From: Aurantibacillus circumpalustris
GTDB taxonomy: Bacteria > Bacteroidota > Bacteroidia > B-17B0 > Aurantibacillaceae
Length of the DNA stretch: 64,000 nt
NCBI RefSeq assembly: GCF_029625215.1
Contig: NZ_CP121197.1
Location: 3,472,001-3,536,000, forward strand
Direction of reading: 5' to 3'
Below are positions 1 to 64,000 of this stretch, in pieces (the first letter of the stretch is position 1; each line of letters opens with the position of its first letter). Both the position numbers and the translations under genes were made by a program. The notes under the pieces were generated by a model. That model did not search any database. It was not told the DNA's origin and saw nothing but the letters and a program-made list of their open reading frames with translations.

Positions 1-169
1 CAAACTAATATTATCAACAATAGTAAATATACTAATACGTCAGGAGCGGAGAAAATTATTTTTTTGTCGTCTGCTTGGTTGTCACGACGAGGCGTCGGGG
101 CAAAATTTTAAAGATCGAAAAGTTTTTTGTCCGAAGAGTTTTATTTGCGAGGTCTGTCCACGCTTATAA

Positions 170-267
170 CCGCTAACGGATTGCGAATTTGCGCCGTTTT
201 TTGCTTGTCCAAATTTAGCATTTGAGCGCTAACCCGCAAAAAATGGAGCGAATTTGCTGTTAGCGGC
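170..267. repeat. attC-like palindrome 1
   Basis: The left arm runs from CCGCTAAC into an AT/GC-mixed stem, and the right arm ends in GTTAGCGG at 259-266. The stem sequence GATTGCGAATTTGCG pairs imperfectly with CGAATTTGCTGTTA, leaving unpaired bases as in attC sites. The loop contains TTGTCCAAATTTA and CATTTGAGC, which recur in palindromes 2 and 3. It separates a module that lies off the window from the module at 259-709. Confidence 0.7.
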
Positions 268-709
268 AGATTTTTAATTGTCCGTGTTGTCTTGTCGTGG
301 TTTATTAATTCTGGTCGTCCAAATTTTTGTCGTGGAGCAATTTACTTAGCGTGTAGTTTCTATAAGTATAAACAGTGCCAAAAACGAATGTCAGGAGTGT
401 AAAAATAAAGCCTAATACAATAAAAAGTCCCGAACCAGTTACGCAAAGTTGTTTGTCTATTGGTAGATTTCTTGTCAGGCCGTAGATTGAGATGTCCATG
501 GCAATTAGGGATGATATAATGTTGAGTCCTGTCAACCCAATTACAACTAATGCTGTCCTTTGTGCAGAATACTTAATTGTCCGCCAATTAACTAATAGAA
601 ATAATGCTAGAAATGGAAGAGCGTCTAGGAGTAAGGGAATAATTAAAGTTAGAAGAATGTCCGCCATTATTTATGTCCGTTTTTATGTCCTTGTAAATTT
701 GCCGCTAAC
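259..709. repeat. Terminal inverted repeats of cassette 1
   Basis: GTTAGCGGCAGATTT at 259-273 is the inverse of AAATTTGCCGCTAAC at 695-709 with a single mismatch. The gene at 305-667 lies between the two copies. In an integron these two halves would come together when the module circularises and would pair with each other in the folded site. Confidence 0.75.
305..667 (-). CDS. Small hypothetical inner-membrane protein (cassette 1)
   Basis: I do not recognise the family. The 120-residue product has three hydrophobic stretches of membrane-spanning length at about residues 3-26, 37-57 and 77-101, and a short polar C-terminus rich in Lys and Asp. The ATG is preceded on the minus strand by two GGACA words 5-25 nt upstream, which could act as a weak ribosome binding site. 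The gene is alone in its module, bounded by the inverted repeat at 259/709. Location in the inner membrane is inferred from hydrophobicity only. A plus-strand frame covering part of the same bases has no protein-like composition and was dismissed. Confidence 0.65.
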   Translation of the reverse strand: MADILLTLIIPLLLDALPFLALFLLVNWRTIKYSAQRTALVVIGLTGLNIISSLIAMDISIYGLTRNLPIDKQLCVTGSGLFIVLGFIFTLLTFVFGTVYTYRNYTLSKLLHDKNLDDQN

Positions 710-800
710 GTATTGCGAATTTGCGTGCGTTTTTTGCTTGTCCAAGTTATACATTTGAGCGCTAACCCGCAAAAAATGACGCGAATTTGCTGTTACCACC
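701..800. repeat. attC-like palindrome 2
   Basis: It begins GCCGCTAAC (701-709), the right repeat of cassette 1, and ends GTTACCACC (792-800), the left repeat of cassette 2. In between, GCGAATTTGCGTGCG pairs with CGCGAATTTGC with bulged bases, followed by a TTTTTTGC/GCAAAAAA stem. The loop (TTGTCCAAGTTATACATTTG) is almost the loop of palindrome 1. Body length is about 82 nt, within the usual attC range. Confidence 0.72.
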
Positions 801-973
801 AGTAGGGGCGCACACAGATTAGGTCGCTGGTTGCGTGTCCGCTGATAAATTGTTAGTCCGTGTTGTCGGGAAGGAAAGCAGCTTTACGAATGTTTTTTTG
901 AACCCTGAATTTTTAAAATTTTTTTAGCGTCGACTTTTTGACACACAGTTCTATACACACAGGCGGGGAGGAA

Positions 974-1046
974 ATTTTGCAAACTTATTTAGCGCCAACA
1001 TAAAATCTTAGCCTTAATTTAAAAGCGCTAAATGTGTTTGCAAAAT
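974..1046. repeat. Covarying hairpin B1
   Basis: The left arm ATTTTGCAAACTTATTTAGC (974-993, then GC) pairs with the right arm GCGCTAAATGTGTTTGCAAA (1025-1044, then AT). The only mismatched positions are TT against TG in the middle of the stem. The tail GTGCG follows directly. The same design with different stem bases recurs at 5212, 9081, 9179 and 3163. Confidence 0.75.
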
Positions 1047-1137
1047 GTGCGGTTGGTAAACATTGGTGAACGGGTTTAGGTCGACGGGTAACGCTGATAG
1101 AACAAAGGTCGATGGTTACGGCTGCTTAGTATATGTA

Positions 1138-1377
1138 CTAATGAGATTCTTTACTAATACTGTCAACGAATTTTTTTAGCAAAGGCACAACTGTAAATCC
1201 TGTGGGAATTGAAAGCCATAAATCAACTAAAAAATAATCGAAGAACCAAGTTTTTAAAAATCCCTCATGCCATCCTACCCTTACTAATAGTAGGCCAAAA
1301 CTCATTATTGCAGACATCGCGATGGAAACCAAAAAGGTAAACACGATTATTGATTGTACTTTATTTAATTTTTTCAT
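1138..1377 (-). CDS. DUF2798 family membrane protein
   Basis: The 79-residue protein has two membrane segments at about 11-31 and 46-68, with the polar pattern and length of DUF2798 proteins, small bacterial membrane proteins of unknown function. The N-terminus is a Lys-rich cytoplasmic leader. It starts 10 nt after the stop of the outer-membrane-like gene at 1388-2080, so the two are probably cotranscribed, with the AraC gene upstream. No function beyond membrane location can be inferred. Family assignment is from overall resemblance, without a profile search. Confidence 0.75.
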   Translation of the reverse strand: MKKLNKVQSIIVFTFLVSIAMSAIMSFGLLLVRVGWHEGFLKTWFFDYFLVDLWLSIPTGFTVVPLLKKFVDSISKESH

Positions 1378-1387
1378 GCTAGTTGTT

Positions 1388-2080
1388 TTAGAATAAATTT
1401 GTTTTTATGAATAGTCCGAAGTTGTTTACGTTGTAATTGTCCGCCCCATAAAAGTCATGGTTAGAACCTAATCCAAATTGAAAGTTTTTATAAGATACTC
1501 CGAGCCTTACATAAATACTGCTTACTTCATGGAAATCTAATTTAGTATTGTAATTATAAAGCGCTTGAATTCTACTATAGATGCCCCAGTTTTTTGATAA
1601 CATAGGAGTGTATTCAAAAACTGCAAAGGTTTCGAAATTGTATGTTTGAGTTAAATCGAATCGTGGTAATATTACAACTACAAAATCGCGGTTCGCAAAT
1701 AAATATTGTAATCCAGAAGTAGGCCTCACAGTCATTATGCCTGGACTTGAAGAACCAACTGTTGACAAACCACCGATAATTGAAATACCTTTCCATATTT
1801 TAGCGGTTAAAACGGATTGAGAATAAAACACCGACACCTGGCTAACTTCTTCGTAGTCTCCACTAAAAGTTGTGACGTTAAAAAATCCAAATCTTGATTT
1901 TTGTGAAAATTGTTTACTTACAATTAATTGAAAAGTAACTCCTTTGTCGCCTGCAAATACTTCTATTGGAATTGGTGGCGATCCATCAATAGGAATTATA
2001 TTTAAAGTGTCTTGGGTTTGTCCAACAGAAATTTTCACTAAGAGTAAAAAAATAATTGGCAATAATAATTTGATCTTCAT
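1388..2080 (-). CDS. Secreted, probable outer-membrane beta-barrel protein
   Basis: A 230-residue protein with a signal peptide (about residues 1-20, hydrophobic core LLLPIIFLLLV, then SVGQ at the cleavage site). The mature part alternates polar and aromatic residues in short segments separated by turns and ends in GLFIKTNLF, a terminal-strand-like pattern with a final aromatic residue. This suggests an 8-10-strand outer-membrane barrel. I do not recognise a named family. The gene lies 65 nt downstream of an AraC-type regulator and just upstream of the DUF2798 gene, so regulated co-expression of an envelope pair is plausible. The barrel assignment is inference from sequence texture. Confidence 0.65.
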   Translation of the reverse strand: MKIKLLLPIIFLLLVKISVGQTQDTLNIIPIDGSPPIPIEVFAGDKGVTFQLIVSKQFSQKSRFGFFNVTTFSGDYEEVSQVSVFYSQSVLTAKIWKGISIIGGLSTVGSSSPGIMTVRPTSGLQYLFANRDFVVVILPRFDLTQTYNFETFAVFEYTPMLSKNWGIYSRIQALYNYNTKLDFHEVSSIYVRLGVSYKNFQFGLGSNHDFYGADNYNVNNFGLFIKTNLF

Positions 2081-2145
2081 CTTTCTTTTAAATCTTCAGC
2101 AAATTTATTTACTTCAGATCTCAACAGAAAGGACTAATGAAGCCA

Positions 2146-3033
2146 CTACTCGGACAATTCAATCATCTTTCGATATTCTTTTGGCGTATGACCAGTGTGT
2201 TTTTTGAAGAACCGACCGAAATAAGAAACATCTTCAAACCCAGTTTCAGAAGCGACTTCACCAATTGCCATATCACTTTTTTGCATTAAAATTTTAGCTT
2301 CTAAAATTAACATCTCATTTATTAATGATGAAGCTGACTTACCTATTGTCGCTTTCACGGATTTATTTAAATGGTTGGGCGTTACATTTAATTCCTCGGC
2401 ATAAAAGGTAATTGCACTATGCTTAGTGATATTATAATTCAGTAATTTTTTAAATTCCAAAGTGATTCTTTCATGTGCCGGAAAATTAACTCGCATTCTG
2501 AAATCATTTGACTGTTTCATCTCTGCAAGCAACGTGGTCAAATACAATTTAATAATGGACTTGTTTGTTTCATCTTCATTAAGTTTTTGCATTCTATTCA
2601 GCAAACTTACAAGCTGCTTTGTTTCTGTTTTGTCAAATTTTATAACAGGCTGTGTTAACCAGTCTGAGAAGTCTATGTCTGTATGCGATAGGTAATCGGT
2701 TTTAAAATGAAGATAGAAACCTTCAATATCATCTGACATAAATGAGAGACTTGTTATTTGTCCAGCCGGCACAACAATCATTGCATTCTGTTCAATTGTA
2801 TAATCGTCAAATCCTGAACTTGCAATAATAGAGCCTTTCGTCACTAAAATGAGGGAGTGATTAAATTGACGGTGAGGCGGTAAAGGCATTTTTAATTCAT
2901 ACGTATCATCTGAGAGCCCATGAATATAAAAATCATTAATATTCTTCTTACTATATTCTTCATCGTCATAGTAAGACATAATAATTTTAAAACCATCATT
3001 CTGTAAGGTCGGTATGTTTTTTATTTTTTTCAA
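2146..3033 (-). CDS. AraC/XylS-family transcriptional regulator
   Basis: A 295-residue protein with an N-terminal cupin-like sensing region (about 30-150, including PAGQITSLSFMSDDIEGFYL) and a C-terminal double helix-turn-helix of about 100 residues. The AraC signature is clear: GEVASETGFEDVSYFGRFFK followed by HTGHTPKEYRK. It resembles regulators that control a single downstream efflux or envelope gene. It is first in a minus-strand set with the outer-membrane-like and DUF2798 genes inside cassette 2, so those are its likely targets. The effector is unknown. The ATG chosen is the first in frame and gives the usual family length. Confidence 0.88.
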   Translation of the reverse strand: MKKIKNIPTLQNDGFKIIMSYYDDEEYSKKNINDFYIHGLSDDTYELKMPLPPHRQFNHSLILVTKGSIIASSGFDDYTIEQNAMIVVPAGQITSLSFMSDDIEGFYLHFKTDYLSHTDIDFSDWLTQPVIKFDKTETKQLVSLLNRMQKLNEDETNKSIIKLYLTTLLAEMKQSNDFRMRVNFPAHERITLEFKKLLNYNITKHSAITFYAEELNVTPNHLNKSVKATIGKSASSLINEMLILEAKILMQKSDMAIGEVASETGFEDVSYFGRFFKKHTGHTPKEYRKMIELSE

Positions 3034-3162
3034 TTATATAAGTTGCAGATAAAGATAACCATAATCTTCTTCAATTGCCATACGCCTGTGGCTTGCGCTT
3101 CTGACTGAACGGAGTGAGATGCGCAAAAACGCCAAAGGCACCGCTTCTGAAAGTGCGTTGGG

Positions 3163-3255
3163 GCTGCAAGTGTTTTGCAACCCACCTTCTTCTACAATTA
3201 AAGGGCTTGGTTGGCGCGGTTCAGTTAAAGCGCCAACTTGCAAATGACTTGCAGC
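3163..3255. repeat. Covarying hairpin B5 (variant)
   Basis: GCTGCAAGTGTTTTGCAA (3163-3180) pairs with TTGCAAATGACTTGCAGC (3238-3255), mismatching only at the central GT/TG pair, the same position as in hairpins B1-B4. A second stem, TTGGCGC with GCGCCAA, lies inside the loop. Confidence 0.65.
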
Positions 3256-3426
3256 GAAGAATAGCTGTTCTATTGGCTTCAGCCAAAACTTGCGTCGGCA
3301 AAAAATTTTAAAGTTCTTTGTCGGGATGTTAGTCGGAGCGGAAAGAGCTGCTGCGTGGTCGCCTGTCGAAGCGAAATGTTTTTTGTCTGCCGATGAACTG
3401 TCTTACGAGAATTGTCCGCCCCTATT

Positions 3427-3520
3427 GGTGGTAACGTAATGCGACTAAAAGTAGTTTGCTAATCCAAGTTTACACATTTATGCGTGTCCGCGCAAATTAC
3501 TTTTAGTTGCGGTTATAGGT
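3427..3520. repeat. attC-like palindrome 3
   Basis: The left end GGTGGTAAC closes cassette 2 and the right end GTTATAGGT opens cassette 3. The stem pairs GCGACTAAAAGTAGTTTGC with GCAAATTACTTTTAGTTGC at 17 of 19 positions. The loop shares TCCAAGTTTACACATTT with the loops of palindromes 1 and 2. Confidence 0.72.
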
Positions 3521-4208
3521 AGCCAGCCGCACACAGTTTACTTATAGCTGTCGTCAATTTGTTTCTTTTCAAATTCGTACATGAAAGTAGCTCTTTCACT
3601 CTCAAGTCCAAATTTGTCGTGAGGGAATGTCAAAATAAGTTTATTTCTATATGTCATTTTACAGCTTGAATCGAATTTATTTTTGCGTCTATTGCAATCA
3701 ATGCAAATTTCTTTTGTCTCTTTGTCGTAAATGACTTTGTATTTAATTATTGAACTGTCTGCGTTATAATAAGTAGTTGACTCGAACCAACCACCGCCCC
3801 AATACCCAGATTTTATAAGAATAGTGTCCTTGCCATAGTAGTAATTGTCAACCCTAAGGTCGTAGATTTGATGAACATTCATTACGGTTGTCCAGTCGCC
3901 AATTTTAATATTATTTTTGAATTGGCCATAATTATATGAACTAACATATTCTCCTGAATCGCCTTCATTAGGAATGTATTTTGTCCTATAAGATTTCTCA
4001 TAATAAATCCACCATCCCTGTTTGTTTCCCTTGTCGTCTTTGCAGTTTATTTTGTCTGGAAAATTTTTAGGAAGGCTGTAAAATAATTTTCTGTTATAGT
4101 CTTGACAGGTCTGCGAAAATGTCTGTCGACCGATTGTCAGTAGTAAAATGATTGTTATTGTCTGGATGTTTTTTGTCATGGTGGATTGTCCGGCTGGTTA
4201 CCTATAAC
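3512..4208. repeat. Terminal inverted repeats of cassette 3
   Basis: GTTATAGGTAGCCAGCCG (3512-3529) is the inverse of CGGCTGGTTACCTATAAC (4191-4208) with one mismatch in 18. One gene (3538-4179) fills almost the whole module. Confidence 0.78.
3538..4179 (-). CDS. Exported hypothetical protein (cassette 3)
   Basis: A 213-residue product starting with a signal peptide (about 1-22, core TITIILLLTIG, cleavage near TFSQ). The mature protein is rich in Tyr, Trp and Asp, has cysteines at about 25, 46 and several in a CIDCNRRKNKFDSSC cluster near 158-172, and fragments such as KQGWWIYYEKS that resemble MORN/YwqK-like repeats. I cannot name the family. The ATG lies 10 nt after a GGACA word on the coding strand and about 30 nt inside the cassette end. 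It is the only gene of its module. Export is well supported by the leader; the rest is descriptive. Confidence 0.68.
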   Translation of the reverse strand: MTKNIQTITIILLLTIGRQTFSQTCQDYNRKLFYSLPKNFPDKINCKDDKGNKQGWWIYYEKSYRTKYIPNEGDSGEYVSSYNYGQFKNNIKIGDWTTVMNVHQIYDLRVDNYYYGKDTILIKSGYWGGGWFESTTYYNADSSIIKYKVIYDKETKEICIDCNRRKNKFDSSCKMTYRNKLILTFPHDKFGLESERATFMYEFEKKQIDDSYK

Positions 4209-4333
4209 GTTTTCGGGCTAAAGAAAGTGCGGTTAACGGAGAATCCACTGTCTACAAGCACGAATGTTTATATAAAGGTACAAAAGTTTTTACATGTACG
4301 TCCGCCGCATTTTTTTTAGCCCGTGTTAGCGGG
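4200..4333. repeat. attC-like palindrome 4
   Basis: It runs from ACCTATAAC (end of cassette 3) to GTTAGCGGG (start of cassette 4). CGGGCTAAAGAAAGTGCGG pairs with CCGCATTTTTTTTAGCCCG with mismatches. The flanks TAACGTTTTCGGGCT and AGCCCGTGTTAGC nearly match those of the palindrome at 9676-9867, so two attC-like subtypes coexist in the array. Confidence 0.7.
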
Positions 4334-4949
4334 TCGTTTTGGTGTCCAATACACTAGCGTCTGCATGTCGATTTAAAGCTTTATAAATAAGAGCAACTCT
4401 CAATGTCCAGCAAACCATGGTGAAATATCCAGGGAAAAATAGGTCAAGCGAACCATCAAAGTAAAGCGTCTTAAAGGTCCATAAAATAAACTCAATAATT
4501 AGAAGTGATGTCCCAATTTTTTTGTACGAAAAATAATAGCCACTTGAAAGTAACAGTAATGAGCTGATGCTAAAAATAAATTTTGTCGGTGAAAACATAA
4601 GTTCGTATTCAATGAAACAGCCAGATTGTCTTTGGTAGTCGGAGTTCAAAGCAAAACCAATGACAATCGAAATTATTATTGACCAAAACAAAGTCCTTTG
4701 TCCAAAGAGTTGTTGGTTCCAACTTTTGTCCGAGTGTTTTGTTGCGATAAAAATTGTCCCTGCTATAACTGCCCAAAGTGGGAAGTATAATGCGTAATAC
4801 ATGAGAACTTGTCCGACTGTCGCCGTATAACCAGACTGAGGTTGTGTCAAGAGAATAAATGTCAAAGCAAACAGATAAACTCCTGAAACGATGATGAATA
4901 TTTTTGAGGATTTATTCATGTCCGATGTCTGTCCAAAATGCCCGCTAAC
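4325..4949. repeat. Terminal inverted repeats of cassette 4
   Basis: GTTAGCGGGTCGTTTTGG (4325-4342) and CCAAAATGCCCGCTAAC (4933-4949) are inverse copies with a 2-3 nt difference in the middle. The gene's stop codon falls inside the left copy. Confidence 0.74.
4326..4919 (-). CDS. Multispanning hypothetical membrane protein (cassette 4)
   Basis: A 197-residue protein with about six hydrophobic segments (roughly 6-24, 36-60, 76-91, 112-130, 136-150 and 160-180). The frame stays open upstream, but I place the start at the ATG of MNKSSKIF because the upstream part is low-complexity translation of palindrome 5. A GGACATG overlap places GGACA directly at the start codon. The TAA stop is made from the GTTA core of the cassette boundary itself, so the recombination site terminates the reading frame. 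I do not recognise the family. Confidence 0.68.
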   Translation of the reverse strand: MNKSSKIFIIVSGVYLFALTFILLTQPQSGYTATVGQVLMYYALYFPLWAVIAGTIFIATKHSDKSWNQQLFGQRTLFWSIIISIVIGFALNSDYQRQSGCFIEYELMFSPTKFIFSISSLLLLSSGYYFSYKKIGTSLLIIEFILWTFKTLYFDGSLDLFFPGYFTMVCWTLRVALIYKALNRHADASVLDTKTTR

Positions 4950-5062
4950 GGACCGCAAGCTGGCGTTCGTGCCGGTTGTCCGTATGCTAAATATACGAAC
5001 GTCCAACGAGATTTTATAATATGAAGAACACCGGCATGACGCCATTGCTTGCTGTTATAAGC
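4941..5062. repeat. attC-like palindrome 5
   Basis: It starts CCCGCTAAC (end of cassette 4) and ends GTTATAAGC (start of cassette 5). GCAAGCTGGCGTTCGTGCCG pairs with CGGCATGACGCCATTGCTTG with small bulges. The outer part of the stem is GC-rich while the loop is AT-rich. Confidence 0.68.
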
Positions 5063-5211
5063 TGTGCGCCATTCCCGATGTCCTTGGAGATGTCTTTACG
5101 AAATACCCCCGGTTGGTTTGCAGTGAATTTAAAAAAGGATTGGCCTAGACGGAATAAGGGCTTTAGTTTTTTTGCGCGGGGCGGTTCTATTAGGCGGTTG
5201 GGCTGTTGGAG

Positions 5212-5283
5212 ATTTTGCAAGCTTATTTGGCGCCACTAAAAATTATATGCCTTAAAAGGAAGCGCCAAATGTGCTTGCAAAAT
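5212..5283. repeat. Covarying hairpin B2
   Basis: ATTTTGCAAGCTTATTTGGC (5212-5231, then GC) pairs with GCGCCAAATGTGCTTGCAAA (5262-5281, then AT). Compared with B1, paired positions have changed together (A to G opposite T to C) while the central TT/TG mismatch is retained. The tail GTGCG follows. Confidence 0.75.
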
Positions 5284-5547
5284 GTGCGTAGGCATACATA
5301 CAGGTTGACAAACTTTTAAGTATGCGGTGAATATATAGATGTCTTAGTAAAATAAAATAAGTTGCCGAGATCTTATATACGCGAACTTGAATGGCGCCAA
5401 TCTAAATTAATTGGCGCCGTTGAAAGAAGATTTGCCGAAGACGTCCTTTTCTTGTCCCTCGTTAGCGGCAAGAACGTCCCTGCGTTATAATGCGCCCCAA
5501 AATTGTCGCGAGACTGCCTAGACGCCGTCACAACAGGTAAGGGTACT

Positions 5548-5982
5548 TTATTCCTCTAAACGCTCAAAATTTATCTCCTTTAAAAAAGTCTCCCACCATT
5601 TATTTGCTTCACTGCTCCCTGTTTTTGAGGCATTATTAGTTGCGTTTTTCTTTATAATTCTGTATATAATTATTCCAACAACTAAAGCACCTGCAACATA
5701 AGAAACTGTAAGCATGCTATCAAACGTGTACCACATACTATAAACTGCAGCAATTATAGGAAAAATCAAAAACAACCATATCGCTATTTTTTTGGTTTTA
5801 ACTACAGGTTTAAAATATTCAGAAATACTACCAAAGAAACGTTCCTCTCTATTAGAATAGTTGAGAAGTGCCAAAACTTTTCTATCCTTTTTATTCTCAT
5901 TCTCTCCCGACAAACAAGAAACAAAAATCACCTTTTGCCCTTCTCTCCATGCCACATCCCCCATCTTAAAAGATTTTTCCAA
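5548..5982 (-). CDS. Membrane protein fragment, probable 3' part of a broken gene
   Basis: The 144-residue open frame has an acidic/basic soluble N-terminal half and two membrane segments (about 65-82 and 91-108). Its first possible start is TTG at 5982, with an ATG at 5964. Protein-like sequence continues in the same frame upstream of either start (IKDDETG, YSDLI, SWSQWHLR) back to a TAG at 6085-6087, and again beyond it. It is therefore likely the C-terminal part of a longer protein interrupted by a stop. No family is recognised. A short product may still be made. Confidence 0.5.
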   Translation of the reverse strand: MEKSFKMGDVAWREGQKVIFVSCLSGENENKKDRKVLALLNYSNREERFFGSISEYFKPVVKTKKIAIWLFLIFPIIAAVYSMWYTFDSMLTVSYVAGALVVGIIIYRIIKKNATNNASKTGSSEANKWWETFLKEINFERLEE

Positions 5983-6211
5983 TCCTGTTTCATCATCTTT
6001 AATTATTAAATCAGAGTAGCGTAAGTGCCATTGGGACCACGAGTATACGTTTATTAAAGGAAACGACCGTTGTTGTCGTCCATTCTACAATGGCTCTCCC
6101 ATCTGAAATTTCTTTTCTGTTTGACATATTATTCTGATTGTTTCTCTAGAGTCTTGAGCTCGTTTTGCAGCGTCTACGGTGTTAAAAAAAACGAACCATT
6201 GCTTTTTATTC
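5983..6211 (-). pseudogene. 5' remnant of the gene at 5548-5982
   Basis: Reading upstream in the frame of the membrane protein gives a soluble-looking sequence on both sides of one in-frame TAG at 6085-6087: FFNTVDAAKRAQDSRETIRI upstream and NGRQQRSFPLINVYSW downstream. There is no ATG or other good start before the frame runs into the 3' end of the T9SS gene at 6206. The gene thus appears both truncated at its 5' end and interrupted once. A short ATG frame in another register (from 6127) is less convincing. Confidence 0.5.
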
Positions 6212-7339
6212 CTTCATAAACTTCATGCTTGCGCCGTTTGAAGCGCGGATAAAATACATGCCACTTGCGAAGTCCGAAACATTAATAATGTGAATTTGTG
6301 CGGCGGGTTGTTTATCCATAATATGCCCCGAATGTGAGTAAATTTCAATGCCTGCAGAATTTTTCAATTGTATATTCAAAATTTGGCTTGTAGGGTTAGG
6401 ATAAAGAGCAAATGCATCTTTTTCGTTTTCGTGAACACCCATTACGTTTGAACAGTCATAAAAATAATTTGCTTTGCTGGAAAAGACCCACGACGAAGTC
6501 GTGCTATTCCACGATTGAGCTAAAACACTCGTTGGATTCCCATTGTTATTATATGTGTAGGTATATTGAGCGGAATTTTCCCACGACGTAGTCGTACTGT
6601 ACCATGTTTGGAGTAATATATTCGTTTGATTGCCATTGGTATCATAGGCGTATGTAAATTTTTGTAAATTTACCCACGACGAAGTCATACTATTCCAAAA
6701 CTGAGATAAACTACTTATTTGATTCCCATTGGCATCGTAGGTGTAAGTAGATTGACCTGAATTTACCCACGCCGAAGTTGTGCTGTTCCATGATTGAGAT
6801 AAACTACTTATTTGATTCCCATTGGCATCGTAGGTGTAAGTAGATTGACCTGAATTTACCCATGCCGAAGTTGTGCTGTTCCATGATTGAGATAAACTAC
6901 TTATTTGATTCCCATTAGCATCGTAGGTGTTTGTCGTTTGACTAGTATTTTCCCACGCCGATGTCGTGCTGTTCCATGATTGATATAAACTACCAGTTTG
7001 ATTCCCATTTGTATTATAGTTAAAAGTCACTAGCAGGGAATTTTGCCATGTTGAACTGCTAATATTCCAGTTCAGAGAAAGATAGGCTGTCAATTTTCCG
7101 TTTGTATTATATGTGTAAGTGATTTGACTCGAATTCACCCACACCGAAGTGGTTCCATTCCAGGCTTGTGATAAAGCCGTTAGTACGTTTCCACTTGCAT
7201 CGGAGGTGTACAGGCTTCTGCCATTAGGAACGTTCGATGTTGTGGTGTAGCTGTAGCTGCTATCTATCCTACATTGAGCATAAACACTGTCGGCATTAAA
7301 TAACAATGCAACAACGTAAAAAAGCAATATTTTTTTCAT
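6206..7339 (-). CDS. Secreted repeat protein with T9SS type A sorting domain
   Basis: A 377-residue protein with a signal peptide (about 1-21), then seven to eight units of about 31 residues of the form SxSWNSTTSAWxNSxQxTYTYDANGNQ, resembling YD/RHS-type repeats. The C-terminal 70 residues carry a T9SS type A signal (ALYPNPTSQILNIQL ... GMYFIRAS ... KFMKE). Such proteins cross the outer membrane through the type IX system and are usually surface-attached or released. Two adjacent units are almost identical at DNA level, indicating recent expansion. The partner is unknown, but adhesion is a reasonable guess. The gene's 3' end overlaps the remnant of another gene. Confidence 0.85.
   Translation of the reverse strand: MKKILLFYVVALLFNADSVYAQCRIDSSYSYTTTSNVPNGRSLYTSDASGNVLTALSQAWNGTTSVWVNSSQITYTYNTNGKLTAYLSLNWNISSSTWQNSLLVTFNYNTNGNQTGSLYQSWNSTTSAWENTSQTTNTYDANGNQISSLSQSWNSTTSAWVNSGQSTYTYDANGNQISSLSQSWNSTTSAWVNSGQSTYTYDANGNQISSLSQFWNSMTSSWVNLQKFTYAYDTNGNQTNILLQTWYSTTTSWENSAQYTYTYNNNGNPTSVLAQSWNSTTSSWVFSSKANYFYDCSNVMGVHENEKDAFALYPNPTSQILNIQLKNSAGIEIYSHSGHIMDKQPAAQIHIINVSDFASGMYFIRASNGASMKFMKE
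6719..6904 (-). repeat. Two near-identical 93-bp tandem units inside the T9SS gene
   Basis: The DNA at 6719-6811 is repeated at 6812-6904 with about one difference (cacgcc/catgcc). Each unit encodes 31 residues. More diverged units flank them on both sides, in phase. Unequal recombination could change the unit number without shifting the frame. Confidence 0.85.
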
Positions 7340-7457
7340 GTCTTTTATTTTTTAGTAAATCAAATCTTGACTATTACACATTAAAAACGCATCCCAGGCA
7401 CCTTCATTATAATAGAGTAGATTAATACATTTGCTGGAAAGCGCTTGGGAAAATCTG

Positions 7458-8873
7458 TCACTCCTTCACAAACTTCCTGATTTTCTCTCCAACTTTTATA
7501 AAATAAACGCCATCCTGCAAACTGCTTACATCAACTGCAGCTTTACCATTCTCTGTTTTTAATTTTTCGTTCATAATTTCTTTACCTAACACGTTACATA
7601 TTTTCAATTCGATATTTGTGTTTGTGCTTTCAAATTCAACACTTAAAAACTCATTTGTAGGGCTCGGGTAAATCCTCAAATCTTTATCCTCAATCCCTTC
7701 ATTGATATTAGTTGTGGAGGTATTAGAACAAAGGATATCGAGTTTAAAAACGGTTCCATTACCTCCATCTGGGCTGCCCCAATTAGTCAAACCATATAAA
7801 TAAGTGCCGTCGCTAATAAAAGAACCAAAAGGCATTTTTCCAACAGTTGTACTGCTAAAATCCAACAACTTGGTATAGCCAGTTCCATCCAGCTTTATTT
7901 TAAAAACCAAACCAAATACATCTGAGCCGCCGAAACTAGTCATTCCATACAAATATGAACCTTCTGCAATCAATGAACCGTAGGGTGAACCACCGTAAGG
8001 CTCATTGAATCCATTAAAATCAAGCAACTTTGTATAACCCGTTCCGTCAGATTTTATTTTAAAAATCACTCCTTTGTCAGTTGAACCTCCTTCATAGGTC
8101 ATTCCGTACAAATAAGTACCGTCGCTAATCAAGGAACCTTGTGGTTTTTTTCCATTTGCACCGTTAAAATCAAACAAGACGGCGTAGCCTGTCCCGTCAA
8201 ATTTTATCTTAAAAATCACTCCATAGTCATTTAAACCTCCTTCTTGAGTCATTCCATACAAATAAGTACCATCACTAATCAAAGAACTGTATTGCGGACT
8301 GCTTCCATTTGTCCCGTTAAAATCAAGTAACTTGGTGTAACCCGTTCCATCAGTTTTTATTTTAAAAATTACTCCTTTGCCATTTGCACCACCAAAAGAC
8401 GTCATTCCATACAAATAAGTACCATCGCAAATTAAAGAACCAAGCGGCGAGTTTCCATTAGTATAGTCAAAAGTAAGAATTTTGGTATAGCTCGACCCGT
8501 CAGGCTTTATTTTAAAAACTATCCCGGCACTATTTAGGCTACCGCCATTCGTAGTCATTCCATACATGTATGTACCATCGCTAACTAAAGAGCCATGAGG
8601 CCATGCTCCATTTGCACCACCCATAAAATCAAAAATTTTAGCATAGCCTGTTCCGTCAGGTTTTATCCTAAAGATTATGCCGATATTATTTGTCCCTCCT
8701 TCATAAGTCATCCCATAAAGATAAGTGCCGTCGCTAATCAAAGAACCGTATGGAGCAGAGCCATTATTGTTGCCATTAAAATCATGCAATACAGAATAGC
8801 AGTTTTGCGCATTTGCTTTTACATAAAATACCAATAAGGATAAAATTGCTAGAATTACCTTTACTATGTTCAT
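7458..8873 (-). CDS. Secreted GloVer-repeat protein with T9SS type A sorting domain
   Basis: A 471-residue protein with a signal peptide (about 1-22) and seven to eight units of about 50 residues containing SLISDGTYLYGMTxxGG and GxIFKIKxDGTGYTKLLDFN. These match GloVer repeats (TIGR03803), predicted to build a beta-propeller-like or extended beta structure. The last 75 residues form a T9SS type A domain (LRIYPSPTNEFLSVEF ... DGVYFIKVGEKIRKFVKE). It is probably a surface or released protein of unknown ligand. It lies 118 nt upstream of the other T9SS gene in the same direction, so the two may be coexpressed. Confidence 0.88.
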   Translation of the reverse strand: MNIVKVILAILSLLVFYVKANAQNCYSVLHDFNGNNNGSAPYGSLISDGTYLYGMTYEGGTNNIGIIFRIKPDGTGYAKIFDFMGGANGAWPHGSLVSDGTYMYGMTTNGGSLNSAGIVFKIKPDGSSYTKILTFDYTNGNSPLGSLICDGTYLYGMTSFGGANGKGVIFKIKTDGTGYTKLLDFNGTNGSSPQYSSLISDGTYLYGMTQEGGLNDYGVIFKIKFDGTGYAVLFDFNGANGKKPQGSLISDGTYLYGMTYEGGSTDKGVIFKIKSDGTGYTKLLDFNGFNEPYGGSPYGSLIAEGSYLYGMTSFGGSDVFGLVFKIKLDGTGYTKLLDFSSTTVGKMPFGSFISDGTYLYGLTNWGSPDGGNGTVFKLDILCSNTSTTNINEGIEDKDLRIYPSPTNEFLSVEFESTNTNIELKICNVLGKEIMNEKLKTENGKAAVDVSSLQDGVYFIKVGEKIRKFVKE

Positions 8874-9080
8874 TCCGACTTAGTTTTTAATTGTTACTAC
8901 TCACTTTAAAGGGTTTTCGGGTTTCCCCTTTTTTAGTGATGGTGAATTTGATGCAATTATACAAATAAAACAATAACCAATTAATACAACATAAAAGTTT
9001 TTTTCCGGATTTCTCCTTTTTTTTACCTGCGCTATACTTGGCGATTGACAGAGGAGTCGGTAATCGCCAGGCGCGGTAGG

Positions 9081-9132
9081 AATTTAGCTCTTTTGCTTTT
9101 GCCTGGCTCTTGCAAAAGCAATGTGCTAAATT
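9081..9132. repeat. Covarying hairpin B3
   Basis: AATTTAGCTCTTTTGCTTTT (9081-9100, then GC) pairs with GCAAAAGCAATGTGCTAAAT (9112-9131, then T). The stem bases differ completely from B1 and B2, yet the asymmetric CTCTTTT opposite AATGTG is in the equivalent position. Confidence 0.7.
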
Positions 9133-9178
9133 AGCGATAGCCAAAATGGCTTTGAAAAAGCCGAAAAAGTGCGTTGGG

Positions 9179-9239
9179 ATTGCAGCTCTTTTGTTGGCCT
9201 TTCCAGGGTGTCTACCTGGGCCAACAAATGTGCTGCAAT
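9179..9239. repeat. Covarying hairpin B4
   Basis: ATTGCAGCTCTTTTGTTGGC (9179-9198, then C) pairs with GCCAACAAATGTGCTGCAAT (9220-9239). An inner stem CCAGG/CCTGG sits in the loop, and GTGCG follows the right arm as in B1 and B2. The left flank AAGTGCGTTGGG is shared with the composite around B5. Confidence 0.75.
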
Positions 9240-9675
9240 GTGCGATGGCAAAACCGGCCCGGGTGTCGTCCCGAGCCGACGTGCGTGGGCAAAAAAACTA
9301 ATGCCCTTACCGGAATGCTGTTCTAAAAAGAAAAGCTAAAGAGATTGACCAACCGTGGGTATGAGGATTAAAATTGGAAATCTTGTTCTTTCGTCCAACG
9401 GGGCGCTTGGGTCTTGTCCGCCGAGGCACGCGCATAGAGAAATGTTAGATGTCGCAACTGCTGTTCTGTCCACCGGAATATTAAAGTTGTAAGGCGCGTG
9501 CTGCGTTAGTCTGTTCGCCGTGAACACGCGCGACATTGATGATGCAAAGTCTGAAACTGCTACTGTTCTTGTCCTGCCGAGATGTTATTGTCGAAGGTCG
9601 CGCGTGTAACCGAATGTCAGTCCGTGGAGATGCGCCCCATTAAAAGAATGAAAATTCGTCCACCGGGGGCGCATT

Positions 9676-9867
9676 GCTTATAACGGATTCGGGCTTGGCG
9701 CCGGCGAAAATAACGATTTCGCAGATGCTAAAAGTGTTCCGATGTCCAGCGTGAAGTTAAAGTATTTTGAGCATTTGCAAAACAATAAAAAGTCCCGAAG
9801 GGGCCGCTGAAAAATTTGCAAATGCATGCACGAATGTCCGCTGGCGCCATTAGCCCGTGTTAGCTAC
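9676..9867. repeat. attC-like palindrome 7 (long form)
   Basis: The outer arms pair TTCGGGCTTGGCGCCGGCG with GCTGGCGCCATTAGCCCG. Inside lies a perfect 11-bp stem GCATTTGCAAA/TTTGCAAATGC (about 9773-9783 and 9816-9826). It separates the end of cassette 5 (GCTTATAAC) from the start of cassette 6 (GTTAGCTAC). At about 190 nt it is longer than the other palindromes. Confidence 0.7.
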
Positions 9868-10347
9868 TAGTGCGCCCACACAAAGTATTTGAGCGTTTCC
9901 GCTAGTCTGAAATACCATCGTCCTAAAATTAAACGTTTTAAGGTTGCAGTTGAAATAGGTTTATATAATGCCAATTAATATAGCCATATTTTATGCTGGC
10001 TAACCAAATACCAAGAGTCAAATTTGTTAAAAGAAGAAAAGTCAGGATGATTTTTTTAAACGTACTATAAAGATGATAATTTCTAATGAAAATTATTATT
10101 GCTAAGAATGTCACCAAAAAAGCGAATAGATTTATATAATGACTGTAAACAGGTCCAAGTATAATTGCCGAAAAGAATGAAAAAAGCATTGTGCCAATTG
10201 AACCTGTCAATAACGGCGAGCAATAATTGTATTCTTTCAGTTCTTCAATCATTTATTTCAATTTGCTATTGTCTTCGTCCAGTTGCAATACTTCTGTTCT
10301 TGTTAGGCCGAAATGTTTGAACGTCCGCTGGGCGCATTGTAGCTAAC
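9859..10347. repeat. Terminal inverted repeats of cassette 6
   Basis: GTTAGCTACTAGTGCGCCCA (9859-9878) is the inverse of TGGGCGCATTGTAGCTAAC (10329-10347) apart from a small internal length difference. The module carries the single gene at 9938-10252. Confidence 0.76.
9938..10252 (-). CDS. Small hypothetical membrane protein (cassette 6)
   Basis: A 104-residue protein with three hydrophobic segments at about 14-34, 40-57 and 66-86 and a short aromatic C-terminus. I do not recognise its family. It resembles the product of cassette 1 in size and topology but not in sequence. The ATG is well inside the module, about 95 nt from the cassette end, leaving a long leader that contains a GGACG word near the boundary. 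Inner-membrane location is inferred from hydrophobicity alone. Confidence 0.6.
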   Translation of the reverse strand: MIEELKEYNYCSPLLTGSIGTMLFSFFSAIILGPVYSHYINLFAFLVTFLAIIIFIRNYHLYSTFKKIILTFLLLTNLTLGIWLASIKYGYINWHYINLFQLQP

Positions 10348-10415
10348 TACCTTATACCCGCTATAAACTTTCGCTTATCCAACATACATATGGGAGATTG
10401 GCGAATGTTTGTAGC
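10339..10415. repeat. Terminal attC-like palindrome 8 (degenerate right core)
   Basis: It begins TGTAGCTAAC and its stem pairs GCTATAAACTTTCGC (10360-10374) with GCGAATGTTTGTAGC (10401-10415), 13 of 15. The right end reads GTTTGTAGC instead of GTTA..., and no further module follows. It therefore appears to be the outermost, partly decayed site of the array on this side. Confidence 0.6.
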
Positions 10416-10539
10416 TTTTTAGATTTTCCCATTTTTAAGTGAATTTCTTAGGCAATGTACATAGTAATACTAAATTAATCATTTCTCTATAAAACATCAA
10501 TATGTTACCAGTATTTAAAATACTGCTCAATTTAACCTC

Positions 10540-10577
10540 CCCAAAAACAAAACCGGCCTAGCAAAATGCTAAGCCAA
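10540..10577 (-). terminator. Probable intrinsic terminator of the aconitase gene
   Basis: On the minus strand GGCTTAGC-ATTTT-GCTAGGCC forms a hairpin with one mismatch, followed by GGTTTTGTTTTTGG, about 37 nt after the aconitase stop codon. Confidence 0.55.
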
Positions 10578-10613
10578 TTATTGTGTATGTAATGTGTTGT
10601 TTTCTCTCAGAAA

Positions 10614-12881
10614 TTATGCTTTCACACTTGCTCTGATAATATTTAAAGCGCCACCTGCTTTAAACCACTCAATTTGCTGTTGGTTATAAGTATGGTTCGC
10701 TTTTATTTCGTCTTTACTTCCATCAGCATGATTTAAAACAATAGTTAAAGCAGTGTTCGGTGCAAAGCTAGTCAATCCCAAGATATCAATGCTATCATCT
10801 TCCTTAATTTTTTCGTAGTCAGCCTTATCATCAAAGGTAAGTCCTAACATGCCTTGTTTTTTCAAGTTGGTTTCGTGAATACGTGCAAACGATTTTACAA
10901 GTACAGCACGCACACCCAGGTGACGTGGTTCCATAGCCGCATGCTCGCGTGAAGATCCCTCTCCGTAATTCTCATCTCCCACCACAATCGAACCAATTCC
11001 TTTTGCCTTGTATGCTCTTTGTACAACCGGTACCGACTCGTATTTACCTGTTAACTGATTCTTAACGGTGTCTGTTTTTTCATTGTAAAAATTCACCGCA
11101 CCAATCAACATGTTATTCGAAATGTTATCTAAATGACCACGGTATTTTAACCAGGGACCCGCCATAGAAATATGATCGGTTGTACATTTTCCTTTTGCCT
11201 TAATTAATAATTTTAAACCTTTTAAATCAACGCCTTCCCATGCTGCAAAAGGATCTAACAATTGTAATCGATCACTGGTTGGTGAAACGTTAACTTGTAC
11301 TTTGCTTCCATCAGCCGCCGGTGCTTGAAATCCAGCATCTTCTACCGCGAATCCTTTGCTTGGTAATTCTTCTCCTGTTGGAGGATCTAATTTTACTTTC
11401 TCGCCTTTTTCGTTTACCAAACTATCGGTTAAAGGATTAAAAGTAAGATCGCCCGCAATAGCCATGGCTGTTACAATTTCAGGTGAAGCTACAAAAGCAT
11501 ACGTATTCGGATTTCCATCGGCACGTTTTGCGAAGTTTCTATTAAAAGAATGAATGATGGTATTCTTCTCTTGTTTCTCTGCCCCCATTCTATCCCACAT
11601 ACCAATACAAGGACCACAAGCATTCGTAAATACCTTCGCTCCTATTTCATCAAAAACATCTAAAAACCCATCACGCTTAATCGTGTAACGAATTTGTTCA
11701 GAACCTGGGTTGATCAAGTACTCAGATTTTGCTTTTAAATTTTTTGAAGATACTTGTTTTGCTAAACTCACTGCGCGCGAAATATCTTCGTACGAAGAGT
11801 TGGTACAAGAACCTAAAAGTCCAACCGATATTTTTAAAGGCCAGCCGTTTTTAACAGCCTCTTCTTTTAATTTTGAAATAGGTGTTGCTAAATCTGGACT
11901 GAAAGGACCATTCACATGTGGCTCTAATTCCGATAAATTAATTTCAATAATTTGATCAAAATATTTATCAGGATTTGCGTACACTTCCGGATCTGCTGTT
12001 AAATGTTGTTTGATGCCATTTGCCAATTTAGCAACGTCAGCCCTTCCGGTAGCGTTTAAGTAACGCTCCATCGATTCGTCGTAACCAAATGTTGAAGTAG
12101 TAGCACCAATTTCAGCACCCATGTTACAAATAGTTCCTTTACCTGTACAACTCATTGATGTTGCACCTTCACCAAAATATTCAACAATAGCACCAGTTCC
12201 ACCTTTAACGGTTAAGATTCCAGCAACCTTTAAGATCACATCTTTTGGGGCTGTCCACCCACTTAATTTACCGGTAAGTTTTACACCAATTAATTTTGGA
12301 AATTTTAATTCCCAAGCTAATCCTGCCATTACATCGCAAGCATCTGCTCCACCAACTCCAATCGCTAACATGCCCAAACCACCAGCGTTTACCGTGTGCG
12401 AATCGGTTCCAATCATCATTCCTCCAGGAAACGCATAATTTTCTAATACTACTTGGTGAATAATACCGGCACCTGGTTTCCAAAATCCAATTCCGTATTT
12501 ATTAGATACTGAACCTAAAAAATCAAATACTTCTTTACTTTCTTTATTTGCAAAAGCAAGATCTTCAGCCGCACCATTTTTTGCAGTAATTAAGTGATCA
12601 CAATGCACTGTAGAAGGTACTGCCACTTTAGGGCGACCCGCTTGCATAAATTGTAACAAAGCCATTTGAGCGGTTGCATCCTGCATAGCTACTCTGTCTG
12701 GCGAAAAATCAACATATGATTTTCCTCTTTCAAAAGCCGCTGGAGCCTGATCGCTGTGTAAATGCGTATAAAGAATTTTTTCCGTTAATGTTAAAGGGCG
12801 ACCAACAAGTTTACGGGCTGCCTCAATTTTAGAAGGGAGTTGTTCGTAAACCTTCTTAATCATATCAATATCAAATGCCAT
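10614..12881 (-). CDS. acn: Aconitate hydratase, mitochondrial type
   Basis: Isomerises citrate to isocitrate through cis-aconitate in the TCA cycle, in the cytoplasm. The 755 residues match the compact mitochondrial-type aconitase usual in Bacteroidota rather than the roughly 890-residue AcnA or the AcnB form. The three [4Fe-4S] cysteines are visible: C359 in [13 protein letters not shown] and C422/C425 in [10 protein letters not shown]. Substrate motifs [11 protein letters not shown] (about 158-168) and the C-terminal swivel [15 protein letters not shown] are intact. It stands alone between the cassette array and a hairpin-rich gap, so it is probably monocistronic, with a terminator downstream. 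Family assignment is firm. Confidence 0.97.
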
Positions 12882-13133
12882 AGTATTTGTTTTTTAGAGA
12901 TGCTAAATTATGTAATTATTAGGAATATTAAAAGGTGAAATGCTTAAACTTTTAAGAATAACAAGGTTGTTCTAATCTAAGTCTGTATTCAAAATACCTG
13001 AGGATGCTCAATTAATAATGCAAGCGCCTGATGGGAAAACTAATGCGCACTGAAACTTAATGATATATTCTAATTGACTATTTATTTTTTGGGCGCTCGA
13101 GCGGGCCACTCCGGGCTCCACTTCGTTCCGGTT

Positions 13134-13166
13134 TTTTTAGGCGATAAAAGAGGCATCGCCTAAAAA
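13134..13166. repeat. Perfect 12-bp hairpin in GGGCGCTCGAGCGGGC-type element
   Basis: TTTTTAGGCGAT (13134-13145) pairs exactly with ATCGCCTAAAAA (13155-13166) across a 9-nt loop. The U-tracts on both strands make it compatible with a bidirectional terminator. It sits inside a GC-rich stretch starting GGGCGCTCGAGCGGGC, of a kind dispersed in many Bacteroidota genomes (recalled, not checked). Confidence 0.6.
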
Positions 13167-13363
13167 GAACCAAGCCCTTCATGTCCCTAGCGCGGAATAC
13201 TGCTTTTGAGTTATGTCTTTTTTTCGTGCTCCTTAGTATCGGTTTCAAAAAAATCAACTCAAAAAATTGAACAATAATATGTGATTTAACGAGGTTAATT
13301 AGAGTTTTTTTTCTCCGCTAGCCCTTTGTGGTCATCGGCATCATAAAATTTTGCGATAGAAAA

Positions 13364-13550
13364 TCAGAGGGTTTTAAAAGGAGTTACAAAAAAGCAAACT
13401 AAAACTTATACGGTTAGTTGGTTACAACGGCTTTTTTGGAAAGCTCGTGCGAGGGCGCTACGCTTTTCCGGCCCTTCGCCGGACGGCAAAAGTATATTTT
13501 ACTTTTGAGCGGGCTTGTGTGTTGCGTAGCGTCGGCTTAAAACCCTCTGA
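13364..13550. mobile_element. MITE-like element, 187 nt with 14-bp perfect terminal inverted repeats
   Basis: TCAGAGGGTTTTAA (13364-13377) and TTAAAACCCTCTGA (13537-13550) are perfect inverse copies. Inside are GCTACGC/GCGTAGC (13457-13463 and 13524-13530), CCGG...CCGG and AAAAGTA/TACTTTT stems, so the right half can fold extensively. It has no coding capacity and I see no clear target-site duplication. It could be a miniature transposable element or a structured dispersed repeat. Confidence 0.5.
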
Positions 13551-13581
13551 ATTTCCTCAAAAGTTTATGAAGCCTTGATTT

Positions 13582-13617
13582 TTTGCTACTTTTTGATCAA
13601 GCAAAAAGTAGTGCAAA
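13582..13617. repeat. Hairpin with 10-bp stem CTACTTTTTG/CAAAAAGTAG
   Basis: The arms at 13586-13595 and 13602-13611 pair perfectly over a 6-nt loop, and TTTGC/GCAAA extends the stem imperfectly. It lies between the MITE-like unit and aroC. A terminator or a dispersed repeat are both possible. Confidence 0.55.
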
Positions 13618-13734
13618 GAGCCTGGCAATAAAGAGATAAAAACGATTTTTAGACTGCTTATCATGACGCCTATTCGATCTATCGGGATTGTTTTTTTTAT
13701 AAAGAAAAAGTAAGGTTAAAATATTCTGAGAAAA

Positions 13735-14823
13735 TTAAACTCTATTACACCGTGCCAACAATAAAAAATCAGCAATCACCAGGGCAGCCATACTTTCAAC
13801 AATAGGCACCGCTCGTGGCAAAACGCAAGGATCATGTCTCCCCTTGCCTTCCAACTCAACTGCTTCGCCTTGTTTGTTTACAGATGCTTGTTTCTGCATA
13901 ATGGTTGCTACCGGCTTAAACGCGACATTAAAATAAATTGGCATGCCGTTACTTATACCGCCCTGAATGCCACCGCTGTTATTTGTTTTTGTTTGAATTG
14001 CTGCGTTTTTGTTTTCGGACGCAACAAACAAGTCGTTTAATTCTGATCCTTTGTAATGCACGCTATCAAAACCACTGCCTATTTCAAAGCCTTTTACCGC
14101 ATTAATATTCAGCATGGCGTGACCAAGCACTGCATGCAATTTATCAAAAACAGGTTCGCCCAATCCTATTGGTGCATTTTGAATCACACACTGAATAACT
14201 CCTCCAACGGTATCTCCCTGTTTTTTAATTTCTTCAATGTAAGAAATCATTTTGCTAGAAGTTGTTTCATCCGGACATCTAACAATACTCGATTCTATTT
14301 TTGAAAGATCTAAGTCAGTAAACGTTTTTTCTAGTTTAATTTCACCTACTTGTTTTACAAAGGCATTTACTGAAATATTTTGTTTTTTTAGAAACAATTT
14401 GGCAATAGCTCCGGCTACAATTCTACAGGCTGTTTCTCTTGCACTGCTTCTTCCTCCGCCTCTGTAATCTCTTAGTCCATATTTGTGTTCATAGGTAAAA
14501 TCAGCATGCGACGGACGAAACGTGTCTTTTAAATGGACATAATCTTTCGGTTTTTGGTCTTCGTTTTTTATCACAAAACCAATTGGCGCTCCTGTAGTTT
14601 TCCCTTCAAAGATTCCAGAAAGAAACTCAACTGTGTCTGATTCTTTGCGCTGAGTGGTAATGTGCGATTGTCCTGGTTTACGACGGTCTAACTCCGATTG
14701 AATAAATAAAAGATCAATTTCTAAGCCAGCAGGGCAACCATCAATTACGCCACCAATAGCCACTCCATGACTTTCACCAAAAGAACTGAGTTTAAAAAGT
14801 GTTCCAAACGAATTTCCTGCCAT
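13735..14823 (-). CDS. aroC: Chorismate synthase
   Basis: Converts 5-enolpyruvylshikimate-3-phosphate to chorismate, the last step of the shikimate pathway, using reduced FMN. The 362 residues carry the family signatures GESHG near residue 16 and the long Arg-rich motif around [16 protein letters not shown] (about 116-131), plus [18 protein letters not shown] near the C-terminus. I start at the ATG of [10 protein letters not shown], where homologues begin; an upstream TTG would add 13 residues of unrelated sequence. No other aromatic-pathway gene is adjacent, so it is probably transcribed alone. Cytoplasmic homotetramer in known members. Confidence 0.97.
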
Positions 14824-15096
14824 AAGCAGTAAAGATATAACTTTTAAAAGAGCATAGTGCAATTACAAAAAAGCATATAAAACCAGTAAAAAGACATAGG
14901 TCAGAAATAACTGCGCTTGTATACTATCAAAGTAATCTAATTTTTTAACGGGTTTTTAAGACCACAACATTTATTCAAACGGTATAACACATCAATGTGT
15001 TACAATCTTCCTTTCATGAGATTTAAAATTAAAAATTAAAACGGTTTTAATACCTTCGTGTACTTGGTAGCAAAAAAACTCAATTTATTTTTTAGT

Positions 15097-16350
15097 ATGC
15101 AAAAACTTCTTTTAAAAAATATAAAAAATCTGGTAAGTGTTTACGAAAAAGCCCCAATAACATTAAAGGGGAAAGAGATGGGCAAATTACCTTGTATCGA
15201 AAATGCCTGGTTAGCTTGCGACAGCGGCTTAATCGCTGATTACGGATCAATGGATGATTTTCCGGGCATTACAAACTGGAAAGATTTGGAAGTTATTGAC
15301 TGTAGTGGAAAACTTGTTCTTCCTTGTTTTGCAGATAGCCACACACACATTGTTTATGCAGGAAACCGTGAACAAGAATTTGTTGACCGCATAAATGGTT
15401 TAAGTTATGAAGAAGTCGCAAAACGCGGTGGTGGCATTTTAAACTCAGCAAAAAACCTACGTCAAACATCTGAAGATGATCTTTTTGAGCAATCGAAACA
15501 ACGCCTCATAGAAATTATAAAACAAGGAACTGGCTCAGTAGAAATTAAAAGTGGTTATGGTTTAGATCTTGAAAGCGAATTAAATATGTTGCGGGTGATT
15601 AAACGTTTAAAGGCCTTGAACTGGATTCCAGTAAAAGCAACCTTTTTAGGTGCACACGCTTTACCGCAAGAATTTAAAACCAATAAACAAGGCTACATTG
15701 ATTTAATCATAAACGAAATGTTACCTGCAATTGAAAAAGAAAAATTGGCCGATTTTATTGATGTGTTTTGTGAGAAAGACTATTTTACAGCCGAAGAAAC
15801 AAAACAAATTTTAATGGCAGGAAAAAAACACGGACTAATTGGTAAAGTACATGCAGAACAATTAAGTCATACCAATGGAATTAAAACAGCCATTGAATGT
15901 GACGCAATTAGCGCTGATCATTTAGAGTTTTGTAACGATGCGGACATTGCGTTATTTACCAAAAGCAAAACCATGCCAACCATTTTACCAGGTGCGGCTT
16001 TCTTTTTAAATCTACCATTACCACCTGCGAGAAAAATGATCGACTCAGGTTTAGCAATTGCCTTTGCAAGTGATTACAACCCTGGCAGTAGTCCGAGTGG
16101 CAACATGAAACTCATGATGAGTTTGGCGTGCATCCAATATAAACTAACACCCGAAGAAGCATTTAATGCTGTTACAATTAACAGTGCTTATGCTATGCAG
16201 TTAGAAAAAGAAGTGGGATGTATTAGCAATGGTAAACTAGCAAATTTAATCATCACCAAAGAAATAAGCAGTTATGGTTATTTACCTTACGCTTTTGGGA
16301 GCGAGTTGTTTGATAAAATAATCATTAATGGTGAAATATGGAGGCTGTAA
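15097..16350 (+). CDS. hutI: Imidazolonepropionase
   Basis: Hydrolyses 4-imidazolone-5-propanoate to N-formimino-L-glutamate, the third step of histidine degradation. It is an amidohydrolase-superfamily enzyme: metal ligands HTH at H82 and H84 within FADSHTHIVYAG, the later KVHAEQLSH histidine, and the FASDYNPGSSPS aspartate loop are all present. Length is 417 residues, normal for HutI. I use the ATG at 15097; the frame is open to a GTG at 15058, but the extra residues are not family-like. No hutH, hutU or hutG is in the window, so the pathway genes are dispersed or elsewhere. A TACCTTCG box lies at about 15049-15056. Confidence 0.95.
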   Translation: MQKLLLKNIKNLVSVYEKAPITLKGKEMGKLPCIENAWLACDSGLIADYGSMDDFPGITNWKDLEVIDCSGKLVLPCFADSHTHIVYAGNREQEFVDRINGLSYEEVAKRGGGILNSAKNLRQTSEDDLFEQSKQRLIEIIKQGTGSVEIKSGYGLDLESELNMLRVIKRLKALNWIPVKATFLGAHALPQEFKTNKQGYIDLIINEMLPAIEKEKLADFIDVFCEKDYFTAEETKQILMAGKKHGLIGKVHAEQLSHTNGIKTAIECDAISADHLEFCNDADIALFTKSKTMPTILPGAAFFLNLPLPPARKMIDSGLAIAFASDYNPGSSPSGNMKLMMSLACIQYKLTPEEAFNAVTINSAYAMQLEKEVGCISNGKLANLIITKEISSYGYLPYAFGSELFDKIIINGEIWRL

Positions 16351-16368
16351 TTGATACATATAAAAATG

Positions 16369-16403
16369 AAAAAGCGCCAAAAGACAACTAGGGCGCTTTT
16401 TTT
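16369..16403. terminator. Bidirectional terminator between hutI and a lipoprotein gene
   Basis: AAAGCGCC (16371-16378) pairs with GGGCGCTTT (16391-16399) and is followed by a T-run on the plus strand; the minus strand also ends in a T-run. It lies between two convergent genes. Confidence 0.85.
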
Positions 16404-16418
16404 ATAATTTGTGCTTAA

Positions 16419-16649
16419 CTATTTTAGCGAACATTCGGTTTTATTAATGTAATTACCATCAGTATAGTTATACTCACTTGTTTTACAAAATGACTCTGCT
16501 GTAGATTTCCTTCCACGTATAGTTGTTGTTGTTGAACTCGAACTGGTTGAACCAATTTCGCCAGATTCGCTAACACACTCACATTTATAATTTTTTACAC
16601 ATGAAGTCATGCTTAAACAGGTTACTGTGGCAAATAATAATTTTTTCAT
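16419..16649 (-). CDS. Small Cys-rich lipoprotein, paralogue 1
   Basis: A 76-residue predicted lipoprotein: Lys-rich leader, hydrophobic core, lipobox-like TSC at about 16-17, then KNYKCECVSESGEIGSTSSS, a Thr-rich stretch, a basic patch, KSTAESFCKTSEYNY and C-terminal TECSLK. Four cysteines remain after the lipid-bearing one (Cys-Glu-Cys, Cys, Cys). It shares this pattern with the two genes at 17,051 and 17,427 but is the most diverged of the three. I do not know a named family. It probably sits in the inner or outer membrane facing the periplasm. The cysteines suggest two disulfides or a metal site. Confidence 0.75.
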   Translation of the reverse strand: MKKLLFATVTCLSMTSCVKNYKCECVSESGEIGSTSSSSTTTTIRGRKSTAESFCKTSEYNYTDGNYINKTECSLK

Positions 16650-17000
16650 CTTTTTAGGGTTTTAGGTTTATCTCGTAAAAATAAGATTTAGTAAATAATT
16701 GCCGAAATTTTATCCAAAAACATTTACAAGTATTGAAGGGCCCTGTTTTAAACTTCAAAAGCTAATTTGAAAGCTGTTTCTAGCAAATAAAAAAGCAACA
16801 AGCAAAGCAACTTTACATAATTTAGAAAATTTGAAGGAGGGGCATCGAAAAGCTCCAATACCACTTAAGCTTTAAGAAATTGAAAACGTGTATAAAAAAC
16901 AGGTAGTTACTTTTGTTTATGGCAAAACGTAAACTATGAATTATTTGATAGGTAATGATTAACAGAATAGTGTAGTACACCAAAAAGGTAATAGGTGACA

Positions 17001-17035
17001 AAAAAAACGCCCAACGATTACGCGGGCGTTTTTTC
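17001..17035 (-). terminator. Terminator of lipoprotein paralogue 2
   Basis: AAAAAACGCCC pairs with GGGCGTTTTTT over an 11-nt loop (ACGATTACGC-like). It lies 16 nt past the stop codon of the gene at 17051 and nearly matches the terminator at 17375. Confidence 0.88.
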
Positions 17036-17050
17036 AGAGTTTGGTGTAAA

Positions 17051-17284
17051 TTATTTAATTGAACACTCAGATTTGTCAATCTCAGTACCAAAGTTGAAAT
17101 TATAATCACCCGCATTGCAAATAATTTCAGCATCTGCCTTTTTAGCATTGATAACAGAAGTTGTAGTAGTTTTAACAGTAGAGCCCGACTCTCCTTCTTC
17201 AGTAATACATTCGCAAGTGTAATCTTTTTTGCAAGAAACCATTGTCATACTTGCAACAGCTGCAATTAATAGAATTTTTTTCAT
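17051..17284 (-). CDS. Small Cys-rich lipoprotein, paralogue 2
   Basis: A 77-residue lipoprotein whose first 24 residues (MKKILLIAAVA..., lipobox MVSC, KKDYTCEC) are almost those of paralogue 3. The middle is Thr-rich (VKTTTTSVINAKKADAE) and the end is DKSECSIK. Conserved positions across the three copies are CEC, GSTxxTTTT or GATTKTTTT, KxxAExxC, Y and ECSxK. It has its own terminator, so the three genes are separate transcription units rather than one operon. Function unknown. Confidence 0.8.
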   Translation of the reverse strand: MKKILLIAAVASMTMVSCKKDYTCECITEEGESGSTVKTTTTSVINAKKADAEIICNAGDYNFNFGTEIDKSECSIK

Positions 17285-17374
17285 AGTTGTTTGATTTTTT
17301 AAATACCAGAATTGGCTTTAATGTTAAATTTGATAGTGTGATTAGAATTTAAATTATTAAAAACTAGTTTTAAG

Positions 17375-17410
17375 TAAAAAACGCCCAACGATCACGAGGG
17401 CGCTTTTTTT
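17375..17410 (-). terminator. Terminator of lipoprotein paralogue 3
   Basis: AAAAAACGCCC (about 17376-17386) pairs with GGGCGCTTTTTTT with a loop AACGATCACGA. Its sequence is nearly the same as the terminator at 17001, so gene and terminator were duplicated together. Confidence 0.88.
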
Positions 17411-17426
17411 AATAATTAAATATTAA

Positions 17427-17660
17427 TTATTTAATTGAACACTCAGTTTTAGAAACTGTATTTCCAATTGTTAAATCGTAATCACCTGCATTACAAGCAG
17501 TCTCAGCGTCAGCTTTTTTAGCATTGATAACAGATGTAGTAGTAGTTTTTGTAGTGGCGCCTGATTGCCCATACTCATAAACACACTCACAAGTGTAATC
17601 TTTTTTGCAAGAAACCATTGTCATACATGCAACAGCTGCAACTAATAAAATTTTTTTCAT
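17427..17660 (-). CDS. Small Cys-rich lipoprotein, paralogue 3
   Basis: A 77-residue lipoprotein with lipobox MVSC, then KKDYTCECVYEYGQSGATTK, TTTTSVINAKKADAETAC, a short Gly/Asp segment and SKTECSIK. Its DNA and protein are close to those of paralogue 2, pointing to recent tandem duplication, with paralogue 1 an older copy. The cysteine spacing is the same in all three. The start is a strong ATG after an AAAATTTTTTTCAT-type AT-rich leader. Function unknown. Confidence 0.8.
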   Translation of the reverse strand: MKKILLVAAVACMTMVSCKKDYTCECVYEYGQSGATTKTTTTSVINAKKADAETACNAGDYDLTIGNTVSKTECSIK

Positions 17661-17806
17661 TTTTTATAGGTTTTTAAAGTTTATAGCGCCAAAAATAATG
17701 ATTAGCTCTATTAAACGCAAAAAAATTTACAGTAATCTTAGTTTAAATTTGTAAATCACTTATCTGAATTAATAAAATGCCTTTTTAACTTTGTAGGCGG
17801 TTAGTT

Positions 17807-17832
17807 AAAAAAGGCCTTTTTGAGGCCTTTTT
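17807..17832 (-). terminator. Terminator of the coiled-coil lipoprotein gene
   Basis: On the minus strand AAAAAGGCC and GGCCTTTTTT pair over a TCAAAAA loop, about 50 nt after the stop codon at 17883. Confidence 0.75.
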
Positions 17833-17882
17833 CGGTTTAATAAGGGCAATTAAGCTTATTTTACTTAGTTTTTAGTGCTTTT

Positions 17883-18743
17883 TTAATCGATTACAATCAC
17901 AAGGTATTTTGATGCGTCCCAAAATTCTTTTGCATTTAATATATCAATTCTTTCAATTGGTTTTTCTCCAACAAGTTTATAAGAGTTTTTTGGATGATTA
18001 GACAAAAGTTTTACCTTTTTTGCACCAATATTTATACTTGTTGTCTGTTCGATATTAATTTTAGTAAAATATTCTTTATTAAAATCGTCTGTTACTTTAG
18101 TTGATTTTCCTAGTCCTATAAAACCACCTTCCTTCGAAATTACTTTTTTCGCCTCCAGTTCCTTTTTTGTTCCAATAGTATAATAGGCGGTATTTAACAT
18201 TTCTGTTTTTAAAGAGCTTTCTCCTTCCACTACTTTATAATTGGTATTTAAATTAGCCAGTTCAATATTTAAACTTTCCATTCTGGTTTTTAACTCTTCT
18301 ATTTCCTCATCTTTGAGTGTGATGGTGTTTTGAAGATTCTCTATCATCTTCTCCATCCCCTCTAGTTTTAAATTGCTTTGCTTCAGTTTCGCACTTAAGG
18401 AGCTAATACGGTTTTTGTTTTTGGCCATTAAATCATATATCGCCTGAATATCTTCCTTAATTTGATTGCTTTTATTTTTCACATCACCCTTGCTGCTTGC
18501 ATTACCAATAATTTTTTCCTTATCCTTAATGGCATTTAAATTTTCTTGTATTTCGTTAAACGACTCAATAAACTCTTGCAAAGCAGCCGATTTTTCATTT
18601 AACTGTCCAGATAACTCACCATTGGCATTTTTTAAACTATCGGCAAGTGGATTAACCTTGTCTCCAGTATCTTTGCAATTAGTAAATGTTAAACTTGTTA
18701 ATGCTAGTAATAAACACGCTACAATGATTTTTATACTTTTCAT
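17883..18743 (-). CDS. Coiled-coil lipoprotein
   Basis: A 286-residue protein with an SPII leader (hydrophobic core LLLALTSLTF, lipobox TNC at about 21-23). Residues from about 35 to 175 have heptad patterning and charged repeats, forming long coiled coils with a break around 80-95. The last 110 residues are a globular domain beginning near YYTIGTKKELEAKKVISKEG and ending in a hydrophobic strand YLVIVID. Similar lipoproteins are common in Bacteroidota, but I know of no tested role. It probably spans part of the periplasm as a rod with a C-terminal head. It has its own terminator. Confidence 0.75.
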   Translation of the reverse strand: MKSIKIIVACLLLALTSLTFTNCKDTGDKVNPLADSLKNANGELSGQLNEKSAALQEFIESFNEIQENLNAIKDKEKIIGNASSKGDVKNKSNQIKEDIQAIYDLMAKNKNRISSLSAKLKQSNLKLEGMEKMIENLQNTITLKDEEIEELKTRMESLNIELANLNTNYKVVEGESSLKTEMLNTAYYTIGTKKELEAKKVISKEGGFIGLGKSTKVTDDFNKEYFTKINIEQTTSINIGAKKVKLLSNHPKNSYKLVGEKPIERIDILNAKEFWDASKYLVIVID

Positions 18744-18820
18744 GATTCTTATAGATATTGATTATTGTAATGGTTAGAATACAAAAATAAAAAATAATCT
18801 TTATGATTGTTACAAAATAA

Positions 18821-18845
18821 AAAAAGACGCCAAAAGCGTCTTTTC
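18821..18845 (-). terminator. Terminator of the bacilliredoxin gene
   Basis: AAAAAGACGC (18821-18830) pairs with GCGTCTTTTC over a 5-nt loop, with T-runs in both orientations, 20 nt past the stop codon. Confidence 0.85.
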
Positions 18846-18865
18846 AAAAATGATACTATAAATGA

Positions 18866-19276
18866 TTAGCAAAATTCATCGTAAACAGCCTTTAAGTGCT
18901 CAGATATGGCGTTTGCGTTATGCCCTTCAATATTATGACGTTCAATAAAATGAACCAATTCTCCGTTTTTAAACAAAGCAATGGCCGGACTGCTTGGTGG
19001 ATAAGGTGCGAAGTGTTTTCTTGCCTGATTAACTGCATCTACATCAAATCCTGCAAAAACTGTAGTAAGTTTAGAAGGTTTTTTAGTATTCTCAAGACTT
19101 TTTTTAACACCTGGGCGACACGCACCAGCAGCACAACCGCATACAGAATTCACCACCATTAGAACAGTGCCTTCCTCGTTCACGGCTTTATCAACATCTT
19201 CAGGATTTATTAATTCTAAAAAGCCCGCAGTAGTTAATTCGGCTTTCATTGGAGTTACAATAGCTTCAGGATACAT
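18866..19276 (-). CDS. BrxA/BrxB-family bacilliredoxin
   Basis: A 136-residue thioredoxin-fold protein of the YphP/YqiW (BrxA/BrxB) family, which reduces mixed disulfides between proteins and bacillithiol. The active site is the CGC of VVNSVCGCAAGACRPG (about residues 46-48), following MYPEAIVTPMKAELTTAGF, the usual N-terminus. I start at this MYPE methionine; the frame is open 11 codons further, to a TTG, but those residues are not conserved. A TACTTTTG promoter box lies on the minus strand at 19307-19314. Whether this organism makes bacillithiol cannot be seen from the window. Confidence 0.92.
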   Translation of the reverse strand: MYPEAIVTPMKAELTTAGFLELINPEDVDKAVNEEGTVLMVVNSVCGCAAGACRPGVKKSLENTKKPSKLTTVFAGFDVDAVNQARKHFAPYPPSSPAIALFKNGELVHFIERHNIEGHNANAISEHLKAVYDEFC

Positions 19277-19306
19277 GTAATTAGTGTTTTGTGTTTTGTT
19301 ATTCCA

Positions 19307-19314
19307 CAAAAGTA
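19307..19314 (-). promoter_or_regulatory. Bacteroidota -7 box (TACTTTTG)
   Basis: It matches TAnnTTTG on the minus strand, 30 nt upstream of the bacilliredoxin ATG. No convincing -33 TTG was assigned. Confidence 0.5.
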
Positions 19315-19404
19315 CATTACAATTTTCAGATAAATTTAAAACGCGTGTTAAATTGTTTTAAAACGTTTTAGGATAATATCATATTTATTTGCGGAATTCT
19401 ATTC

Positions 19405-19412
19405 TATATTTG
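19405..19412 (+). promoter_or_regulatory. Bacteroidota -7 box (TATATTTG)
   Basis: An exact TAnnTTTG match, 18 nt upstream of the ATG of the M16 peptidase gene, giving a short leader of about 14 nt. Confidence 0.55.
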
Positions 19413-19430
19413 CCCAAATAATTGATTCCA

Positions 19431-22292
19431 ATGCAAAAAATACTAGTTACTGGGGCACTGCTATTTGTGGGCTTAATGGAAATAAAAGCTCAAAAAACAC
19501 ATTCAAATTCTAACAACCAATTGGGCGCAACGCCTGTTTTTATTGAAGAAGTTAAAAAAAGCGGTAATGAAATAGTTATTCCCTATAAACAGTATAAACT
19601 GTCAAATGGCTTAACTATTCTTATTCACGAAGACCATAGCGACCCTATTTGTTATGTAGATGTTACTTACCATGTTGGAAGTGCCCGCGAACAACAAGGT
19701 AGAAGCGGTTTTGCGCATTTCTTCGAACACATGATGTTTCAAGGTTCTAAAAATGTGGCCGATGAACAACATTTTAAAATTATTACCGAATCTGGTGGCA
19801 CTTTAAACGGCTCAACTAATACAGACAGAACCAATTATTTTGAAACTGTTCCAAGCAACCAACTTGAAAAAATGCTATGGTTGGAAGCTGACAGAATGGG
19901 GTTTTTATTAGATTCTGTAACTCAACGGAAATTTGAAGTTCAGCGCGCTACTGTTAAAAATGAACGAGGTCAACGATACGACAATGCGCCTTATGGACTT
20001 GTTAGCGAAAAAATTGGCGAAGCACTTTACCCGCAAGGTCATCCTTATAGCTGGACAACTATTGGATATATTGTTGATCTTGACAGGGTTGATGTAAATG
20101 ATTTGAAACGTTTCTACATGCGTTGGTACGGAGCCAACAATGCTGTATTAACGGTTGCAGGCGATGTTAATACGGAAGAAGTTTTAGTGATGGCCCAAAA
20201 ATATTTTGGTAACATAGATAAAGGTCCCGAGGTTAAAACACAGATTGTTGCACCATTTAAACTTGAGAGTAACAGCTACATTTCATACGAAGACAATGTG
20301 AAATTTCCTATGTTAAACATCGCCTACCCCTCTTCTCCACTATACACCAAAGACGATGCGGCTTTGGATGTTTTAGCGGAAGTGCTTTCTGGTAGTCAAG
20401 GATCACCTTTATACAAAGCATTTATTGAAAGTAAAAAAGCAGTAAGTGTAAATGCCTATCAATACTCCAGAGAACTTTCTGGACAATTTCAAATTGCTAT
20501 TCGTGCAAATTCTAGCTCTGCTTTAGCAGATATTGAAAAAGACTTAAAAACTGCTTTAAACGAATGGGAGAAAAAAGGGGTTTCAGACGATGATTTAATT
20601 AAGTTTAAAACGCAATTCCAAAGCAACTTATATAATAGATTGAGTACAGTGCAAGGTAAAGGTGCTAGTCTTGCGTCTTACTACACTTTAGCTAAAAATC
20701 CGAACAATCTAAAAAATGAAATAGAGCGCTACACATCGTTAACCAAAGAAGATGTTATGCGTGTTTACACAACCTACATCAAAGGCAAAAATACAGTGAT
20801 TTTAAGTTGTGTTCCAAAAGGCAAAAGTGACGCGGCTGCTCAATCCGACACATGGAAAATGTATGATCGTAAAATTGAAACAGAAAGCGATGAATATAAA
20901 AACTTAAGCTATGTTGAAGCAAAAGATAACTTTAACCGGTCCATTATGCCAAAGGCTAAAGCTGCCACACCAGTATCTGTGCCCGATTTTTACACAACAA
21001 AATTGTTTGGGAAAATTCCTTTAATCGGAATCACAGAAAATGAAATTCCAAAAGTAAACGTTTTAATCACCTTTAAACTCGGCCATCGCTTTGAAGAAAT
21101 AGGTAAAGCAGGTATCGCGCAGTTGTTAGCATCCATGTTAGAACAAAGTTCTCAGAAAACAAGCGCTGAAGAAATTGAAAACAAGCTCAATAGACTAGGT
21201 TCATCTGTGAATATTTACTCAGGCGATGAAGATTTTAATATCAGCATTCAGGCTTTAAAAGAAAACCTTACAGCAACTTTAAAAATAGTTGAAGAAAGTT
21301 TTTTTGAGCCAAAATTCGATCCAACAGAATTTGAACTCGAAAAGAAAAAACAGTTAGATGGGATAACTCAAATGCAAACCAACGCATCCGCGTTAGCAGA
21401 AATGGCCTATCGTAGAGTTCTTTATGGACCCAATCACATTATGTCACTTCCTTCAAATGGAACAAGTGAAACAGTTAACTCTATTGGTCTGGAAGATGTG
21501 AAAGAATATTTTAACCGTTTTAATTCCGGCTCCATTTCAGTAGCCGTAAGTGGTCAAATTTCTAAAGATCAAATTATAACTGAACTTAAATTTTTAAACA
21601 AATTACTTCCTGGAGGTCCGGCTCCGACTGATTTGAACCTTGAAAATAAAATTGAAAACACGAAAATTTATTTTGTCGATAAAAAAAATGCAGCACAGAG
21701 TGAAATTCGAATTGGCTATATGGCCATGCCTTTTGATGCAACCGGAGAATTTTATAAATGCAACATCATGAATTTTAGTTTCGCTGGAGCTTTTAACAGC
21801 CGCACAAATTATTTGTTGCGCGAAGTTAAGGGCTGGACTTACGGCACCCGTGGCAGTTTTAACGGCACTAAATATCCTGGCGCATATACTATAAGTGGTG
21901 GTTTTAAATCAAATACTACGGATAGCACTTTAAAGGAGTTTTTTGCAGAACTTAAAAAATATTCAGAAAATGGGATTACTAATGATGAACTAACCTTCAC
22001 AAAAAATGCTATGACGCAGAGTGATGCTTTAAAATACGAATCACCGCTTCAAAAATTAGGATTCATAAAACGCGTTCTTGAATACCAGCTTCCAAAAGAC
22101 TACGTTGCAAAACAAACTGCCATTTTAAACACAATAACAAAGGCTGAAATAAACACCTTAGCAAAGAAATATTTACCCTATAAAAACATGATAGTGGTGG
22201 TGGTTGGTGACAAGGCTAGTAATTTCGAAAAAGTAAAAAAACTAGGTTTCGATGTTGTTGAAATTGACGTTGATGGCAATGAGGTTAAATAA
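19431..22292 (+). CDS. M16-family (insulinase-like) zinc metallopeptidase
   Basis: A 953-residue exported peptidase: signal peptide about 1-20 (ending EIKAQ), then two M16 halves. The N-terminal half has the inverted zinc motif HFFEH at 96-100 and the downstream glutamate E178 in VKNERGQRYD, so it should be catalytically competent. The second half (from about 520) lacks HxxEH and has the usual R/Y substrate-holding role (RTNYLLREVKGWTYG). The single-chain, two-half form is common in Bacteroidota periplasmic peptidases. I start at the ATG at 19431; a TTG three codons upstream is unnecessary. It is followed 125 nt later by lpdA, with no terminator visible between them. Confidence 0.93.
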   Translation: MQKILVTGALLFVGLMEIKAQKTHSNSNNQLGATPVFIEEVKKSGNEIVIPYKQYKLSNGLTILIHEDHSDPICYVDVTYHVGSAREQQGRSGFAHFFEHMMFQGSKNVADEQHFKIITESGGTLNGSTNTDRTNYFETVPSNQLEKMLWLEADRMGFLLDSVTQRKFEVQRATVKNERGQRYDNAPYGLVSEKIGEALYPQGHPYSWTTIGYIVDLDRVDVNDLKRFYMRWYGANNAVLTVAGDVNTEEVLVMAQKYFGNIDKGPEVKTQIVAPFKLESNSYISYEDNVKFPMLNIAYPSSPLYTKDDAALDVLAEVLSGSQGSPLYKAFIESKKAVSVNAYQYSRELSGQFQIAIRANSSSALADIEKDLKTALNEWEKKGVSDDDLIKFKTQFQSNLYNRLSTVQGKGASLASYYTLAKNPNNLKNEIERYTSLTKEDVMRVYTTYIKGKNTVILSCVPKGKSDAAAQSDTWKMYDRKIETESDEYKNLSYVEAKDNFNRSIMPKAKAATPVSVPDFYTTKLFGKIPLIGITENEIPKVNVLITFKLGHRFEEIGKAGIAQLLASMLEQSSQKTSAEEIENKLNRLGSSVNIYSGDEDFNISIQALKENLTATLKIVEESFFEPKFDPTEFELEKKKQLDGITQMQTNASALAEMAYRRVLYGPNHIMSLPSNGTSETVNSIGLEDVKEYFNRFNSGSISVAVSGQISKDQIITELKFLNKLLPGGPAPTDLNLENKIENTKIYFVDKKNAAQSEIRIGYMAMPFDATGEFYKCNIMNFSFAGAFNSRTNYLLREVKGWTYGTRGSFNGTKYPGAYTISGGFKSNTTDSTLKEFFAELKKYSENGITNDELTFTKNAMTQSDALKYESPLQKLGFIKRVLEYQLPKDYVAKQTAILNTITKAEINTLAKKYLPYKNMIVVVVGDKASNFEKVKKLGFDVVEIDVDGNEVK

Positions 22293-22417
22293 AACTTAAT
22301 TCAGCAATTCTTAAACATAGTGCCGAACGAGTAAAGGAGATGCTAGGTGTTTTGGTTTACAAATCGAATTGATATTAAAAATTAAATAGTAATTTAGGGC
22401 TTTAAAAAATAATACAC

Positions 22418-23806
22418 ATGAACTACGATATTATAGTTATAGGTAGCGGACCGGGAGGTTATGTCACAGCAATAAGAGCTTCTCAATTAGGCTTTAAAAC
22501 AGCAATTATTGAAAAAGAAAGTCTTGGCGGTATTTGTTTAAACTGGGGTTGTATTCCAACTAAAGCACTGTTAAAAAGCGCTCAGGTTTTTGAATATTTA
22601 AACCATGCGAAAGATTATGGCATTGGTGCAGATAACATTAAGGCAGACTTTAGTGCTGTTATTAAACGTAGTCGTGATGTTGCTGACGGCATGAGTAAAG
22701 GCATTCAGTTCTTAATGAAAAAGAACAAAATTGATGTGATTATGGGCACAGCTAAAGTGAAAGCTGGAAAAAAGATTGATGTAACAGGAGCAGATGGAAA
22801 AGTAACTAGCTTAAGTGCAAATCACATAATTATTGCTACAGGCGCACGTTCAAAACAATTACCTAATTTACCACAAGATGGTAAAAAGATAATTGGCTAC
22901 CGTGAGGCAATGAGTCTTCCGAAACAACCAAAAACACTTGTTGTTGTTGGTAGCGGTGCTATTGGCGTTGAGTTCGCTTACTTTTATGCAACCATGGGAA
23001 CCAAGGTAACCGTTGTAGAATTTTTACCAACGATCGTTCCTGTAGAAGACGAAGAAGTGAGTAAACAATTAGAAAAATCATTCAAAAAAGTTGGCATAGA
23101 AGTTATGACCGACGCTTCTGTTGAAAGTGTTGATACGAAAGGAACTGGTTGCAAAGTGAATATTAAAACCAAAACAGGTAATATTAGCCTAGATGCTGAT
23201 ATTGTTCTATCTGCTGTTGGTATTGAAGCTAACATTCAAGGCTTAGGTCTTGAAGAAACAGGAATTAAAACCGACAAAGGTAAAATTGTCACAGATAAGT
23301 TTTACGCAACCAATGTACCAGGTTATTATGCTATTGGTGACTGTGTTGGCGGTCAAGCCTTAGCGCACGTTGCCAGCGCTGAAGGAATTACCTGCGTTGA
23401 AAAAATTAAAGGTATGCATGTAGATGCAATTGACTATAATAACATCCCGGGATGTACCTATTGTCAGCCCGAAATTGCAAGTGTTGGATTTACTGAGAAA
23501 AAAGCAAAAGAAGCAGGTTACGAAATTAAAGTAGGAAAATTTCCTTTCACGGCTTCTGGTAAAGCGAAAGCAGCTGGTGCTGCTGATGGATTTGTAAAAT
23601 TAATTTTTGATGCAAAATATGGTGAGTTGCTAGGTGCTCATATGATTGGAGCTAATGTAACTGAAATGATTGCTTCAACCGTTGCCATGCGTAAATTAGA
23701 AACAACAGGGCATGAAATAATTAAAACGGTTCACCCGCATCCAACAATGAGTGAGGCTATAATGGAAGCAGCGGCTGCGGCCTATGGAGAGGTGATTCAT
23801 CTTTAA
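22418..23806 (+). CDS. lpdA: Dihydrolipoyl dehydrogenase (E3)
   Basis: The flavoprotein that reoxidises dihydrolipoamide in the pyruvate, 2-oxoglutarate and branched-chain dehydrogenase complexes and in glycine cleavage. The 462 residues show the FAD motif GSGPGG (9-14), the redox disulfide C40/C45 in GGICLNWGCIPTK, the NAD motif VVVGSGAIGVEF (about 175-186) and the C-terminal catalytic H441-E446 pair in HPHPTMSE. The tryptophan in CLNWGC, where many family members have Val, is seen in Bacteroidota. No E1 or E2 gene is nearby. A strong terminator follows. Confidence 0.96.
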   Translation: MNYDIIVIGSGPGGYVTAIRASQLGFKTAIIEKESLGGICLNWGCIPTKALLKSAQVFEYLNHAKDYGIGADNIKADFSAVIKRSRDVADGMSKGIQFLMKKNKIDVIMGTAKVKAGKKIDVTGADGKVTSLSANHIIIATGARSKQLPNLPQDGKKIIGYREAMSLPKQPKTLVVVGSGAIGVEFAYFYATMGTKVTVVEFLPTIVPVEDEEVSKQLEKSFKKVGIEVMTDASVESVDTKGTGCKVNIKTKTGNISLDADIVLSAVGIEANIQGLGLEETGIKTDKGKIVTDKFYATNVPGYYAIGDCVGGQALAHVASAEGITCVEKIKGMHVDAIDYNNIPGCTYCQPEIASVGFTEKKAKEAGYEIKVGKFPFTASGKAKAAGAADGFVKLIFDAKYGELLGAHMIGANVTEMIASTVAMRKLETTGHEIIKTVHPHPTMSEAIMEAAAAAYGEVIHL

Positions 23807-23835
23807 GAGGCTATTCAACAAAATAACAATCATTA

Positions 23836-23863
23836 AAAAAGCGCTCTAATCGGAGCGCTTTTT
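23836..23863 (+). terminator. Terminator of lpdA
   Basis: AAAAAGCGCTC pairs with GAGCGCTTTTT over TAATCG, followed by TATTTT, 30 nt past the stop codon. Confidence 0.9.
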
Positions 23864-23947
23864 ATTTTAATTCATACAGCTTAAAAACAATATATTTGTT
23901 TGCTAAGCCGTTTTGTGAAAATCTTGTTTAAGAAAAATAAATTATTC

Positions 23948-25366
23948 ATGATAAACAATGAATTTAAATTGTCCCGTGTTTTTTTACTATTAAGCTTTGT
24001 TATCTTTGCTTACATTATTTTACGCGCTTTTAATCTTTCATTTACGCACGATGAAGCCCTTAGCTACAATTTAGTTTCTGATAAAGATTATTTTGCTTAT
24101 ACTGCAAATAATCATTTACTCAACACCTTGTTAATGGCTGTTTGCGCCAATATATTTGGTGAAAGTGAACTTTCGTTAAGACTTCCCAACGTCTTGCTTT
24201 TTGCAGTTTATTTGTTTTTTTGCTTTAAACTTCTTAATACAACTAAAGAAAAAATAACGACTTTCTTTGTAATCCCACTTCTTCTTTTTAATCCCTTCGT
24301 ACTCGATTTTTTCGCGCTTGCCAGAGGTTACGGACTATCTGTAGGATTTACGATGGGAGCACTTTATTTTTTTATTGGAAAAGATTTTAGAACAGAAAAC
24401 ACGTCCAGTTACTTTAAGAGCTTTTTTTTAGCAATGTTATTTGCTTCTTTTGCCCTCTTATCAAATCTTGCGCTCATAAATTTTTACATTGCTTTATTTG
24501 TACTCTTCATAGGACAATACATCTTGTTGTATTCGAGAAACAAAGAAGAGGGTTTAAAAAGGCAGTTGCATTTTGTATTCCTTTGTATCATTTTTCTTAT
24601 TCCATTACTTTTTTCTCTTAAAACGCTTATGGTTTTACAAGAAGCAAATGGCTTGTACACTGGCGCTGGTACTTTTGACGAAAGCGTTTCATCTTTTATC
24701 GAACGCTCGTCTTATTCAATACCCTACCCTCTTTGGTTTACAGAGTTTTTACAAAGTTTTATTGAATACATTTTTCCAATTGGATTTATTATAACATTGT
24801 TGCGAAAAAACTATTATGGTCCACTGTTTAAATTAAGTTTGTTATTACTTTTTATTATTGGTGGAATTTACATCGAGCATTACTTATTTGGAGCGCTCTT
24901 TCCGCTTAGTAGAACCGGACTTTATTTTATTCCACTTTTTGGTCTTTTTTTATTTTATCTTTTTATTCAATTTAAAGAAAGCTTAACTGCTAAATGGCGA
25001 ACCACGTCTTTTATAGGTGCACTTGTATTGGTTTCAGTGCCACTAACTTTACATTTTTTAATTACAATTAACCTTTCTAATGCCTTTGAGTGGAAATATG
25101 AGACCCATACCAAAGAAGTTGTTTTTGATGTAAACGCTAGAAACAAGAATGCTGTGCTTGGGTATGACTGGATATTTGGTCCTGCTACACGCTATTATGT
25201 CAAATCACGAAAATTAGACCTAAAGGTCATCAAGTTAGAAGAAGGGACAATTTATGATCAGGATTATATTTATGAATTTCAAGATCAACTAAAAGATTCA
25301 AGTTGGAAGCCTGTAAAGGAGTTTAATGATATTCAGAGTGCTTTGTATGTGAATCCGGGGAAGTAG
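23948..25366 (+). CDS. Multispanning GT-C-like glycosyltransferase (PMT/ArnT-related)
   Basis: A 472-residue membrane protein with about 10-12 hydrophobic segments and a soluble C-terminal domain from about residue 400. The first periplasmic loop contains THDEA (33-37); an acidic DE pair there is typical of GT-C enzymes that transfer sugars from polyprenyl phosphates (PMT_2 / ArnT-like). The LARGYGLSVGF segment (about 125-135) also fits. Substrate and acceptor are unknown. I prefer the ATG at 23948; the frame extends 16 codons upstream to a TTG with a Lys-rich segment. It is monocistronic and convergent with the TPM/lemA operon 43 nt away. Confidence 0.7.
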   Translation: MINNEFKLSRVFLLLSFVIFAYIILRAFNLSFTHDEALSYNLVSDKDYFAYTANNHLLNTLLMAVCANIFGESELSLRLPNVLLFAVYLFFCFKLLNTTKEKITTFFVIPLLLFNPFVLDFFALARGYGLSVGFTMGALYFFIGKDFRTENTSSYFKSFFLAMLFASFALLSNLALINFYIALFVLFIGQYILLYSRNKEEGLKRQLHFVFLCIIFLIPLLFSLKTLMVLQEANGLYTGAGTFDESVSSFIERSSYSIPYPLWFTEFLQSFIEYIFPIGFIITLLRKNYYGPLFKLSLLLLFIIGGIYIEHYLFGALFPLSRTGLYFIPLFGLFLFYLFIQFKESLTAKWRTTSFIGALVLVSVPLTLHFLITINLSNAFEWKYETHTKEVVFDVNARNKNAVLGYDWIFGPATRYYVKSRKLDLKVIKLEEGTIYDQDYIYEFQDQLKDSSWKPVKEFNDIQSALYVNPGK

Positions 25367-25409
25367 GTTTCGGGCTTGAAGTTAGAAGTTACTGGTTATA
25401 AGTTATTGG

Positions 25410-26198
25410 TTACCAGCTACCGCCTGAACCGCCACCACCGAAGCTACCGCCACCAAAACCTCCAAATCCACCGCCAGAAGAACCACCTCCACCAAAGCTA
25501 CCACCCCCTCTACCCATACCACCTAACATGCTACCGAGTAAAAATGCACTTCCTGTTCGTGAAAAAGTGCGACCGCCGCCTCTTCCACCGCCACCAAATA
25601 AATGACGAAGAATAAAAATGACTGCAATTATAATAATGATAACCGCCATGCCACCTCCACCTTCTTTTTCGTTCGGAGCATACTCCTTTACATCAATTTC
25701 TCCTTTGGCCAACCGCATCAACACATCGGTACCCTTATTAAGCGCTTCGTAATATTGACCGTTTTTTAAATAAGGAGTAATTTCTTCGTCGCGAATTTTT
25801 TTAGTCGCAATATCCGGAATCGCGCCTTCTAGTCCACTACCAGTTGCGATGAAAATTTTTCTACCGCCATCAGAAGCCGTTGGTTTAATTAAAATCACAA
25901 TACCATTGTCCTTATCTGTCTTACCAACACCCCATTCATTACCCACTTTAAAGGCATATTCAGATGGTTCGTAACCATTTAGATCATCAACAATAACAAT
26001 AACAATTTGATTAGAAGTCTCATTGCTAAAAGCCTCTAGTTTTGCTTCCAACTGCGCAGCCTCTGTCGTATTTAAAAAATTGGGAGCCTCTTTTGAAAAA
26101 TTATTATATAAACGAGGAGGATTGGGACGTTCTACAACTTGAGCACCTAAAAGAGATACAATAAAAAATAAAAAGATGCTTAAGTTTTTTTTCATCAT
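25410..26198 (-). CDS. TPM-domain protein with Gly-rich C-terminus
   Basis: A 262-residue protein with a signal peptide (1-20), a TPM (TPM_phosphatase, YgcG-type) domain at about 35-165 (SNQIVIVIVDDLNGYEPSEY, WGVGKTDKDNGIVILI), one membrane segment (about 183-200) and a tail that is almost only Gly, Ser and Phe and ends GGSGGSW. The tail is the signature of this subfamily. Third gene of the lemA-TPM-TPM set; its ATG overlaps the stop of the preceding gene (TAATG), implying translational coupling. TPM proteins are linked to membrane protein quality control and LemA in many bacteria, but the activity here is unproven. Confidence 0.88.
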   Translation of the reverse strand: MMKKNLSIFLFFIVSLLGAQVVERPNPPRLYNNFSKEAPNFLNTTEAAQLEAKLEAFSNETSNQIVIVIVDDLNGYEPSEYAFKVGNEWGVGKTDKDNGIVILIKPTASDGGRKIFIATGSGLEGAIPDIATKKIRDEEITPYLKNGQYYEALNKGTDVLMRLAKGEIDVKEYAPNEKEGGGGMAVIIIIIAVIFILRHLFGGGGRGGGRTFSRTGSAFLLGSMLGGMGRGGGSFGGGGSSGGGFGGFGGGSFGGGGSGGSW

Positions 26199-26632
26199 TA
26201 AAAGGAAATTTCATTACTCAGTTCGTTTTTATCATCGCTTTGCAGAGGGAAAAACTTACCAAGTTGCTCACCACATTCAATAATACAACCAGCCAATCCT
26301 TCAGCCTTTTTATTCGCCTTAAACTGCTGAATTAATTTTTCAACTAAAAGTTGCCAATATTCAGCACCTAATTTTTTATGTATGCCTTCATCGCCTATAA
26401 TAGCAACCTTTCGGCTTAGTGTAGCCACATAAATCAAAACACCATTTTTCTCTTTGGTGTTATGCATACCCAAGCGCTTAAATACTTTTTGAGCAGCTTT
26501 TATTTCACTGCCAATGCAGAAGTTTTCTAAATGCAGGCGAATTTCACCTGAAGTATGCAACTCTGCTTTGGCAATTGAGTTTACCAGCAATTCTTGCTCT
26601 TGCAGACTGAAAAAATTTCTGGCAGTTGGCAT
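26198..26632 (-). CDS. Second TPM-domain protein, short form
   Basis: A 144-residue protein without signal peptide or membrane segment, carrying a TPM domain: SIAKAELHTSGEIRLHLENF, RLGMHNTKEKNGVLIYVATL, VAIIGDEGIHKKLG and a C-terminal helical segment. It lies between lemA (10 nt gap) and the longer TPM gene (stop/start overlap), so the three are one operon. The short and long TPM proteins probably act as a pair, with this one in the cytoplasm or held by the membrane partners. That pairing is inference from gene order. Confidence 0.85.
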   Translation of the reverse strand: MPTARNFFSLQEQELLVNSIAKAELHTSGEIRLHLENFCIGSEIKAAQKVFKRLGMHNTKEKNGVLIYVATLSRKVAIIGDEGIHKKLGAEYWQLLVEKLIQQFKANKKAEGLAGCIIECGEQLGKFFPLQSDDKNELSNEISF

Positions 26633-26642
26633 TTTAATTTAA

Positions 26643-27209
26643 TTATTTAGTTTCAGAAAAATCTACTTTTGGTGCATTTTCAGAACCAGCGCTTTCTTTA
26701 AATGATTCTTTCTTAGCAAATGTTTCTTTATTTAAAAACATGCTATTGATAAATCCGCGAATGTGAGAATTATATTCTTTTACCGCTTCATTGTAATTCT
26801 GACGGGCAACTGAAATTCTATTTTCTGTCCCTTCTAATTGCGACTGAAGGTCACTGAAATTAGCTGTAGAACGAATTTGAGGATATGCTTCAAATGCTAA
26901 GTTAATCGCTGTATTAATTTTTTTACCCATAATTTCCATCTCTTCAGGAGTCTTTGCATTTACAATACCTGCGCGGGCTTGCGTCACTTGAGTCAAAATT
27001 CCACGTTCATTTTCTGCAGCACCTTTTACGGTTGCAACTAATTGAGGAATAAGATCAGCTCTTCGCTGGTAAGTCGCTCCTACATTTCCCCATTTTTCAT
27101 CCACATTCTCTTGATACTTTATTGCAGTATTATAAGAACCGCGGTACATCATAAAAACAACCAATACAAATAAGAGTATGCCTCCTATAATTAATCCACT
27201 TTTTTTCAT
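26643..27209 (-). CDS. lemA: LemA family protein
   Basis: A 188-residue protein with an N-terminal membrane anchor (about 5-22) and a helical LemA domain: YQENVDEKWGNVGATYQRRA, DLIPQLVATVKGAAENERGI, then AYPQIRSTANFSDLQSQLEG. This is the standard LemA layout: short N-terminus, then a long antiparallel helical bundle. First gene of the operon with the two TPM genes. LemA/TPM operons are widespread; their role in envelope stress is suspected but not settled. About 240 nt upstream is free of genes. Confidence 0.93.
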   Translation of the reverse strand: MKKSGLIIGGILLFVLVVFMMYRGSYNTAIKYQENVDEKWGNVGATYQRRADLIPQLVATVKGAAENERGILTQVTQARAGIVNAKTPEEMEIMGKKINTAINLAFEAYPQIRSTANFSDLQSQLEGTENRISVARQNYNEAVKEYNSHIRGFINSMFLNKETFAKKESFKESAGSENAPKVDFSETK

Positions 27210-27453
27210 TTTTTTAAAATTTTATACTGTAAAAGTAATATTTAAATGCGACCTTAATAATGGTATTAACAATAATTCTATGTTTAATGACCAGTGGTAA
27301 AATTACTGGATAAACACATTAGGTGTTCGTGAAATTTAATATTTTTAATACTGATGTTATGAAATTTAAAAGCTGTTGTAGCGTTGCCCTACAAGTACAA
27401 AATTTCAAATCATTTATTATACCATATTAAATAATTTTATTGAGAAAATAACA
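27210..27453. other. Divergent intergenic region, lemA / phospholipase D
   Basis: 244 AT-rich nucleotides between divergent genes; both promoters must lie here. I see no repeat or strong hairpin. Confidence 0.5.
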
Positions 27454-28599
27454 ATGAAAAAATATCTTGATGCGGAAGATATACAACTTGTTCTAAGTGG
27501 TAAAAACTACTTTGAAGTTCTTGAGAATATTATTAATCAAAGCGAAAAAACGCTTCACCTCCAAACCTATATTTTTGAAACAGATGAAACCGGACTTAAA
27601 ATCATTGACTGTTTAAAAAATGCAGCCAAAAGAAACGTAGAAGTATATGTGCTTTCTGATGCTTACGGATCCTTTGCTTTCGATTCAGACGTTGAACAAC
27701 ATTTGCGTAAATCAGGTATCCATTTTCGTTTATACTCCCCTCTATTCTCTTCTGAAAGTGGTTTTTTTGGCAGACGTTTGCATCATAAAATTGTGGTTGC
27801 TGACAAGCGTACCGCTCTTGTAGGAGGAATCAATATTGCAAATAAATATCTTTTATCAGGTCAGGAGGAAGCCTGGCTTGACTATTCCGTGCTCGTGAAA
27901 GGAGAAGTTTGCGAATACTTACATCTTCTTTGCGAAGCTACTTATGCCAGAAAAAGAAAACGAGTCCTAATTTCCTGGGAAAACAAAATGCAATCCAATA
28001 ACTTAAGAAATTCAAAATTAATCCGATTCAGACGCAACGATTTTATAAAGCGCAAAAATGAGGTGCATCAAGGGTATGTCGAAAACATTCGTAATGCAAA
28101 AACATCTATCATAATTGTTGCTAGTTATTTTTTACCCGGCAATAATTTTCGAAGATTATTAAGACGAGCGGCGGCTCGCGGCGTTAAAATAAAAATAATT
28201 CTTGCCGGCAAATCGGATGTTGATTCTGTAAAACTAGCACAACATTATTTATATGAATTTTATTTGAAACATGGTATCGAAATTTTTGAATGGCAGAATT
28301 CGATCTTACATGGAAAAGCAATGATGGTAGACAACTCATGGGTTACAATTGGTTCATACAACCTTAATTTTTTGAGTCATTACATCAGTATAGAATTAAA
28401 TGCCGAAATTCAGGATCGAAATTTTACATCCGTTTTTTCATCGCACATAGAAAATATACTTCGAAAAGACTGCGCACACATTCAACTAGATAAATTCTTA
28501 AAAAAATTAAATTACTTTAACCGAATAAAAATTAAACTTGCCTATATATTACACAGAAGTATTATGAACATTGTTATGTTTGGCAAAAACAAAAAATAG
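27454..28599 (+). CDS. Phospholipase D-family protein, cardiolipin synthase-like
   Basis: A 381-residue protein with two complete HKD motifs: H110-x-K112-x4-D117 (HHKIVVAD) and H286-x-K288-x4-D293 (HGKAMMVD), each followed by the usual GGxN or GSxN element. This two-motif layout without N-terminal membrane segments fits ClsB/ClsC-type cardiolipin synthases or other transphosphatidylases. The Arg/Lys-rich C-terminal half suggests membrane contact. The next gene starts 17 nt downstream in the same direction and encodes a DUF457 membrane protein, so the two are likely cotranscribed. Exact substrate not determinable here. Confidence 0.87.
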   Translation: MKKYLDAEDIQLVLSGKNYFEVLENIINQSEKTLHLQTYIFETDETGLKIIDCLKNAAKRNVEVYVLSDAYGSFAFDSDVEQHLRKSGIHFRLYSPLFSSESGFFGRRLHHKIVVADKRTALVGGINIANKYLLSGQEEAWLDYSVLVKGEVCEYLHLLCEATYARKRKRVLISWENKMQSNNLRNSKLIRFRRNDFIKRKNEVHQGYVENIRNAKTSIIIVASYFLPGNNFRRLLRRAAARGVKIKIILAGKSDVDSVKLAQHYLYEFYLKHGIEIFEWQNSILHGKAMMVDNSWVTIGSYNLNFLSHYISIELNAEIQDRNFTSVFSSHIENILRKDCAHIQLDKFLKKLNYFNRIKIKLAYILHRSIMNIVMFGKNKK

Positions 28600-28616
28600 A
28601 AAAAACACTCATAAAA

Positions 28617-29636
28617 ATGGATTCAATAACACACACAGTCATTGGCGCATGTTTAGGCGAAGTAATTGCCGGCAAAAAACTTGGAAAAAAAGCGATGCTT
28701 ATTGGAGCGCTCGCAAACAATTTACCAGACATTGATGTTATTACCACTTTCTGGACCAGTCCTGCAAAAGAGTTATTAGTGCATAGGGGAATTACGCATT
28801 CAATTTTATTTGCGGTCATTGCTTCTTACTTATTAGCACTCGCATTTAAAAAACTTATCAAAAACGAGGAGGTGAGCTTAAAACAATGGTTACTTTTAAT
28901 TGGAAGCGGTTTGTTTTTACACATTCTCATAGATGCGTTTACAGCCTATGGGACGGGCTGGTTTGAGCCCTTTAGTCATTACCGGGTAAGTTTTAACACC
29001 TTGTTTATACTCGATCCTTTTTTATCTCTACCTATGATAGTAGCGAGTGTCGCCCTATTAATTGTAAAAAGAGATGCGGAACAAAAAAGAAAACGGATTG
29101 CTTTATTTGGATTATACCTGAGTCTTTTTTATTTGACGATTTGTACTTGCATAAAACTTTATGTGAACAAAACGATAGAGCAAGATTTAAAATCTAAAAA
29201 CATTTCTTACCAATCTTATCTTGCAACACCAACACCTATGAATAATATTTTATGGTATACAGTTGCAAAAAGCGGCTCAGGATTTTATATCGGCTATTAT
29301 TCAATTCTTGATAAAAACCCTACTCTCACTTGGGAATTTTTCGAAAAAAATGACTCACTCTTACAACCATTTAAAAACAACCAAGAGATTGAGTGTCTGA
29401 CCCGCTTTTCAAAAAACTATTATTGTGTTCGGGAAAAAGGTGGCTCATTGAATTTCAGTGATATTCGCTTCGGTCAAATTGGTGGATGGTACGCACCGCA
29501 AGCTCCATTTGTGTTTAATTTTGATTTGACTCTTCAAAAAAATAACAAAATTAATTTACAACAAGGCCGGTTCAAATCCATCAATAAAAAAGATTTCGAA
29601 TTATTAATCTCCAGAATCAAAGGGATTGAGAACTAG
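28617..29636 (+). CDS. DUF457/YdjM-family membrane protein (predicted metal-dependent hydrolase)
   Basis: A 339-residue protein with the YdjM/DUF457 N-terminal half: MDSITHTVIGACLGEVIAGK, then NNLPDID and HRGITHSI, whose His and Asp residues are typical of this family and could bind metal. About four to five membrane segments lie between residues 15 and 190. The C-terminal 150 residues are a soluble, mostly beta domain (LWYTVAKSGSGFYIGYYSIL, SDIRFGQIGGWYAP) characteristic of longer members. It follows the phospholipase D gene by 17 nt. Phospholipid-related function is suggested by that neighbour only. Confidence 0.85.
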   Translation: MDSITHTVIGACLGEVIAGKKLGKKAMLIGALANNLPDIDVITTFWTSPAKELLVHRGITHSILFAVIASYLLALAFKKLIKNEEVSLKQWLLLIGSGLFLHILIDAFTAYGTGWFEPFSHYRVSFNTLFILDPFLSLPMIVASVALLIVKRDAEQKRKRIALFGLYLSLFYLTICTCIKLYVNKTIEQDLKSKNISYQSYLATPTPMNNILWYTVAKSGSGFYIGYYSILDKNPTLTWEFFEKNDSLLQPFKNNQEIECLTRFSKNYYCVREKGGSLNFSDIRFGQIGGWYAPQAPFVFNFDLTLQKNNKINLQQGRFKSINKKDFELLISRIKGIEN

Positions 29637-29740
29637 TGTAAACGCAAAGGCGAAGATACAGAGAGTTTAGAAAGGATTGAAAAAAATAACTCTGTGCCAC
29701 TTCGCCTCTGTTTCTCAGTGTTGAAAATTACCGGATTTAA
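29637..29740. repeat. Imperfect hairpin of the AACGCAAAGGCG type
   Basis: AAACGCAAAGGCGAAGATAC, then AGAG, pairs with the downstream CTCTGTGCCACTTCGCCTCT, then GTTT, with a few bulges. Similar AACGCAAAGGCGCAAAG elements are scattered in many Bacteroidota genomes (from memory). It fills most of the 116-nt gap after the DUF457 gene and could act as a terminator-like or mobile repeat. Confidence 0.65.
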
Positions 29741-29752
29741 AAAAACACAGTA

Positions 29753-30565
29753 ATGAAATACAACGTTTACGAACCTTCAAAAAATCTATCAAAATATATA
29801 CGCTGCTTCTGGAGTTTAGAAAGCTTGGATTCAGACAATCAAAACGAAAAAGAACGCGTTTTTCCAGATGGGTGCTCAGAGTTAATTTTTCACTTCCATG
29901 ATTTATTTTTAATACACTATACTAATAAAGCACCTGAATTACAGGGTCGAAGCTTTATACACGGGCAGTTAAAAAAATATATGGAATTAGAAGCTACAGG
30001 AAAAATCGGTGTCTTTAGTGCAAGATTTCATCCTTACGGATTAAAATCTTTTGTAGATTTTGATGTGAATACCATTACCGGAAAAACGATTGCAATTAAA
30101 GACATATGGAAAAAAGATGGAGAAGAGCTTGAAGATAAAATACGCTCATGTGAAACTGATAAAGAGCGTATTTTAATAATTGAAGCGTTTCTTAGCTCTA
30201 AACTTAAAGAGCCTGAAGAAAAAGAAAATAAGATTGCTGACTGTGTAAATTTAATTATTGAAACGTCGGGAGGAGTAACTATTGAAGAACTCTACAAAAA
30301 AAGCAACTTAGGCAAACGACAATTCGAACGAAAATTTATTTCAACGGTTGGTCTAAGTCCCAAAGTGTTGTCCCGAATAATTCGTTTTAATAAGGTTCTC
30401 AGTTTAATTGAGAATAAGGATTTTACCAGTCTTACATCCGTTGCATATGAAGGGGGTTTTTATGACCAATCACATTTTATTAAAGACTTTAAAGATCTTA
30501 CAGGCTTAAACCCGAAGCGCTATTTTTCCGAAAACATGGATCTGGTTAAATTTTTTAATTTATAG
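29753..30565 (+). CDS. AraC-family regulator with DUF6597-type N-terminus
   Basis: A 270-residue regulator. The N-terminal part begins KYNVYEPSKNLSKYIRCFWS, typical of the DUF6597 domain, and includes FPDGCSELIFHFHD, a cupin-like core. The C-terminal AraC helix-turn-helix pair covers about 165-265, with IEELYKKSNLGKRQFERKF and GFYDQSHFIKDFKDLTGLNP. The gene is followed 71 nt later by a small lipoprotein gene in the same direction, its most likely local target. Effector unknown. Confidence 0.9.
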   Translation: MKYNVYEPSKNLSKYIRCFWSLESLDSDNQNEKERVFPDGCSELIFHFHDLFLIHYTNKAPELQGRSFIHGQLKKYMELEATGKIGVFSARFHPYGLKSFVDFDVNTITGKTIAIKDIWKKDGEELEDKIRSCETDKERILIIEAFLSSKLKEPEEKENKIADCVNLIIETSGGVTIEELYKKSNLGKRQFERKFISTVGLSPKVLSRIIRFNKVLSLIENKDFTSLTSVAYEGGFYDQSHFIKDFKDLTGLNPKRYFSENMDLVKFFNL

Positions 30566-30636
30566 AAGATGACGTTTTTTTACAATTTGGAGAATAAAAA
30601 TTAAAACACTTTTGTGTTTAAAATACTAATACAATT

Positions 30637-31134
30637 ATGGAAAAAAACAAAACAATTTGCATACTGGCAGTAACTTGCTTTTTAATTTCATGTTCAAATG
30701 AAACAAAAAACACTTCTGATATAGGAAAAATGACAATTGACCAAGCCTCCTGGATACTTGGTAAATGGCAGAATGTAAGTATTGAAGGAAGTGTTTCAGA
30801 ACACTGGGACAAATTAAATGACAGCACTTATAGTGGCCGGGGTTTATTTATTCAAGGAAAAGACACCCTATCAAAAGAAATTCTTTCCCTTGAACAACAC
30901 GGCGTTGACTTATATTATATTCCAACAGTAAATAAACAAAACGATGGTAAGGCGGTAAATTTCAAACTAAGCTCTATGAAAGAAAACGTAATGGTGTTTG
31001 AGAATCCAAGCCATGATTTTCCACAGAAAATAACGTATAACAAAATCACATCAGACTCTCTTGTGGCAACTATTTCAGGAATGGTGGAAGGAAAGGAACG
31101 CTCAGAGTCTTTTCCAATGTCTAGAGATAAATAG
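30637..31134 (+). CDS. DUF6265-family lipoprotein
   Basis: A 165-residue lipoprotein with lipobox LISC (Cys at about 19). The mature part has the DUF6265 pattern: ASWILGKWQN, EHWDKLNDSTYSGRG, VMVFENPSHDFPQKITYNKI and ISGMVEGKERSESFPMSR. The domain is predicted to be a lipocalin-like beta-barrel of unknown ligand. It lies downstream of an AraC-type regulator, which may control it. Anchored to a membrane on its periplasmic side. Confidence 0.82.
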   Translation: MEKNKTICILAVTCFLISCSNETKNTSDIGKMTIDQASWILGKWQNVSIEGSVSEHWDKLNDSTYSGRGLFIQGKDTLSKEILSLEQHGVDLYYIPTVNKQNDGKAVNFKLSSMKENVMVFENPSHDFPQKITYNKITSDSLVATISGMVEGKERSESFPMSRDK

Positions 31135-31167
31135 TGAAAATAAGCCGTGAATTAAAATCAGGTATTC

Positions 31168-32142
31168 TTAGTCGAAAGATTGAGAATCCTTTTTAGAAAG
31201 CTCAACCAATAAAGCATACTGCTCAGGTGAAAGATCGTTGTAATAATAATTAATGGGATTTACCTTTTCACCATTACGAATAACTTCATAATGAATATGC
31301 GGCGCGGTACTTAAACCTGTGCTTCCGACGTAACCTATTAACTGGCCTCGCATTATTTTTTGACCAGCCCGCGTGGCGATTTTACTCATATGTCCATAAA
31401 GCGTCTTGTAGCCAAAACCATGATCAATTACCACATGATTTCCATAACCTTGCGCCAAATTATCTGCTCTTTCCGTAACGCCATCTCCGGTTGAATAAAT
31501 AGGGGTTCCTTGTTCAGCAGAAAAATCCATTCCTGGGTGAAACTCTTTTGTTTTATAAATAGGATGGGTTCTCCAGCCAAAACCACTTGTTACTGCATGA
31601 GCCAGATCTTTTTGGTTAATTGGCATAATTGCGGGTATAGAGGCAATTAATTTTTCTTTGTTTTTCGCCAGATTTACAACTTCATCATAAGATTTCGATT
31701 GTACATAAATTTGCTTGGATAGACGGTCCATTCGTTCTGTAACAGACTTTAATAAGTCACTATTCTCATAATTATCAAAAATTGAGTATTTATCGCTTCC
31801 ACCTGAACCACCATAGCGCATAGACTTTGGTAAAGGGTCACTTTCAAAAATTGCCCTGTAAATGTTATCATCCCTATCTTCTAGATCCTTTAAAACCTCT
31901 TCTGCCTGATTCATTTTCTTGTTTAATAAATCATATTGCAAGCGGAGTGCTTCAATCTCTCTTTTCCCCTTTTTTTCGGTTGGAGAAGGCAAAAACTGCC
32001 TGGCCAGCATGATGGAAACAGTGGCAAAAACTAAACCCGTTGCTACATAGGACGAAAATTGCCAAAAACGTTGTTTAAAGGTAACTTTTACCTTTTCGTA
32101 GGTGAGAGACTTTGTATTAAACCTATACTTAACTTTTGACAT
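31168..32142 (-). CDS. M23-family peptidoglycan endopeptidase
   Basis: A 324-residue protein with one N-terminal membrane anchor (about 31-50), a coiled-coil segment (about 58-100) and a C-terminal LytM/M23 domain. Zinc and catalytic residues are present: H202 and D206 in KEFHPGMDF, and H282/H284 in APHIHYEV, with the conserved GFGWRTHPI before them. Such proteins cleave cross-links in peptidoglycan or activate amidases during envelope growth and division. It is divergent from alaS; the 181-nt gap should hold both promoters. Confidence 0.93.
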   Translation of the reverse strand: MSKVKYRFNTKSLTYEKVKVTFKQRFWQFSSYVATGLVFATVSIMLARQFLPSPTEKKGKREIEALRLQYDLLNKKMNQAEEVLKDLEDRDDNIYRAIFESDPLPKSMRYGGSGGSDKYSIFDNYENSDLLKSVTERMDRLSKQIYVQSKSYDEVVNLAKNKEKLIASIPAIMPINQKDLAHAVTSGFGWRTHPIYKTKEFHPGMDFSAEQGTPIYSTGDGVTERADNLAQGYGNHVVIDHGFGYKTLYGHMSKIATRAGQKIMRGQLIGYVGSTGLSTAPHIHYEVIRNGEKVNPINYYYNDLSPEQYALLVELSKKDSQSFD

Positions 32143-32296
32143 TTGTAAGGTCTAAATATAGTCATTTAACAAAAAATAAAATAGAAAAATCTCCTCCAAT
32201 TCATAGCGCAGTGATAGTACATTATTCTATGCCATTTCGCGCCTTATTTGAGCGCGATCTAATGAAAACTATTCTTACAAATAGCAATCAATTTAT

Positions 32297-32304
32297 TATC
32301 TTCG
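32297..32304 (+). promoter_or_regulatory. Possible -7 box of alaS (TATCTTCG)
   Basis: One base from TAnnTTTG, 19 nt upstream of the alaS ATG. Confidence 0.4.
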
Positions 32305-32323
32305 CGCTTTATTTTAAAGGTAT

Positions 32324-34990
32324 ATGGACTCTAATAAAGTACGTCAAACATTTCTTGATTTTTTTAAAAGCAAAGGGCATCACATTGTGCCTAGTGCTCC
32401 TATGGTGGTTAAAGGTGATCCTACACTAATGTTCAATAATAGTGGAATGGCGCCTTTTAAAGACATTTTTTTGGGAAACTCCCCAATTAAATACCCTCGC
32501 ATAGCAGACACACAGAAATGTTTACGTGTGAGTGGAAAGCATAACGATCTTGAAGAAGTTGGAGTAGACACTTATCACCACACCATGTTTGAAATGCTTG
32601 GTAATTGGAGCTTTGGCGACTATTTTAAGAAAGATGCCATTAGCTGGGCCTGGGAGTTGCTTACAGAAGTGTACAAAATAGATAAAGACCGCTTGTATGT
32701 GACAGTTTTTGAAGGCAGTAAAGAAGAAGGACTTGCTTTTGACCAAGAAGCTTATGATACTTGGAAACAATTTGTAAACGCAGACCGCATTTTAAACGGA
32801 AACAAAAAAGATAATTTTTGGGAAATGGGCGATATGGGTCCATGTGGCCCTTGCTCAGAAATACACTACGATGGCAGAAGTGATGTAGAACGCTCTAAAA
32901 TTACGGGGGCTTCGCTTGTAAACAACGATGATCCACAAGTGATCGAAATTTGGAATAACGTTTTTATGGAGTTTGAGCGTAAGGCCGACGGCTCTCTTAT
33001 AAAACTTCCAAAACAACATGTGGATACTGGAATGGGCTTTGAACGCTTAGTACGTGTATTGCAAGGAAAACAAAGTAATTATGATTCAGATGTCTTTACG
33101 CCACTTATTCACAAAATAGAAGAACTGAGCGGACTGCGTTACAAACCAGAAGAAGAAGACAAGCATAAAAAACAATTGCTTATCAATATTGCCATGCGTG
33201 TGATTGCGGATCATATTCGTACCATATCCTTTAGCATTGCAGACGGACAATTACCTGGCAACACCGGAGCCGGATACGTTATTCGTAGAATTTTACGCAG
33301 AGCTATTCGTTATGGGTATCAAACATTAAATTTAAAGGAACCCTTTATGTACCGCATAGTGCCAACTTTGGCGCACCAAATGGGTACAGCTTTCCCAGAG
33401 TTACACTCGCAAAAAATTCTTATTGAAAAAGTAATTAAAGAAGAGGAAATTTCTTTTTATAAAACTCTAGATGTAGGCTTAAAACGCATTGATCAAGTGT
33501 GTATTGATACAACTGCAGCCAACAAACAAGTTATTGACGGAAAAATAGTTTTTGAATTGTACGACACCTTTGGATTTCCAGTAGATTTAACTTCATTGAT
33601 CGCGAGAGGATACAACCTGAGTATTGATGAAAAAGAATTTGATCATTATCTGAACGAGCAAAAAAACCGTTCACGTGCAGCTACAACAATAGACACCGAC
33701 GATTGGATGTATGTGGAAGAAAATCGTGGTTTAACAGAGAGTCAGGAAAAAGAAACAGAATTTATTGGTTATAGTGATTTGGAATGTGAGGCGGTTATTA
33801 TTCGTTACAGAAAAGTAAAAGCTAAAAACAAAGAACACTATCATCTCGTGTTAAATAAAACACCATTTTATTCTGAAAGTGGCGGACAGGTTGGCGATAC
33901 AGGTGTTCTAGCGAATGTAAATGAAAGCGTTTTTATAACAGATACAAAAAAAGAAAACGGGGTTATTATTCATTATTGCGATAAACTTCCAATTAAACTA
34001 AATGCAACGTTTAACGCGAAGGTAAATACCGAAAAACGACTTTATACCAGTAATAATCACTCTGCTACTCACCTACTCCATGCTGCATTGCGCAACGTGT
34101 TAGGAACGCACGTAGAACAAAAAGGTAGTTTGGTGAACGATGAACATTTACGTTTTGATTTTTCTCATTTCTCAAAAATAAGTGATGAAGAAATTAACCA
34201 GATTGAAAAAATGGTTAATACAAAGATTCGTGAAAACATTACTTGCAAAACAGAACTGATGCCAATTGAGGATGCCAAAAAAACTGGTGCTATGGCACTC
34301 TTTGGTGAAAAATATGGCGATGTTGTGCGAGTAGTAACCATCGATAAAAACTACTCAGTAGAGTTATGTGGCGGAACACATGTTTCGGCAACGGGACAAA
34401 TAGGTTATTTTAAATTAACCAGTGAAGGGGCTGTAGCGGCTGGTATTCGACGTATTGAAGCGATTACGTCAATTAAAGCAGAGGAGTTTTTCGACAATCA
34501 AACCAAATTAATTGAAGAAATAAAAGTATTACTTAAAAATCCACGTGATATATCAAAAGGACTTACAAGTTTAATTGAAGAAAATAACACCTTGCAAAAA
34601 AGCTTACAATCTTTGTATAAAGAAAAAGCTGCAGGCATAAAAAAGGATCTGATAGCAAAAATTGAAAAAAAGGGTGATGTGAATTTTATAACCCACTTCA
34701 TTCAATTTGATAGTGGAGAAGAAATTAAAAATCTTTTATTTGAACTAAGAAACGAAGTGCCCAATTTATTTTGCGTTTTAGCCGCTGAAGTAAATGGAAA
34801 ACCAAGTATTTCAGTAATAATAAATGATACGCTCGTAAAAGAAAAAGGCTTTAATGCAGGTAATATTGTGCGCGACTTAGCCAAGGAAATAAATGGTGGT
34901 GGCGGCGGTCAGCCTTTCTATGCTCAAGCTGGTGGAAGTAAACCAGAAGGTTTAAAAAGCGCTCTAGATAAGGCAGCAAATCTTATATAA
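32324..34990 (+). CDS. alaS: Alanine--tRNA ligase
   Basis: Charges tRNA-Ala and edits mischarged Ser/Gly-tRNA. Full-length at 888 residues: class II core from residue 1 with motif 2 region around TYHHTMFEMLGNWSFGDYF (83-101), the tRNA-binding helical part, the editing domain with zinc ligands H579/H583 (HSATH) and C682/H686 (CGGTH), and a C-terminal coiled-coil/C-Ala domain ending in a Gly-rich GGGGGQPFYAQAGG. All key motifs are intact. It stands alone with a terminator shared with the next gene. Confidence 0.98.
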   Translation: MDSNKVRQTFLDFFKSKGHHIVPSAPMVVKGDPTLMFNNSGMAPFKDIFLGNSPIKYPRIADTQKCLRVSGKHNDLEEVGVDTYHHTMFEMLGNWSFGDYFKKDAISWAWELLTEVYKIDKDRLYVTVFEGSKEEGLAFDQEAYDTWKQFVNADRILNGNKKDNFWEMGDMGPCGPCSEIHYDGRSDVERSKITGASLVNNDDPQVIEIWNNVFMEFERKADGSLIKLPKQHVDTGMGFERLVRVLQGKQSNYDSDVFTPLIHKIEELSGLRYKPEEEDKHKKQLLINIAMRVIADHIRTISFSIADGQLPGNTGAGYVIRRILRRAIRYGYQTLNLKEPFMYRIVPTLAHQMGTAFPELHSQKILIEKVIKEEEISFYKTLDVGLKRIDQVCIDTTAANKQVIDGKIVFELYDTFGFPVDLTSLIARGYNLSIDEKEFDHYLNEQKNRSRAATTIDTDDWMYVEENRGLTESQEKETEFIGYSDLECEAVIIRYRKVKAKNKEHYHLVLNKTPFYSESGGQVGDTGVLANVNESVFITDTKKENGVIIHYCDKLPIKLNATFNAKVNTEKRLYTSNNHSATHLLHAALRNVLGTHVEQKGSLVNDEHLRFDFSHFSKISDEEINQIEKMVNTKIRENITCKTELMPIEDAKKTGAMALFGEKYGDVVRVVTIDKNYSVELCGGTHVSATGQIGYFKLTSEGAVAAGIRRIEAITSIKAEEFFDNQTKLIEEIKVLLKNPRDISKGLTSLIEENNTLQKSLQSLYKEKAAGIKKDLIAKIEKKGDVNFITHFIQFDSGEEIKNLLFELRNEVPNLFCVLAAEVNGKPSISVIINDTLVKEKGFNAGNIVRDLAKEINGGGGGQPFYAQAGGSKPEGLKSALDKAANLI

Positions 34991-35002
34991 TTTAGATTTA
35001 CA

Positions 35003-35037
35003 AAAAAAGGAGAGATACATAGTACCTCTCCTTTTTC
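35003..35037. terminator. Bidirectional terminator between alaS and a lipoprotein gene
   Basis: AAAAAGGAGAG (35004-35014) pairs with CTCTCCTTTTT (35026-35036) over an 11-nt loop; both strands end in T-runs. Confidence 0.88.
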
Positions 35038-35054
35038 AATTTGTATAGATTGAA

Positions 35055-35918
35055 CTAGTTCGAAGTTAATTTATTTCTTAAAGCATAAATTTTTGAAGAA
35101 ATAGAATTAAACTTATCCGGAGTCATTTCAGTTGGTTGCTTAATAGCTTTAATTTCATCATTAATAGGTGTTAAATCCTTAATAAGTTCAGCACATTCTT
35201 TTTTGTCTTTATAGTCACCTAACAAATTAATAAGGTTCCCAAGGTGTAAACGTTGCTCCCACAAATGTTTGTGTGATTTTTCAATTGATGCCGGATCTGT
35301 AAGTTGACCACTAATTTTGCATGTTAAATATAAACTTTCTAACCAACTTCCAGCAAATACGGTAGCAGCAGTATAAACACGTTCGTTGGTTCTCAGGTAA
35401 GAATCGCTCTTTACAAAAATCTCATCCAAAATTTTAAATAAACTATCCTTACTGTTTAAATTAGATTCTGCTCTCTTACCAACCATCATGTCCACAGCAC
35501 CTTTTAAACCAAGAGCGTCGCTCAACATTAAGATGTTTTTCATATACTGTAATACGTCAGGGCCTTTATCACAAGTCATAGCGTAAGCCATGTCAATGTT
35601 ATATACACCCAAATTAATACTTCTTTGATATTCGGTAGTGTACTTTGATGTGTTTTTTGGGTTATTTAGAATACTGTTATCATATGGGACTCCCCATGTT
35701 CCCAATTCCTGCATAGAAGTAGCAGGTGACGGGATATTTGCAATTGCAAAATCAAATTTAAATTTAGTTGTATCGTCAACGGTAACAGCAATTGTATCCT
35801 GCTCTATTGCAGACAGATCTGCCGATTCTCCATGATTTTCAGTTTCTTTTGAACCGCCACATGCAGTTAACAATAAAGCCGTAACGCTAAGGGTAATGAA
35901 TTTGTGTGATAATGTCAT
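35055..35918 (-). CDS. Hypothetical lipoprotein
   Basis: A 287-residue lipoprotein from the ATG of MTLSHKF, with lipobox LTAC (about residue 20) followed by GGSKETENHGESAD, a flexible acidic linker. The remainder is largely helical, with short motifs such as YSTEYQRSINLGVYNIDMAY-like (about 95-114) and MMVGKRAESNLNSKD. It does not match a family I can name, although helical lipoproteins of this size are common in Bacteroidota. An upstream TTG would add eight residues before the leader and is unlikely. Convergent with alaS. Confidence 0.72.
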   Translation of the reverse strand: MTLSHKFITLSVTALLLTACGGSKETENHGESADLSAIEQDTIAVTVDDTTKFKFDFAIANIPSPATSMQELGTWGVPYDNSILNNPKNTSKYTTEYQRSINLGVYNIDMAYAMTCDKGPDVLQYMKNILMLSDALGLKGAVDMMVGKRAESNLNSKDSLFKILDEIFVKSDSYLRTNERVYTAATVFAGSWLESLYLTCKISGQLTDPASIEKSHKHLWEQRLHLGNLINLLGDYKDKKECAELIKDLTPINDEIKAIKQPTEMTPDKFNSISSKIYALRNKLTSN

Positions 35919-35999
35919 TTTATTTAAATTTAATAGGAACAAAAATAACTTAATTTTTTTAATGGCAAATTTATTTAATGCAAACCGTTCAAAATAACC

Positions 36000-36428
36000 T
36001 TAGTTCCTTTTAGGTACAATCATGCAGGTAAACCTGCAAACACAGCACAATTCAGCATTTTGATCAGAAATCTTGATATCCCAAACATGTACCTTACCTC
36101 CAATTTTAATTGGCGTACAAACCGCCGTTACCAGGCCTTCCGTTACTGATTTAACGTGATTAGCGTTTATCTCTATGCCAACTCCGATAAAAAGCTCACG
36201 GTTAACAACACACCAGCTGGCAACACTTCCAATAGTCTCGGCTAAAGCTACAGAAGCGCCTCCGTGTAATAGTCCAAAAGGTTGCTTCGTTTTATTATTA
36301 ACCGGCATTGTGGCAATTAAAAAATCAGATCCAACTTCTGTGAAATTTATTTCAAAGAAATCCCCTAGCGTATTCTTGCCAAGTTCATTGATTAATTGCG
36401 TTGTAACTTCTCCTTTCCAGATACTCAT
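36000..36428 (-). CDS. PaaI-family hotdog-fold thioesterase
   Basis: A 142-residue acyl-CoA thioesterase-like protein of the hotdog fold. The conserved element GLLHGGASVALAETIGSVAS (about 50-69) carries the HGG and the catalytic acid, and GIEINANHVKSVTEG follows in the usual place. Such enzymes hydrolyse aryl- or acyl-CoA esters, including the DHNA-CoA intermediate of menaquinone synthesis; the substrate here is open. I use the ATG at 36428 because the frame extended to 36482 would run over the divergent glutathione peroxidase gene. Confidence 0.88.
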   Translation of the reverse strand: MSIWKGEVTTQLINELGKNTLGDFFEINFTEVGSDFLIATMPVNNKTKQPFGLLHGGASVALAETIGSVASWCVVNRELFIGVGIEINANHVKSVTEGLVTAVCTPIKIGGKVHVWDIKISDQNAELCCVCRFTCMIVPKRN

Positions 36429-36468
36429 AGCATAATTCAAAATAATAGGCTTAAATTTAAACATTCGT

Positions 36469-37044
36469 TTGAAACAATTCACTCTAAAAATATTGCTCTT
36501 GTTACATTTTTTAAATTTACCAGCGTTATTTAAAGGTCAAGCTACTTCCAGTATACATCAATTTAAAGCCAACAGTATTGAAGGGAAAATTATTGATTTA
36601 GCAAGCTTCAAAGGAAAAAAATTACTTATTGTGAATACGGCGAGTGAATGTGGCTTCACCCCACAATTTAAAGAATTACAGAAACTCTACGATACCTATA
36701 AGGACAAGAATTTTACCATTATCGGGTTTCCATCTAATGATTTTGGAAAACAAGATCCTGGAAATAATTCAGAAATTAAATCGTTTTGTGAACGAAATTA
36801 TGGTGTAACATTTTTAATGATGGAAAAAATTGAAGTAAAAGGTGACAACATGCATCCGATATACAGATGGTTGACATCTAAATCAGAAAACGGTGTTATG
36901 AATTCTAAAGTACGATGGAATTTTCAAAAATACATGGTTGATGAAAATGGCTATTTAGTAGATGTAGTTTCACCTCCAAAAAGTCCAAATTGTAAAAAAA
37001 TTCTTAAGTGGTTGGATACACCAAAGAATCAGTCTTCAAAATAA
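36469..37044 (+). CDS. Glutathione peroxidase family (Cys type), exported
   Basis: A 191-residue peroxidase with catalytic Cys C61 (in NTASECGFTPQ) in place of selenocysteine, glutamine Q95 (GFPSNDFGKQDPG) and tryptophan W150 (VRWNFQKY), the usual catalytic triad. An N-terminal hydrophobic leader (about 6-22) suggests export. The only start in the right place is TTG at 36469; no ATG is available before the conserved domain. Known Cys-type enzymes of this family mostly use thioredoxin as donor. The 3' end overlaps the convergent DUF4956 gene by 16 nt. Confidence 0.9.
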   Translation: MKQFTLKILLLLHFLNLPALFKGQATSSIHQFKANSIEGKIIDLASFKGKKLLIVNTASECGFTPQFKELQKLYDTYKDKNFTIIGFPSNDFGKQDPGNNSEIKSFCERNYGVTFLMMEKIEVKGDNMHPIYRWLTSKSENGVMNSKVRWNFQKYMVDENGYLVDVVSPPKSPNCKKILKWLDTPKNQSSK

Positions 37045-37682
37045 TACACTTTTATTTGCACAGAAGGCTTTAGAAAATCAATTTTACTTATACTAATGCG
37101 GTGTGCATTTATGCCTGTTCTCTTCTTAATATCCTCAATCAGTAGAGTTTGGTTTTGTGATTGAATTAAATCCATGTTATCGTAATTAATTATCTGAATA
37201 GCTTCTTTTTTGAATAACACCTTACTTTCTAATAAATAAGCCAATACAATAATTGTACTGTTTATTAATATTAAAAAAATGTATTCGTAGCTATCGCTTG
37301 CGTTTTTCACCTTGGTTACTGCGCTTATTAAACCAATTGCAATTACTAAAAACAAATACGACATGTCCTTTATACTGATATCTTCGGTACGGTAACGTAA
37401 CATACTAAACACGGCAAAAAGGCCGAAAGCCGCACCCATGCTTAAATCAACCTTATTGAGTAAAAAGCAAATCAAAAATATAACCAGATTGAAAATAAAA
37501 AAAGTAAAAAATAGTTCTAGACGCTTGTAAACGTGAAAGTATACACCACGTACCAAAATAAAAACTGAGACAAAATCTATTAATAAGCGATAAAATAATT
37601 TTAAAGAAACTTTTTGAAGCGCCTCTAAATTACTTATTTCAACAAGTTCTTGTGCCTGAAGTACTGCGAATAGATGTGTCAT
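37029..37682 (-). CDS. DUF4956 family membrane protein
   Basis: A 217-residue protein with about four membrane segments in the first 150 residues and a cytoplasmic C-terminal domain. The core MGAAFGLFAVFSMLRYRTED followed by IKDMSYLFLVIAIGLISAV is the DUF4956 signature. Members often sit beside VTC-domain polyphosphate polymerases or CotH-like genes; none is adjacent here. It forms a two-gene set with the small exported protein 20 nt upstream. Function unknown. Confidence 0.9.
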   Translation of the reverse strand: MTHLFAVLQAQELVEISNLEALQKVSLKLFYRLLIDFVSVFILVRGVYFHVYKRLELFFTFFIFNLVIFLICFLLNKVDLSMGAAFGLFAVFSMLRYRTEDISIKDMSYLFLVIAIGLISAVTKVKNASDSYEYIFLILINSTIIVLAYLLESKVLFKKEAIQIINYDNMDLIQSQNQTLLIEDIKKRTGINAHRISISKIDFLKPSVQIKVYYFED

Positions 37683-37702
37683 TTTACTATTATATTTTAA
37701 TA

Positions 37703-38185
37703 TTATTTAAATGAGTAAACCAGTTTTTTAGTTGCTATTAAATTATTGTTAGCGTCAAAGGTTTTTTTCTCTGTTCGAAGTCCTTTATAATTATACGAAT
37801 AAATGGTTTTCCTGATCTGCTTTCCGTTTTTATCAAATACTAACTCAACTGTTTTTTGAGAGATATCATTATATTTTAAGACTTTTCTTTCAAAAAGCAA
37901 ACTCTTTTCATCGTAATCTAATTGTTCAATTACATTCCCCTCATAATTGTACTTATAACGTGACATTGAAGAAAGAACACCCTCTTCGTTGTATCTGACT
38001 TCTTCAATCAATAAACCTTCAGAATTAAAACTCAAGCGCTCGTCTTTTACAGTTTTAAGGCCGATTGTTTTTGTGCTAGAAATAGTTTTTATGCCATGCT
38101 TTTTTATTTCCTTTTTTTTTTGCGCTGTTGAACAAAAAAAGAAAAGAACAGTGGCAACAACTAAAAGATATTCCTTTTTCAACAT
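37703..38185 (-). CDS. Small exported YD-like repeat protein
   Basis: A 160-residue protein with a signal peptide (about 1-21, LVVATVLFFFCSTAQ) and five short units of about 20 residues such as YNEEGVLSSMSRYKYNYEG and FDKNGKQIRKTIYSYNYKG, recalling minimal YD/RHS or YwqK-type repeats. The composition is Lys- and Tyr-rich. It has no T9SS or LPXTG signal, so it is probably periplasmic or surface-bound by other means. It lies 20 nt upstream of the DUF4956 gene. Role unknown. Confidence 0.7.
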   Translation of the reverse strand: MLKKEYLLVVATVLFFFCSTAQKKKEIKKHGIKTISSTKTIGLKTVKDERLSFNSEGLLIEEVRYNEEGVLSSMSRYKYNYEGNVIEQLDYDEKSLLFERKVLKYNDISQKTVELVFDKNGKQIRKTIYSYNYKGLRTEKKTFDANNNLIATKKLVYSFK

Positions 38186-38236
38186 GAGTTAATTATTAGT
38201 GTCACAAAATAAACCAATTGAACCAGTTTTTACAAG

Positions 38237-39052
38237 TTAAGATTTCTTGCTTTCCAATTCAAGAATAGCTCCTTCAAAATTTACGCAATCAATTTTATTA
38301 GTTTTAAGATATTCCACAAGCCACATATACCAATCTAACCACGTTTTAAAAGAATGTGAAAAATACCTATCATGAAAATCGATGCCAATGTAATCGAGCT
38401 TGCTCTCAAATGCCTTATCAATTAGTTTAACTGTATTTTCTTTTGCTTGCAGTAAATTAAATGTTTGCCATTTCTTATAGCCCTCTATAATCCAGCCATC
38501 CATTATCTGAAAAGGAAATTCCCACATTTTACCTATCCTATAGGGATTCTTAAATGCCTTTTCACTGCTATCGTATTTATAACCAGTTTGAGCAAGCAAA
38601 TTATAAGTGGCTTCACTATTGGTGAACTGACGCACACGAACACCAAATTGTTCTTTTTTAGTCAGAGACTTAAACAGATTAAACTCATTATGAACTAGAT
38701 TTAAATCCTCAAAACAAATTCCCTGAAGGCTGATTTCACAATTCCGTAGTTTCATTTGCTCGATCCAGGTTAACGCTGACAACTTCGAATAACTTAAACC
38801 AATTCCTTTATTTACTGCAATAAAAAAAGAAGAAGGAATCCCATTAACATTATTAAAAGTAATGAGTTCATCAATATTCTGCCATTTATTTTTAAAAAGA
38901 TCGGTCCACCTTAGCGTGTATTCCCTGGAAGAGATTCTACCGGAAAAAAGCTCCAAATGCATACGCACAAGATACTTAGGAATTAAGGTATCCTTAAACA
39001 AATGTTCTGAAACAGTAATGTGATCAATATCGTGTGATATAATGGCTTTCAT
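38237..39052 (-). CDS. Polysaccharide deacetylase-like protein (NodB fold)
   Basis: A 271-residue cytoplasmic protein that starts MKAIISHDIDHIT, the first metal-binding motif (S/T-HDxD) of NodB-fold deacetylases. The later motifs are weaker (IGIDFHDRYF near 235), as in the divergent group found in polysaccharide loci. It would remove N- or O-acyl groups from a glycan or precursor. It lies 4 nt downstream of a FemAB-like acyltransferase gene. Together with the GT4 gene, these form the left operon of the surface-glycan locus. Confidence 0.75.
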   Translation of the reverse strand: MKAIISHDIDHITVSEHLFKDTLIPKYLVRMHLELFSGRISSREYTLRWTDLFKNKWQNIDELITFNNVNGIPSSFFIAVNKGIGLSYSKLSALTWIEQMKLRNCEISLQGICFEDLNLVHNEFNLFKSLTKKEQFGVRVRQFTNSEATYNLLAQTGYKYDSSEKAFKNPYRIGKMWEFPFQIMDGWIIEGYKKWQTFNLLQAKENTVKLIDKAFESKLDYIGIDFHDRYFSHSFKTWLDWYMWLVEYLKTNKIDCVNFEGAILELESKKS

Positions 39053-39056
39053 ACAT

Positions 39057-40031
39057 TCAAAACGGTTTATGTCCTTTTAAATTAAGCAAGCTATTAAGCG
39101 TTGGTCTTATTTTCTCAATACAAAAATAAGGTTTCAATTCACCGCCAAACTCCCTAAAATATCTTTCGATGTTTGCATTCATTGATCCTTCAAAGTCAAA
39201 ATACTTTAAATTAAGTTCTCTAGCTTTTAAAATACTATACCACATGCACTGCACACCAGCACCGTGGTGCTTATTTTCTGAATCAAAACCACCAAATAAA
39301 TAAATAGCCTTTTCCTTATTAAAAACACAGTAAGTAGCTCCTATGGCCACATCATTATTATAAGCTACAAAGGCAAATGAGTTTTTTGCATTTGAAAAAG
39401 AAAACAAAATATTTTCCAAAATTTCAGGGTTCCTGTTTTTATCATTTCTTTCAAGTGATTTTAGAATGAGCGAGTAAACCAGTTTGTAATCTTGTGTTTC
39501 TTTAACGACCACTTTGTCTTTAATAGCTTTGTTTACACTCTTTCTTTTTTCAGAAGATAGATTATCCCATAATTTTTCCTTCTCTAAAGAGAGATTAATG
39601 AGATAAGTGTACCGAACTTTAGAGGTAAAACCCTCCCAGATAAAAGGTTGTGTATCTATAACATCGTAGGGAAGATTAATATTAATATACGGTACTTTTA
39701 AAGATTCAAAATAGGAAACAAGTAACTGAATGAGATCCTTATTGAACGAATTTGCTCCAACAATAGAGACAGCTGGGTTAACATAAAATAAATCTATGTT
39801 TGGCGAGTATGGAGGTGTTATAATAAATTTAAAAACACTTTTCTTAAAACTGTAGTAAACAAAACAACCAATAACGTCATTATTGTTGTTTAAAATTGCA
39901 CATTGATGCAGGTTATCTGATGAGTAGATAGAAGTCCACTTCATTGAACTAAAAAACACATTGTGTTTCTCAACGAAAGCCAATAATTTTGAGTAATTAT
40001 CTGAATTTTTATTTACCAGTTCTATTTTCAA
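39057..40031 (-). CDS. FemAB-like GNAT acyltransferase
   Basis: A 324-residue protein resembling the acetyltransf_6/FemAB group: an N-terminal GNAT half with INLPYDVIDTQPFIWEGFTS, then SLERNDKNRNPEILENILFS and the C-terminal FVAYNNDVAIGATYCVFNKE... YLFGGFDSENKHHGAGVQ, typical of such proteins in exopolysaccharide loci, where they transfer acyl or aminoacyl groups. The start is TTG (40029-40031), the only one in frame before the conserved region. It is 64 nt after the GT4 gene and 4 nt before the deacetylase-like gene. Substrate unknown. Confidence 0.78.
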   Translation of the reverse strand: MKIELVNKNSDNYSKLLAFVEKHNVFFSSMKWTSIYSSDNLHQCAILNNNNDVIGCFVYYSFKKSVFKFIITPPYSPNIDLFYVNPAVSIVGANSFNKDLIQLLVSYFESLKVPYININLPYDVIDTQPFIWEGFTSKVRYTYLINLSLEKEKLWDNLSSEKRKSVNKAIKDKVVVKETQDYKLVYSLILKSLERNDKNRNPEILENILFSFSNAKNSFAFVAYNNDVAIGATYCVFNKEKAIYLFGGFDSENKHHGAGVQCMWYSILKARELNLKYFDFEGSMNANIERYFREFGGELKPYFCIEKIRPTLNSLLNLKGHKPF

Positions 40032-40095
40032 AATAAATTCTACTTAACCTTTTATTATTATATTAAAAAGTAATGCTTAAAAACCTAATTTACCG

Positions 40096-41217
40096 CTACT
40101 TTTCTATTACTTCTCGTTGGCTTGCTTTGGTACTAATTATTTTTTTATAAATAGTAGTCATTTGTTCAAGACTCATTTTCCAACTATAGTTTGTAACAAC
40201 ATGTTTTCTTGAGTTTTCAGCAATTTGTTTGTACTTCACTTTATCGCAAATAAGTTCTTCAATCGCTGCAATTGTTTGTGTTTCATTTCTAACATCTACT
40301 TTGTACCCTAAACTTTCATCTTTTACGATCCCCTTTAATCCACCAACATTTGTCACAATAACAGGTTTCTCGCAAGCCATAGCTTCAATCACAGAAACAC
40401 CAAAACTTTCATACTCACTAATATTTACAAGAACATCGATCATATTATAATATGAGCTTATTTCGTTAAAAGGAATTCTTCCAGCGAATACAACGGCTTG
40501 CGTAACATTCAGTTTTTCAGTCAATTTTATTAAATTTTCCTTCGCACTACCCTCTCCTGCAATTAACAGTTTAAGCCTGGGGTATTTTTTACTTAAAACA
40601 GCGAAACTTTTTATGAGAATATCAATATTGTAAAGTTCTTCCAACGATTTAATGCTCCCTAATACAAAATCTTCTTCGGCAAATAAAGATTTAACCTTCT
40701 TCGGCAAAAAAACATCCGTATCAACTCCAAATGGAACAACCAAAACTTCTTTCTTAATAACCCTTTGTATACTTTCTTTTACGGTTTCAGAAGTCGCACA
40801 AAGTATGTCGGCCGCCTTGAAATTATATTTGAGGATCGATTTTGCAACAAAGTTTTTATTAGGAAATTTCATCACATCTGTTCCCCAACTGGATATAATG
40901 TAGGGATGAAAACCACTTAAAGCTCCCACAAGCCCATAACTTGTAGCATAATGAGCATGTAGTACATCTGGTTTAAAGTGTTTAATAATTCCCTTTAATA
41001 CGTTGACATGTTTTAAATATGCGAGTTTTGTAAGTGTACTTTCTGCATTTATTCTCTTTTCAGGTTCAAAAAAAACTGTAATATTAGGATGCGTATGCCA
41101 TTCGTAAGACGCTTTATTAAAACTAAAGAGTCCAACTTCTATTCCCTTGTTGGCTAAGCCAAGCGCCCATTTTTCAGTATGTTCGCTATCCGTATCGGAT
41201 AAAATCAAGATCCTCAT
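40096..41217 (-). CDS. Glycosyltransferase, GT4 family
   Basis: A 373-residue GT-B enzyme. The N-terminal lobe begins MRILILSDTDSEHTEKWALG and has HAHYATSYGLVGAL; the C-terminal lobe has VPFGVDTDVFLP, IAGEGSAKENL and the retaining GT4 signature EYESFGVSVIEAMACEKPVI with the E-x7-E pair. It probably adds a sugar from a nucleotide donor to a lipid-linked glycan on the cytoplasmic side of the inner membrane. First gene of the operon with the FemAB-like and deacetylase-like genes. Donor and acceptor are unknown. Confidence 0.92.
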   Translation of the reverse strand: MRILILSDTDSEHTEKWALGLANKGIEVGLFSFNKASYEWHTHPNITVFFEPEKRINAESTLTKLAYLKHVNVLKGIIKHFKPDVLHAHYATSYGLVGALSGFHPYIISSWGTDVMKFPNKNFVAKSILKYNFKAADILCATSETVKESIQRVIKKEVLVVPFGVDTDVFLPKKVKSLFAEEDFVLGSIKSLEELYNIDILIKSFAVLSKKYPRLKLLIAGEGSAKENLIKLTEKLNVTQAVVFAGRIPFNEISSYYNMIDVLVNISEYESFGVSVIEAMACEKPVIVTNVGGLKGIVKDESLGYKVDVRNETQTIAAIEELICDKVKYKQIAENSRKHVVTNYSWKMSLEQMTTIYKKIISTKASQREVIEK

Positions 41218-41384
41218 TTAAAAATAGAATAATTCATTTCTAAAAATTTTAAGAATCAAAATATTTTTTTCTTGCATAAAAAAGTAAAGATATCTAATAA
41301 AGATAAATATTTTGCTTTATAAACACTTATTTTCAACGAATAAATCATTTTATAGAACCCAGTCAAGAGCAACAATCTAAAGCT

Positions 41385-41392
41385 TATATTTG
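41385..41392 (+). promoter_or_regulatory. TATATTTG box touching the start of a GT2 gene
   Basis: An exact TAnnTTTG match ending only 5 nt before the GTG start at 41398. A transcript from it would begin at or next to the start codon. Confidence 0.5.
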
Positions 41393-41397
41393 TATCT

Positions 41398-42156
41398 GTG
41401 TCTGGATATTCAATCATAGTTCCTTCCTTTAATCAGGAAAAATTTATAAAAGAAACATTAGAAAATCTTGCAACGCTGAAAGCGCAGGCAGAAAACACTA
41501 ATGTTGTGATTCAAATAATTGTTGTGGACAACTGTTCCAGTCCCACAACGCTCAAAATTATTAATGATTATAAAGGCATCATTAATAATCTAATTATTGA
41601 AAAAGACAAAGGCCAATACGATGCTATTAACAAGGGGCTAAACCTCGTTAAAGGTGAGTTTTGGACCTGGCTAAATACCGATGATTTGATCGATATTCCA
41701 GGTTTCTTTAAGTTAGCAGAATACCTTGAAGACAACCACAATACAGATTATATATACGGTGATGTTTCTTATATAGATGAAAATTCCGTCTTCCATAAAA
41801 ACTCTTCTAGCGGAATTCTAAGTTTTGAAAAATTACTTGAAAATGATGCTTCTATCAGTCAACCCGGCTCTTTCTTCAGAACCAAATTTACGAGGGAAAT
41901 TGGTGAATTATTACCCTTTAATTTTGCTTTTGATTATGAATATATATTGAGATGCCTAAAAAATGAAGCTAAGATTGTAAAATTAGATACGGTTGTTGCC
42001 TATTTCAGGTATTATAAGGCGTCTAAATCTGGTAGTCAGGATTATCGTTTTCTTAAAGAACAACTCAAAATAAATAAACTTTACGGCGGAAAGTTTTTTT
42101 CGAACCTCAGTCTTATACTTAGATTAAGAATCCTTAAAAGAAAACTTTTCAATTAA
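41398..42156 (+). CDS. Glycosyltransferase, GT2 family
   Basis: A 252-residue GT-A enzyme: YSIIVPSFNQEKFIKETLEN, VDNCSSPTTLKIINDYKGI, the donor/metal region WTWLNTDDLIDI (a variant of DxD) and GSFFRTKFTREIG. The start is GTG at 41398; the family N-terminus leaves no room for a later one, and a TATATTTG box ends 5 nt upstream, so the mRNA may be leaderless. It is followed without a gap by another transferase gene, which starts directly after its stop. Both are on the opposite strand to the surrounding operons. Confidence 0.9.
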   Translation: MSGYSIIVPSFNQEKFIKETLENLATLKAQAENTNVVIQIIVVDNCSSPTTLKIINDYKGIINNLIIEKDKGQYDAINKGLNLVKGEFWTWLNTDDLIDIPGFFKLAEYLEDNHNTDYIYGDVSYIDENSVFHKNSSSGILSFEKLLENDASISQPGSFFRTKFTREIGELLPFNFAFDYEYILRCLKNEAKIVKLDTVVAYFRYYKASKSGSQDYRFLKEQLKINKLYGGKFFSNLSLILRLRILKRKLFN

Positions 42157-43293
42157 TTGGATTCCATTTCAGAAATAACAATTTTTACCGTTGGAGATGC
42201 AAACGCAATAAGTACCTGGTCGAATGTACCCTATTTTTTCACTAAGAGTATTGCAGACAAAAACATTCACGTTAATAAGGTTAATATTAAAGAAAACGCT
42301 CTATTAAATTTCATTTATAGATACACGGTCTACGCATTTTTAAAAATCTTCTACAAAAATACTACTCACACTTATTTTCGCTCTCGATTAAACTATTTTT
42401 TGACGAACATCAAAATTCGTCGTTCTATTAAGAGATATAACAGTTCGCAAGCATTTATTTTTCTAACATTCAGCTTTGGCATTCCTAAAACAAAATCGAA
42501 AAAAATTGTTCTGTTTGGCGACTGGAGCTATTTATATTTGATTCGTAATTTTCACAAAAGAGAACCCTTTTGGTTTGAAAAGAGAGCATTGAATTGTGAA
42601 GAAAAAAATATCAGGTCTGCAGATTTCGTTTTAAGTCTTTTTCCAGAATCTAAAAAATTTAATACTGAGACTTATAAAGCTCACCACTGCTATTATCTTG
42701 GAAACGTGATAAACAGTTCCTTTTCTATTGACAAAAAAGAACTAGTAAAATTAAAATCTCAAAGCAAAAAACTTTTATTTATTGGGAATAAAAAATATCT
42801 ACAAGGAGCTTTAGATTTAATACAAGCATTTAAAGAATTTAATCTTTCTAATAATTCAGAAATAGAGCTTCATATTATCGGCTTAAACACTTCCGACACA
42901 GGAATTACATTGAGAAATTTATTCCAACATGGTTATCTGGACAAAGGAAATAAAGATGAAAATACCCTCTATTACAAACTTATTTCAGAAGCTAGGTTTA
43001 TTGTAAATACAAACAAAAACTGGGGGGCTTTTTCAGCCATGACAGAAGCAATGTATTATTACACACCTGTAATCACTACACCGTATTCTGAATTTGTTGC
43101 AACCTATGGAAAAGTAGCTTCTTTTGGATTCTATGTAGAAAGTGAATCACAAAAAGAGCTCGGAGAAGCGATTGAAAAACTTTTAAAAAACACACAGGAA
43201 GAATATCATACTATGATGAATGCGGCACACGACAAAGTAAAAGATTTCACCTGGGAACGTTATACTGATAAATTACTTGAACTTATTTCTTAA
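42157..43293 (+). CDS. Glycosyltransferase, GT4/GT1-like
   Basis: A 378-residue protein with a C-terminal GT-B lobe: LLFIGNKKYLQGALDLIQAF, IHIIGL-like ELHIIGLNTSDTG, and WGAFSAMTEAMYYYTPVITT, a diverged E-x7-E region. The N-terminal half is less recognisable. It begins with TTG at 42157, immediately after the TAA of the previous gene, so the two are translationally coupled. Its last 11 nt overlap the convergent GT2 gene at 43283. Substrates unknown. Confidence 0.8.
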   Translation: MDSISEITIFTVGDANAISTWSNVPYFFTKSIADKNIHVNKVNIKENALLNFIYRYTVYAFLKIFYKNTTHTYFRSRLNYFLTNIKIRRSIKRYNSSQAFIFLTFSFGIPKTKSKKIVLFGDWSYLYLIRNFHKREPFWFEKRALNCEEKNIRSADFVLSLFPESKKFNTETYKAHHCYYLGNVINSSFSIDKKELVKLKSQSKKLLFIGNKKYLQGALDLIQAFKEFNLSNNSEIELHIIGLNTSDTGITLRNLFQHGYLDKGNKDENTLYYKLISEARFIVNTNKNWGAFSAMTEAMYYYTPVITTPYSEFVATYGKVASFGFYVESESQKELGEAIEKLLKNTQEEYHTMMNAAHDKVKDFTWERYTDKLLELIS

Positions 43294-44269
43294 CAAGCGC
43301 TATCATTCGCACAAGAAGATTTCCGTCTTTTGAGTTGTGAATTTCTTTAAACTGTGTTTGTGATGGGTTAAAAACAAGATGATTTTTATTTTCTTCTCTA
43401 TTTACCTTGTTCGCAACATAGCACTTCAGTTTAAAATACATTTTCAGCTTAAACTTCAGAAAAACATTTAAACAGCTTCTAAAAGTATTGTACTCCTTAC
43501 TGTAGAATAAAACCCAAGAAAATAAAAGCGGTTCAATATAATGTAAATCAAAATATTTATTTTCCACATTTGTGGAAGTTGTAGAGTCTGTGTGAATTCG
43601 AAAGGCACAGATTTTTTCAGGAATATATTTTAGTCCATACTTGCTAGCGATTCTTAATACAAATTCTAAATCGCAAATCTGTTTAAAAAGCGGATTAAAA
43701 GAACCTAACTCATCCACTACTCTCCCTCTGAAAAATGTAAGACTCGGTTCTCCGATAAAATTCATGCTAATATTTTCTGCAGCTATTCTTGAAATACTTT
43801 GCGGTGTAAAAAAAGTCGACGAATAAGCTCCAGTATTTTCAAGAGTACGCACACGATTGGTGTAGTAGTTGATGTAGTCACTTGATGGATTTTCGGGCAA
43901 AATAAAATTACGCGCGCTTACGATTAAATTAACAGAAGGTTCTATTTGTTCAACAAACTTTTGCAGGCAATTCTCTGCAATATAATCGTCTTGAAACACA
44001 AATTTAATCCACTCTCCCCTAGCCTGTTTAATGCAGGCATTCCAATTTTCGACTAGACCTAAATTTTTTTCGTTTTTAGAGAGTCGGATTTTTTTATTGG
44101 AGATTGCATATTCTTCGATTAGTTGCACACTTGTATCAGTAGAACCATCATCACAAATAATAATTTCATAGTTGTCATAAGTCTGGTTAATACAAGAATC
44201 GAGGCATTGTTTTAAATACTTTTCGCCATTATAAACCGGAATGCATATGCTAACTAATGGTTGGGTCAT
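43283..44269 (-). CDS. Glycosyltransferase, GT2 family
   Basis: A 328-residue GT-A enzyme: VSICIPVYNGEKYLKQCLDS, IICDDGSTDTSVQLIEEYA, the DDYI metal-binding element (KFVFQDDYIAENCL), then GEPSLTFFRGRVVDELGSF and the QICDLEFVLRIAS region. Likely inverting. It is the last gene of the eight-gene operon led by wzt; its ATG overlaps the stop of the RgpF-like gene by 4 nt. The 3' end runs 11 nt into the convergent gene. Sugar specificity unknown. Confidence 0.92.
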   Translation of the reverse strand: MTQPLVSICIPVYNGEKYLKQCLDSCINQTYDNYEIIICDDGSTDTSVQLIEEYAISNKKIRLSKNEKNLGLVENWNACIKQARGEWIKFVFQDDYIAENCLQKFVEQIEPSVNLIVSARNFILPENPSSDYINYYTNRVRTLENTGAYSSTFFTPQSISRIAAENISMNFIGEPSLTFFRGRVVDELGSFNPLFKQICDLEFVLRIASKYGLKYIPEKICAFRIHTDSTTSTNVENKYFDLHYIEPLLFSWVLFYSKEYNTFRSCLNVFLKFKLKMYFKLKCYVANKVNREENKNHLVFNPSQTQFKEIHNSKDGNLLVRMIALVKK

Positions 44270-45135
44270 GTGCCTTTTATTAATTTATATATTGGCTTAG
44301 CGACTCTATAAAACAAGCGTAACAAACTGTAGTTTATTCGATCTATTTTAGTCATCGCCTCTCCCACTCCAATTAAACGCTTTAAATCAATAATAAGATT
44401 TTTACCTTCTTTCGAAATCTTAGTTAAATAATCATTAGGGTTGATATTATAGATCATTCTGGCGAGCGTGCTTAATTCACTTCTTCTGTAAGAGCTAAAA
44501 ATAATTTTTTTCTTGATTAATGGGATTCCCTTTGAAAGGTGATAGTCAACACAATAGTAATAAGGACTGAACTCACCTTTATAACCATTGTTATCAATGA
44601 ACGCAGCAATTTTTAAACCCTGCTCTTGGAGAAATTTATTTAACCCCACTTCATAAGTATGAATGACATCTGAAATACTTTCTTTGATTTTATGCTTTTG
44701 AAAATACTCCCAAGTTAGAGCGATTGCTTTTTTGTTTAGCACTAAAAAATATGACTGGATATGTGGGTATATTGCTTCAGAAAGAGTAATACCTTGAACA
44801 TCTGCCTTGTTAGTTGCGGACCAAGTTATAAATTCATCAAGAGGCTTAAATAAAATACAAGAATCGTTTACAAGAACAATTTGATCATAGTTGTGAATAG
44901 ACACCCTTCGAAATGCCTGATACCATTGTCCAAAATCAAAGCCTTTGTTTTCCACTAATAAAAGGGCTAAGTTTTCAGATTCTAAAAACTGTAAACTTCC
45001 GGGTGAAAGTTTTTCTTGTGAAGTTAAAAATACGACTTCAGTATAGTGTTTCTTAAGCTCTTTTAGGTAAACGGTAATGTAATAAGGAATCTCCTGTTTA
45101 GTAAAATACGAAGCAAATAAACAAAGAGACTTCAT
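44266..45135 (-). CDS. RgpF-like rhamnan synthesis family protein
   Basis: A 289-residue protein matching the RgpF family (PF05045), which takes part in building rhamnan or other O-polysaccharides: MKSLCLFASYFTKQEIPYYI, LLLVENKGFDFGQWYQAFRR, YDQIVLVNDSCILFKPLDEF, and QSYFLVLNKKAIALTWEYFQ. The DFGQW and NDS elements are typical. It is short for the family because it lacks an extra C-terminal module. It overlaps the downstream GT2 gene by 4 nt and lies 5 nt after another GT2 gene. Linked to rhamnose by homology only; no rhamnose synthesis gene is in the window. Confidence 0.85.
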   Translation of the reverse strand: MKSLCLFASYFTKQEIPYYITVYLKELKKHYTEVVFLTSQEKLSPGSLQFLESENLALLLVENKGFDFGQWYQAFRRVSIHNYDQIVLVNDSCILFKPLDEFITWSATNKADVQGITLSEAIYPHIQSYFLVLNKKAIALTWEYFQKHKIKESISDVIHTYEVGLNKFLQEQGLKIAAFIDNNGYKGEFSPYYYCVDYHLSKGIPLIKKKIIFSSYRRSELSTLARMIYNINPNDYLTKISKEGKNLIIDLKRLIGVGEAMTKIDRINYSLLRLFYRVAKPIYKLIKGT

Positions 45136-45140
45136 AGCTT

Positions 45141-45983
45141 TTACCGTTTAAAAATGTTTCTTAAAAAAAGAATCGGTTTTAATAAAACTCTTGCACAACG
45201 GTATGTAGTCGACTCTTCCATACTTTTTAATTTTTTAGCAACTGAGTGATAGTTAAAAATGAGTTCAGATAAATCAAACATTTTATCATAAACATCCTTG
45301 TGATTTATATATATTCTACGACGGAGGACAAGCTGTTTTTCTTGATCTAACACGCTGTTTCTAGAAGCTGGCTTAATTCGGTAATAAAATAAAATTTCAG
45401 GAATTTTATAGACACTTTCTCCGGTTTTAAGCATCCTGATCCAAAAATCCCAATCCTCAAAACCTTCTTTCATTTCAATATTATAACCGCCAACAGTATT
45501 AAAATCAGATTTACGAAAAAGCGCAGAACAAAATATGGAGTTCTCCATAAGTAAACCCTTTAATGTAAATGTTGGCAAAATCCATTTACCAGTGGACGCT
45601 CCAAATAGCTCAGCATCGCAGTATACAACCCTAATATCCTTTTTTGTTCTGAGTATTTTTTCCGCCTTTTCAAGATAAGTTGATGCAATTTTATCGTCAG
45701 CATCTAAGGGAAGAATAAACTTACCTTTACTTAATTCAATTGCTTTATTTCTTGCAAAAGAAACTCCTTTTTGTTCCGTGTGCACATAAATAAAACGAGG
45801 ATCCTTGGCAACGTACGATTTTGCTACTTGAGCAGTATTATCGGTAGAGCCATTATCTACAATCACACATTCCCAATTGGAATAAGTTTGTGCGAGAACG
45901 CTATCCAAACACTCACCAAGGTAATTGCCGTAGTTGTAGGCCGGAATTATGATAGAAATTATACTCTTTTGCTCGTCAATCAT
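45141..45983 (-). CDS. Glycosyltransferase, GT2 family
   Basis: A 280-residue GT-A enzyme with ISIIIPAYNYGNYLGECLDS, CVIVDNGSTDNTAQVAKSYV, the metal motif FILPLDADDKIASTY and, further on, FEDWDFWIRMLKTGESVYKI, a common GT2 acceptor-side motif (ED/W). It follows the fucosyltransferase gene by 45 nt and precedes the RgpF-like gene. Probably adds one residue to the repeat unit. Confidence 0.92.
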   Translation of the reverse strand: MIDEQKSIISIIIPAYNYGNYLGECLDSVLAQTYSNWECVIVDNGSTDNTAQVAKSYVAKDPRFIYVHTEQKGVSFARNKAIELSKGKFILPLDADDKIASTYLEKAEKILRTKKDIRVVYCDAELFGASTGKWILPTFTLKGLLMENSIFCSALFRKSDFNTVGGYNIEMKEGFEDWDFWIRMLKTGESVYKIPEILFYYRIKPASRNSVLDQEKQLVLRRRIYINHKDVYDKMFDLSELIFNYHSVAKKLKSMEESTTYRCARVLLKPILFLRNIFKR

Positions 45984-46028
45984 TAAACTTAAATTTCTTT
46001 ACTATCTAAAAATACCAATAATCTCGTA

Positions 46029-46910
46029 TTAAAGCTTTATCCATGTATCCGGAATTAAGTCAGAGGTATTAACATCCTCACTTAAAAACCATTTTTCTGG
46101 CGCTATTACCTTCTGGTCTTCATTCTTATTTAACCAAGCTCCCCACCAACTAAAACTGCTATTGGCAATAATGTTATGTTTACATAAACTCATTAAATAG
46201 AGGTCAAAACAATTTTTTTCACCCGTATTAAAATCTATGTATTCTACTTTGTTTTTAATCTTAAAATTGGATTTAACCCAATCCATATCATCCGAAAAAA
46301 CATAAAACGTTAAGTCTTTAAATTCTTTTGTTAGTAGATCAATTGCTTTAGAATAATACTCCATAGAAAGGACTCCGTGAAAAGAACTGGCATTTTTATT
46401 CGTAACGTAGTCTCCTCGTCTTATATGTAAACTTACAGAATTAGAATTACGTATTTTATCTCGCATTTCTTTACACTGTGCAGTCATTTCATCCCTGATC
46501 ACAATCTCCTTGAGCAATACCTCACGAATGTTTTTGAAATATTTTTCAGATTGCCAAAACCCGTTTAAATAAACGTTTTTAGGGTAAGAAAAAAAATCTT
46601 GATTGAAATTAAACTGGGCTTCGTTTACTAAACGATATTTATTAGAAAGGAATGGAAAACACTTTTTAACAAGCTTTGAAAACAGGTCCTTTTTTTGATA
46701 GGCCTTTAAATCCGACTCGTCTGCAATTTCATAATCTAAATCAAAAGCTTCTAATTCTAAACTACGTTTTGTATGTAAATTATTTGGATCAGCATTTAAA
46801 AAAGACAAGTCCAGTTTTAAAGTTGTGTTGTGTTTCAATGCCAGAGACTTTCCAGCTGAATACTGAAAAAGTTGATTTCCCAAACCTCCCATTAATTTTA
46901 CAATGATCAC
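46029..46910 (-). CDS. Alpha-1,2-fucosyltransferase (GT11)
   Basis: A 293-residue GT11 enzyme. The N-terminal KLMGGLGNQLFQYSAGKSLA and the nucleotide-binding HIRRGDY (162-168) are diagnostic, with YVFSDDMDWV and NSSFSWWGAWLN near the C-terminus as in other members. It transfers L-fucose from GDP-fucose, or possibly a related 6-deoxyhexose. GTG start at 46910, 2 nt after the stop of the GT2-GT4 fusion gene. GDP-fucose synthesis genes are not in the window. Confidence 0.94.
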   Translation of the reverse strand: MIIVKLMGGLGNQLFQYSAGKSLALKHNTTLKLDLSFLNADPNNLHTKRSLELEAFDLDYEIADESDLKAYQKKDLFSKLVKKCFPFLSNKYRLVNEAQFNFNQDFFSYPKNVYLNGFWQSEKYFKNIREVLLKEIVIRDEMTAQCKEMRDKIRNSNSVSLHIRRGDYVTNKNASSFHGVLSMEYYSKAIDLLTKEFKDLTFYVFSDDMDWVKSNFKIKNKVEYIDFNTGEKNCFDLYLMSLCKHNIIANSSFSWWGAWLNKNEDQKVIAPEKWFLSEDVNTSDLIPDTWIKL

Positions 46911-46912
46911 CG

Positions 46913-48913
46913 TTATTGTTTTAAAGGGTTATTTAATAATTCAAACCAAGATTTAAAAAAAATATCTTTATTAAAATGTGTCAAGGCATAATTGTACGCA
47001 CTCTCTGACAACTTTGACAATTCACTTCTATTTGCATCGAGATCATAAATCTTTTCTTCAAATTCTTTAATGATAGCTCCTTCTTCTAATGAATCAACAA
47101 GAAATCCATTTACATTATTTTTAACATGTTCAGAAATACCGCCCACATTCGTGCACACAGGCACTCCACCCTGCATCATAGCTTCCATAATGACCATCGG
47201 AAATCCTTCGCGAGTAGAGGCAATAATTAGAATATGGGTTTCTTTGTAAATAGTTTGTAATTGTTTCTCATCAGATACTTCGTTATGAAAGATACAATAC
47301 TTGTGCAGATCAGGACTTATGGCGTCTTTAACATTCCCAACAAAATGAAATTTAATGTTCTTATGAGAGCTTGTTACTTTCTTAGCTAATTTAGCAATGA
47401 GATTTACCCGTTTCTCTTCCCCGCCCCGTCCCACATAAGTTACGTTTAAAACACTTTCGCTTTTTACCGGCAAAGGTTTCTGCGATTCAACATAATTAGA
47501 AATGAATTTTATTTTAGAAACGTTACTTGATACAATGTTATTCTTTTTATATAACTTAATAAAATCTGCTTTAGTTTTTTGATTAATCACCACTCTCGCA
47601 TTAATTCTATTCACACAAGCGAGACTCCACTTCTCAGGACCACTTTCGTAATCGTGCACAAAAGCATGTAACAAATCCACTACTTTAATTTTTGGAGAAA
47701 GGTGTGGAACAACTTGGTAAAAAAACATGGAATTACAGCCAACAGCAGTAGCATTTTCAGAACTAGAAACTAACCCTTTTATTTTCTTCAGTAGCCACCG
47801 TTCCGAAAAACCAAGCTTTGTAAGTTCATCAATTTCAACAAGCGTTGTGTGTTTCGAAAACAGATTAAAAAAGTCGGAGTTTTCTGATTTTGAGGTAATA
47901 AATGTAATGGAATTAGGCTGATTGGCGGCCTCCAGAATGGAAGCGTGTACTCTTTCTGCCCCGCCCATATGATAAAAAGGAAAAAAATACAGATGATCGA
48001 CCGGTTTTTTAAACTGTTTTAATTGTTTAGACACCGTGAAAAATTGTTTTAGATACCGTAGTTTTTCAAGACTCTTTAACCGTGCTCCGAAACCATAAAT
48101 TCTGGGCATTAGCCATTTTAGGATATATCTTAAACTCTCTTTCAAAAAAGAAGAAAGCACCTGCTTATCTGTATAAAGGAATTTGTTGTGAAAAATTTTA
48201 TAGCTTAAATACCTAAATTTAAAAGTCACTACTTTTTTCTCTACTCCTAATTTGTTAGCCGAAACAGTAGTGCTCGAAGGGTGTTGGCGGTACTTAAGGA
48301 GTGTCTCAGGTAATTTATGAATCTTCTTATGCAGTGATAAAATATGGAGCCACAATCCCCAGTCCTCGTTATAAGTAAATTTTTTGTTGTACATGATTTC
48401 ACGAACAACATCTGTCCGCATTATAATAGTTGGTTGCCCAATACAATTAATGCGTGGTAATGTTCTTAGGATCTCTTCTTCTGTAACGCAGGTATTGTCC
48501 TCTGCCCACAAACCAATTTCATCACCTTTAGTATCGATTAAAACAAGCTTGGTCGCTAAAACAGCAACATCAGGATGTTCGTTTAAATACATCATTTGCT
48601 TTTCGAAACGCGACTGTAAACAAATATCGTCAGCATCCATGTTAGCAATATACTTTCCACGTGCGGTAAGCAGTCCGATATTCCTCGACTTAATAATGCC
48701 AAGATTTTTTTCGTTATGGATGACCTGAATTCGTGGATCTTTAAAAATTTTTATAACTTCAAGAGAATTGTCTGTTGAACCATCGTTAATGATAATAAAC
48801 TCAAAGTCCGCAAAGGTTTGACTCAAAACGCTCTCAATCGCTTCCCGCAGAAAACTGGAAGCGTTGTAAACAGGCATTAGAACTGAAAGCTGAATATTTG
48901 AGTTTTCATTCAA
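46913..48913 (-). CDS. Two-domain glycosyltransferase: GT2 fused to GT4
   Basis: A 666-residue protein carrying two catalytic modules. The N-terminal GT2 (about 8-230) has LSVLMPVYNASSFLREAIES, FIIINDGSTDNSLEVIKIF and YIANMDADDICLQ. After a linker, a GT4 module (about 300-655) has YFFPFYHMGGAERVHASILE, NVTYVGRGGEEKRVNLIAKL and STREGFPMVIMEAMMQGGVP, with the E-x7-E pair. One polypeptide could therefore add two successive sugars, one inverting and one retaining. It sits between the FkbM and fucosyltransferase genes in the wzt-led operon. Confidence 0.92.
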   Translation of the reverse strand: MNENSNIQLSVLMPVYNASSFLREAIESVLSQTFADFEFIIINDGSTDNSLEVIKIFKDPRIQVIHNEKNLGIIKSRNIGLLTARGKYIANMDADDICLQSRFEKQMMYLNEHPDVAVLATKLVLIDTKGDEIGLWAEDNTCVTEEEILRTLPRINCIGQPTIIMRTDVVREIMYNKKFTYNEDWGLWLHILSLHKKIHKLPETLLKYRQHPSSTTVSANKLGVEKKVVTFKFRYLSYKIFHNKFLYTDKQVLSSFLKESLRYILKWLMPRIYGFGARLKSLEKLRYLKQFFTVSKQLKQFKKPVDHLYFFPFYHMGGAERVHASILEAANQPNSITFITSKSENSDFFNLFSKHTTLVEIDELTKLGFSERWLLKKIKGLVSSSENATAVGCNSMFFYQVVPHLSPKIKVVDLLHAFVHDYESGPEKWSLACVNRINARVVINQKTKADFIKLYKKNNIVSSNVSKIKFISNYVESQKPLPVKSESVLNVTYVGRGGEEKRVNLIAKLAKKVTSSHKNIKFHFVGNVKDAISPDLHKYCIFHNEVSDEKQLQTIYKETHILIIASTREGFPMVIMEAMMQGGVPVCTNVGGISEHVKNNVNGFLVDSLEEGAIIKEFEEKIYDLDANRSELSKLSESAYNYALTHFNKDIFFKSWFELLNNPLKQ

Positions 48914-48933
48914 TAGGTGAACGCATAAATAAA

Positions 48934-49722
48934 TTATTTTTTAAAGAAAGATCTAATCTTAGCTTTTAGAGTCTGAGTCTTAAACGTCTTTTTAAAAGCC
49001 TTTATGCTAGTGGGTTCAAAATATGAAGTGTTGACATAAAGTTGGTCGCCGGCCACTGCATTCACAGTATCTAACACATTCACAAAATTATTTTTTTTCA
49101 TAAATTCTTCCATGTCGTTTTTTAGTGGCTGATTTCTATAAAGTTCGACTGCCTCTACTTCCATCCAAATAAGTTTAATTTTATTTAAAAAATCACCTGC
49201 TCCTTCCAAAACCATTAGTTCTGCGCCTTGCACATCAATGTGCGCAAAATCGATTTCAGAAATTGACTTTGAAGAAACGTAATCTTGTAGTCGCAAGGTT
49301 TGTACTTCAATACGTTTATCAAATTTTAGCCATGAAGTGTGTTTCTTCATCTCCTCAGATGGAGGTAATAAAGAACTTGACTTATTTCCAAAATCCCATT
49401 CTTCATTTCCAGCATCCTGCGGACGCCCTTCAGACAAAAAAAACTCAGCCACACCATTAGCATTACTTAAAGCAATATTTTCAAGAACAATGTTTTTTCG
49501 CTCATATTTTTTTATAGATTCTTTACCAATTGCAATGTTATCTGTGCGTGGTTCAAAGGCATAAATAGTAGCGTTTGGAAATAAGAGGGAGTAACGAATA
49601 GAGTCTTCCGCTTCACATGCACCAATATCGAATACCGATTTCACTTGATCTTTTTTTAAAAGAAAAAGTAATTCGTTTTCAATCTCGATTGGGCTGTTTA
49701 TATACTGATCTCTGTTAAACAT
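48934..49722 (-). CDS. FkbM-family methyltransferase
   Basis: A 262-residue SAM-dependent methyltransferase: SAM-binding VKSVFDIGACEAEDSIRYSL, YAFEPRTDN and the FkbM motif IDFAHIDVQGAELMVLEGAG. FkbM-type enzymes O-methylate sugars or polyketides; in a glycan locus a sugar hydroxyl is the likely target. It lies 1 nt after the other methyltransferase gene and 20 nt before the two-domain transferase. Capping of the chain by methylation, as in some ABC-exported O-antigens, is possible but not shown. Confidence 0.92.
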   Translation of the reverse strand: MFNRDQYINSPIEIENELLFLLKKDQVKSVFDIGACEAEDSIRYSLLFPNATIYAFEPRTDNIAIGKESIKKYERKNIVLENIALSNANGVAEFFLSEGRPQDAGNEEWDFGNKSSSLLPPSEEMKKHTSWLKFDKRIEVQTLRLQDYVSSKSISEIDFAHIDVQGAELMVLEGAGDFLNKIKLIWMEVEAVELYRNQPLKNDMEEFMKKNNFVNVLDTVNAVAGDQLYVNTSYFEPTSIKAFKKTFKTQTLKAKIRSFFKK

Positions 49723-49723
49723 A

Positions 49724-50407
49724 TTATCTTTTGATTCTATTTTTTATGGCTCGCAAAAGTAACTTCGAAGATCCTTTTATCGAAGGTTCGTTGCTTTGAT
49801 GCGAAGAATGCGTGTCAAAATCCATAGAAATAAAGTTATTTAAATCGTTTTTTCTTTTTACGTTAAAAGGTTTATTCCATTCAAATCCTTCAAAAAAACA
49901 ATGTGGAATTTTTGATAAAAAATCACCATACCCACTCTCTAATGTTTTTAAGAAAAAGGCTTGTAAAGGTCTAAGAGAGTCCAAGGTCGTTTCATTTTTC
50001 TTCATCAAAAAAAGTTCAGTTCCATTAAACTTCAAAAAGTTAAGGTGTACGTCAAAATTATAGAGGTAATCATAAGTAACCAAAGGGTATTCAAAATAGC
50101 CACGCTTAGCCACCCTAAATATTTCTGATAAAAAAAACTCAACATCAACCACATGTTCTAGTACGTGAGAACATATCACGTAATCAAAAGACTTATCTTC
50201 AAAAGGAAACTTTGTTCCATCGTAAAAAACAACTTTTTTCTCGCTCTTTAAAGGGTCTGAGTGACCAAATTGTTTGATCCGATCTGCCTCATTTTTATAG
50301 TCTAGTTCCAAAAGCACATCCGACCTGTGAAAAGGATCACTTCCTGGACCAATTTCCAAAACAAGATCTCTAGGAGCGATGCTTTTTATTTTGTCTGGAA
50401 AAAACAT
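49724..50407 (-). CDS. Class I SAM-dependent methyltransferase
   Basis: A 227-residue enzyme with DLVLEIGPGSDPFHRSDVLL (SAM motif I), GTKFPFEDKSFDYVICSHVL and EHVVDVEFFLSEIFRVAKRG (motif II/III region). The family is broad (methyltransf_11-like), so the substrate cannot be named. Its start overlaps the wzt stop by 1 nt and its stop is 1 nt before the FkbM gene, a tight operon. A terminal methyl group on the exported chain may be what Wzt's C-terminal domain recognises; this is inference from the gene order. Confidence 0.88.
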   Translation of the reverse strand: MFFPDKIKSIAPRDLVLEIGPGSDPFHRSDVLLELDYKNEADRIKQFGHSDPLKSEKKVVFYDGTKFPFEDKSFDYVICSHVLEHVVDVEFFLSEIFRVAKRGYFEYPLVTYDYLYNFDVHLNFLKFNGTELFLMKKNETTLDSLRPLQAFFLKTLESGYGDFLSKIPHCFFEGFEWNKPFNVKRKNDLNNFISMDFDTHSSHQSNEPSIKGSSKLLLRAIKNRIKR

Positions 50408-51648
50408 TAACTGATTTTATAGGTTAACTGGTTCATTAATACGCCACTGTTTGTGTTTACTAATCTATCGGCATTTGGAATATTAATAATATCAGAAATA
50501 TTAAAAAAGACGGTACTTGTGTTGTAATCCAAAACCTCGTTGCCTCTTGAAATTCCGATCGCGATTTTATAATAACCAGGCGCTAGAAAAATATCGTCGA
50601 AAGTGAAAATAATCTCATTCATTCCCTCTTTAAAATTCTCGGGTTTCGACCAGGTTGTAAGAATAGGAAGTTCTGTGGCTGATAAAATACCAAGTCCCAC
50701 GACGGTTCCATCGAGTTTAATACTAGATTCAAATTGAATATGAAAATTAATTGCATCACCAACGGGATAGTCAGAAGTATGTTCTGAATTTTTATTTTTT
50801 AATTCAACCTTTGTAAAATAAGCTTTGGAAGTTTTATAGTTTTCTTGGTCTTCAAAGGTAAACACAGAATTAGAAACCGTATTCCCAAAATCTAAATACT
50901 GTTTAATAACGGTAGAAATATCGGAGTAATTGATTGCTTTACCTTCTTGTAAAAAAAGTCCTTTGTTGCAAAGATTTTGCACAGCACCCATGTTGTGACT
51001 CACGAACAAAATCGTTCTACCTTCTTTGGTGCTTACGTCTTCCATTTTCCCAAGGCACTTTCTTTGAAACTGCGCATCACCAACCGCCAATACTTCGTCA
51101 ACTATTAAAATATCTGGTTCCAAATTTGCGGCCACCGCAAAGGCAAGGCGAACGTACATTCCGCTACTGTATCTTTTAACTGGCGTATCAATAAACTTTT
51201 CTACTTCCGAAAAATCGACAATCTCATCAAACTTTTTATCAATCTCCTGTTTGGTCATTCCTAAAATAGACCCATTCAAATAAATATTTTCCCTTCCAGA
51301 AAGATCGCCGTGAAAACCTGTCCCAACTTCTAGTAACGAAGCCATTCTGCCTGAATATTCAATTTTACCAGCAGTAGGAGGCGTTATCCTCGACAGAATT
51401 TTAAGTAAAGTTGATTTACCGGCGCCATTTCTGCCAATGATCCCTACCCGATCACCTTTTTCTATTTCAAAAGAAATATCCTGCAGCGCCCAAAAATCTT
51501 CTTTATTTCCTTTTTTAGAAACATTGCGAACATTTTTAAACGTATTAAAAAGAGCGCTATATAACGTATCGCTTTTAGGTGAATTGTTTTTATTTAATAA
51601 GTATTTTTTACTTAAACCTTCTACTTTTATGATGGTGTCCCCACTCAT
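50407..51648 (-). CDS. wzt: Polysaccharide ABC exporter ATPase (Wzt) with C-terminal domain
   Basis: A 413-residue ATPase. Walker A GRNGAGKST at 72-80, signature around KRYSSGMYVRLAFA, Walker B PDILIVDEVLAVGD and the H-loop LFVSHN are all present. After about residue 245 comes a Wzt_C-type beta-sandwich domain (FHIQFESSIKLDGTVVGLGI, FTFDDIFLAPGYYKIAIGIS), which in known exporters binds the modified end of the finished chain and selects it for export. It is the first gene of an eight-gene operon. The matching permease gene is 1 kb away in the next operon. Confidence 0.95.
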   Translation of the reverse strand: MSGDTIIKVEGLSKKYLLNKNNSPKSDTLYSALFNTFKNVRNVSKKGNKEDFWALQDISFEIEKGDRVGIIGRNGAGKSTLLKILSRITPPTAGKIEYSGRMASLLEVGTGFHGDLSGRENIYLNGSILGMTKQEIDKKFDEIVDFSEVEKFIDTPVKRYSSGMYVRLAFAVAANLEPDILIVDEVLAVGDAQFQRKCLGKMEDVSTKEGRTILFVSHNMGAVQNLCNKGLFLQEGKAINYSDISTVIKQYLDFGNTVSNSVFTFEDQENYKTSKAYFTKVELKNKNSEHTSDYPVGDAINFHIQFESSIKLDGTVVGLGILSATELPILTTWSKPENFKEGMNEIIFTFDDIFLAPGYYKIAIGISRGNEVLDYNTSTVFFNISDIINIPNADRLVNTNSGVLMNQLTYKIS

Positions 51649-51804
51649 TTACCTTTCCTATGTTTTAGCTTATTTAAGCGCTATTGATTCTAAATCCTTG
51701 GCACTTAATAATCTTTAAAAATAACATAAAAAAATCGTTTTAAACCACTTAAAATACACGTCTGCTCTGATATTTTGAACCACTATTTATTAATAACCAA
51801 TGGG

Positions 51805-51812
51805 TATATTTG
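51805..51812 (+). promoter_or_regulatory. Bacteroidota -7 box (TATATTTG)
   Basis: An exact TAnnTTTG match, 22 nt upstream of the ATG of the GT14-like gene at 51835. Confidence 0.5.
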
Positions 51813-51834
51813 CAGCACAGTCAAAATTCGTAAA

Positions 51835-52701
51835 ATGAAGCAGGCCATCTTGATAACCGCATATAAAAACGTACATCATTTGCAGCGAATTATTAATTGT
51901 TTTGATGAAAATTACTTTTTTTACATTCATATCGACAAAAAAAGTCGGCTTTCAGAACAGGAAATTTTAAACCTTCAAAAAAACAAAAACGTAGCATTAA
52001 GCCGTCGTTATAAAACCAACTGGGGCGGCATGGCCCATCTTAAAAGTATTCTTCTGCTCATGAACATGGCTTTGGAGAATAAGCAAACCAAATACATTCA
52101 TCTAATAAGCGGACATGATTTTCCGATAAAATCGCCACTATTAATCGACGAATTTCTTACAAAAAATTCCGGTAAACAGTTTCTTGAGTTTTTCCAACTT
52201 CCAACACCTAACTGGGAAAACGGAGGAATGGACAGAGTAGATTATTACAATTTACATGATTATATAGATGCGAAGGGACGCTACGGTTTTTTGATCCATA
52301 AATGCATTCGTTTACAAAAAAAACTCAACCTTAAAAGAGCGAAAAAACTTGGCAATCTGGAGCTTTTCGGCGGTTCTACTTGGTGGACCTTAAGCTCTGA
52401 ATGCTGTCTATACATCCAAGATTATATCTACCAAAACCCATCCTTTTTAAAAAAATTTAATTTCACTTTTTGTGCTGAGGAATTTTTTTTTCAGACGCTT
52501 ATTCTTAATTCACCTTTTAAAGATCATGTTGTTAACGATAATCTAAGACACATTGTGTGGGAATTAAGACATGGAAATATGCCTGCCGTACTTGATGAGA
52601 CAGATTATGAAACCCTAAAAAGCTCACCGCAGCTATTTGCCAGAAGATTTGAATATCCTTTTTCAGAAAAACTGGTCGGTCGACTAGAATCAGGAGCCTA
52701 A
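51835..52701 (+). CDS. Beta-1,6-N-acetylglucosaminyltransferase-like enzyme (GT14)
   Basis: A 288-residue GT14 (core-2/I-branching) protein: AILITAYKNVHHLQRIINCF, YFFYIHIDKKSR, NWGGMAHLKSILLLMNMALE, YIHLISGHDFPIKSP and LFGGSTWWTLSSECCLYI follow the family order, with the acidic FCAEEFFFQTLILNSPF region. It may branch or cap the polymer with GlcNAc or xylose. I choose the ATG at 51835; the frame is open 20 codons further upstream. It is transcribed alone, opposite to both flanking operons, and its stop codon overlaps that of the convergent permease gene. Confidence 0.9.
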   Translation: MKQAILITAYKNVHHLQRIINCFDENYFFYIHIDKKSRLSEQEILNLQKNKNVALSRRYKTNWGGMAHLKSILLLMNMALENKQTKYIHLISGHDFPIKSPLLIDEFLTKNSGKQFLEFFQLPTPNWENGGMDRVDYYNLHDYIDAKGRYGFLIHKCIRLQKKLNLKRAKKLGNLELFGGSTWWTLSSECCLYIQDYIYQNPSFLKKFNFTFCAEEFFFQTLILNSPFKDHVVNDNLRHIVWELRHGNMPAVLDETDYETLKSSPQLFARRFEYPFSEKLVGRLESGA

Positions 52702-53522
52702 ATATAATCAACAAAGTTTCTCTCAAACTTATAAAAGTACTTAACTCCAATAAAAAGAAACAAGAAAGAAGAAAAAATTGAAAGGAAAAAATAGATGTAG
52801 TGGTATGTAATCACATCACCAAACAAACAATACTTAAATCCATCAATAACACCAACCATTGGGTTAAGACAAAACAACCAGTGCAGGGACGTTGGAATTC
52901 TTTCCAAATAATAGGCTGAAGAAAAGATAACAGGCGTTACATACATTCCAAATTGAATCATAACAGGAACTATAAATTTAATATCTCTGAATTTCACATT
53001 GATGGTTGCGAAATAAAGTCCGAGTCCTAATCCATTAATTAAAGTAAGTCCAATAAAAACTGGTGTTAGAATCAGTTGCCAATGAAGGTCTTTGCCAGTA
53101 ATTACGAAAAGAGCCACAAGAATGATAAGCGAGATTAAGAAATCCACAAGACATACAAGTGTGGAGCCAATTGGAATTATAATTTTTGGAAAATACACTT
53201 TTGAAAAGAGATTTGAATTTCCAACAATAGAATTACTAACATCGTTAAATACGTTTGAAAACAGTTGCCACAAAACCATCGCTGACGCAACATAAACAAA
53301 ATTAGTCGCAGCATCTTGTCCGCTATTTATTTTGCTAGCAATATATCCGAATACCAGAATATTAATGAGCGGTTTCACAAGTGCCCAAATAATACCTGCA
53401 AAAGCTTGCTTGTAGCGCACTAAAAAATCACGTTTAGCCAGATTGTTTAACAGGCTACTATAACGTCTTAATTCACTAAGATTGAGGAAAGATTTATCGT
53501 TGCTGGTAATTATGGTTTTCAT
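52698..53522 (-). CDS. wzm: Polysaccharide ABC exporter permease (Wzm)
   Basis: A 274-residue ABC-2-type permease with a cytoplasmic N-terminus and six membrane segments (about 36-58, 66-90, 115-140, 150-170, 180-200, 240-262). The N-terminal RRYSSLLNNLAKRDFLVRYK, then QAFAGIIWALVKPLINILVF, and VYFPKIIIPIGSTLVCLVDF are typical of Wzm/TagG exporters. Pairs with Wzt encoded at 50407. It is the last gene of the eight-gene minus operon that begins with the flippase gene. Together Wzm/Wzt would move a completed undecaprenyl-linked glycan across the inner membrane. Confidence 0.94.
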   Translation of the reverse strand: MKTIITSNDKSFLNLSELRRYSSLLNNLAKRDFLVRYKQAFAGIIWALVKPLINILVFGYIASKINSGQDAATNFVYVASAMVLWQLFSNVFNDVSNSIVGNSNLFSKVYFPKIIIPIGSTLVCLVDFLISLIILVALFVITGKDLHWQLILTPVFIGLTLINGLGLGLYFATINVKFRDIKFIVPVMIQFGMYVTPVIFSSAYYLERIPTSLHWLFCLNPMVGVIDGFKYCLFGDVITYHYIYFFLSIFSSFLFLFIGVKYFYKFERNFVDYI

Positions 53523-53587
53523 TAAATATTATGAGGTGTAAATATAAGGTAAATTAAGTTTTAGAATTAAAACATCATAATAGCGCT

Positions 53588-54871
53588 TTACACTTTGGTT
53601 TTATTTATTGCGGATAAAGCGCTATAACCAAAAAAAGTATTGAAGATTGCGAAAAACAAGATTCCTTTATTAGCATCCAAAATATTTTCCGTATAAAAAC
53701 CTATCATTAATAACAATAGAAATGATAGGTACATAAAATCTCTATTCTTAATTGCCAGATAGATGTAATAAAAAAACAAACTAATAAAAATAATAAGCCC
53801 AATAAAGCCATTTTTCACCCAAAAAGAAAGGTATTGATTATGAGTATTGAAATTCTCTAAGTAAGAAATAAATAATCCTTTTATAGCATACCTAGTCTTA
53901 AGCATTTCAATCTCATCACCTGTACCATAACCAAAAGCCGGTGATTCCTTAATAAGATCCATTGCGCATTCCCAACGTTTTATTCGTGGTTCTGTGGCGC
54001 TATAATTTATAAATTCGCCATTACCAGTTGATTTAATTTCAGAAATTAATTCAATAGAAAATCTTGTGTTTAAATACGGTACCTTTTTCACGAGGAAAAA
54101 AACCGCAAAAAGCAATAAGGTAGACACTATTAAATATCTTAATTTGTTGGTAACATGATAAAACGGAAACACGAAAATTAAAACAAACAATGTTGAAATT
54201 ATGGCATTACGTGATGCAAGAAATAACAACCCAGCCAATAAAATCACAAGACAAATAGATGCTATAATAATTTTTAATCCGAATTTTTGTTTAATAGTAA
54301 ATGTAACGAGATAGATAATTGATAAAGCAACATAAAGTGACAAGTAACCAGCGTGAATATCTAAGGGTCTAGAAAACTGATGGTTGAAAAAAGCTCCAGA
54401 GAAAACAGTTTTTACAAATGGCAAATGAAGAACCGTATAAATAGTATAAGACATATTTATGAACAAATAAATAATAGCAATGAGACAGCTTATTGTTAAA
54501 ACTTCTAACATTTTTTTTAATCTTTCACTCGTTATCTTTATTGAAATTGGAATAATAATTGGCATTAAAAAAATTGTCAACTGTCGTTCAAGCAAAAATC
54601 CTGCGTCGCTTTTATGCAATGAATAAAAATAACCTATCACACCTAAAAAATAAATCCCCTGAAAAACCCAAAACTGTTTTGGAATGCGCTTTAGATAACT
54701 TTTTTTTAAGTTCAGTAATGTTAAAGCACAAAATGTAATAAATAGGATTGAAGAATAGAATAAGTCGTAGGGCAAAGAAAATGTTAAGATTAATAAAACT
54801 ATTAGTTTTAAGTCATCATTCTTATCCTCCTCATTTATAAAGACAGTATCTTGATTTTTAAGACTTAGCAT
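53588..54871 (-). CDS. O-antigen ligase/polymerase family protein (Wzy/WaaL-like)
   Basis: A 427-residue protein with about 11-12 membrane segments and a periplasmic loop at about 260-340 that ends NFNTHNQYLSFWVKNGFIGL, the conserved His-containing region of O-antigen ligases and Wzy polymerases, which join glycans on the periplasmic face. The pattern ESPAFGYGTGDEIEML precedes it. Ligase and polymerase cannot be told apart from sequence alone. It overlaps the upstream DUF1972 GT4 gene by 14 nt and lies 65 nt before wzm. Confidence 0.87.
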   Translation of the reverse strand: MLSLKNQDTVFINEEDKNDDLKLIVLLILTFSLPYDLFYSSILFITFCALTLLNLKKSYLKRIPKQFWVFQGIYFLGVIGYFYSLHKSDAGFLLERQLTIFLMPIIIPISIKITSERLKKMLEVLTISCLIAIIYLFINMSYTIYTVLHLPFVKTVFSGAFFNHQFSRPLDIHAGYLSLYVALSIIYLVTFTIKQKFGLKIIIASICLVILLAGLLFLASRNAIISTLFVLIFVFPFYHVTNKLRYLIVSTLLLFAVFFLVKKVPYLNTRFSIELISEIKSTGNGEFINYSATEPRIKRWECAMDLIKESPAFGYGTGDEIEMLKTRYAIKGLFISYLENFNTHNQYLSFWVKNGFIGLIIFISLFFYYIYLAIKNRDFMYLSFLLLLMIGFYTENILDANKGILFFAIFNTFFGYSALSAINKTKV

Positions 54872-55955
54872 TTGAGGTTAATATTTGTTCATAGATTTGT
54901 ACTATTTTTTTCCAACTATAATCACTTTTAACTTTCTCATAATTAATTTTGACAAAGTCTTTGTTTATTTCAGTTTTATTTTCTTTTATTTCAATGATTG
55001 AACGAACATCATTTACTTCTTTAAAATAAAATGCATTCTGTAGAAGAACACTTCGATTAAAAACATTGTCATGCGCAGCAATTAAACAATGACATCCCAT
55101 TGCCTCTATTAATGAAGGGTTAGTTCCTCCAACAGAATGTCCATGGAAATAAAAATTCGAATAAAACCTTAAATTATTTACTATTTCTATTTCATAAATT
55201 GGTCCCATAAAAACTATACGTTCGTCTAGTCTATATTTTTCTTTTAAATAGGTGCCAAATTTATTTTTATAGTTTCCTATCACTAAAAAAGAGTGATTTG
55301 ATTTTGCTTCATGTACCCCGTCCAATATCATTTCAATGTTATTCTCTGGTTCCATTCGAGCAATAAGCATATTGTATGAATAAGGTAGTATTTTAAGACG
55401 GTTAAGAATGCTTACATCTGGCATATCAAAAAGATCAGCACCATAAGCAACATATTTTGAGTCAACTTTATAAGTGTTTTGTAAATACTCCTTTATTGCC
55501 ATTGAATCGGCTATTAAATCGTCACTCATTTTCACCGCCAAGCTTTCTGCATACTTTAAAAATCGTTGAACATTTTTACTATACTTGCTCCTTTTCCATT
55601 CTAGCCCATCCATATTAGTAACTAAGTAGCTGTTTTTAGGAAACAAATGCATCCAAACTGAGCTACTCGTGTATCCCAAATTAAGGATAACATCAAATTT
55701 ATGTTTACGTGTATTTACAATGCATTTAAAATCATAAATAAACTGACCAATAGTTCCTAATGTCTTTTCTGGATCATATTGATGGATGATATTCACACCT
55801 TTCCAAACTTTTTCCTGGTAAACGTGCTTGTGAGAGTTATATACAAAAACAGAATGTCCATGTTCAATTAAGCCAAGCGAAAGGTATTCTGCCAACTGCT
55901 CAAAACCACCATAATTATTTGGAATACCACGAGTACCTATTATAGCTATTTTCAT
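54858..55955 (-). CDS. GT4-family glycosyltransferase with DUF1972 domain
   Basis: A 365-residue enzyme starting MKIAIIGTRGIPNNYGGFEQ, which is diagnostic for the DUF1972/rhamnosyltransferase-like GT4 group. The C-terminal lobe has MLIARMEPENNIEMILDGVH, FMGPIYEIEIVNNLRFYSNF and the HSVGGTNPSLIEAMGCHCLI signature. Relatives add rhamnose or glucose to lipid-linked glycans. ATG overlap of 4 nt with the upstream transferase and 14-nt overlap with the downstream ligase-like gene show a tight operon. Confidence 0.92.
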   Translation of the reverse strand: MKIAIIGTRGIPNNYGGFEQLAEYLSLGLIEHGHSVFVYNSHKHVYQEKVWKGVNIIHQYDPEKTLGTIGQFIYDFKCIVNTRKHKFDVILNLGYTSSSVWMHLFPKNSYLVTNMDGLEWKRSKYSKNVQRFLKYAESLAVKMSDDLIADSMAIKEYLQNTYKVDSKYVAYGADLFDMPDVSILNRLKILPYSYNMLIARMEPENNIEMILDGVHEAKSNHSFLVIGNYKNKFGTYLKEKYRLDERIVFMGPIYEIEIVNNLRFYSNFYFHGHSVGGTNPSLIEAMGCHCLIAAHDNVFNRSVLLQNAFYFKEVNDVRSIIEIKENKTEINKDFVKINYEKVKSDYSWKKIVQIYEQILTSNAKS

Positions 55956-57079
55956 ATTCCGTTTTTTATAAGACGTTCATCAATCTGATCGGCTCTTCGA
56001 TCTAAAATATTAAATAATTTTTTCTCAAAAACATTTACAGTAAAGTGAGAAATATAATATTTGTAGCCTAAACTACTCATACTATTCCGTTTCTCAGGGT
56101 TATCTAACAACTGTTTAACCGCCAAATACACTGCGTCTGAACTTATTTCATTCATAATTACCCCCCTCCCTTCACCAAGCACATCAGGAATACCACCTAT
56201 ATTCGTAGATATACACGGCACTCCAAATTGCATTGCCTCCAGAAGAACTAAACCAAATGTATCATAATTACTCGGTAAAATGAAAACATCTGCATTTCTA
56301 AACTCGGCATACTTTTCTTCCCCAAACTTTGGTCCAATTAGCTCAATGACTTCTTTGAGTTTTTTCTCTTTAATCAATTTTTCTAAATCCAAATAACTTA
56401 AGTCACCTTCAGATCCTACAACCCGAAGTTTAATGGTATAACCACTTTCAACTAATTTCTCGATAGCATTAATCAATAATAAAATGCCTTTACCCTTTAT
56501 AAGATTTGAAAGATATAAGAGTTTTACTGGACCTTGGGTTACTTTGTAATTATTTTCGAAATTAACTTGTGGGATACCATTCGGCAGAATATAAACAGCA
56601 CCACTATAGATTAACTCAATATCCTCAATTAAAAAAGGCGAAAGGCAGATAACCTCCACATTTTTAAAAACGTATTTGTATAATTTTTTTCTAAATTGAG
56701 ACTTTTCGGCCGACCTTTTAAATCCATGTGTATGAAGGTGCAATATAGGTTTTAATCTAAATATTCTTGCAATCAGAACAATTAAAGAGTCTTTAATAAA
56801 AGCAAAACCCCAGGGAAAAACTGTAATATAAACATAATCGTAACGATTAAACATCATTTTATAAATGGCTCTGAATGCTATTCCTACCGTTAAAAAATAT
56901 TTATAAACGAATCCTTTTTGAAGATCATTAATGTTCTTAGCTGTTGCCAAATTAATATAATCGCATTCAAATGAATCGTTTATTAGTTTGCTTTCTTTTA
57001 TTATTTTATTCATCACTGACACACCGTGTATTGGAGGTGGCAGTTGCATTATGAATAATATTTTTTTTTTGCGTGACAA
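55952..57079 (-). CDS. Glycosyltransferase, GT4 family
   Basis: A 375-residue GT-B enzyme: KKKILFIMQLPPPIHGVSVM, PILHLHTHGFKRSAEKSQFR, YILPNGIPQVNFENN, LLYLSNLIKGKGILLLINAI and the GT4 motif NYDTFGLVLLEAMQFGVPCI with E-x7-E-like spacing, then NIGGIPDVLGEGRG. The start is TTG at 57079, 4 nt after the previous stop; the nearest ATG would remove the first strand of the fold. Substrate unknown. Confidence 0.92.
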   Translation of the reverse strand: MSRKKKILFIMQLPPPIHGVSVMNKIIKESKLINDSFECDYINLATAKNINDLQKGFVYKYFLTVGIAFRAIYKMMFNRYDYVYITVFPWGFAFIKDSLIVLIARIFRLKPILHLHTHGFKRSAEKSQFRKKLYKYVFKNVEVICLSPFLIEDIELIYSGAVYILPNGIPQVNFENNYKVTQGPVKLLYLSNLIKGKGILLLINAIEKLVESGYTIKLRVVGSEGDLSYLDLEKLIKEKKLKEVIELIGPKFGEEKYAEFRNADVFILPSNYDTFGLVLLEAMQFGVPCISTNIGGIPDVLGEGRGVIMNEISSDAVYLAVKQLLDNPEKRNSMSSLGYKYYISHFTVNVFEKKLFNILDRRADQIDERLIKNGI

Positions 57080-57083
57080 AAGA

Positions 57084-58037
57084 CTATTTTATAAATGAAT
57101 AAAGCGAACTTATAACTCTTTTAGGGAGGAAGGAAATAAACAGTAAGGCATATGAATAATAGTCTACAGGTTTTAATTTTATAGCTTTAATTAAATGTTC
57201 TTGAGCTAATTTTGGTTGATAATTATTCCATAGATATTTTTTGGACACAAACATATGGTAACCGTATTTTTTAATTTTAATAGAGTTTTGGTTTTTAATA
57301 ATATTACTCAACTCCCTTTCGTCTTCCTTTGAAATTGGTTTATTGCTTAATAATATGTTCTTTCTTAGTTCTAAAAAACGTTTTCCTCTAACTCGTTCAT
57401 CGGTTGTTACAGATTCAGGGTTTAGCCTCACTTTTACAAGCGGTTTTGGGAAGTTACAAACTTTACCCTTTTTAAGAACTTTAATCCACAGTAAATGATC
57501 TTCAAAAGTATGGGCATCAGGATCATAACCACCACATTCAAGAATTTCTTTCTTTAAAAAAAAAACTACACTGTGAATAAAAGGGTTCCTATCATAGATC
57601 CGTTTTTCAATTTCTTCATTTGTATGACCGTTACAGGAATAATTAAAAATAAAATCTCCGTGTAAATTAATATACTCGGCATCAGAACCAATTAATACAT
57701 ATTGGGGATTTGCGATCATGAACTCATACTGCTCCATAAACCGTGTCGGATAGCAAATGTCATCTGCATCTACTCTTGCTACGTATTTACCACTTGCACT
57801 TTCCAATCCTGTATTTAAGGCGCTCGAAACTCCACCATTAACTCTGTTTATTAATTTAATTCGTTCATCATTATAAGACCTAATAATATTTTCAGTATTA
57901 TCGGTAGAGCCATCGTTAATAATTAAAAACTCGAAATTTTTAAAGGTTTGACCAAGAACGCTGTCAATTGCATCTCTTAAATATTTTTCGCCATTATAAA
58001 CAGGCATTAGCGCTGTTATAGGTATGCTCTTACTCAT
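57084..58037 (-). CDS. Glycosyltransferase, GT2 family
   Basis: A 317-residue GT-A enzyme: ITALMPVYNGEKYLRDAIDS, FLIINDGSTDNTENIIRSYN, RVDADDICYPTRFMEQYEFM with the metal-binding DADD, and FEDHLLWIKVLKKGKVCNFP. Probably inverting. Its start overlaps the preceding membrane-protein gene by 8 nt, and its stop is 4 nt before the next transferase. The C-terminal 80 residues are helical and basic, possibly membrane-peripheral. Confidence 0.92.
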   Translation of the reverse strand: MSKSIPITALMPVYNGEKYLRDAIDSVLGQTFKNFEFLIINDGSTDNTENIIRSYNDERIKLINRVNGGVSSALNTGLESASGKYVARVDADDICYPTRFMEQYEFMIANPQYVLIGSDAEYINLHGDFIFNYSCNGHTNEEIEKRIYDRNPFIHSVVFFLKKEILECGGYDPDAHTFEDHLLWIKVLKKGKVCNFPKPLVKVRLNPESVTTDERVRGKRFLELRKNILLSNKPISKEDERELSNIIKNQNSIKIKKYGYHMFVSKKYLWNNYQPKLAQEHLIKAIKLKPVDYYSYALLFISFLPKRVISSLYSFIK

Positions 58038-59631
58038 CTAGGGATTGTTTTGTTTTTCCACTTTTTGCAATATCAATGAACATCATTAACTCAAAAATAA
58101 CAACAATCGTAAATGACTCAAACCAATAGTCGGTAATTAAAAAGAATAAACACATTGGTAAAATAATTTTCCCAAATGTTAGTCTTTTAAATCTTTTTAA
58201 ATAGAAAACAACATAGAAGGCGAAAAAAAGAAAAATACCAATTACACCGTATTCTCCAAGCAGCTGATTAAATACTGAGTTTGGGAAATTAATTATGGAA
58301 TGCTCGTCTGGTGATTGAACAAAATAACTCAACGACAATTTTAAATGATTATCTTTAAATTCAGGCGATATGTATTTTAAGTTTTCAAAATATCTCCCTG
58401 TAAATCCCATGTTTGTTGCCTTATAAGCCAGTTTTGAAGAAAAATTTCCAGCACCAGCTCCAACTAGAAAATTTAAAGTATTCCTTTTTGAAAAATTAAA
58501 TGTTTCAACAAACGACAGATACTTACCGGGCATCACACCGTAATAGTTTTTATACAAATATTCCGAAGTATCAGCATAAAGCGAATTATATAATAATACA
58601 AAGTGGTTCCTATTTTCATTTCGTTCTTTTATCGCAGAAATATCCTCCGATAACTGTTTTTCTATTTCTAATTTCTTCTTCTCAATAATTAAATTATTAA
58701 CTAATTCCTTGCTAGTTTTTTTCAGTATCAGATCTCCCTTTTTTTGCTTGACATAATCGCTAATTAAATGATCCTTTTCAGAATTATCGTGCCAATGAGT
58801 TGTTATGGGTTTTTCGTTTAAATGCAAAAGGTCTTTGGCTTTTACATTTAAATAATGAAGATTTGAAGGAGATATTTTAATTATAAAAATTACAGCAAAC
58901 GTCAAATAACAAAGAATTAAGCTTTTATGAAATTTAGATGCGTCTAAAATTAAAACAGATACAAAAAACAACACTAAAATAAAATTACCTAAATTACTAG
59001 TTGTATAAATTGCCACGACGTGACAGACAAAGGATAACAAATATTTTCTTTGATAAAGAAAATAGAAAATTCCAAACGAATTAACTATCATATTCGCAGT
59101 ACTTATATCAAACATTACACCTTTAATGTAGTCACCTGTTGAAGCTGAGTACTTGTAGTTAAATCCATCAAAAGAATATGGGTTCATAGTATTAACTTCA
59201 AACATAATTTTTATGAGTTCATATAAACAGACAATAGCATTGATTATAAAAAAATAGCTTATCGCCTTCTCGACCTTTTTAATGTCTTGGATTTCGGAAG
59301 CTCTTCTAAGCTGATGTATTACCAACAAAGACGCCGTCCAAAAAGCTAATCCCAACAGGTGCACAACATTACCTTTTATGTCGTTATTAAAAAAGATTGC
59401 AATTTGGATTAGTGAGAGGAATATAATGAGCGGGTAAAATAATGGCAACCGCCCCTTTCTAAATTCAAATTTGAAATTTGGCCGTAAAAAGTAAATAAAA
59501 ATTATCCCTACCAATTTAACTATTAGGCTAACATTAAGTACTAAAATCAGGAATACCAGTAACACCAAATCAGTTGATTTTCCAAAATTGGAAATCTTGT
59601 TTTTTATTTGATGTGAAAATCTTAGGTTCAT
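58030..59631 (-). CDS. Multispanning Wzy-like polymerase candidate
   Basis: A 533-residue membrane protein with about 11-12 membrane segments and a large periplasmic loop of about 190 residues (roughly 275-465). The loop has the basic/polar composition of Wzy substrate loops and ends HSIINFPNSVFNQLLGEYGV before a further segment, a pattern typical of O-antigen polymerases. It is the second such protein of the locus, the other being at 53588. The loop is unusually long and Lys-rich. Assignment rests on topology and context; sequence conservation in this group is weak. Confidence 0.72.
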   Translation of the reverse strand: MNLRFSHQIKNKISNFGKSTDLVLLVFLILVLNVSLIVKLVGIIFIYFLRPNFKFEFRKGRLPLFYPLIIFLSLIQIAIFFNNDIKGNVVHLLGLAFWTASLLVIHQLRRASEIQDIKKVEKAISYFFIINAIVCLYELIKIMFEVNTMNPYSFDGFNYKYSASTGDYIKGVMFDISTANMIVNSFGIFYFLYQRKYLLSFVCHVVAIYTTSNLGNFILVLFFVSVLILDASKFHKSLILCYLTFAVIFIIKISPSNLHYLNVKAKDLLHLNEKPITTHWHDNSEKDHLISDYVKQKKGDLILKKTSKELVNNLIIEKKKLEIEKQLSEDISAIKERNENRNHFVLLYNSLYADTSEYLYKNYYGVMPGKYLSFVETFNFSKRNTLNFLVGAGAGNFSSKLAYKATNMGFTGRYFENLKYISPEFKDNHLKLSLSYFVQSPDEHSIINFPNSVFNQLLGEYGVIGIFLFFAFYVVFYLKRFKRLTFGKIILPMCLFFLITDYWFESFTIVVIFELMMFIDIAKSGKTKQSLDE

Positions 59632-59663
59632 AGAAAATTACGTGGTAATAGCTTTTATAATAT

Positions 59664-60506
59664 TCATTTAATCTCAAAGAGAACTACATTGTTATCTACA
59701 AGTATTTCAGAATAATATTTAAAGTTGTGTTTTTTTGCGAAAATAGTTTTGTATTGACTTGCCCTGAATCTAAACTTTTTATAATTCGATTTGATAATCG
59801 GAAAATGTCCAGTTCCAAAACCATCCAAATAAGCAACATTTAAACCATTTTGTTTCGCACGCAGAAAAAAATCTTCGTGTTCACCCAACTTAAGTTCGTC
59901 ATCCCAACCACCAATTTTTCTAATCGACTCAGTATTGGCAATAAAAAAATTATTAACAATGTCGCACCTATGTGGCGAGGTAATTGGTTTTTTATGAGAA
60001 ATCAACAATTTGCATTCATCCGCGTTAATAACAAAATTGCCAATATATCTACTAGTTTCGTATTGATTAAAAATGTACCTTTTTAGTTTTTTTGGTTCAC
60101 TAACAATCAACTTTACTAATCGTTTTAAATTAGAAACGGTTACGTAATTGTAAAAATCGCCACCAACAATATCAAAATTATTCTCTACAATACAATTAAA
60201 TGCTTTTCCTACATCCGATCTTTTATCTAGAACAAAATCATCGTCACAGAGCAAAAAATAAGGTGTAGTTAACATACTAAGAAGGACATTTCTGCCTTTC
60301 GACAAGCCTGAATCGAAAGCAATTGGGATATATTTTATATTTAAATCAGGGAATAATTCTTTAATTTCCTTCCCAGAATCAACTTTACTATCATCAACAA
60401 TAATAATAGGAAACGAATAACCAGTATTTCTAATTGAAAGTAATAATTTCTTAAGTGACTTAGGTCTTTCAAATGTTTTTATGATAATACTTATCTTTTG
60501 TTCCAT
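59664..60506 (-). CDS. Glycosyltransferase, GT2 family
   Basis: A 280-residue GT-A enzyme: ISIIIKTFERPKSLKKLLLS, FPIIIVDDSKVDSGKEIKEL, YFLLCDDDFVLDKRSDVGKA with the DDD metal site, and GGWDDELKLGEHEDFFLRAK, which matches the GalNAc/Gal-T7-like acceptor motif GGxDExxxxGEHEDFFLR. That motif suggests a Gal or GalNAc donor by resemblance to galactosyltransferase group enzymes. It lies 3 nt after the flippase gene and 32 nt before the Wzy-like gene. Confidence 0.9.
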   Translation of the reverse strand: MEQKISIIIKTFERPKSLKKLLLSIRNTGYSFPIIIVDDSKVDSGKEIKELFPDLNIKYIPIAFDSGLSKGRNVLLSMLTTPYFLLCDDDFVLDKRSDVGKAFNCIVENNFDIVGGDFYNYVTVSNLKRLVKLIVSEPKKLKRYIFNQYETSRYIGNFVINADECKLLISHKKPITSPHRCDIVNNFFIANTESIRKIGGWDDELKLGEHEDFFLRAKQNGLNVAYLDGFGTGHFPIIKSNYKKFRFRASQYKTIFAKKHNFKYYSEILVDNNVVLFEIK

Positions 60507-60509
60507 TAA

Positions 60510-61952
60510 CTATTCCGTTTTTACTAAAATTGTTTTGATTTCTTTTATGTTTAATTGTCTGGTAAGAATCCCTATAACAACACTAATAACAAGCGCTAAA
60601 ACAGTAACAAATATAATATTATTTGTCAGAGATTTTGCAATCAAAATGGATGCAACAGCGTTTATAAAAGCAATAATGGTCACCTTAACATTTAGTTTGA
60701 TAATCTTTTGATCCATATACTTCACATACAATAATGTTTGAATAACTGTAGAAGCAAGAAACGCAATAGCAGCTCCATTACTACCATAAAATGGAATTAA
60801 GAAATAATTTAAACCAAAATTTATAAGAGCAACAGCAATAGTAATGTACATAATTGTCTTTAATTGGCCTTGCGCAAAACCAATACTCCATAAAAAATTA
60901 CTTACACAATGAAGTGGCACACAACCCGCTAAAAGTATATAATTAAGTGTGTTAACCTGTCCATACTTATTGTTCGTGAAATAATCTATCAGTGGAGCCC
61001 AAGAACAAACCAAAACAATTGGAATGAGCATCACAATAAAAAGCTCTACTTTATAAAATAGCTGAATATCCTTTATATTTTTATCTTCCACTTTTCCTCC
61101 CCTTCGCAGTAGTTTGGTAAATCGAGTAAGTAAAATGGGTGAGATAATTATCAAAGGCAATTTTGAAGATTCATACATCCTATAAGCAAAACTATATTCT
61201 GCTGTAATACTTGCAGTACTTATTATACCAAGTAAAATCCAATCAATTCTTGCGAGAGCCGAGTCAAAGAAAACAACGCCAAGTTGTGGTAAAGATTCAA
61301 TAATAAAATACTTATACTCCTTAACTTTTAATACCGGCTTTATTTTAGCAGATACCCTCCGCGACACGAAAAAATACCCTAAAACAAGTTCCAAAGTTGT
61401 TGAAATTATAAAAGCGTATACTACGTTTGTTATTGTAAAATAACGAATAAAATAAAGCCCCAAAATAATAACAAACTTAAATACATTTGTGATTAAAGCC
61501 GTTACTGCCAGAGACTTATACGTTTCAAGTCCAATTAAACACAAACGGAAGGAATTACTGATATTTATGAGTGAAAGGTGCACAAAAACTATGAAAAAAA
61601 GAGGATGATAGTGCTTAAATGATGGAAAAATACTCTGAATTAGCAAAACTAGTACGCTAAATAAGATCCCTACCAAAAGTGTGTGAAAAAAATGAATGCC
61701 GCTTATAACAAGAATATTCTCATTTAGGGCTATTCGTTTAATAAAAACCACATCCAAACCTAGCGAGGCAATGGTTATAATTGTAGTTCCAACTGCCATC
61801 GACCAATTGTATTCCCCAAAATCTTCTTTAGCTAAATATCGGGAAGTAAAATAGAAAATAACTAGCCCAAATAACTGAGTGATAAATGTTTGTAGCGTGT
61901 TAGCCGAAATATCTTTTACTATCTTTTTTTTTCCAAATCCCGTTTCAAACAT
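60510..61952 (-). CDS. wzx: Oligosaccharide flippase (Wzx-like, MOP superfamily)
   Basis: A 480-residue protein with 12-14 membrane segments and the polysaccharide-synthesis flippase pattern: KDISANTLQTFITQLFGLVI, FYFTSRYLAKEDFGEYNWSM near the N-terminus, then YKSLAVTALITNVFKFVIIL and repeated paired segments. It would turn lipid-linked repeat units across the inner membrane. I start at the ATG of MFETGFGKKK; a TTG seven codons upstream is possible. First gene of the eight-gene operon ending in wzm. Confidence 0.88.
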   Translation of the reverse strand: MFETGFGKKKIVKDISANTLQTFITQLFGLVIFYFTSRYLAKEDFGEYNWSMAVGTTIITIASLGLDVVFIKRIALNENILVISGIHFFHTLLVGILFSVLVLLIQSIFPSFKHYHPLFFIVFVHLSLINISNSFRLCLIGLETYKSLAVTALITNVFKFVIILGLYFIRYFTITNVVYAFIISTTLELVLGYFFVSRRVSAKIKPVLKVKEYKYFIIESLPQLGVVFFDSALARIDWILLGIISTASITAEYSFAYRMYESSKLPLIIISPILLTRFTKLLRRGGKVEDKNIKDIQLFYKVELFIVMLIPIVLVCSWAPLIDYFTNNKYGQVNTLNYILLAGCVPLHCVSNFLWSIGFAQGQLKTIMYITIAVALINFGLNYFLIPFYGSNGAAIAFLASTVIQTLLYVKYMDQKIIKLNVKVTIIAFINAVASILIAKSLTNNIIFVTVLALVISVVIGILTRQLNIKEIKTILVKTE

Positions 61953-62105
61953 TTTACAATAACTATTTACCAAACTTTAAATTTAGACATTTAAGTTTGA
62001 TAAAAAAGAGTAATATTGTAGCGAGTTTTGAAGTAGACCAACGTTCGGATATGAAAAAATTCTGTAACAACTATTACCTAATTACACAAAAGAGTTTTTA
62101 ATAAA

Positions 62106-62819
62106 ATGGCAAAAATAAAATACATTCATATTCCTGAGGAGCATAATACTAAAGCCGCCACAATTGTTGTTCCTCAATTTATTAACCTGTATTCACCAAA
62201 AAGTGTTGTTGATATAGGCTGCGGACTTGGCACATGGCTAAAAGTATTTGAAGATCATGGCGTTAATGATATTTTAGGTTACGACGGCTCTCATTTAGAT
62301 CTTTCAAAAATTGCTATTGACAAGAGTAAAATTGTTATTGCAGATTTGGAAAAAGAAATAAAAAGCGATAAAACATTTGACCTTGCAATTTCTTTGGAAG
62401 TAGCGGAACACATTTCTGAAAAAAGCGCTGAAAATTTCGTAAAAAGTCTCTGTAACTTAAGTCAAACCATAATTTTTTCGGCAGCTATTCCGCAACAGGG
62501 CGGGCAAAATCATATAAATGAACAATGGCCTGAATATTGGCAAAACTTATTCTTAAAACATGGGTACACCTCTCATGATTCTTTACGCGAGCTTTTTTGG
62601 GAACACAATCAAGTTGATTATTGGTACAAACAAAATATGTTTTTAGTTACTGGACCAAAAAGTCCATTTTACTCAAAAGAAAACAAACCAATTCGTAAAC
62701 TTGTTCATCCTGAACTTTTAGACATCTACTACAACACTCTAAAAAACATCTCAGAAGGTAAAGTTGAAAAAAAGCAAGCTTTGAAATACTTAATAAAAAG
62801 TGTTATCAGGAAGAAATAA
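62106..62819 (+). CDS. Class I SAM-dependent methyltransferase
   Basis: A 237-residue enzyme: SVVDIGCGLGTWLKVFEDHG (SAM motif I), ILGYDGSHLDLSKIAI, FDLAISLEVAEHISEKSAEN and IFSAAIPQQGGQNHINEQWP. The last motif, with HINEQW, is characteristic of a methyltransferase group found in surface-glycan loci. It is on the plus strand between two minus operons and ends 11 nt before the convergent FkbM gene. Target sugar unknown. Confidence 0.9.
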   Translation: MAKIKYIHIPEEHNTKAATIVVPQFINLYSPKSVVDIGCGLGTWLKVFEDHGVNDILGYDGSHLDLSKIAIDKSKIVIADLEKEIKSDKTFDLAISLEVAEHISEKSAENFVKSLCNLSQTIIFSAAIPQQGGQNHINEQWPEYWQNLFLKHGYTSHDSLRELFWEHNQVDYWYKQNMFLVTGPKSPFYSKENKPIRKLVHPELLDIYYNTLKNISEGKVEKKQALKYLIKSVIRKK

Positions 62820-62830
62820 TTGGTTTGAAT

Positions 62831-63676
62831 TTAAAAAGGTTTTTTAGCATTGCCAGGAACAAACAAATAATCGTTAAGATCGAAGCTTGAGGGCTCCCAA
62901 AGTTTAAGTTTTATTTGTTTAACTTCTTCTAATTCTAGTTTAGTTTTATGTATTATGCGGTATACAGTATACCCGCATGTTTGTATCAAAGCGAACAATT
63001 TAGTGGCTCTTTCTTGCATAGCTTGTATGCTACTTTCAGAATGACAGTCAAGCACTTCACAAATTATAAGAGGTTGGTGTTTCTTAATTGTATTAATCAA
63101 CCCCGTTATTACCTCCAATTCTGCACCTTCTACATCAATTTTAATAAGTGAAATAGGTTTTATTTCATTTAAACCAACGGTTTCAAACGTAAAAAGAGGC
63201 ACGTAACTAATCTTTTCGGTTTCGTAATAATCAGGTCGAAGATCTTTAACAATAGTACCAGCAGAATCAACTTCATTTTTAAGATAAAATCTTCCCAAAC
63301 TGTTTTCTGAAGATAAACCTATAGGAAGTATATGTGTATTCAACATCCCATTTACTTCCATTAAATTATGGAGGTAAAAAACACAGCTTGGATTGGGCTC
63401 AAAACCATAATAAGGATTGTTATACAAGCTTCTGAATGTTAGCAAGGTTTGTCCCACATTAACCCCTACATCAATAAATGAAGTATCGGAAGGCAATTTC
63501 AGATCTTTTAAAAAATTAAAAAACCAATCTTCTTTAACTTTAAGATTTAATAAACCCAAATTCTTTATGATTGGAATCTTGAATTTTTTATTGTTTAAAT
63601 AAAGTGATGCATTAAAATTAAATTTTGAACTTAATTGCTTCAACTTTAAAAATTTAGCTACACTTCGAATGCTCAT
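62831..63676 (-). CDS. FkbM-family methyltransferase
   Basis: A 281-residue SAM-dependent enzyme: SFIDVGVNVGQTLLTFRSLY, YYGFEPNPSCVFYLHNLMEV and the FkbM motif SLIKIDVEGAELEVITGLIN. It resembles the enzyme at 48934 in fold but little in sequence, so it is not a recent duplicate. It lies 50 nt after the truncated GT2 gene at the window edge, in the same direction. It probably methylates a sugar or a phosphosugar; the target is not determinable. Confidence 0.9.
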   Translation of the reverse strand: MSIRSVAKFLKLKQLSSKFNFNASLYLNNKKFKIPIIKNLGLLNLKVKEDWFFNFLKDLKLPSDTSFIDVGVNVGQTLLTFRSLYNNPYYGFEPNPSCVFYLHNLMEVNGMLNTHILPIGLSSENSLGRFYLKNEVDSAGTIVKDLRPDYYETEKISYVPLFTFETVGLNEIKPISLIKIDVEGAELEVITGLINTIKKHQPLIICEVLDCHSESSIQAMQERATKLFALIQTCGYTVYRIIHKTKLELEEVKQIKLKLWEPSSFDLNDYLFVPGNAKKPF

Positions 63677-63726
63677 ACTATAAATTTAATTGAAAGTTAA
63701 TAAATGATTGCAGGCAACTTCTTTTT

Positions 63727-64000
63727 CTACCACTTCTTATTAAAATCGCCTCTCGAAAAATACTTTTCAATAAAACAATACATAAGAATAAAAAAATATC
63801 GGCTGCCCATTTCCCGCATTTTTAATTTAGATTCCCCGTACTTCCTGTTAGTCCAGCTATTTGGTACAACCGCATAAGAATATCCTCTGATAATTGCTTT
63901 AAGGGGTAATTCAATCGTAAGGTTAAAATGTGGCGATAAAAAAGGTTTTATTCCGTCAATAGTATGCCTTTTATAAAGTTTAAAGGCATTAGTTGTATCA
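63727..64000 (-). CDS. Glycosyltransferase family 2 protein, 3' part (5' end outside the window)
   Basis: The last 90 codons of a minus-strand gene, ending TAG at 63727-63729. The visible part contains DTTNAFKLYKRHTIDGIKPF, FNLTIELPLKAIIRGYSYAV and RKYGESKLKMREMGSRYFFI. The last two patterns, with a Lys-Tyr-Gly-Glu-Ser-Lys-Leu element, are typical of the C-terminal part of polyprenol-phosphate glycosyltransferases of the DPM1-like GT2 group. It is too short for an open-frame filter and reads off the edge. It continues the glycan locus to the right. Confidence 0.82.
   Translation of the reverse strand, partial: DTTNAFKLYKRHTIDGIKPFLSPHFNLTIELPLKAIIRGYSYAVVPNSWTNRKYGESKLKMREMGSRYFFILMYCFIEKYFSRGDFNKKW

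Follow-up and report, generated by a model that had tools for sequence, protein, structure and literature searches.

Very small four-cysteine lipoproteins of Bacteroidota and the membrane thioredoxin fusion that recurs beside them

The window, the whole stretch of DNA analysed here, comprises 64,000 nucleotides of Aurantibacillus circumpalustris (assembly GCF_029625215.1, contig NZ_CP121197.1, positions 3,472,001 to 3,536,000), and positions in it are counted from its first letter. Three tandem genes in the window code for Cys-rich lipoproteins of 76 or 77 residues (Table 1), in agreement with an earlier sequence-only reading of the same DNA. All three products have a short signal peptide, a lipobox cysteine, a CEC motif that starts six residues later, a strip of threonine and serine residues, a KxxAExxC motif and a C-terminal ECS(L/I)K; the lipobox and the four motifs after it had been listed in that reading and are kept in every copy. 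Copies 2 and 3 are 75% identical, and copies 1 and 3 are 49% identical. The dN/dS ratio between copies 2 and 3 is 0.24 (0.21 for the mature part), based on about 50 and about 38 synonymous sites, respectively, and therefore purifying selection seems to act on the copies, which do not resemble chance open reading frames (ORFs).

Each unit carries a terminator of its own within a 36-nt repeat, and all three hairpins are more stable than nearly all shuffled sequences. A pattern built on the copy 2 and copy 3 terminators matches the window twice, at those two sites with at most three mismatches, whereas zero matches are expected. A general terminator scan missed all three because their loops are longer than the limit of the scan. 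The copy 1 terminator sits between copy 1 and a convergent gene, which going by its sequence we take to be hutI, and therefore may serve both genes. Copies 2 and 3 are spanned by a 277-nt direct repeat (77%), and this repeat together with the shared terminator repeat fits the proposal that whole units were duplicated. In many relatives, unlike the copy-plus-terminator units of the window, lipoprotein copies are packed with short gaps. The promoter-like consensus matched upstream of copy 3 occurs at 11 sites in the window against 7.6 expected, a number reached by 15 of 100 shuffles, and a sigma-70 promoter scan of the window found no excess (8 sites versus 7.4 in shuffles). Directly upstream of the array, a gene at 17883-18743 codes for a coiled-coil lipoprotein whose score for the Cbp1 collagen-binding family is 195.8 bits, above the cut-off of 90. 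A bacilliredoxin gene of the BrxA/BrxB family is located at 18866-19309, some 1.2 kb away from the array; its product is probably cytoplasmic, and its presence there is probably due to chance.

Table 1 Features of the lipoprotein array and of related loci (positions in the window unless another locus is named)
Feature	Position	Strand	Remarks
hutI-like gene (imidazolonepropionase), convergent neighbour	15058..16350	+	name presumed from the sequence
Copy 1 terminator, possibly shared with convergent hutI	16369..16404	-	36-nt repeat; hairpin -13.5 kcal/mol, z -3.83
Lipoprotein copy 1	16419..16649	-	76 aa; mature part from Cys17
Copy 2 terminator	17002..17037	-	36-nt repeat; hairpin -18.9 kcal/mol, z -4.80
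Lipoprotein copy 2	17051..17284	-	77 aa; lipid Cys18, then Cys24, Cys26, Cys56, Cys74
Copy 3 terminator, near-identical to that of copy 2	17376..17411	-	36-nt repeat; hairpin -15.9 kcal/mol, z -4.54
Lipoprotein copy 3	17427..17660	-	77 aa; Cys positions as in copy 2; AlphaFold2 model bb-a-bb, mean pLDDT 85.1
Bacteroidota-type promoter-like site TTTG-N20-TATTTTTG, upstream of copy 3	17690..17721	-	consensus match
Fusion gene of the source genome	G000:C1:2251797-2252759		not next to a lipoprotein
Second-kind lipoprotein, L249	1712-1921		
Second-kind lipoprotein, L254	1580-2251		
Second-kind lipoprotein, L282	1674-1865		
Second-kind lipoprotein, L284	2063-2239		
Second-kind lipoprotein, L287	1198-1663		
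Second-kind lipoprotein, L299	651-1192		

The lipoproteins belong to a larger family. A search of the source genome (one contig, 4.6 Mb) with copy 3 returned 12 places at E<=10, including three tandem pairs away from the array; the members read at these places range from 70 to 133 residues and share the five cysteines of the mature part. When the source genome and 59 relatives were searched at E<=0.01, copy 3 matched 40 of the 60 genomes, namely the source genome, 36 of 36 other members of the genus and three of 23 further members of the class. A full-length profile (A1) matched 24 of 296 genomes over the phylum, many of them by the signal peptide alone, and the profile was therefore rebuilt on the mature part (A2); two ORFs (L106 and L156) had been left out as chance ones before profile building. 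The mature-part profile finds nine members at E<=0.001 in the source genome, whose family count is thus at least nine, 1 to 11 members each in 38 of 40 genomes of the source genus, and matches in 70 of 295 genomes of the class. The family is common in the source genus and patchy outside it. The source genome and ten further members of its genus have arrays adjacent to hutI; these consist of one to six copies, the six being in L078, at loci that are the best copy 3 matches or pattern hits rather than a random sample. Copy number varies at this orthologous site. One contig titled Candidatus Saccharibacteria (L140) has three lipoprotein copies of the Bacteroidota type, possibly through a binning error. 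Copy 3 has no match in 50,697 phage and 72,556 plasmid records, and a mobile origin of the lipoproteins was rejected on these grounds.

The cysteines are strongly conserved in the family. Five cysteines are invariant in alignments of 59 and 115 members, whose rows were picked with a CxC filter, and selection by the CKKDxTCxC motif only is therefore a fairer test of cysteine conservation. A scan for TGYAARAARGAYNNNACNTGYNNNTGY in one genome from each of 84,980 species gave at least 119 stretches, and 74 of 80 titles among the matches listed name Bacteroidota groups. Eight of these stretches yielded no ORF with the motif; the matches listed contain 125 distinct ORFs with CKKDxTCxC, 122 of which have a lipobox at the motif. 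Among these 122, exactly two further cysteines follow in 119 and four in the other three, one of which (L156) resembles a chance ORF. The last cysteine is 2-5 residues from the C-terminus in 121 of the 122, and the number of non-lipid cysteines is even in all of them. His and Met make up 0.6% and 0.7% of their mature residues. In the 59-member alignment, M1 and C18 are invariant and S17 is kept in at least 90% of rows; going by pattern, the proteins thus have the signal peptide and lipobox cysteine of bacterial lipoproteins. Asp at +4 also reaches at least 90%, in rows mostly chosen for Asp there. No side chain other than Cys that typically binds metal is invariant among the aligned members. 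The sequence-only reading hinged on these cysteines being kept in homologues, and they do persist.

Exceptions to the regular pattern bear on cysteine pairing. Twenty-four ORFs fall outside it, mostly because of start-codon choice, a cysteine in the signal peptide or a contig edge, and three variants (L139, L120 and L088) were taken as real. L139 keeps C1 and C3 and is missing C2 and C4, and L120 has one extra cysteine in the region of strand 1 and one in that of strand 4. Other lipoproteins beside oxidoreductases are without C2 and C3 and have two new cysteines. These variants give mixed hints: L139 and L120 would suit C1-C3/C2-C4 pairing, and the lipoproteins without C2 and C3 would suit C1-C4/C2-C3 pairing. 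A second kind of small Cys lipoprotein, with CKKC..C, ECC or NCC near its start, a cysteine before the helix, none in the helix and a late one, adjoins the same oxidoreductases or regular members of the family (Table 1).

Scans of the lipoproteins against Pfam, NCBIfam and PHROGs gave weak matches, none above a curated cut-off, in keeping with the earlier statement that the family is unrecognised. For the PG1828 family lipoprotein (NF050142, cut-off 50 bits, whole protein), the three window copies score 7.7, 18.2 and 11.7 bits over residues 1-42 at most. Thirty-eight of 59 members match this model at E<=0.1 (best 1.1e-6), and among ten members scanned singly the best score is 25.7 bits and the matches lie within residues 1-51. 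The Cor superinfection exclusion protein (PHROG 1119) is matched by 14 of 59 members at E<=0.1; in the two of the ten scanned members whose match extent was seen, it covers residues 1-51 rather than the full length. The recurrent PG1828 and Cor matches thus fall in the signal peptide and first strand. Single weak matches to DUF3836 (residues 1-67, E 0.039), phrog_902 (residues 1-74, E 0.0085) and StkA (residues 13-72, E 0.0019), and a few to unrelated toxin subunits, were treated as noise, like the recurrent ones. A literature search found no paper on the family or on its pairing with an oxidoreductase, which is weak evidence of absence as some queries were very strict. Judged by these scans, the four-cysteine proteins appear to form a family of very small Bacteroidota lipoproteins that is so far undescribed.

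AlphaFold2 with the 59-row alignment predicts a confident bb-a-bb module for copy 3, with block means of pLDDT from 91 to 96 over residues 21-77. The predicted strands span residues 20-32, 35-47, 61-65 and 68-76 and the helix residues 49-57, placing the CxC in strand 1, the third cysteine in the helix and the fourth in strand 4. Foldseek found no PDB entry at E<=0.001 for this model (best E 0.49), and the best VIA match is 1vq3 (Z 5.1, rmsd 3.9, 59 aligned). Several small phage proteins in BFVD, about 60-70 residues long and without a known function, are predicted to resemble it in shape (TM about 0.6) at non-significant E values; they were not used as signs of kinship (probability up to 1.00, E 0.02-0.2).

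In Capnocytophaga, the surface export signal is K-(D/E)2 or Q-A-(D/E)2 after the lipid cysteine, as given in the part of PMC5080379 that describes it. The former occurs in one and the latter in none of 179 mature N-termini, and none of these is net negative at +2 to +6; most of the 179 were chosen by CKKD, so that mainly position +5 was free for this comparison. Surface exposure was rejected because this signal is absent, and periplasmic exposure is therefore the default guess, although signals of other genera differ and the absence is no proof. O-glycosylation was also rejected. The motif for this modification, D(S/T)(A/I/L/V/M/T), is depleted in the lipoproteins (19 seen versus about 60 in shuffles).

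Clustering by similarity of the genes around the at least 119 lipoprotein stretches revealed two recurrent neighbours among the matches listed. The first is a membrane protein, mostly of 300-340 residues, with 24 genes in 23 stretches, a CxxC motif in 23 of the 24 (the remaining one is truncated where its stretch ends) and an NCGCFG-like motif in 18. The second, represented by 12 genes, is a membrane-thioredoxin protein about 205 residues long. Genes of both types closely follow the lipoprotein gene on its own strand, with anything from an overlap of frames to a gap of about 180 nt, except in L165, where the gene is upstream. Among 101 array groups with at least 900 nt of downstream sequence, a CxxC protein is encoded on the same strand no more than 250 nt away in 36, three of which (L079, L145 and L168) look unrelated by eye. 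Two named isolates among the matches, Fluviicola chungangensis (L115) and Brumimicrobium glaciale (L139), have the lipoprotein, whose operon with the oxidoreductase is not seen in the stretches read from them.

The linkage also holds in the reverse direction. A gene was counted as a fusion of a MauE/DoxX-like part with a thioredoxin domain when its product matched the L134 protein at E<=1e-15, and 50 fusion genes were picked by the fusion alone in 48 genomes of the class outside the source genus, leaving out eight source-genus genomes and G392, whose gene is at a contig edge. A lipoprotein with four or six cysteines lies on the same strand at most 200 nt upstream of 37 of the 50, whereas among 55 other ORFs in these stretches, each at least 200 residues long, one has such a lipoprotein upstream. 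Fisher's test gives 2e-17 for the 47 fusion genes with room upstream, a value that overstates independence because the genomes are related. Three of the 13 fusion genes without an upstream lipoprotein sit at a contig edge, and the lipoprotein rule, a regular expression with a gap limit, misses some proteins (L251) and drops others (L266 and L269). In G378 and G480, which have no profile match, a divergent upstream lipoprotein has four and six further cysteines, respectively.

Co-occurrence points the same way. Among 295 genomes of the class, 53 have both proteins, four the fusion only, 17 the lipoprotein only and 221 neither; the lipoprotein is thus present in 53 of 57 genomes with the fusion versus 17 of 238 others (27 of 30 versus 13 of 125 when counted by genus). 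Six genomes (G052, G516, G520, G534, G541 and G562) are outside the fusion set, their match having stopped at the MauE part; the four that were read (L276-L279) have a CxxC further on, and counting all six gives 54 of 63. Five of the 17 lipoprotein-only genomes have the smaller transmembrane-thioredoxin protein, whose gene, by the coordinates listed, is directly downstream in G445, G520 and G513; it is convergent to the lipoprotein gene in G362 and lies apart from it in G472; in G449, which has no fusion match, a CxxC ORF is downstream of the lipoprotein. Six more genomes have the smaller protein and no profile match (G055, G381, G515, G541, G558 and G562). A divergent four-cysteine lipoprotein lies directly upstream of it in G381 and G515, and none was seen upstream in G541, G558, which ends at a contig edge, and G562.

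In an alignment of 57 fusion sequences, picked by length and for diversity, C218, C221 and P282 are kept in all 57, and the two cysteines of the membrane CxC in 50 and 53. The CxPC active site is typical of TlpA/ResA-type proteins. It occurs in none of the 57 fusions, 46 of which have CxHC (CPHC in 29, other CxHC in 17). The predicted structure (mean pLDDT 92.7) has long helices that extend to residue 175, followed after residue 208 by a thioredoxin-like fold, and the best Foldseek matches of this domain are thiol-disulfide oxidoreductases (E 5.6e-5), including the reductases ResA, TlpA and CcmG. The fusion partner thus has the CxxC, the later conserved Pro and, in its model, the fold of a thioredoxin-fold oxidoreductase. 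Pfam MauE (PF07291, cut-off 27 bits) matches the proteins of L134, L185, L126 and L165 at 76-88 bits and does not match those of L111, L103 and L091 from the same cluster or those of L082, L109 and L132 of the smaller type; apart from a weak Redoxin match in one, these non-matching proteins of both types have no clear Pfam match. Four matching partner proteins reach 55-79 bits for the BT_3928 family (NF045576, cut-off 250), in the N-terminal half only. DsbB (PF02600, 22.1 bits) matches none of the 40 source-genus genomes and six of 14 controls; VKOR (PF07884, 27.5 bits) matches one of the 40, not the source genome, and three of the 14 controls. With the source genus lacking DsbB and nearly lacking VKOR, the fusion is a natural candidate for a disulfide oxidase there.

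Taken together, linkage, co-occurrence, the even cysteine numbers and an active site that is mostly CxHC suggest that the fusion oxidises the lipoproteins. The four-cysteine lipoproteins may accordingly be periplasmic clients in which the MauE-thioredoxin fusion installs two disulfides, with oxidation as the presumed direction; we give this explanation an even chance. The lipoprotein would be exported by Sec and lipidated at its conserved cysteine, as the lipobox suggests, and would then be transported to the outer membrane to face the periplasm, in line with the absent Capnocytophaga export signal. There its four other cysteines would form two disulfides holding a module of about 55 residues in the predicted bb-a-bb fold. 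The thioredoxin domain of the linked fusion would oxidise these cysteines, and its CxxC would in turn be re-oxidised via the CxC of the membrane domain. In the source genus, where 38 of 40 genomes have one fusion match each, mostly unlinked to lipoproteins, a single fusion gene may serve many dispersed or duplicated lipoprotein genes. Once folded, these modules probably serve as compact units for binding or structure at the periplasmic face of the outer membrane.

Several observations count against this client explanation. The window array has no oxidoreductase gene beside it, and none of 30 fusion loci in the source genus has a family member directly upstream; a divergent fusion in G024 does have one, next to a short frame, and that in G004 has none. 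In the other 11 of the 17 lipoprotein-only genomes, no partner is evident in the stretches read. The source genome also codes for a second MauE-like protein (L192, 1282-2628; a 449-residue frame with an HCGCFG motif). The family is patchy, occurring in 70 of the 295 class genomes and in 3 of 23 relatives outside the genus.

Alternatively, the CxC may be a reactive disulfide, and the lipoprotein may carry oxidising equivalents from the fusion to targets in the outer membrane or periplasm in the manner of DsbA. The partner is a membrane oxidoreductase, as such a relay would need, and reactive periplasmic CxC motifs are known in SprF and PorG of Bacteroidota, in which, as the authors of PMC12635249 think, an internal disulfide forms and is attacked by GldK; this exchange chemistry keeps the relay alive. 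However, the CxC seems dispensable, since L139 is without C2 and other lipoproteins adjoining oxidoreductases are without C2 and C3, and C3 and the C-terminal cysteine are as constant as the CxC. Up to 11 diverged copies per genome would also be odd for a single carrier. We consider such a relay unlikely. Its wider form, in which the fusion is the main disulfide-forming enzyme and the lipoproteins are DsbA-like carriers that pass disulfides to envelope machines including SprF, is less likely still.

It is slightly less probable again that the thioredoxin protein works in the opposite direction, keeping the lipoprotein cysteines reduced or reshuffling them, with the lipoprotein as a redox sensor or buffer. 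Foldseek does place domains of ResA, DsbE/DsbF, TlpA and CcmG near the top of its matches, but the active sites, without a single CxPC and mostly CxHC, speak against it; CPHC is a DsbA-like motif according to the title of structure 3c71. Likewise, the membrane CxC domain would resemble an electron sink rather than a supply of the DsbD type when the layouts are compared.

Phage T5 Llp and Cor are exclusion lipoproteins that block outer-membrane receptors. The copies could by analogy be diversified exclusion or immunity lipoproteins, each binding and blocking a different outer-membrane receptor or toxin, and the one to six tandem copies at a syntenic site, the divergent loops on a fixed cysteine scaffold and the weak Cor match would fit. 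However, that match is confined to the N-terminal part where its extent was seen, copy 3 is unmatched in the phage and plasmid records, and copies 2 and 3 are under purifying selection relative to each other, which makes this explanation improbable. Finally, a metal site formed by the four cysteines, which the sequence-only reading had offered beside disulfides, would suit four invariant cysteines in a small periplasmic protein but is very improbable: disulfides are favoured because non-lipid cysteine counts are even, His and Met are scarce with no other typical metal-binding side chain invariant, and a thioredoxin-fold oxidoreductase is a frequent neighbour.

The client explanation has parallels in known systems. 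MauD and MauE are needed for the maturation of methylamine dehydrogenase, the small subunit of which has six disulfides. The present pairing would likewise join a membrane protein of the MauE type and a thioredoxin-like part with one exported Cys-rich client, and four of seven scanned partners of the larger type match Pfam MauE; in contrast, a single chain here contains both MauE and thioredoxin, and the protein linked to it is a tiny lipoprotein. In VKOR-thioredoxin fusions and in DsbB/DsbA, a membrane cysteine pair is next to a periplasmic thioredoxin-fold CxxC. The fusion has the same two elements, but its membrane domain is MauE/DoxX-like, and the VKOR and DsbB profiles match nothing in the source genome. 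DsbL/DsbI is an oxidoreductase system with a dedicated client, ASST. Here, too, a dedicated oxidoreductase would adjoin its client gene, although the proteins are different and the client family is multiplied and dispersed. The fusion of the source genome shares its MauE-like N-terminal half (residues 16-173) with the BT_3928 family but scores 58.6 bits against the cut-off of 250, and four longer MauE-CxxC proteins assumed to be of the BT_3928 type have no four-cysteine lipoprotein upstream (0 of 4). The twin-cysteine tails of SprF and PorG, as described in the relevant part of PMC12635249, are alike in having a periplasmic CxC with disulfide chemistry in Bacteroidota, but they belong to gliding and type IX secretion (T9SS) components rather than to small lipoproteins.

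The sections of PMC12635249 concerned report that the gliding and secretion machines of Bacteroidota are disulfide-dependent, and the words "Dsb", "oxidase" and "thioredoxin" are all absent from its main text. A literature search found no paper naming the disulfide-making enzyme of Bacteroidota without DsbB or VKOR. The gene pairing points to an undescribed disulfide pathway and its favoured clients. Paired in a recurrent operon, the membrane thioredoxin fusion and the four-cysteine lipoprotein offer one enzyme and one small client that can be tested together, and the pairing would place in a pathway a so far undescribed lipoprotein family that reaches 11 members per genome in the source genus. 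The partner enzyme would thus make an orphan lipoprotein one half of a testable pathway, and the wider interest of the family lies there.
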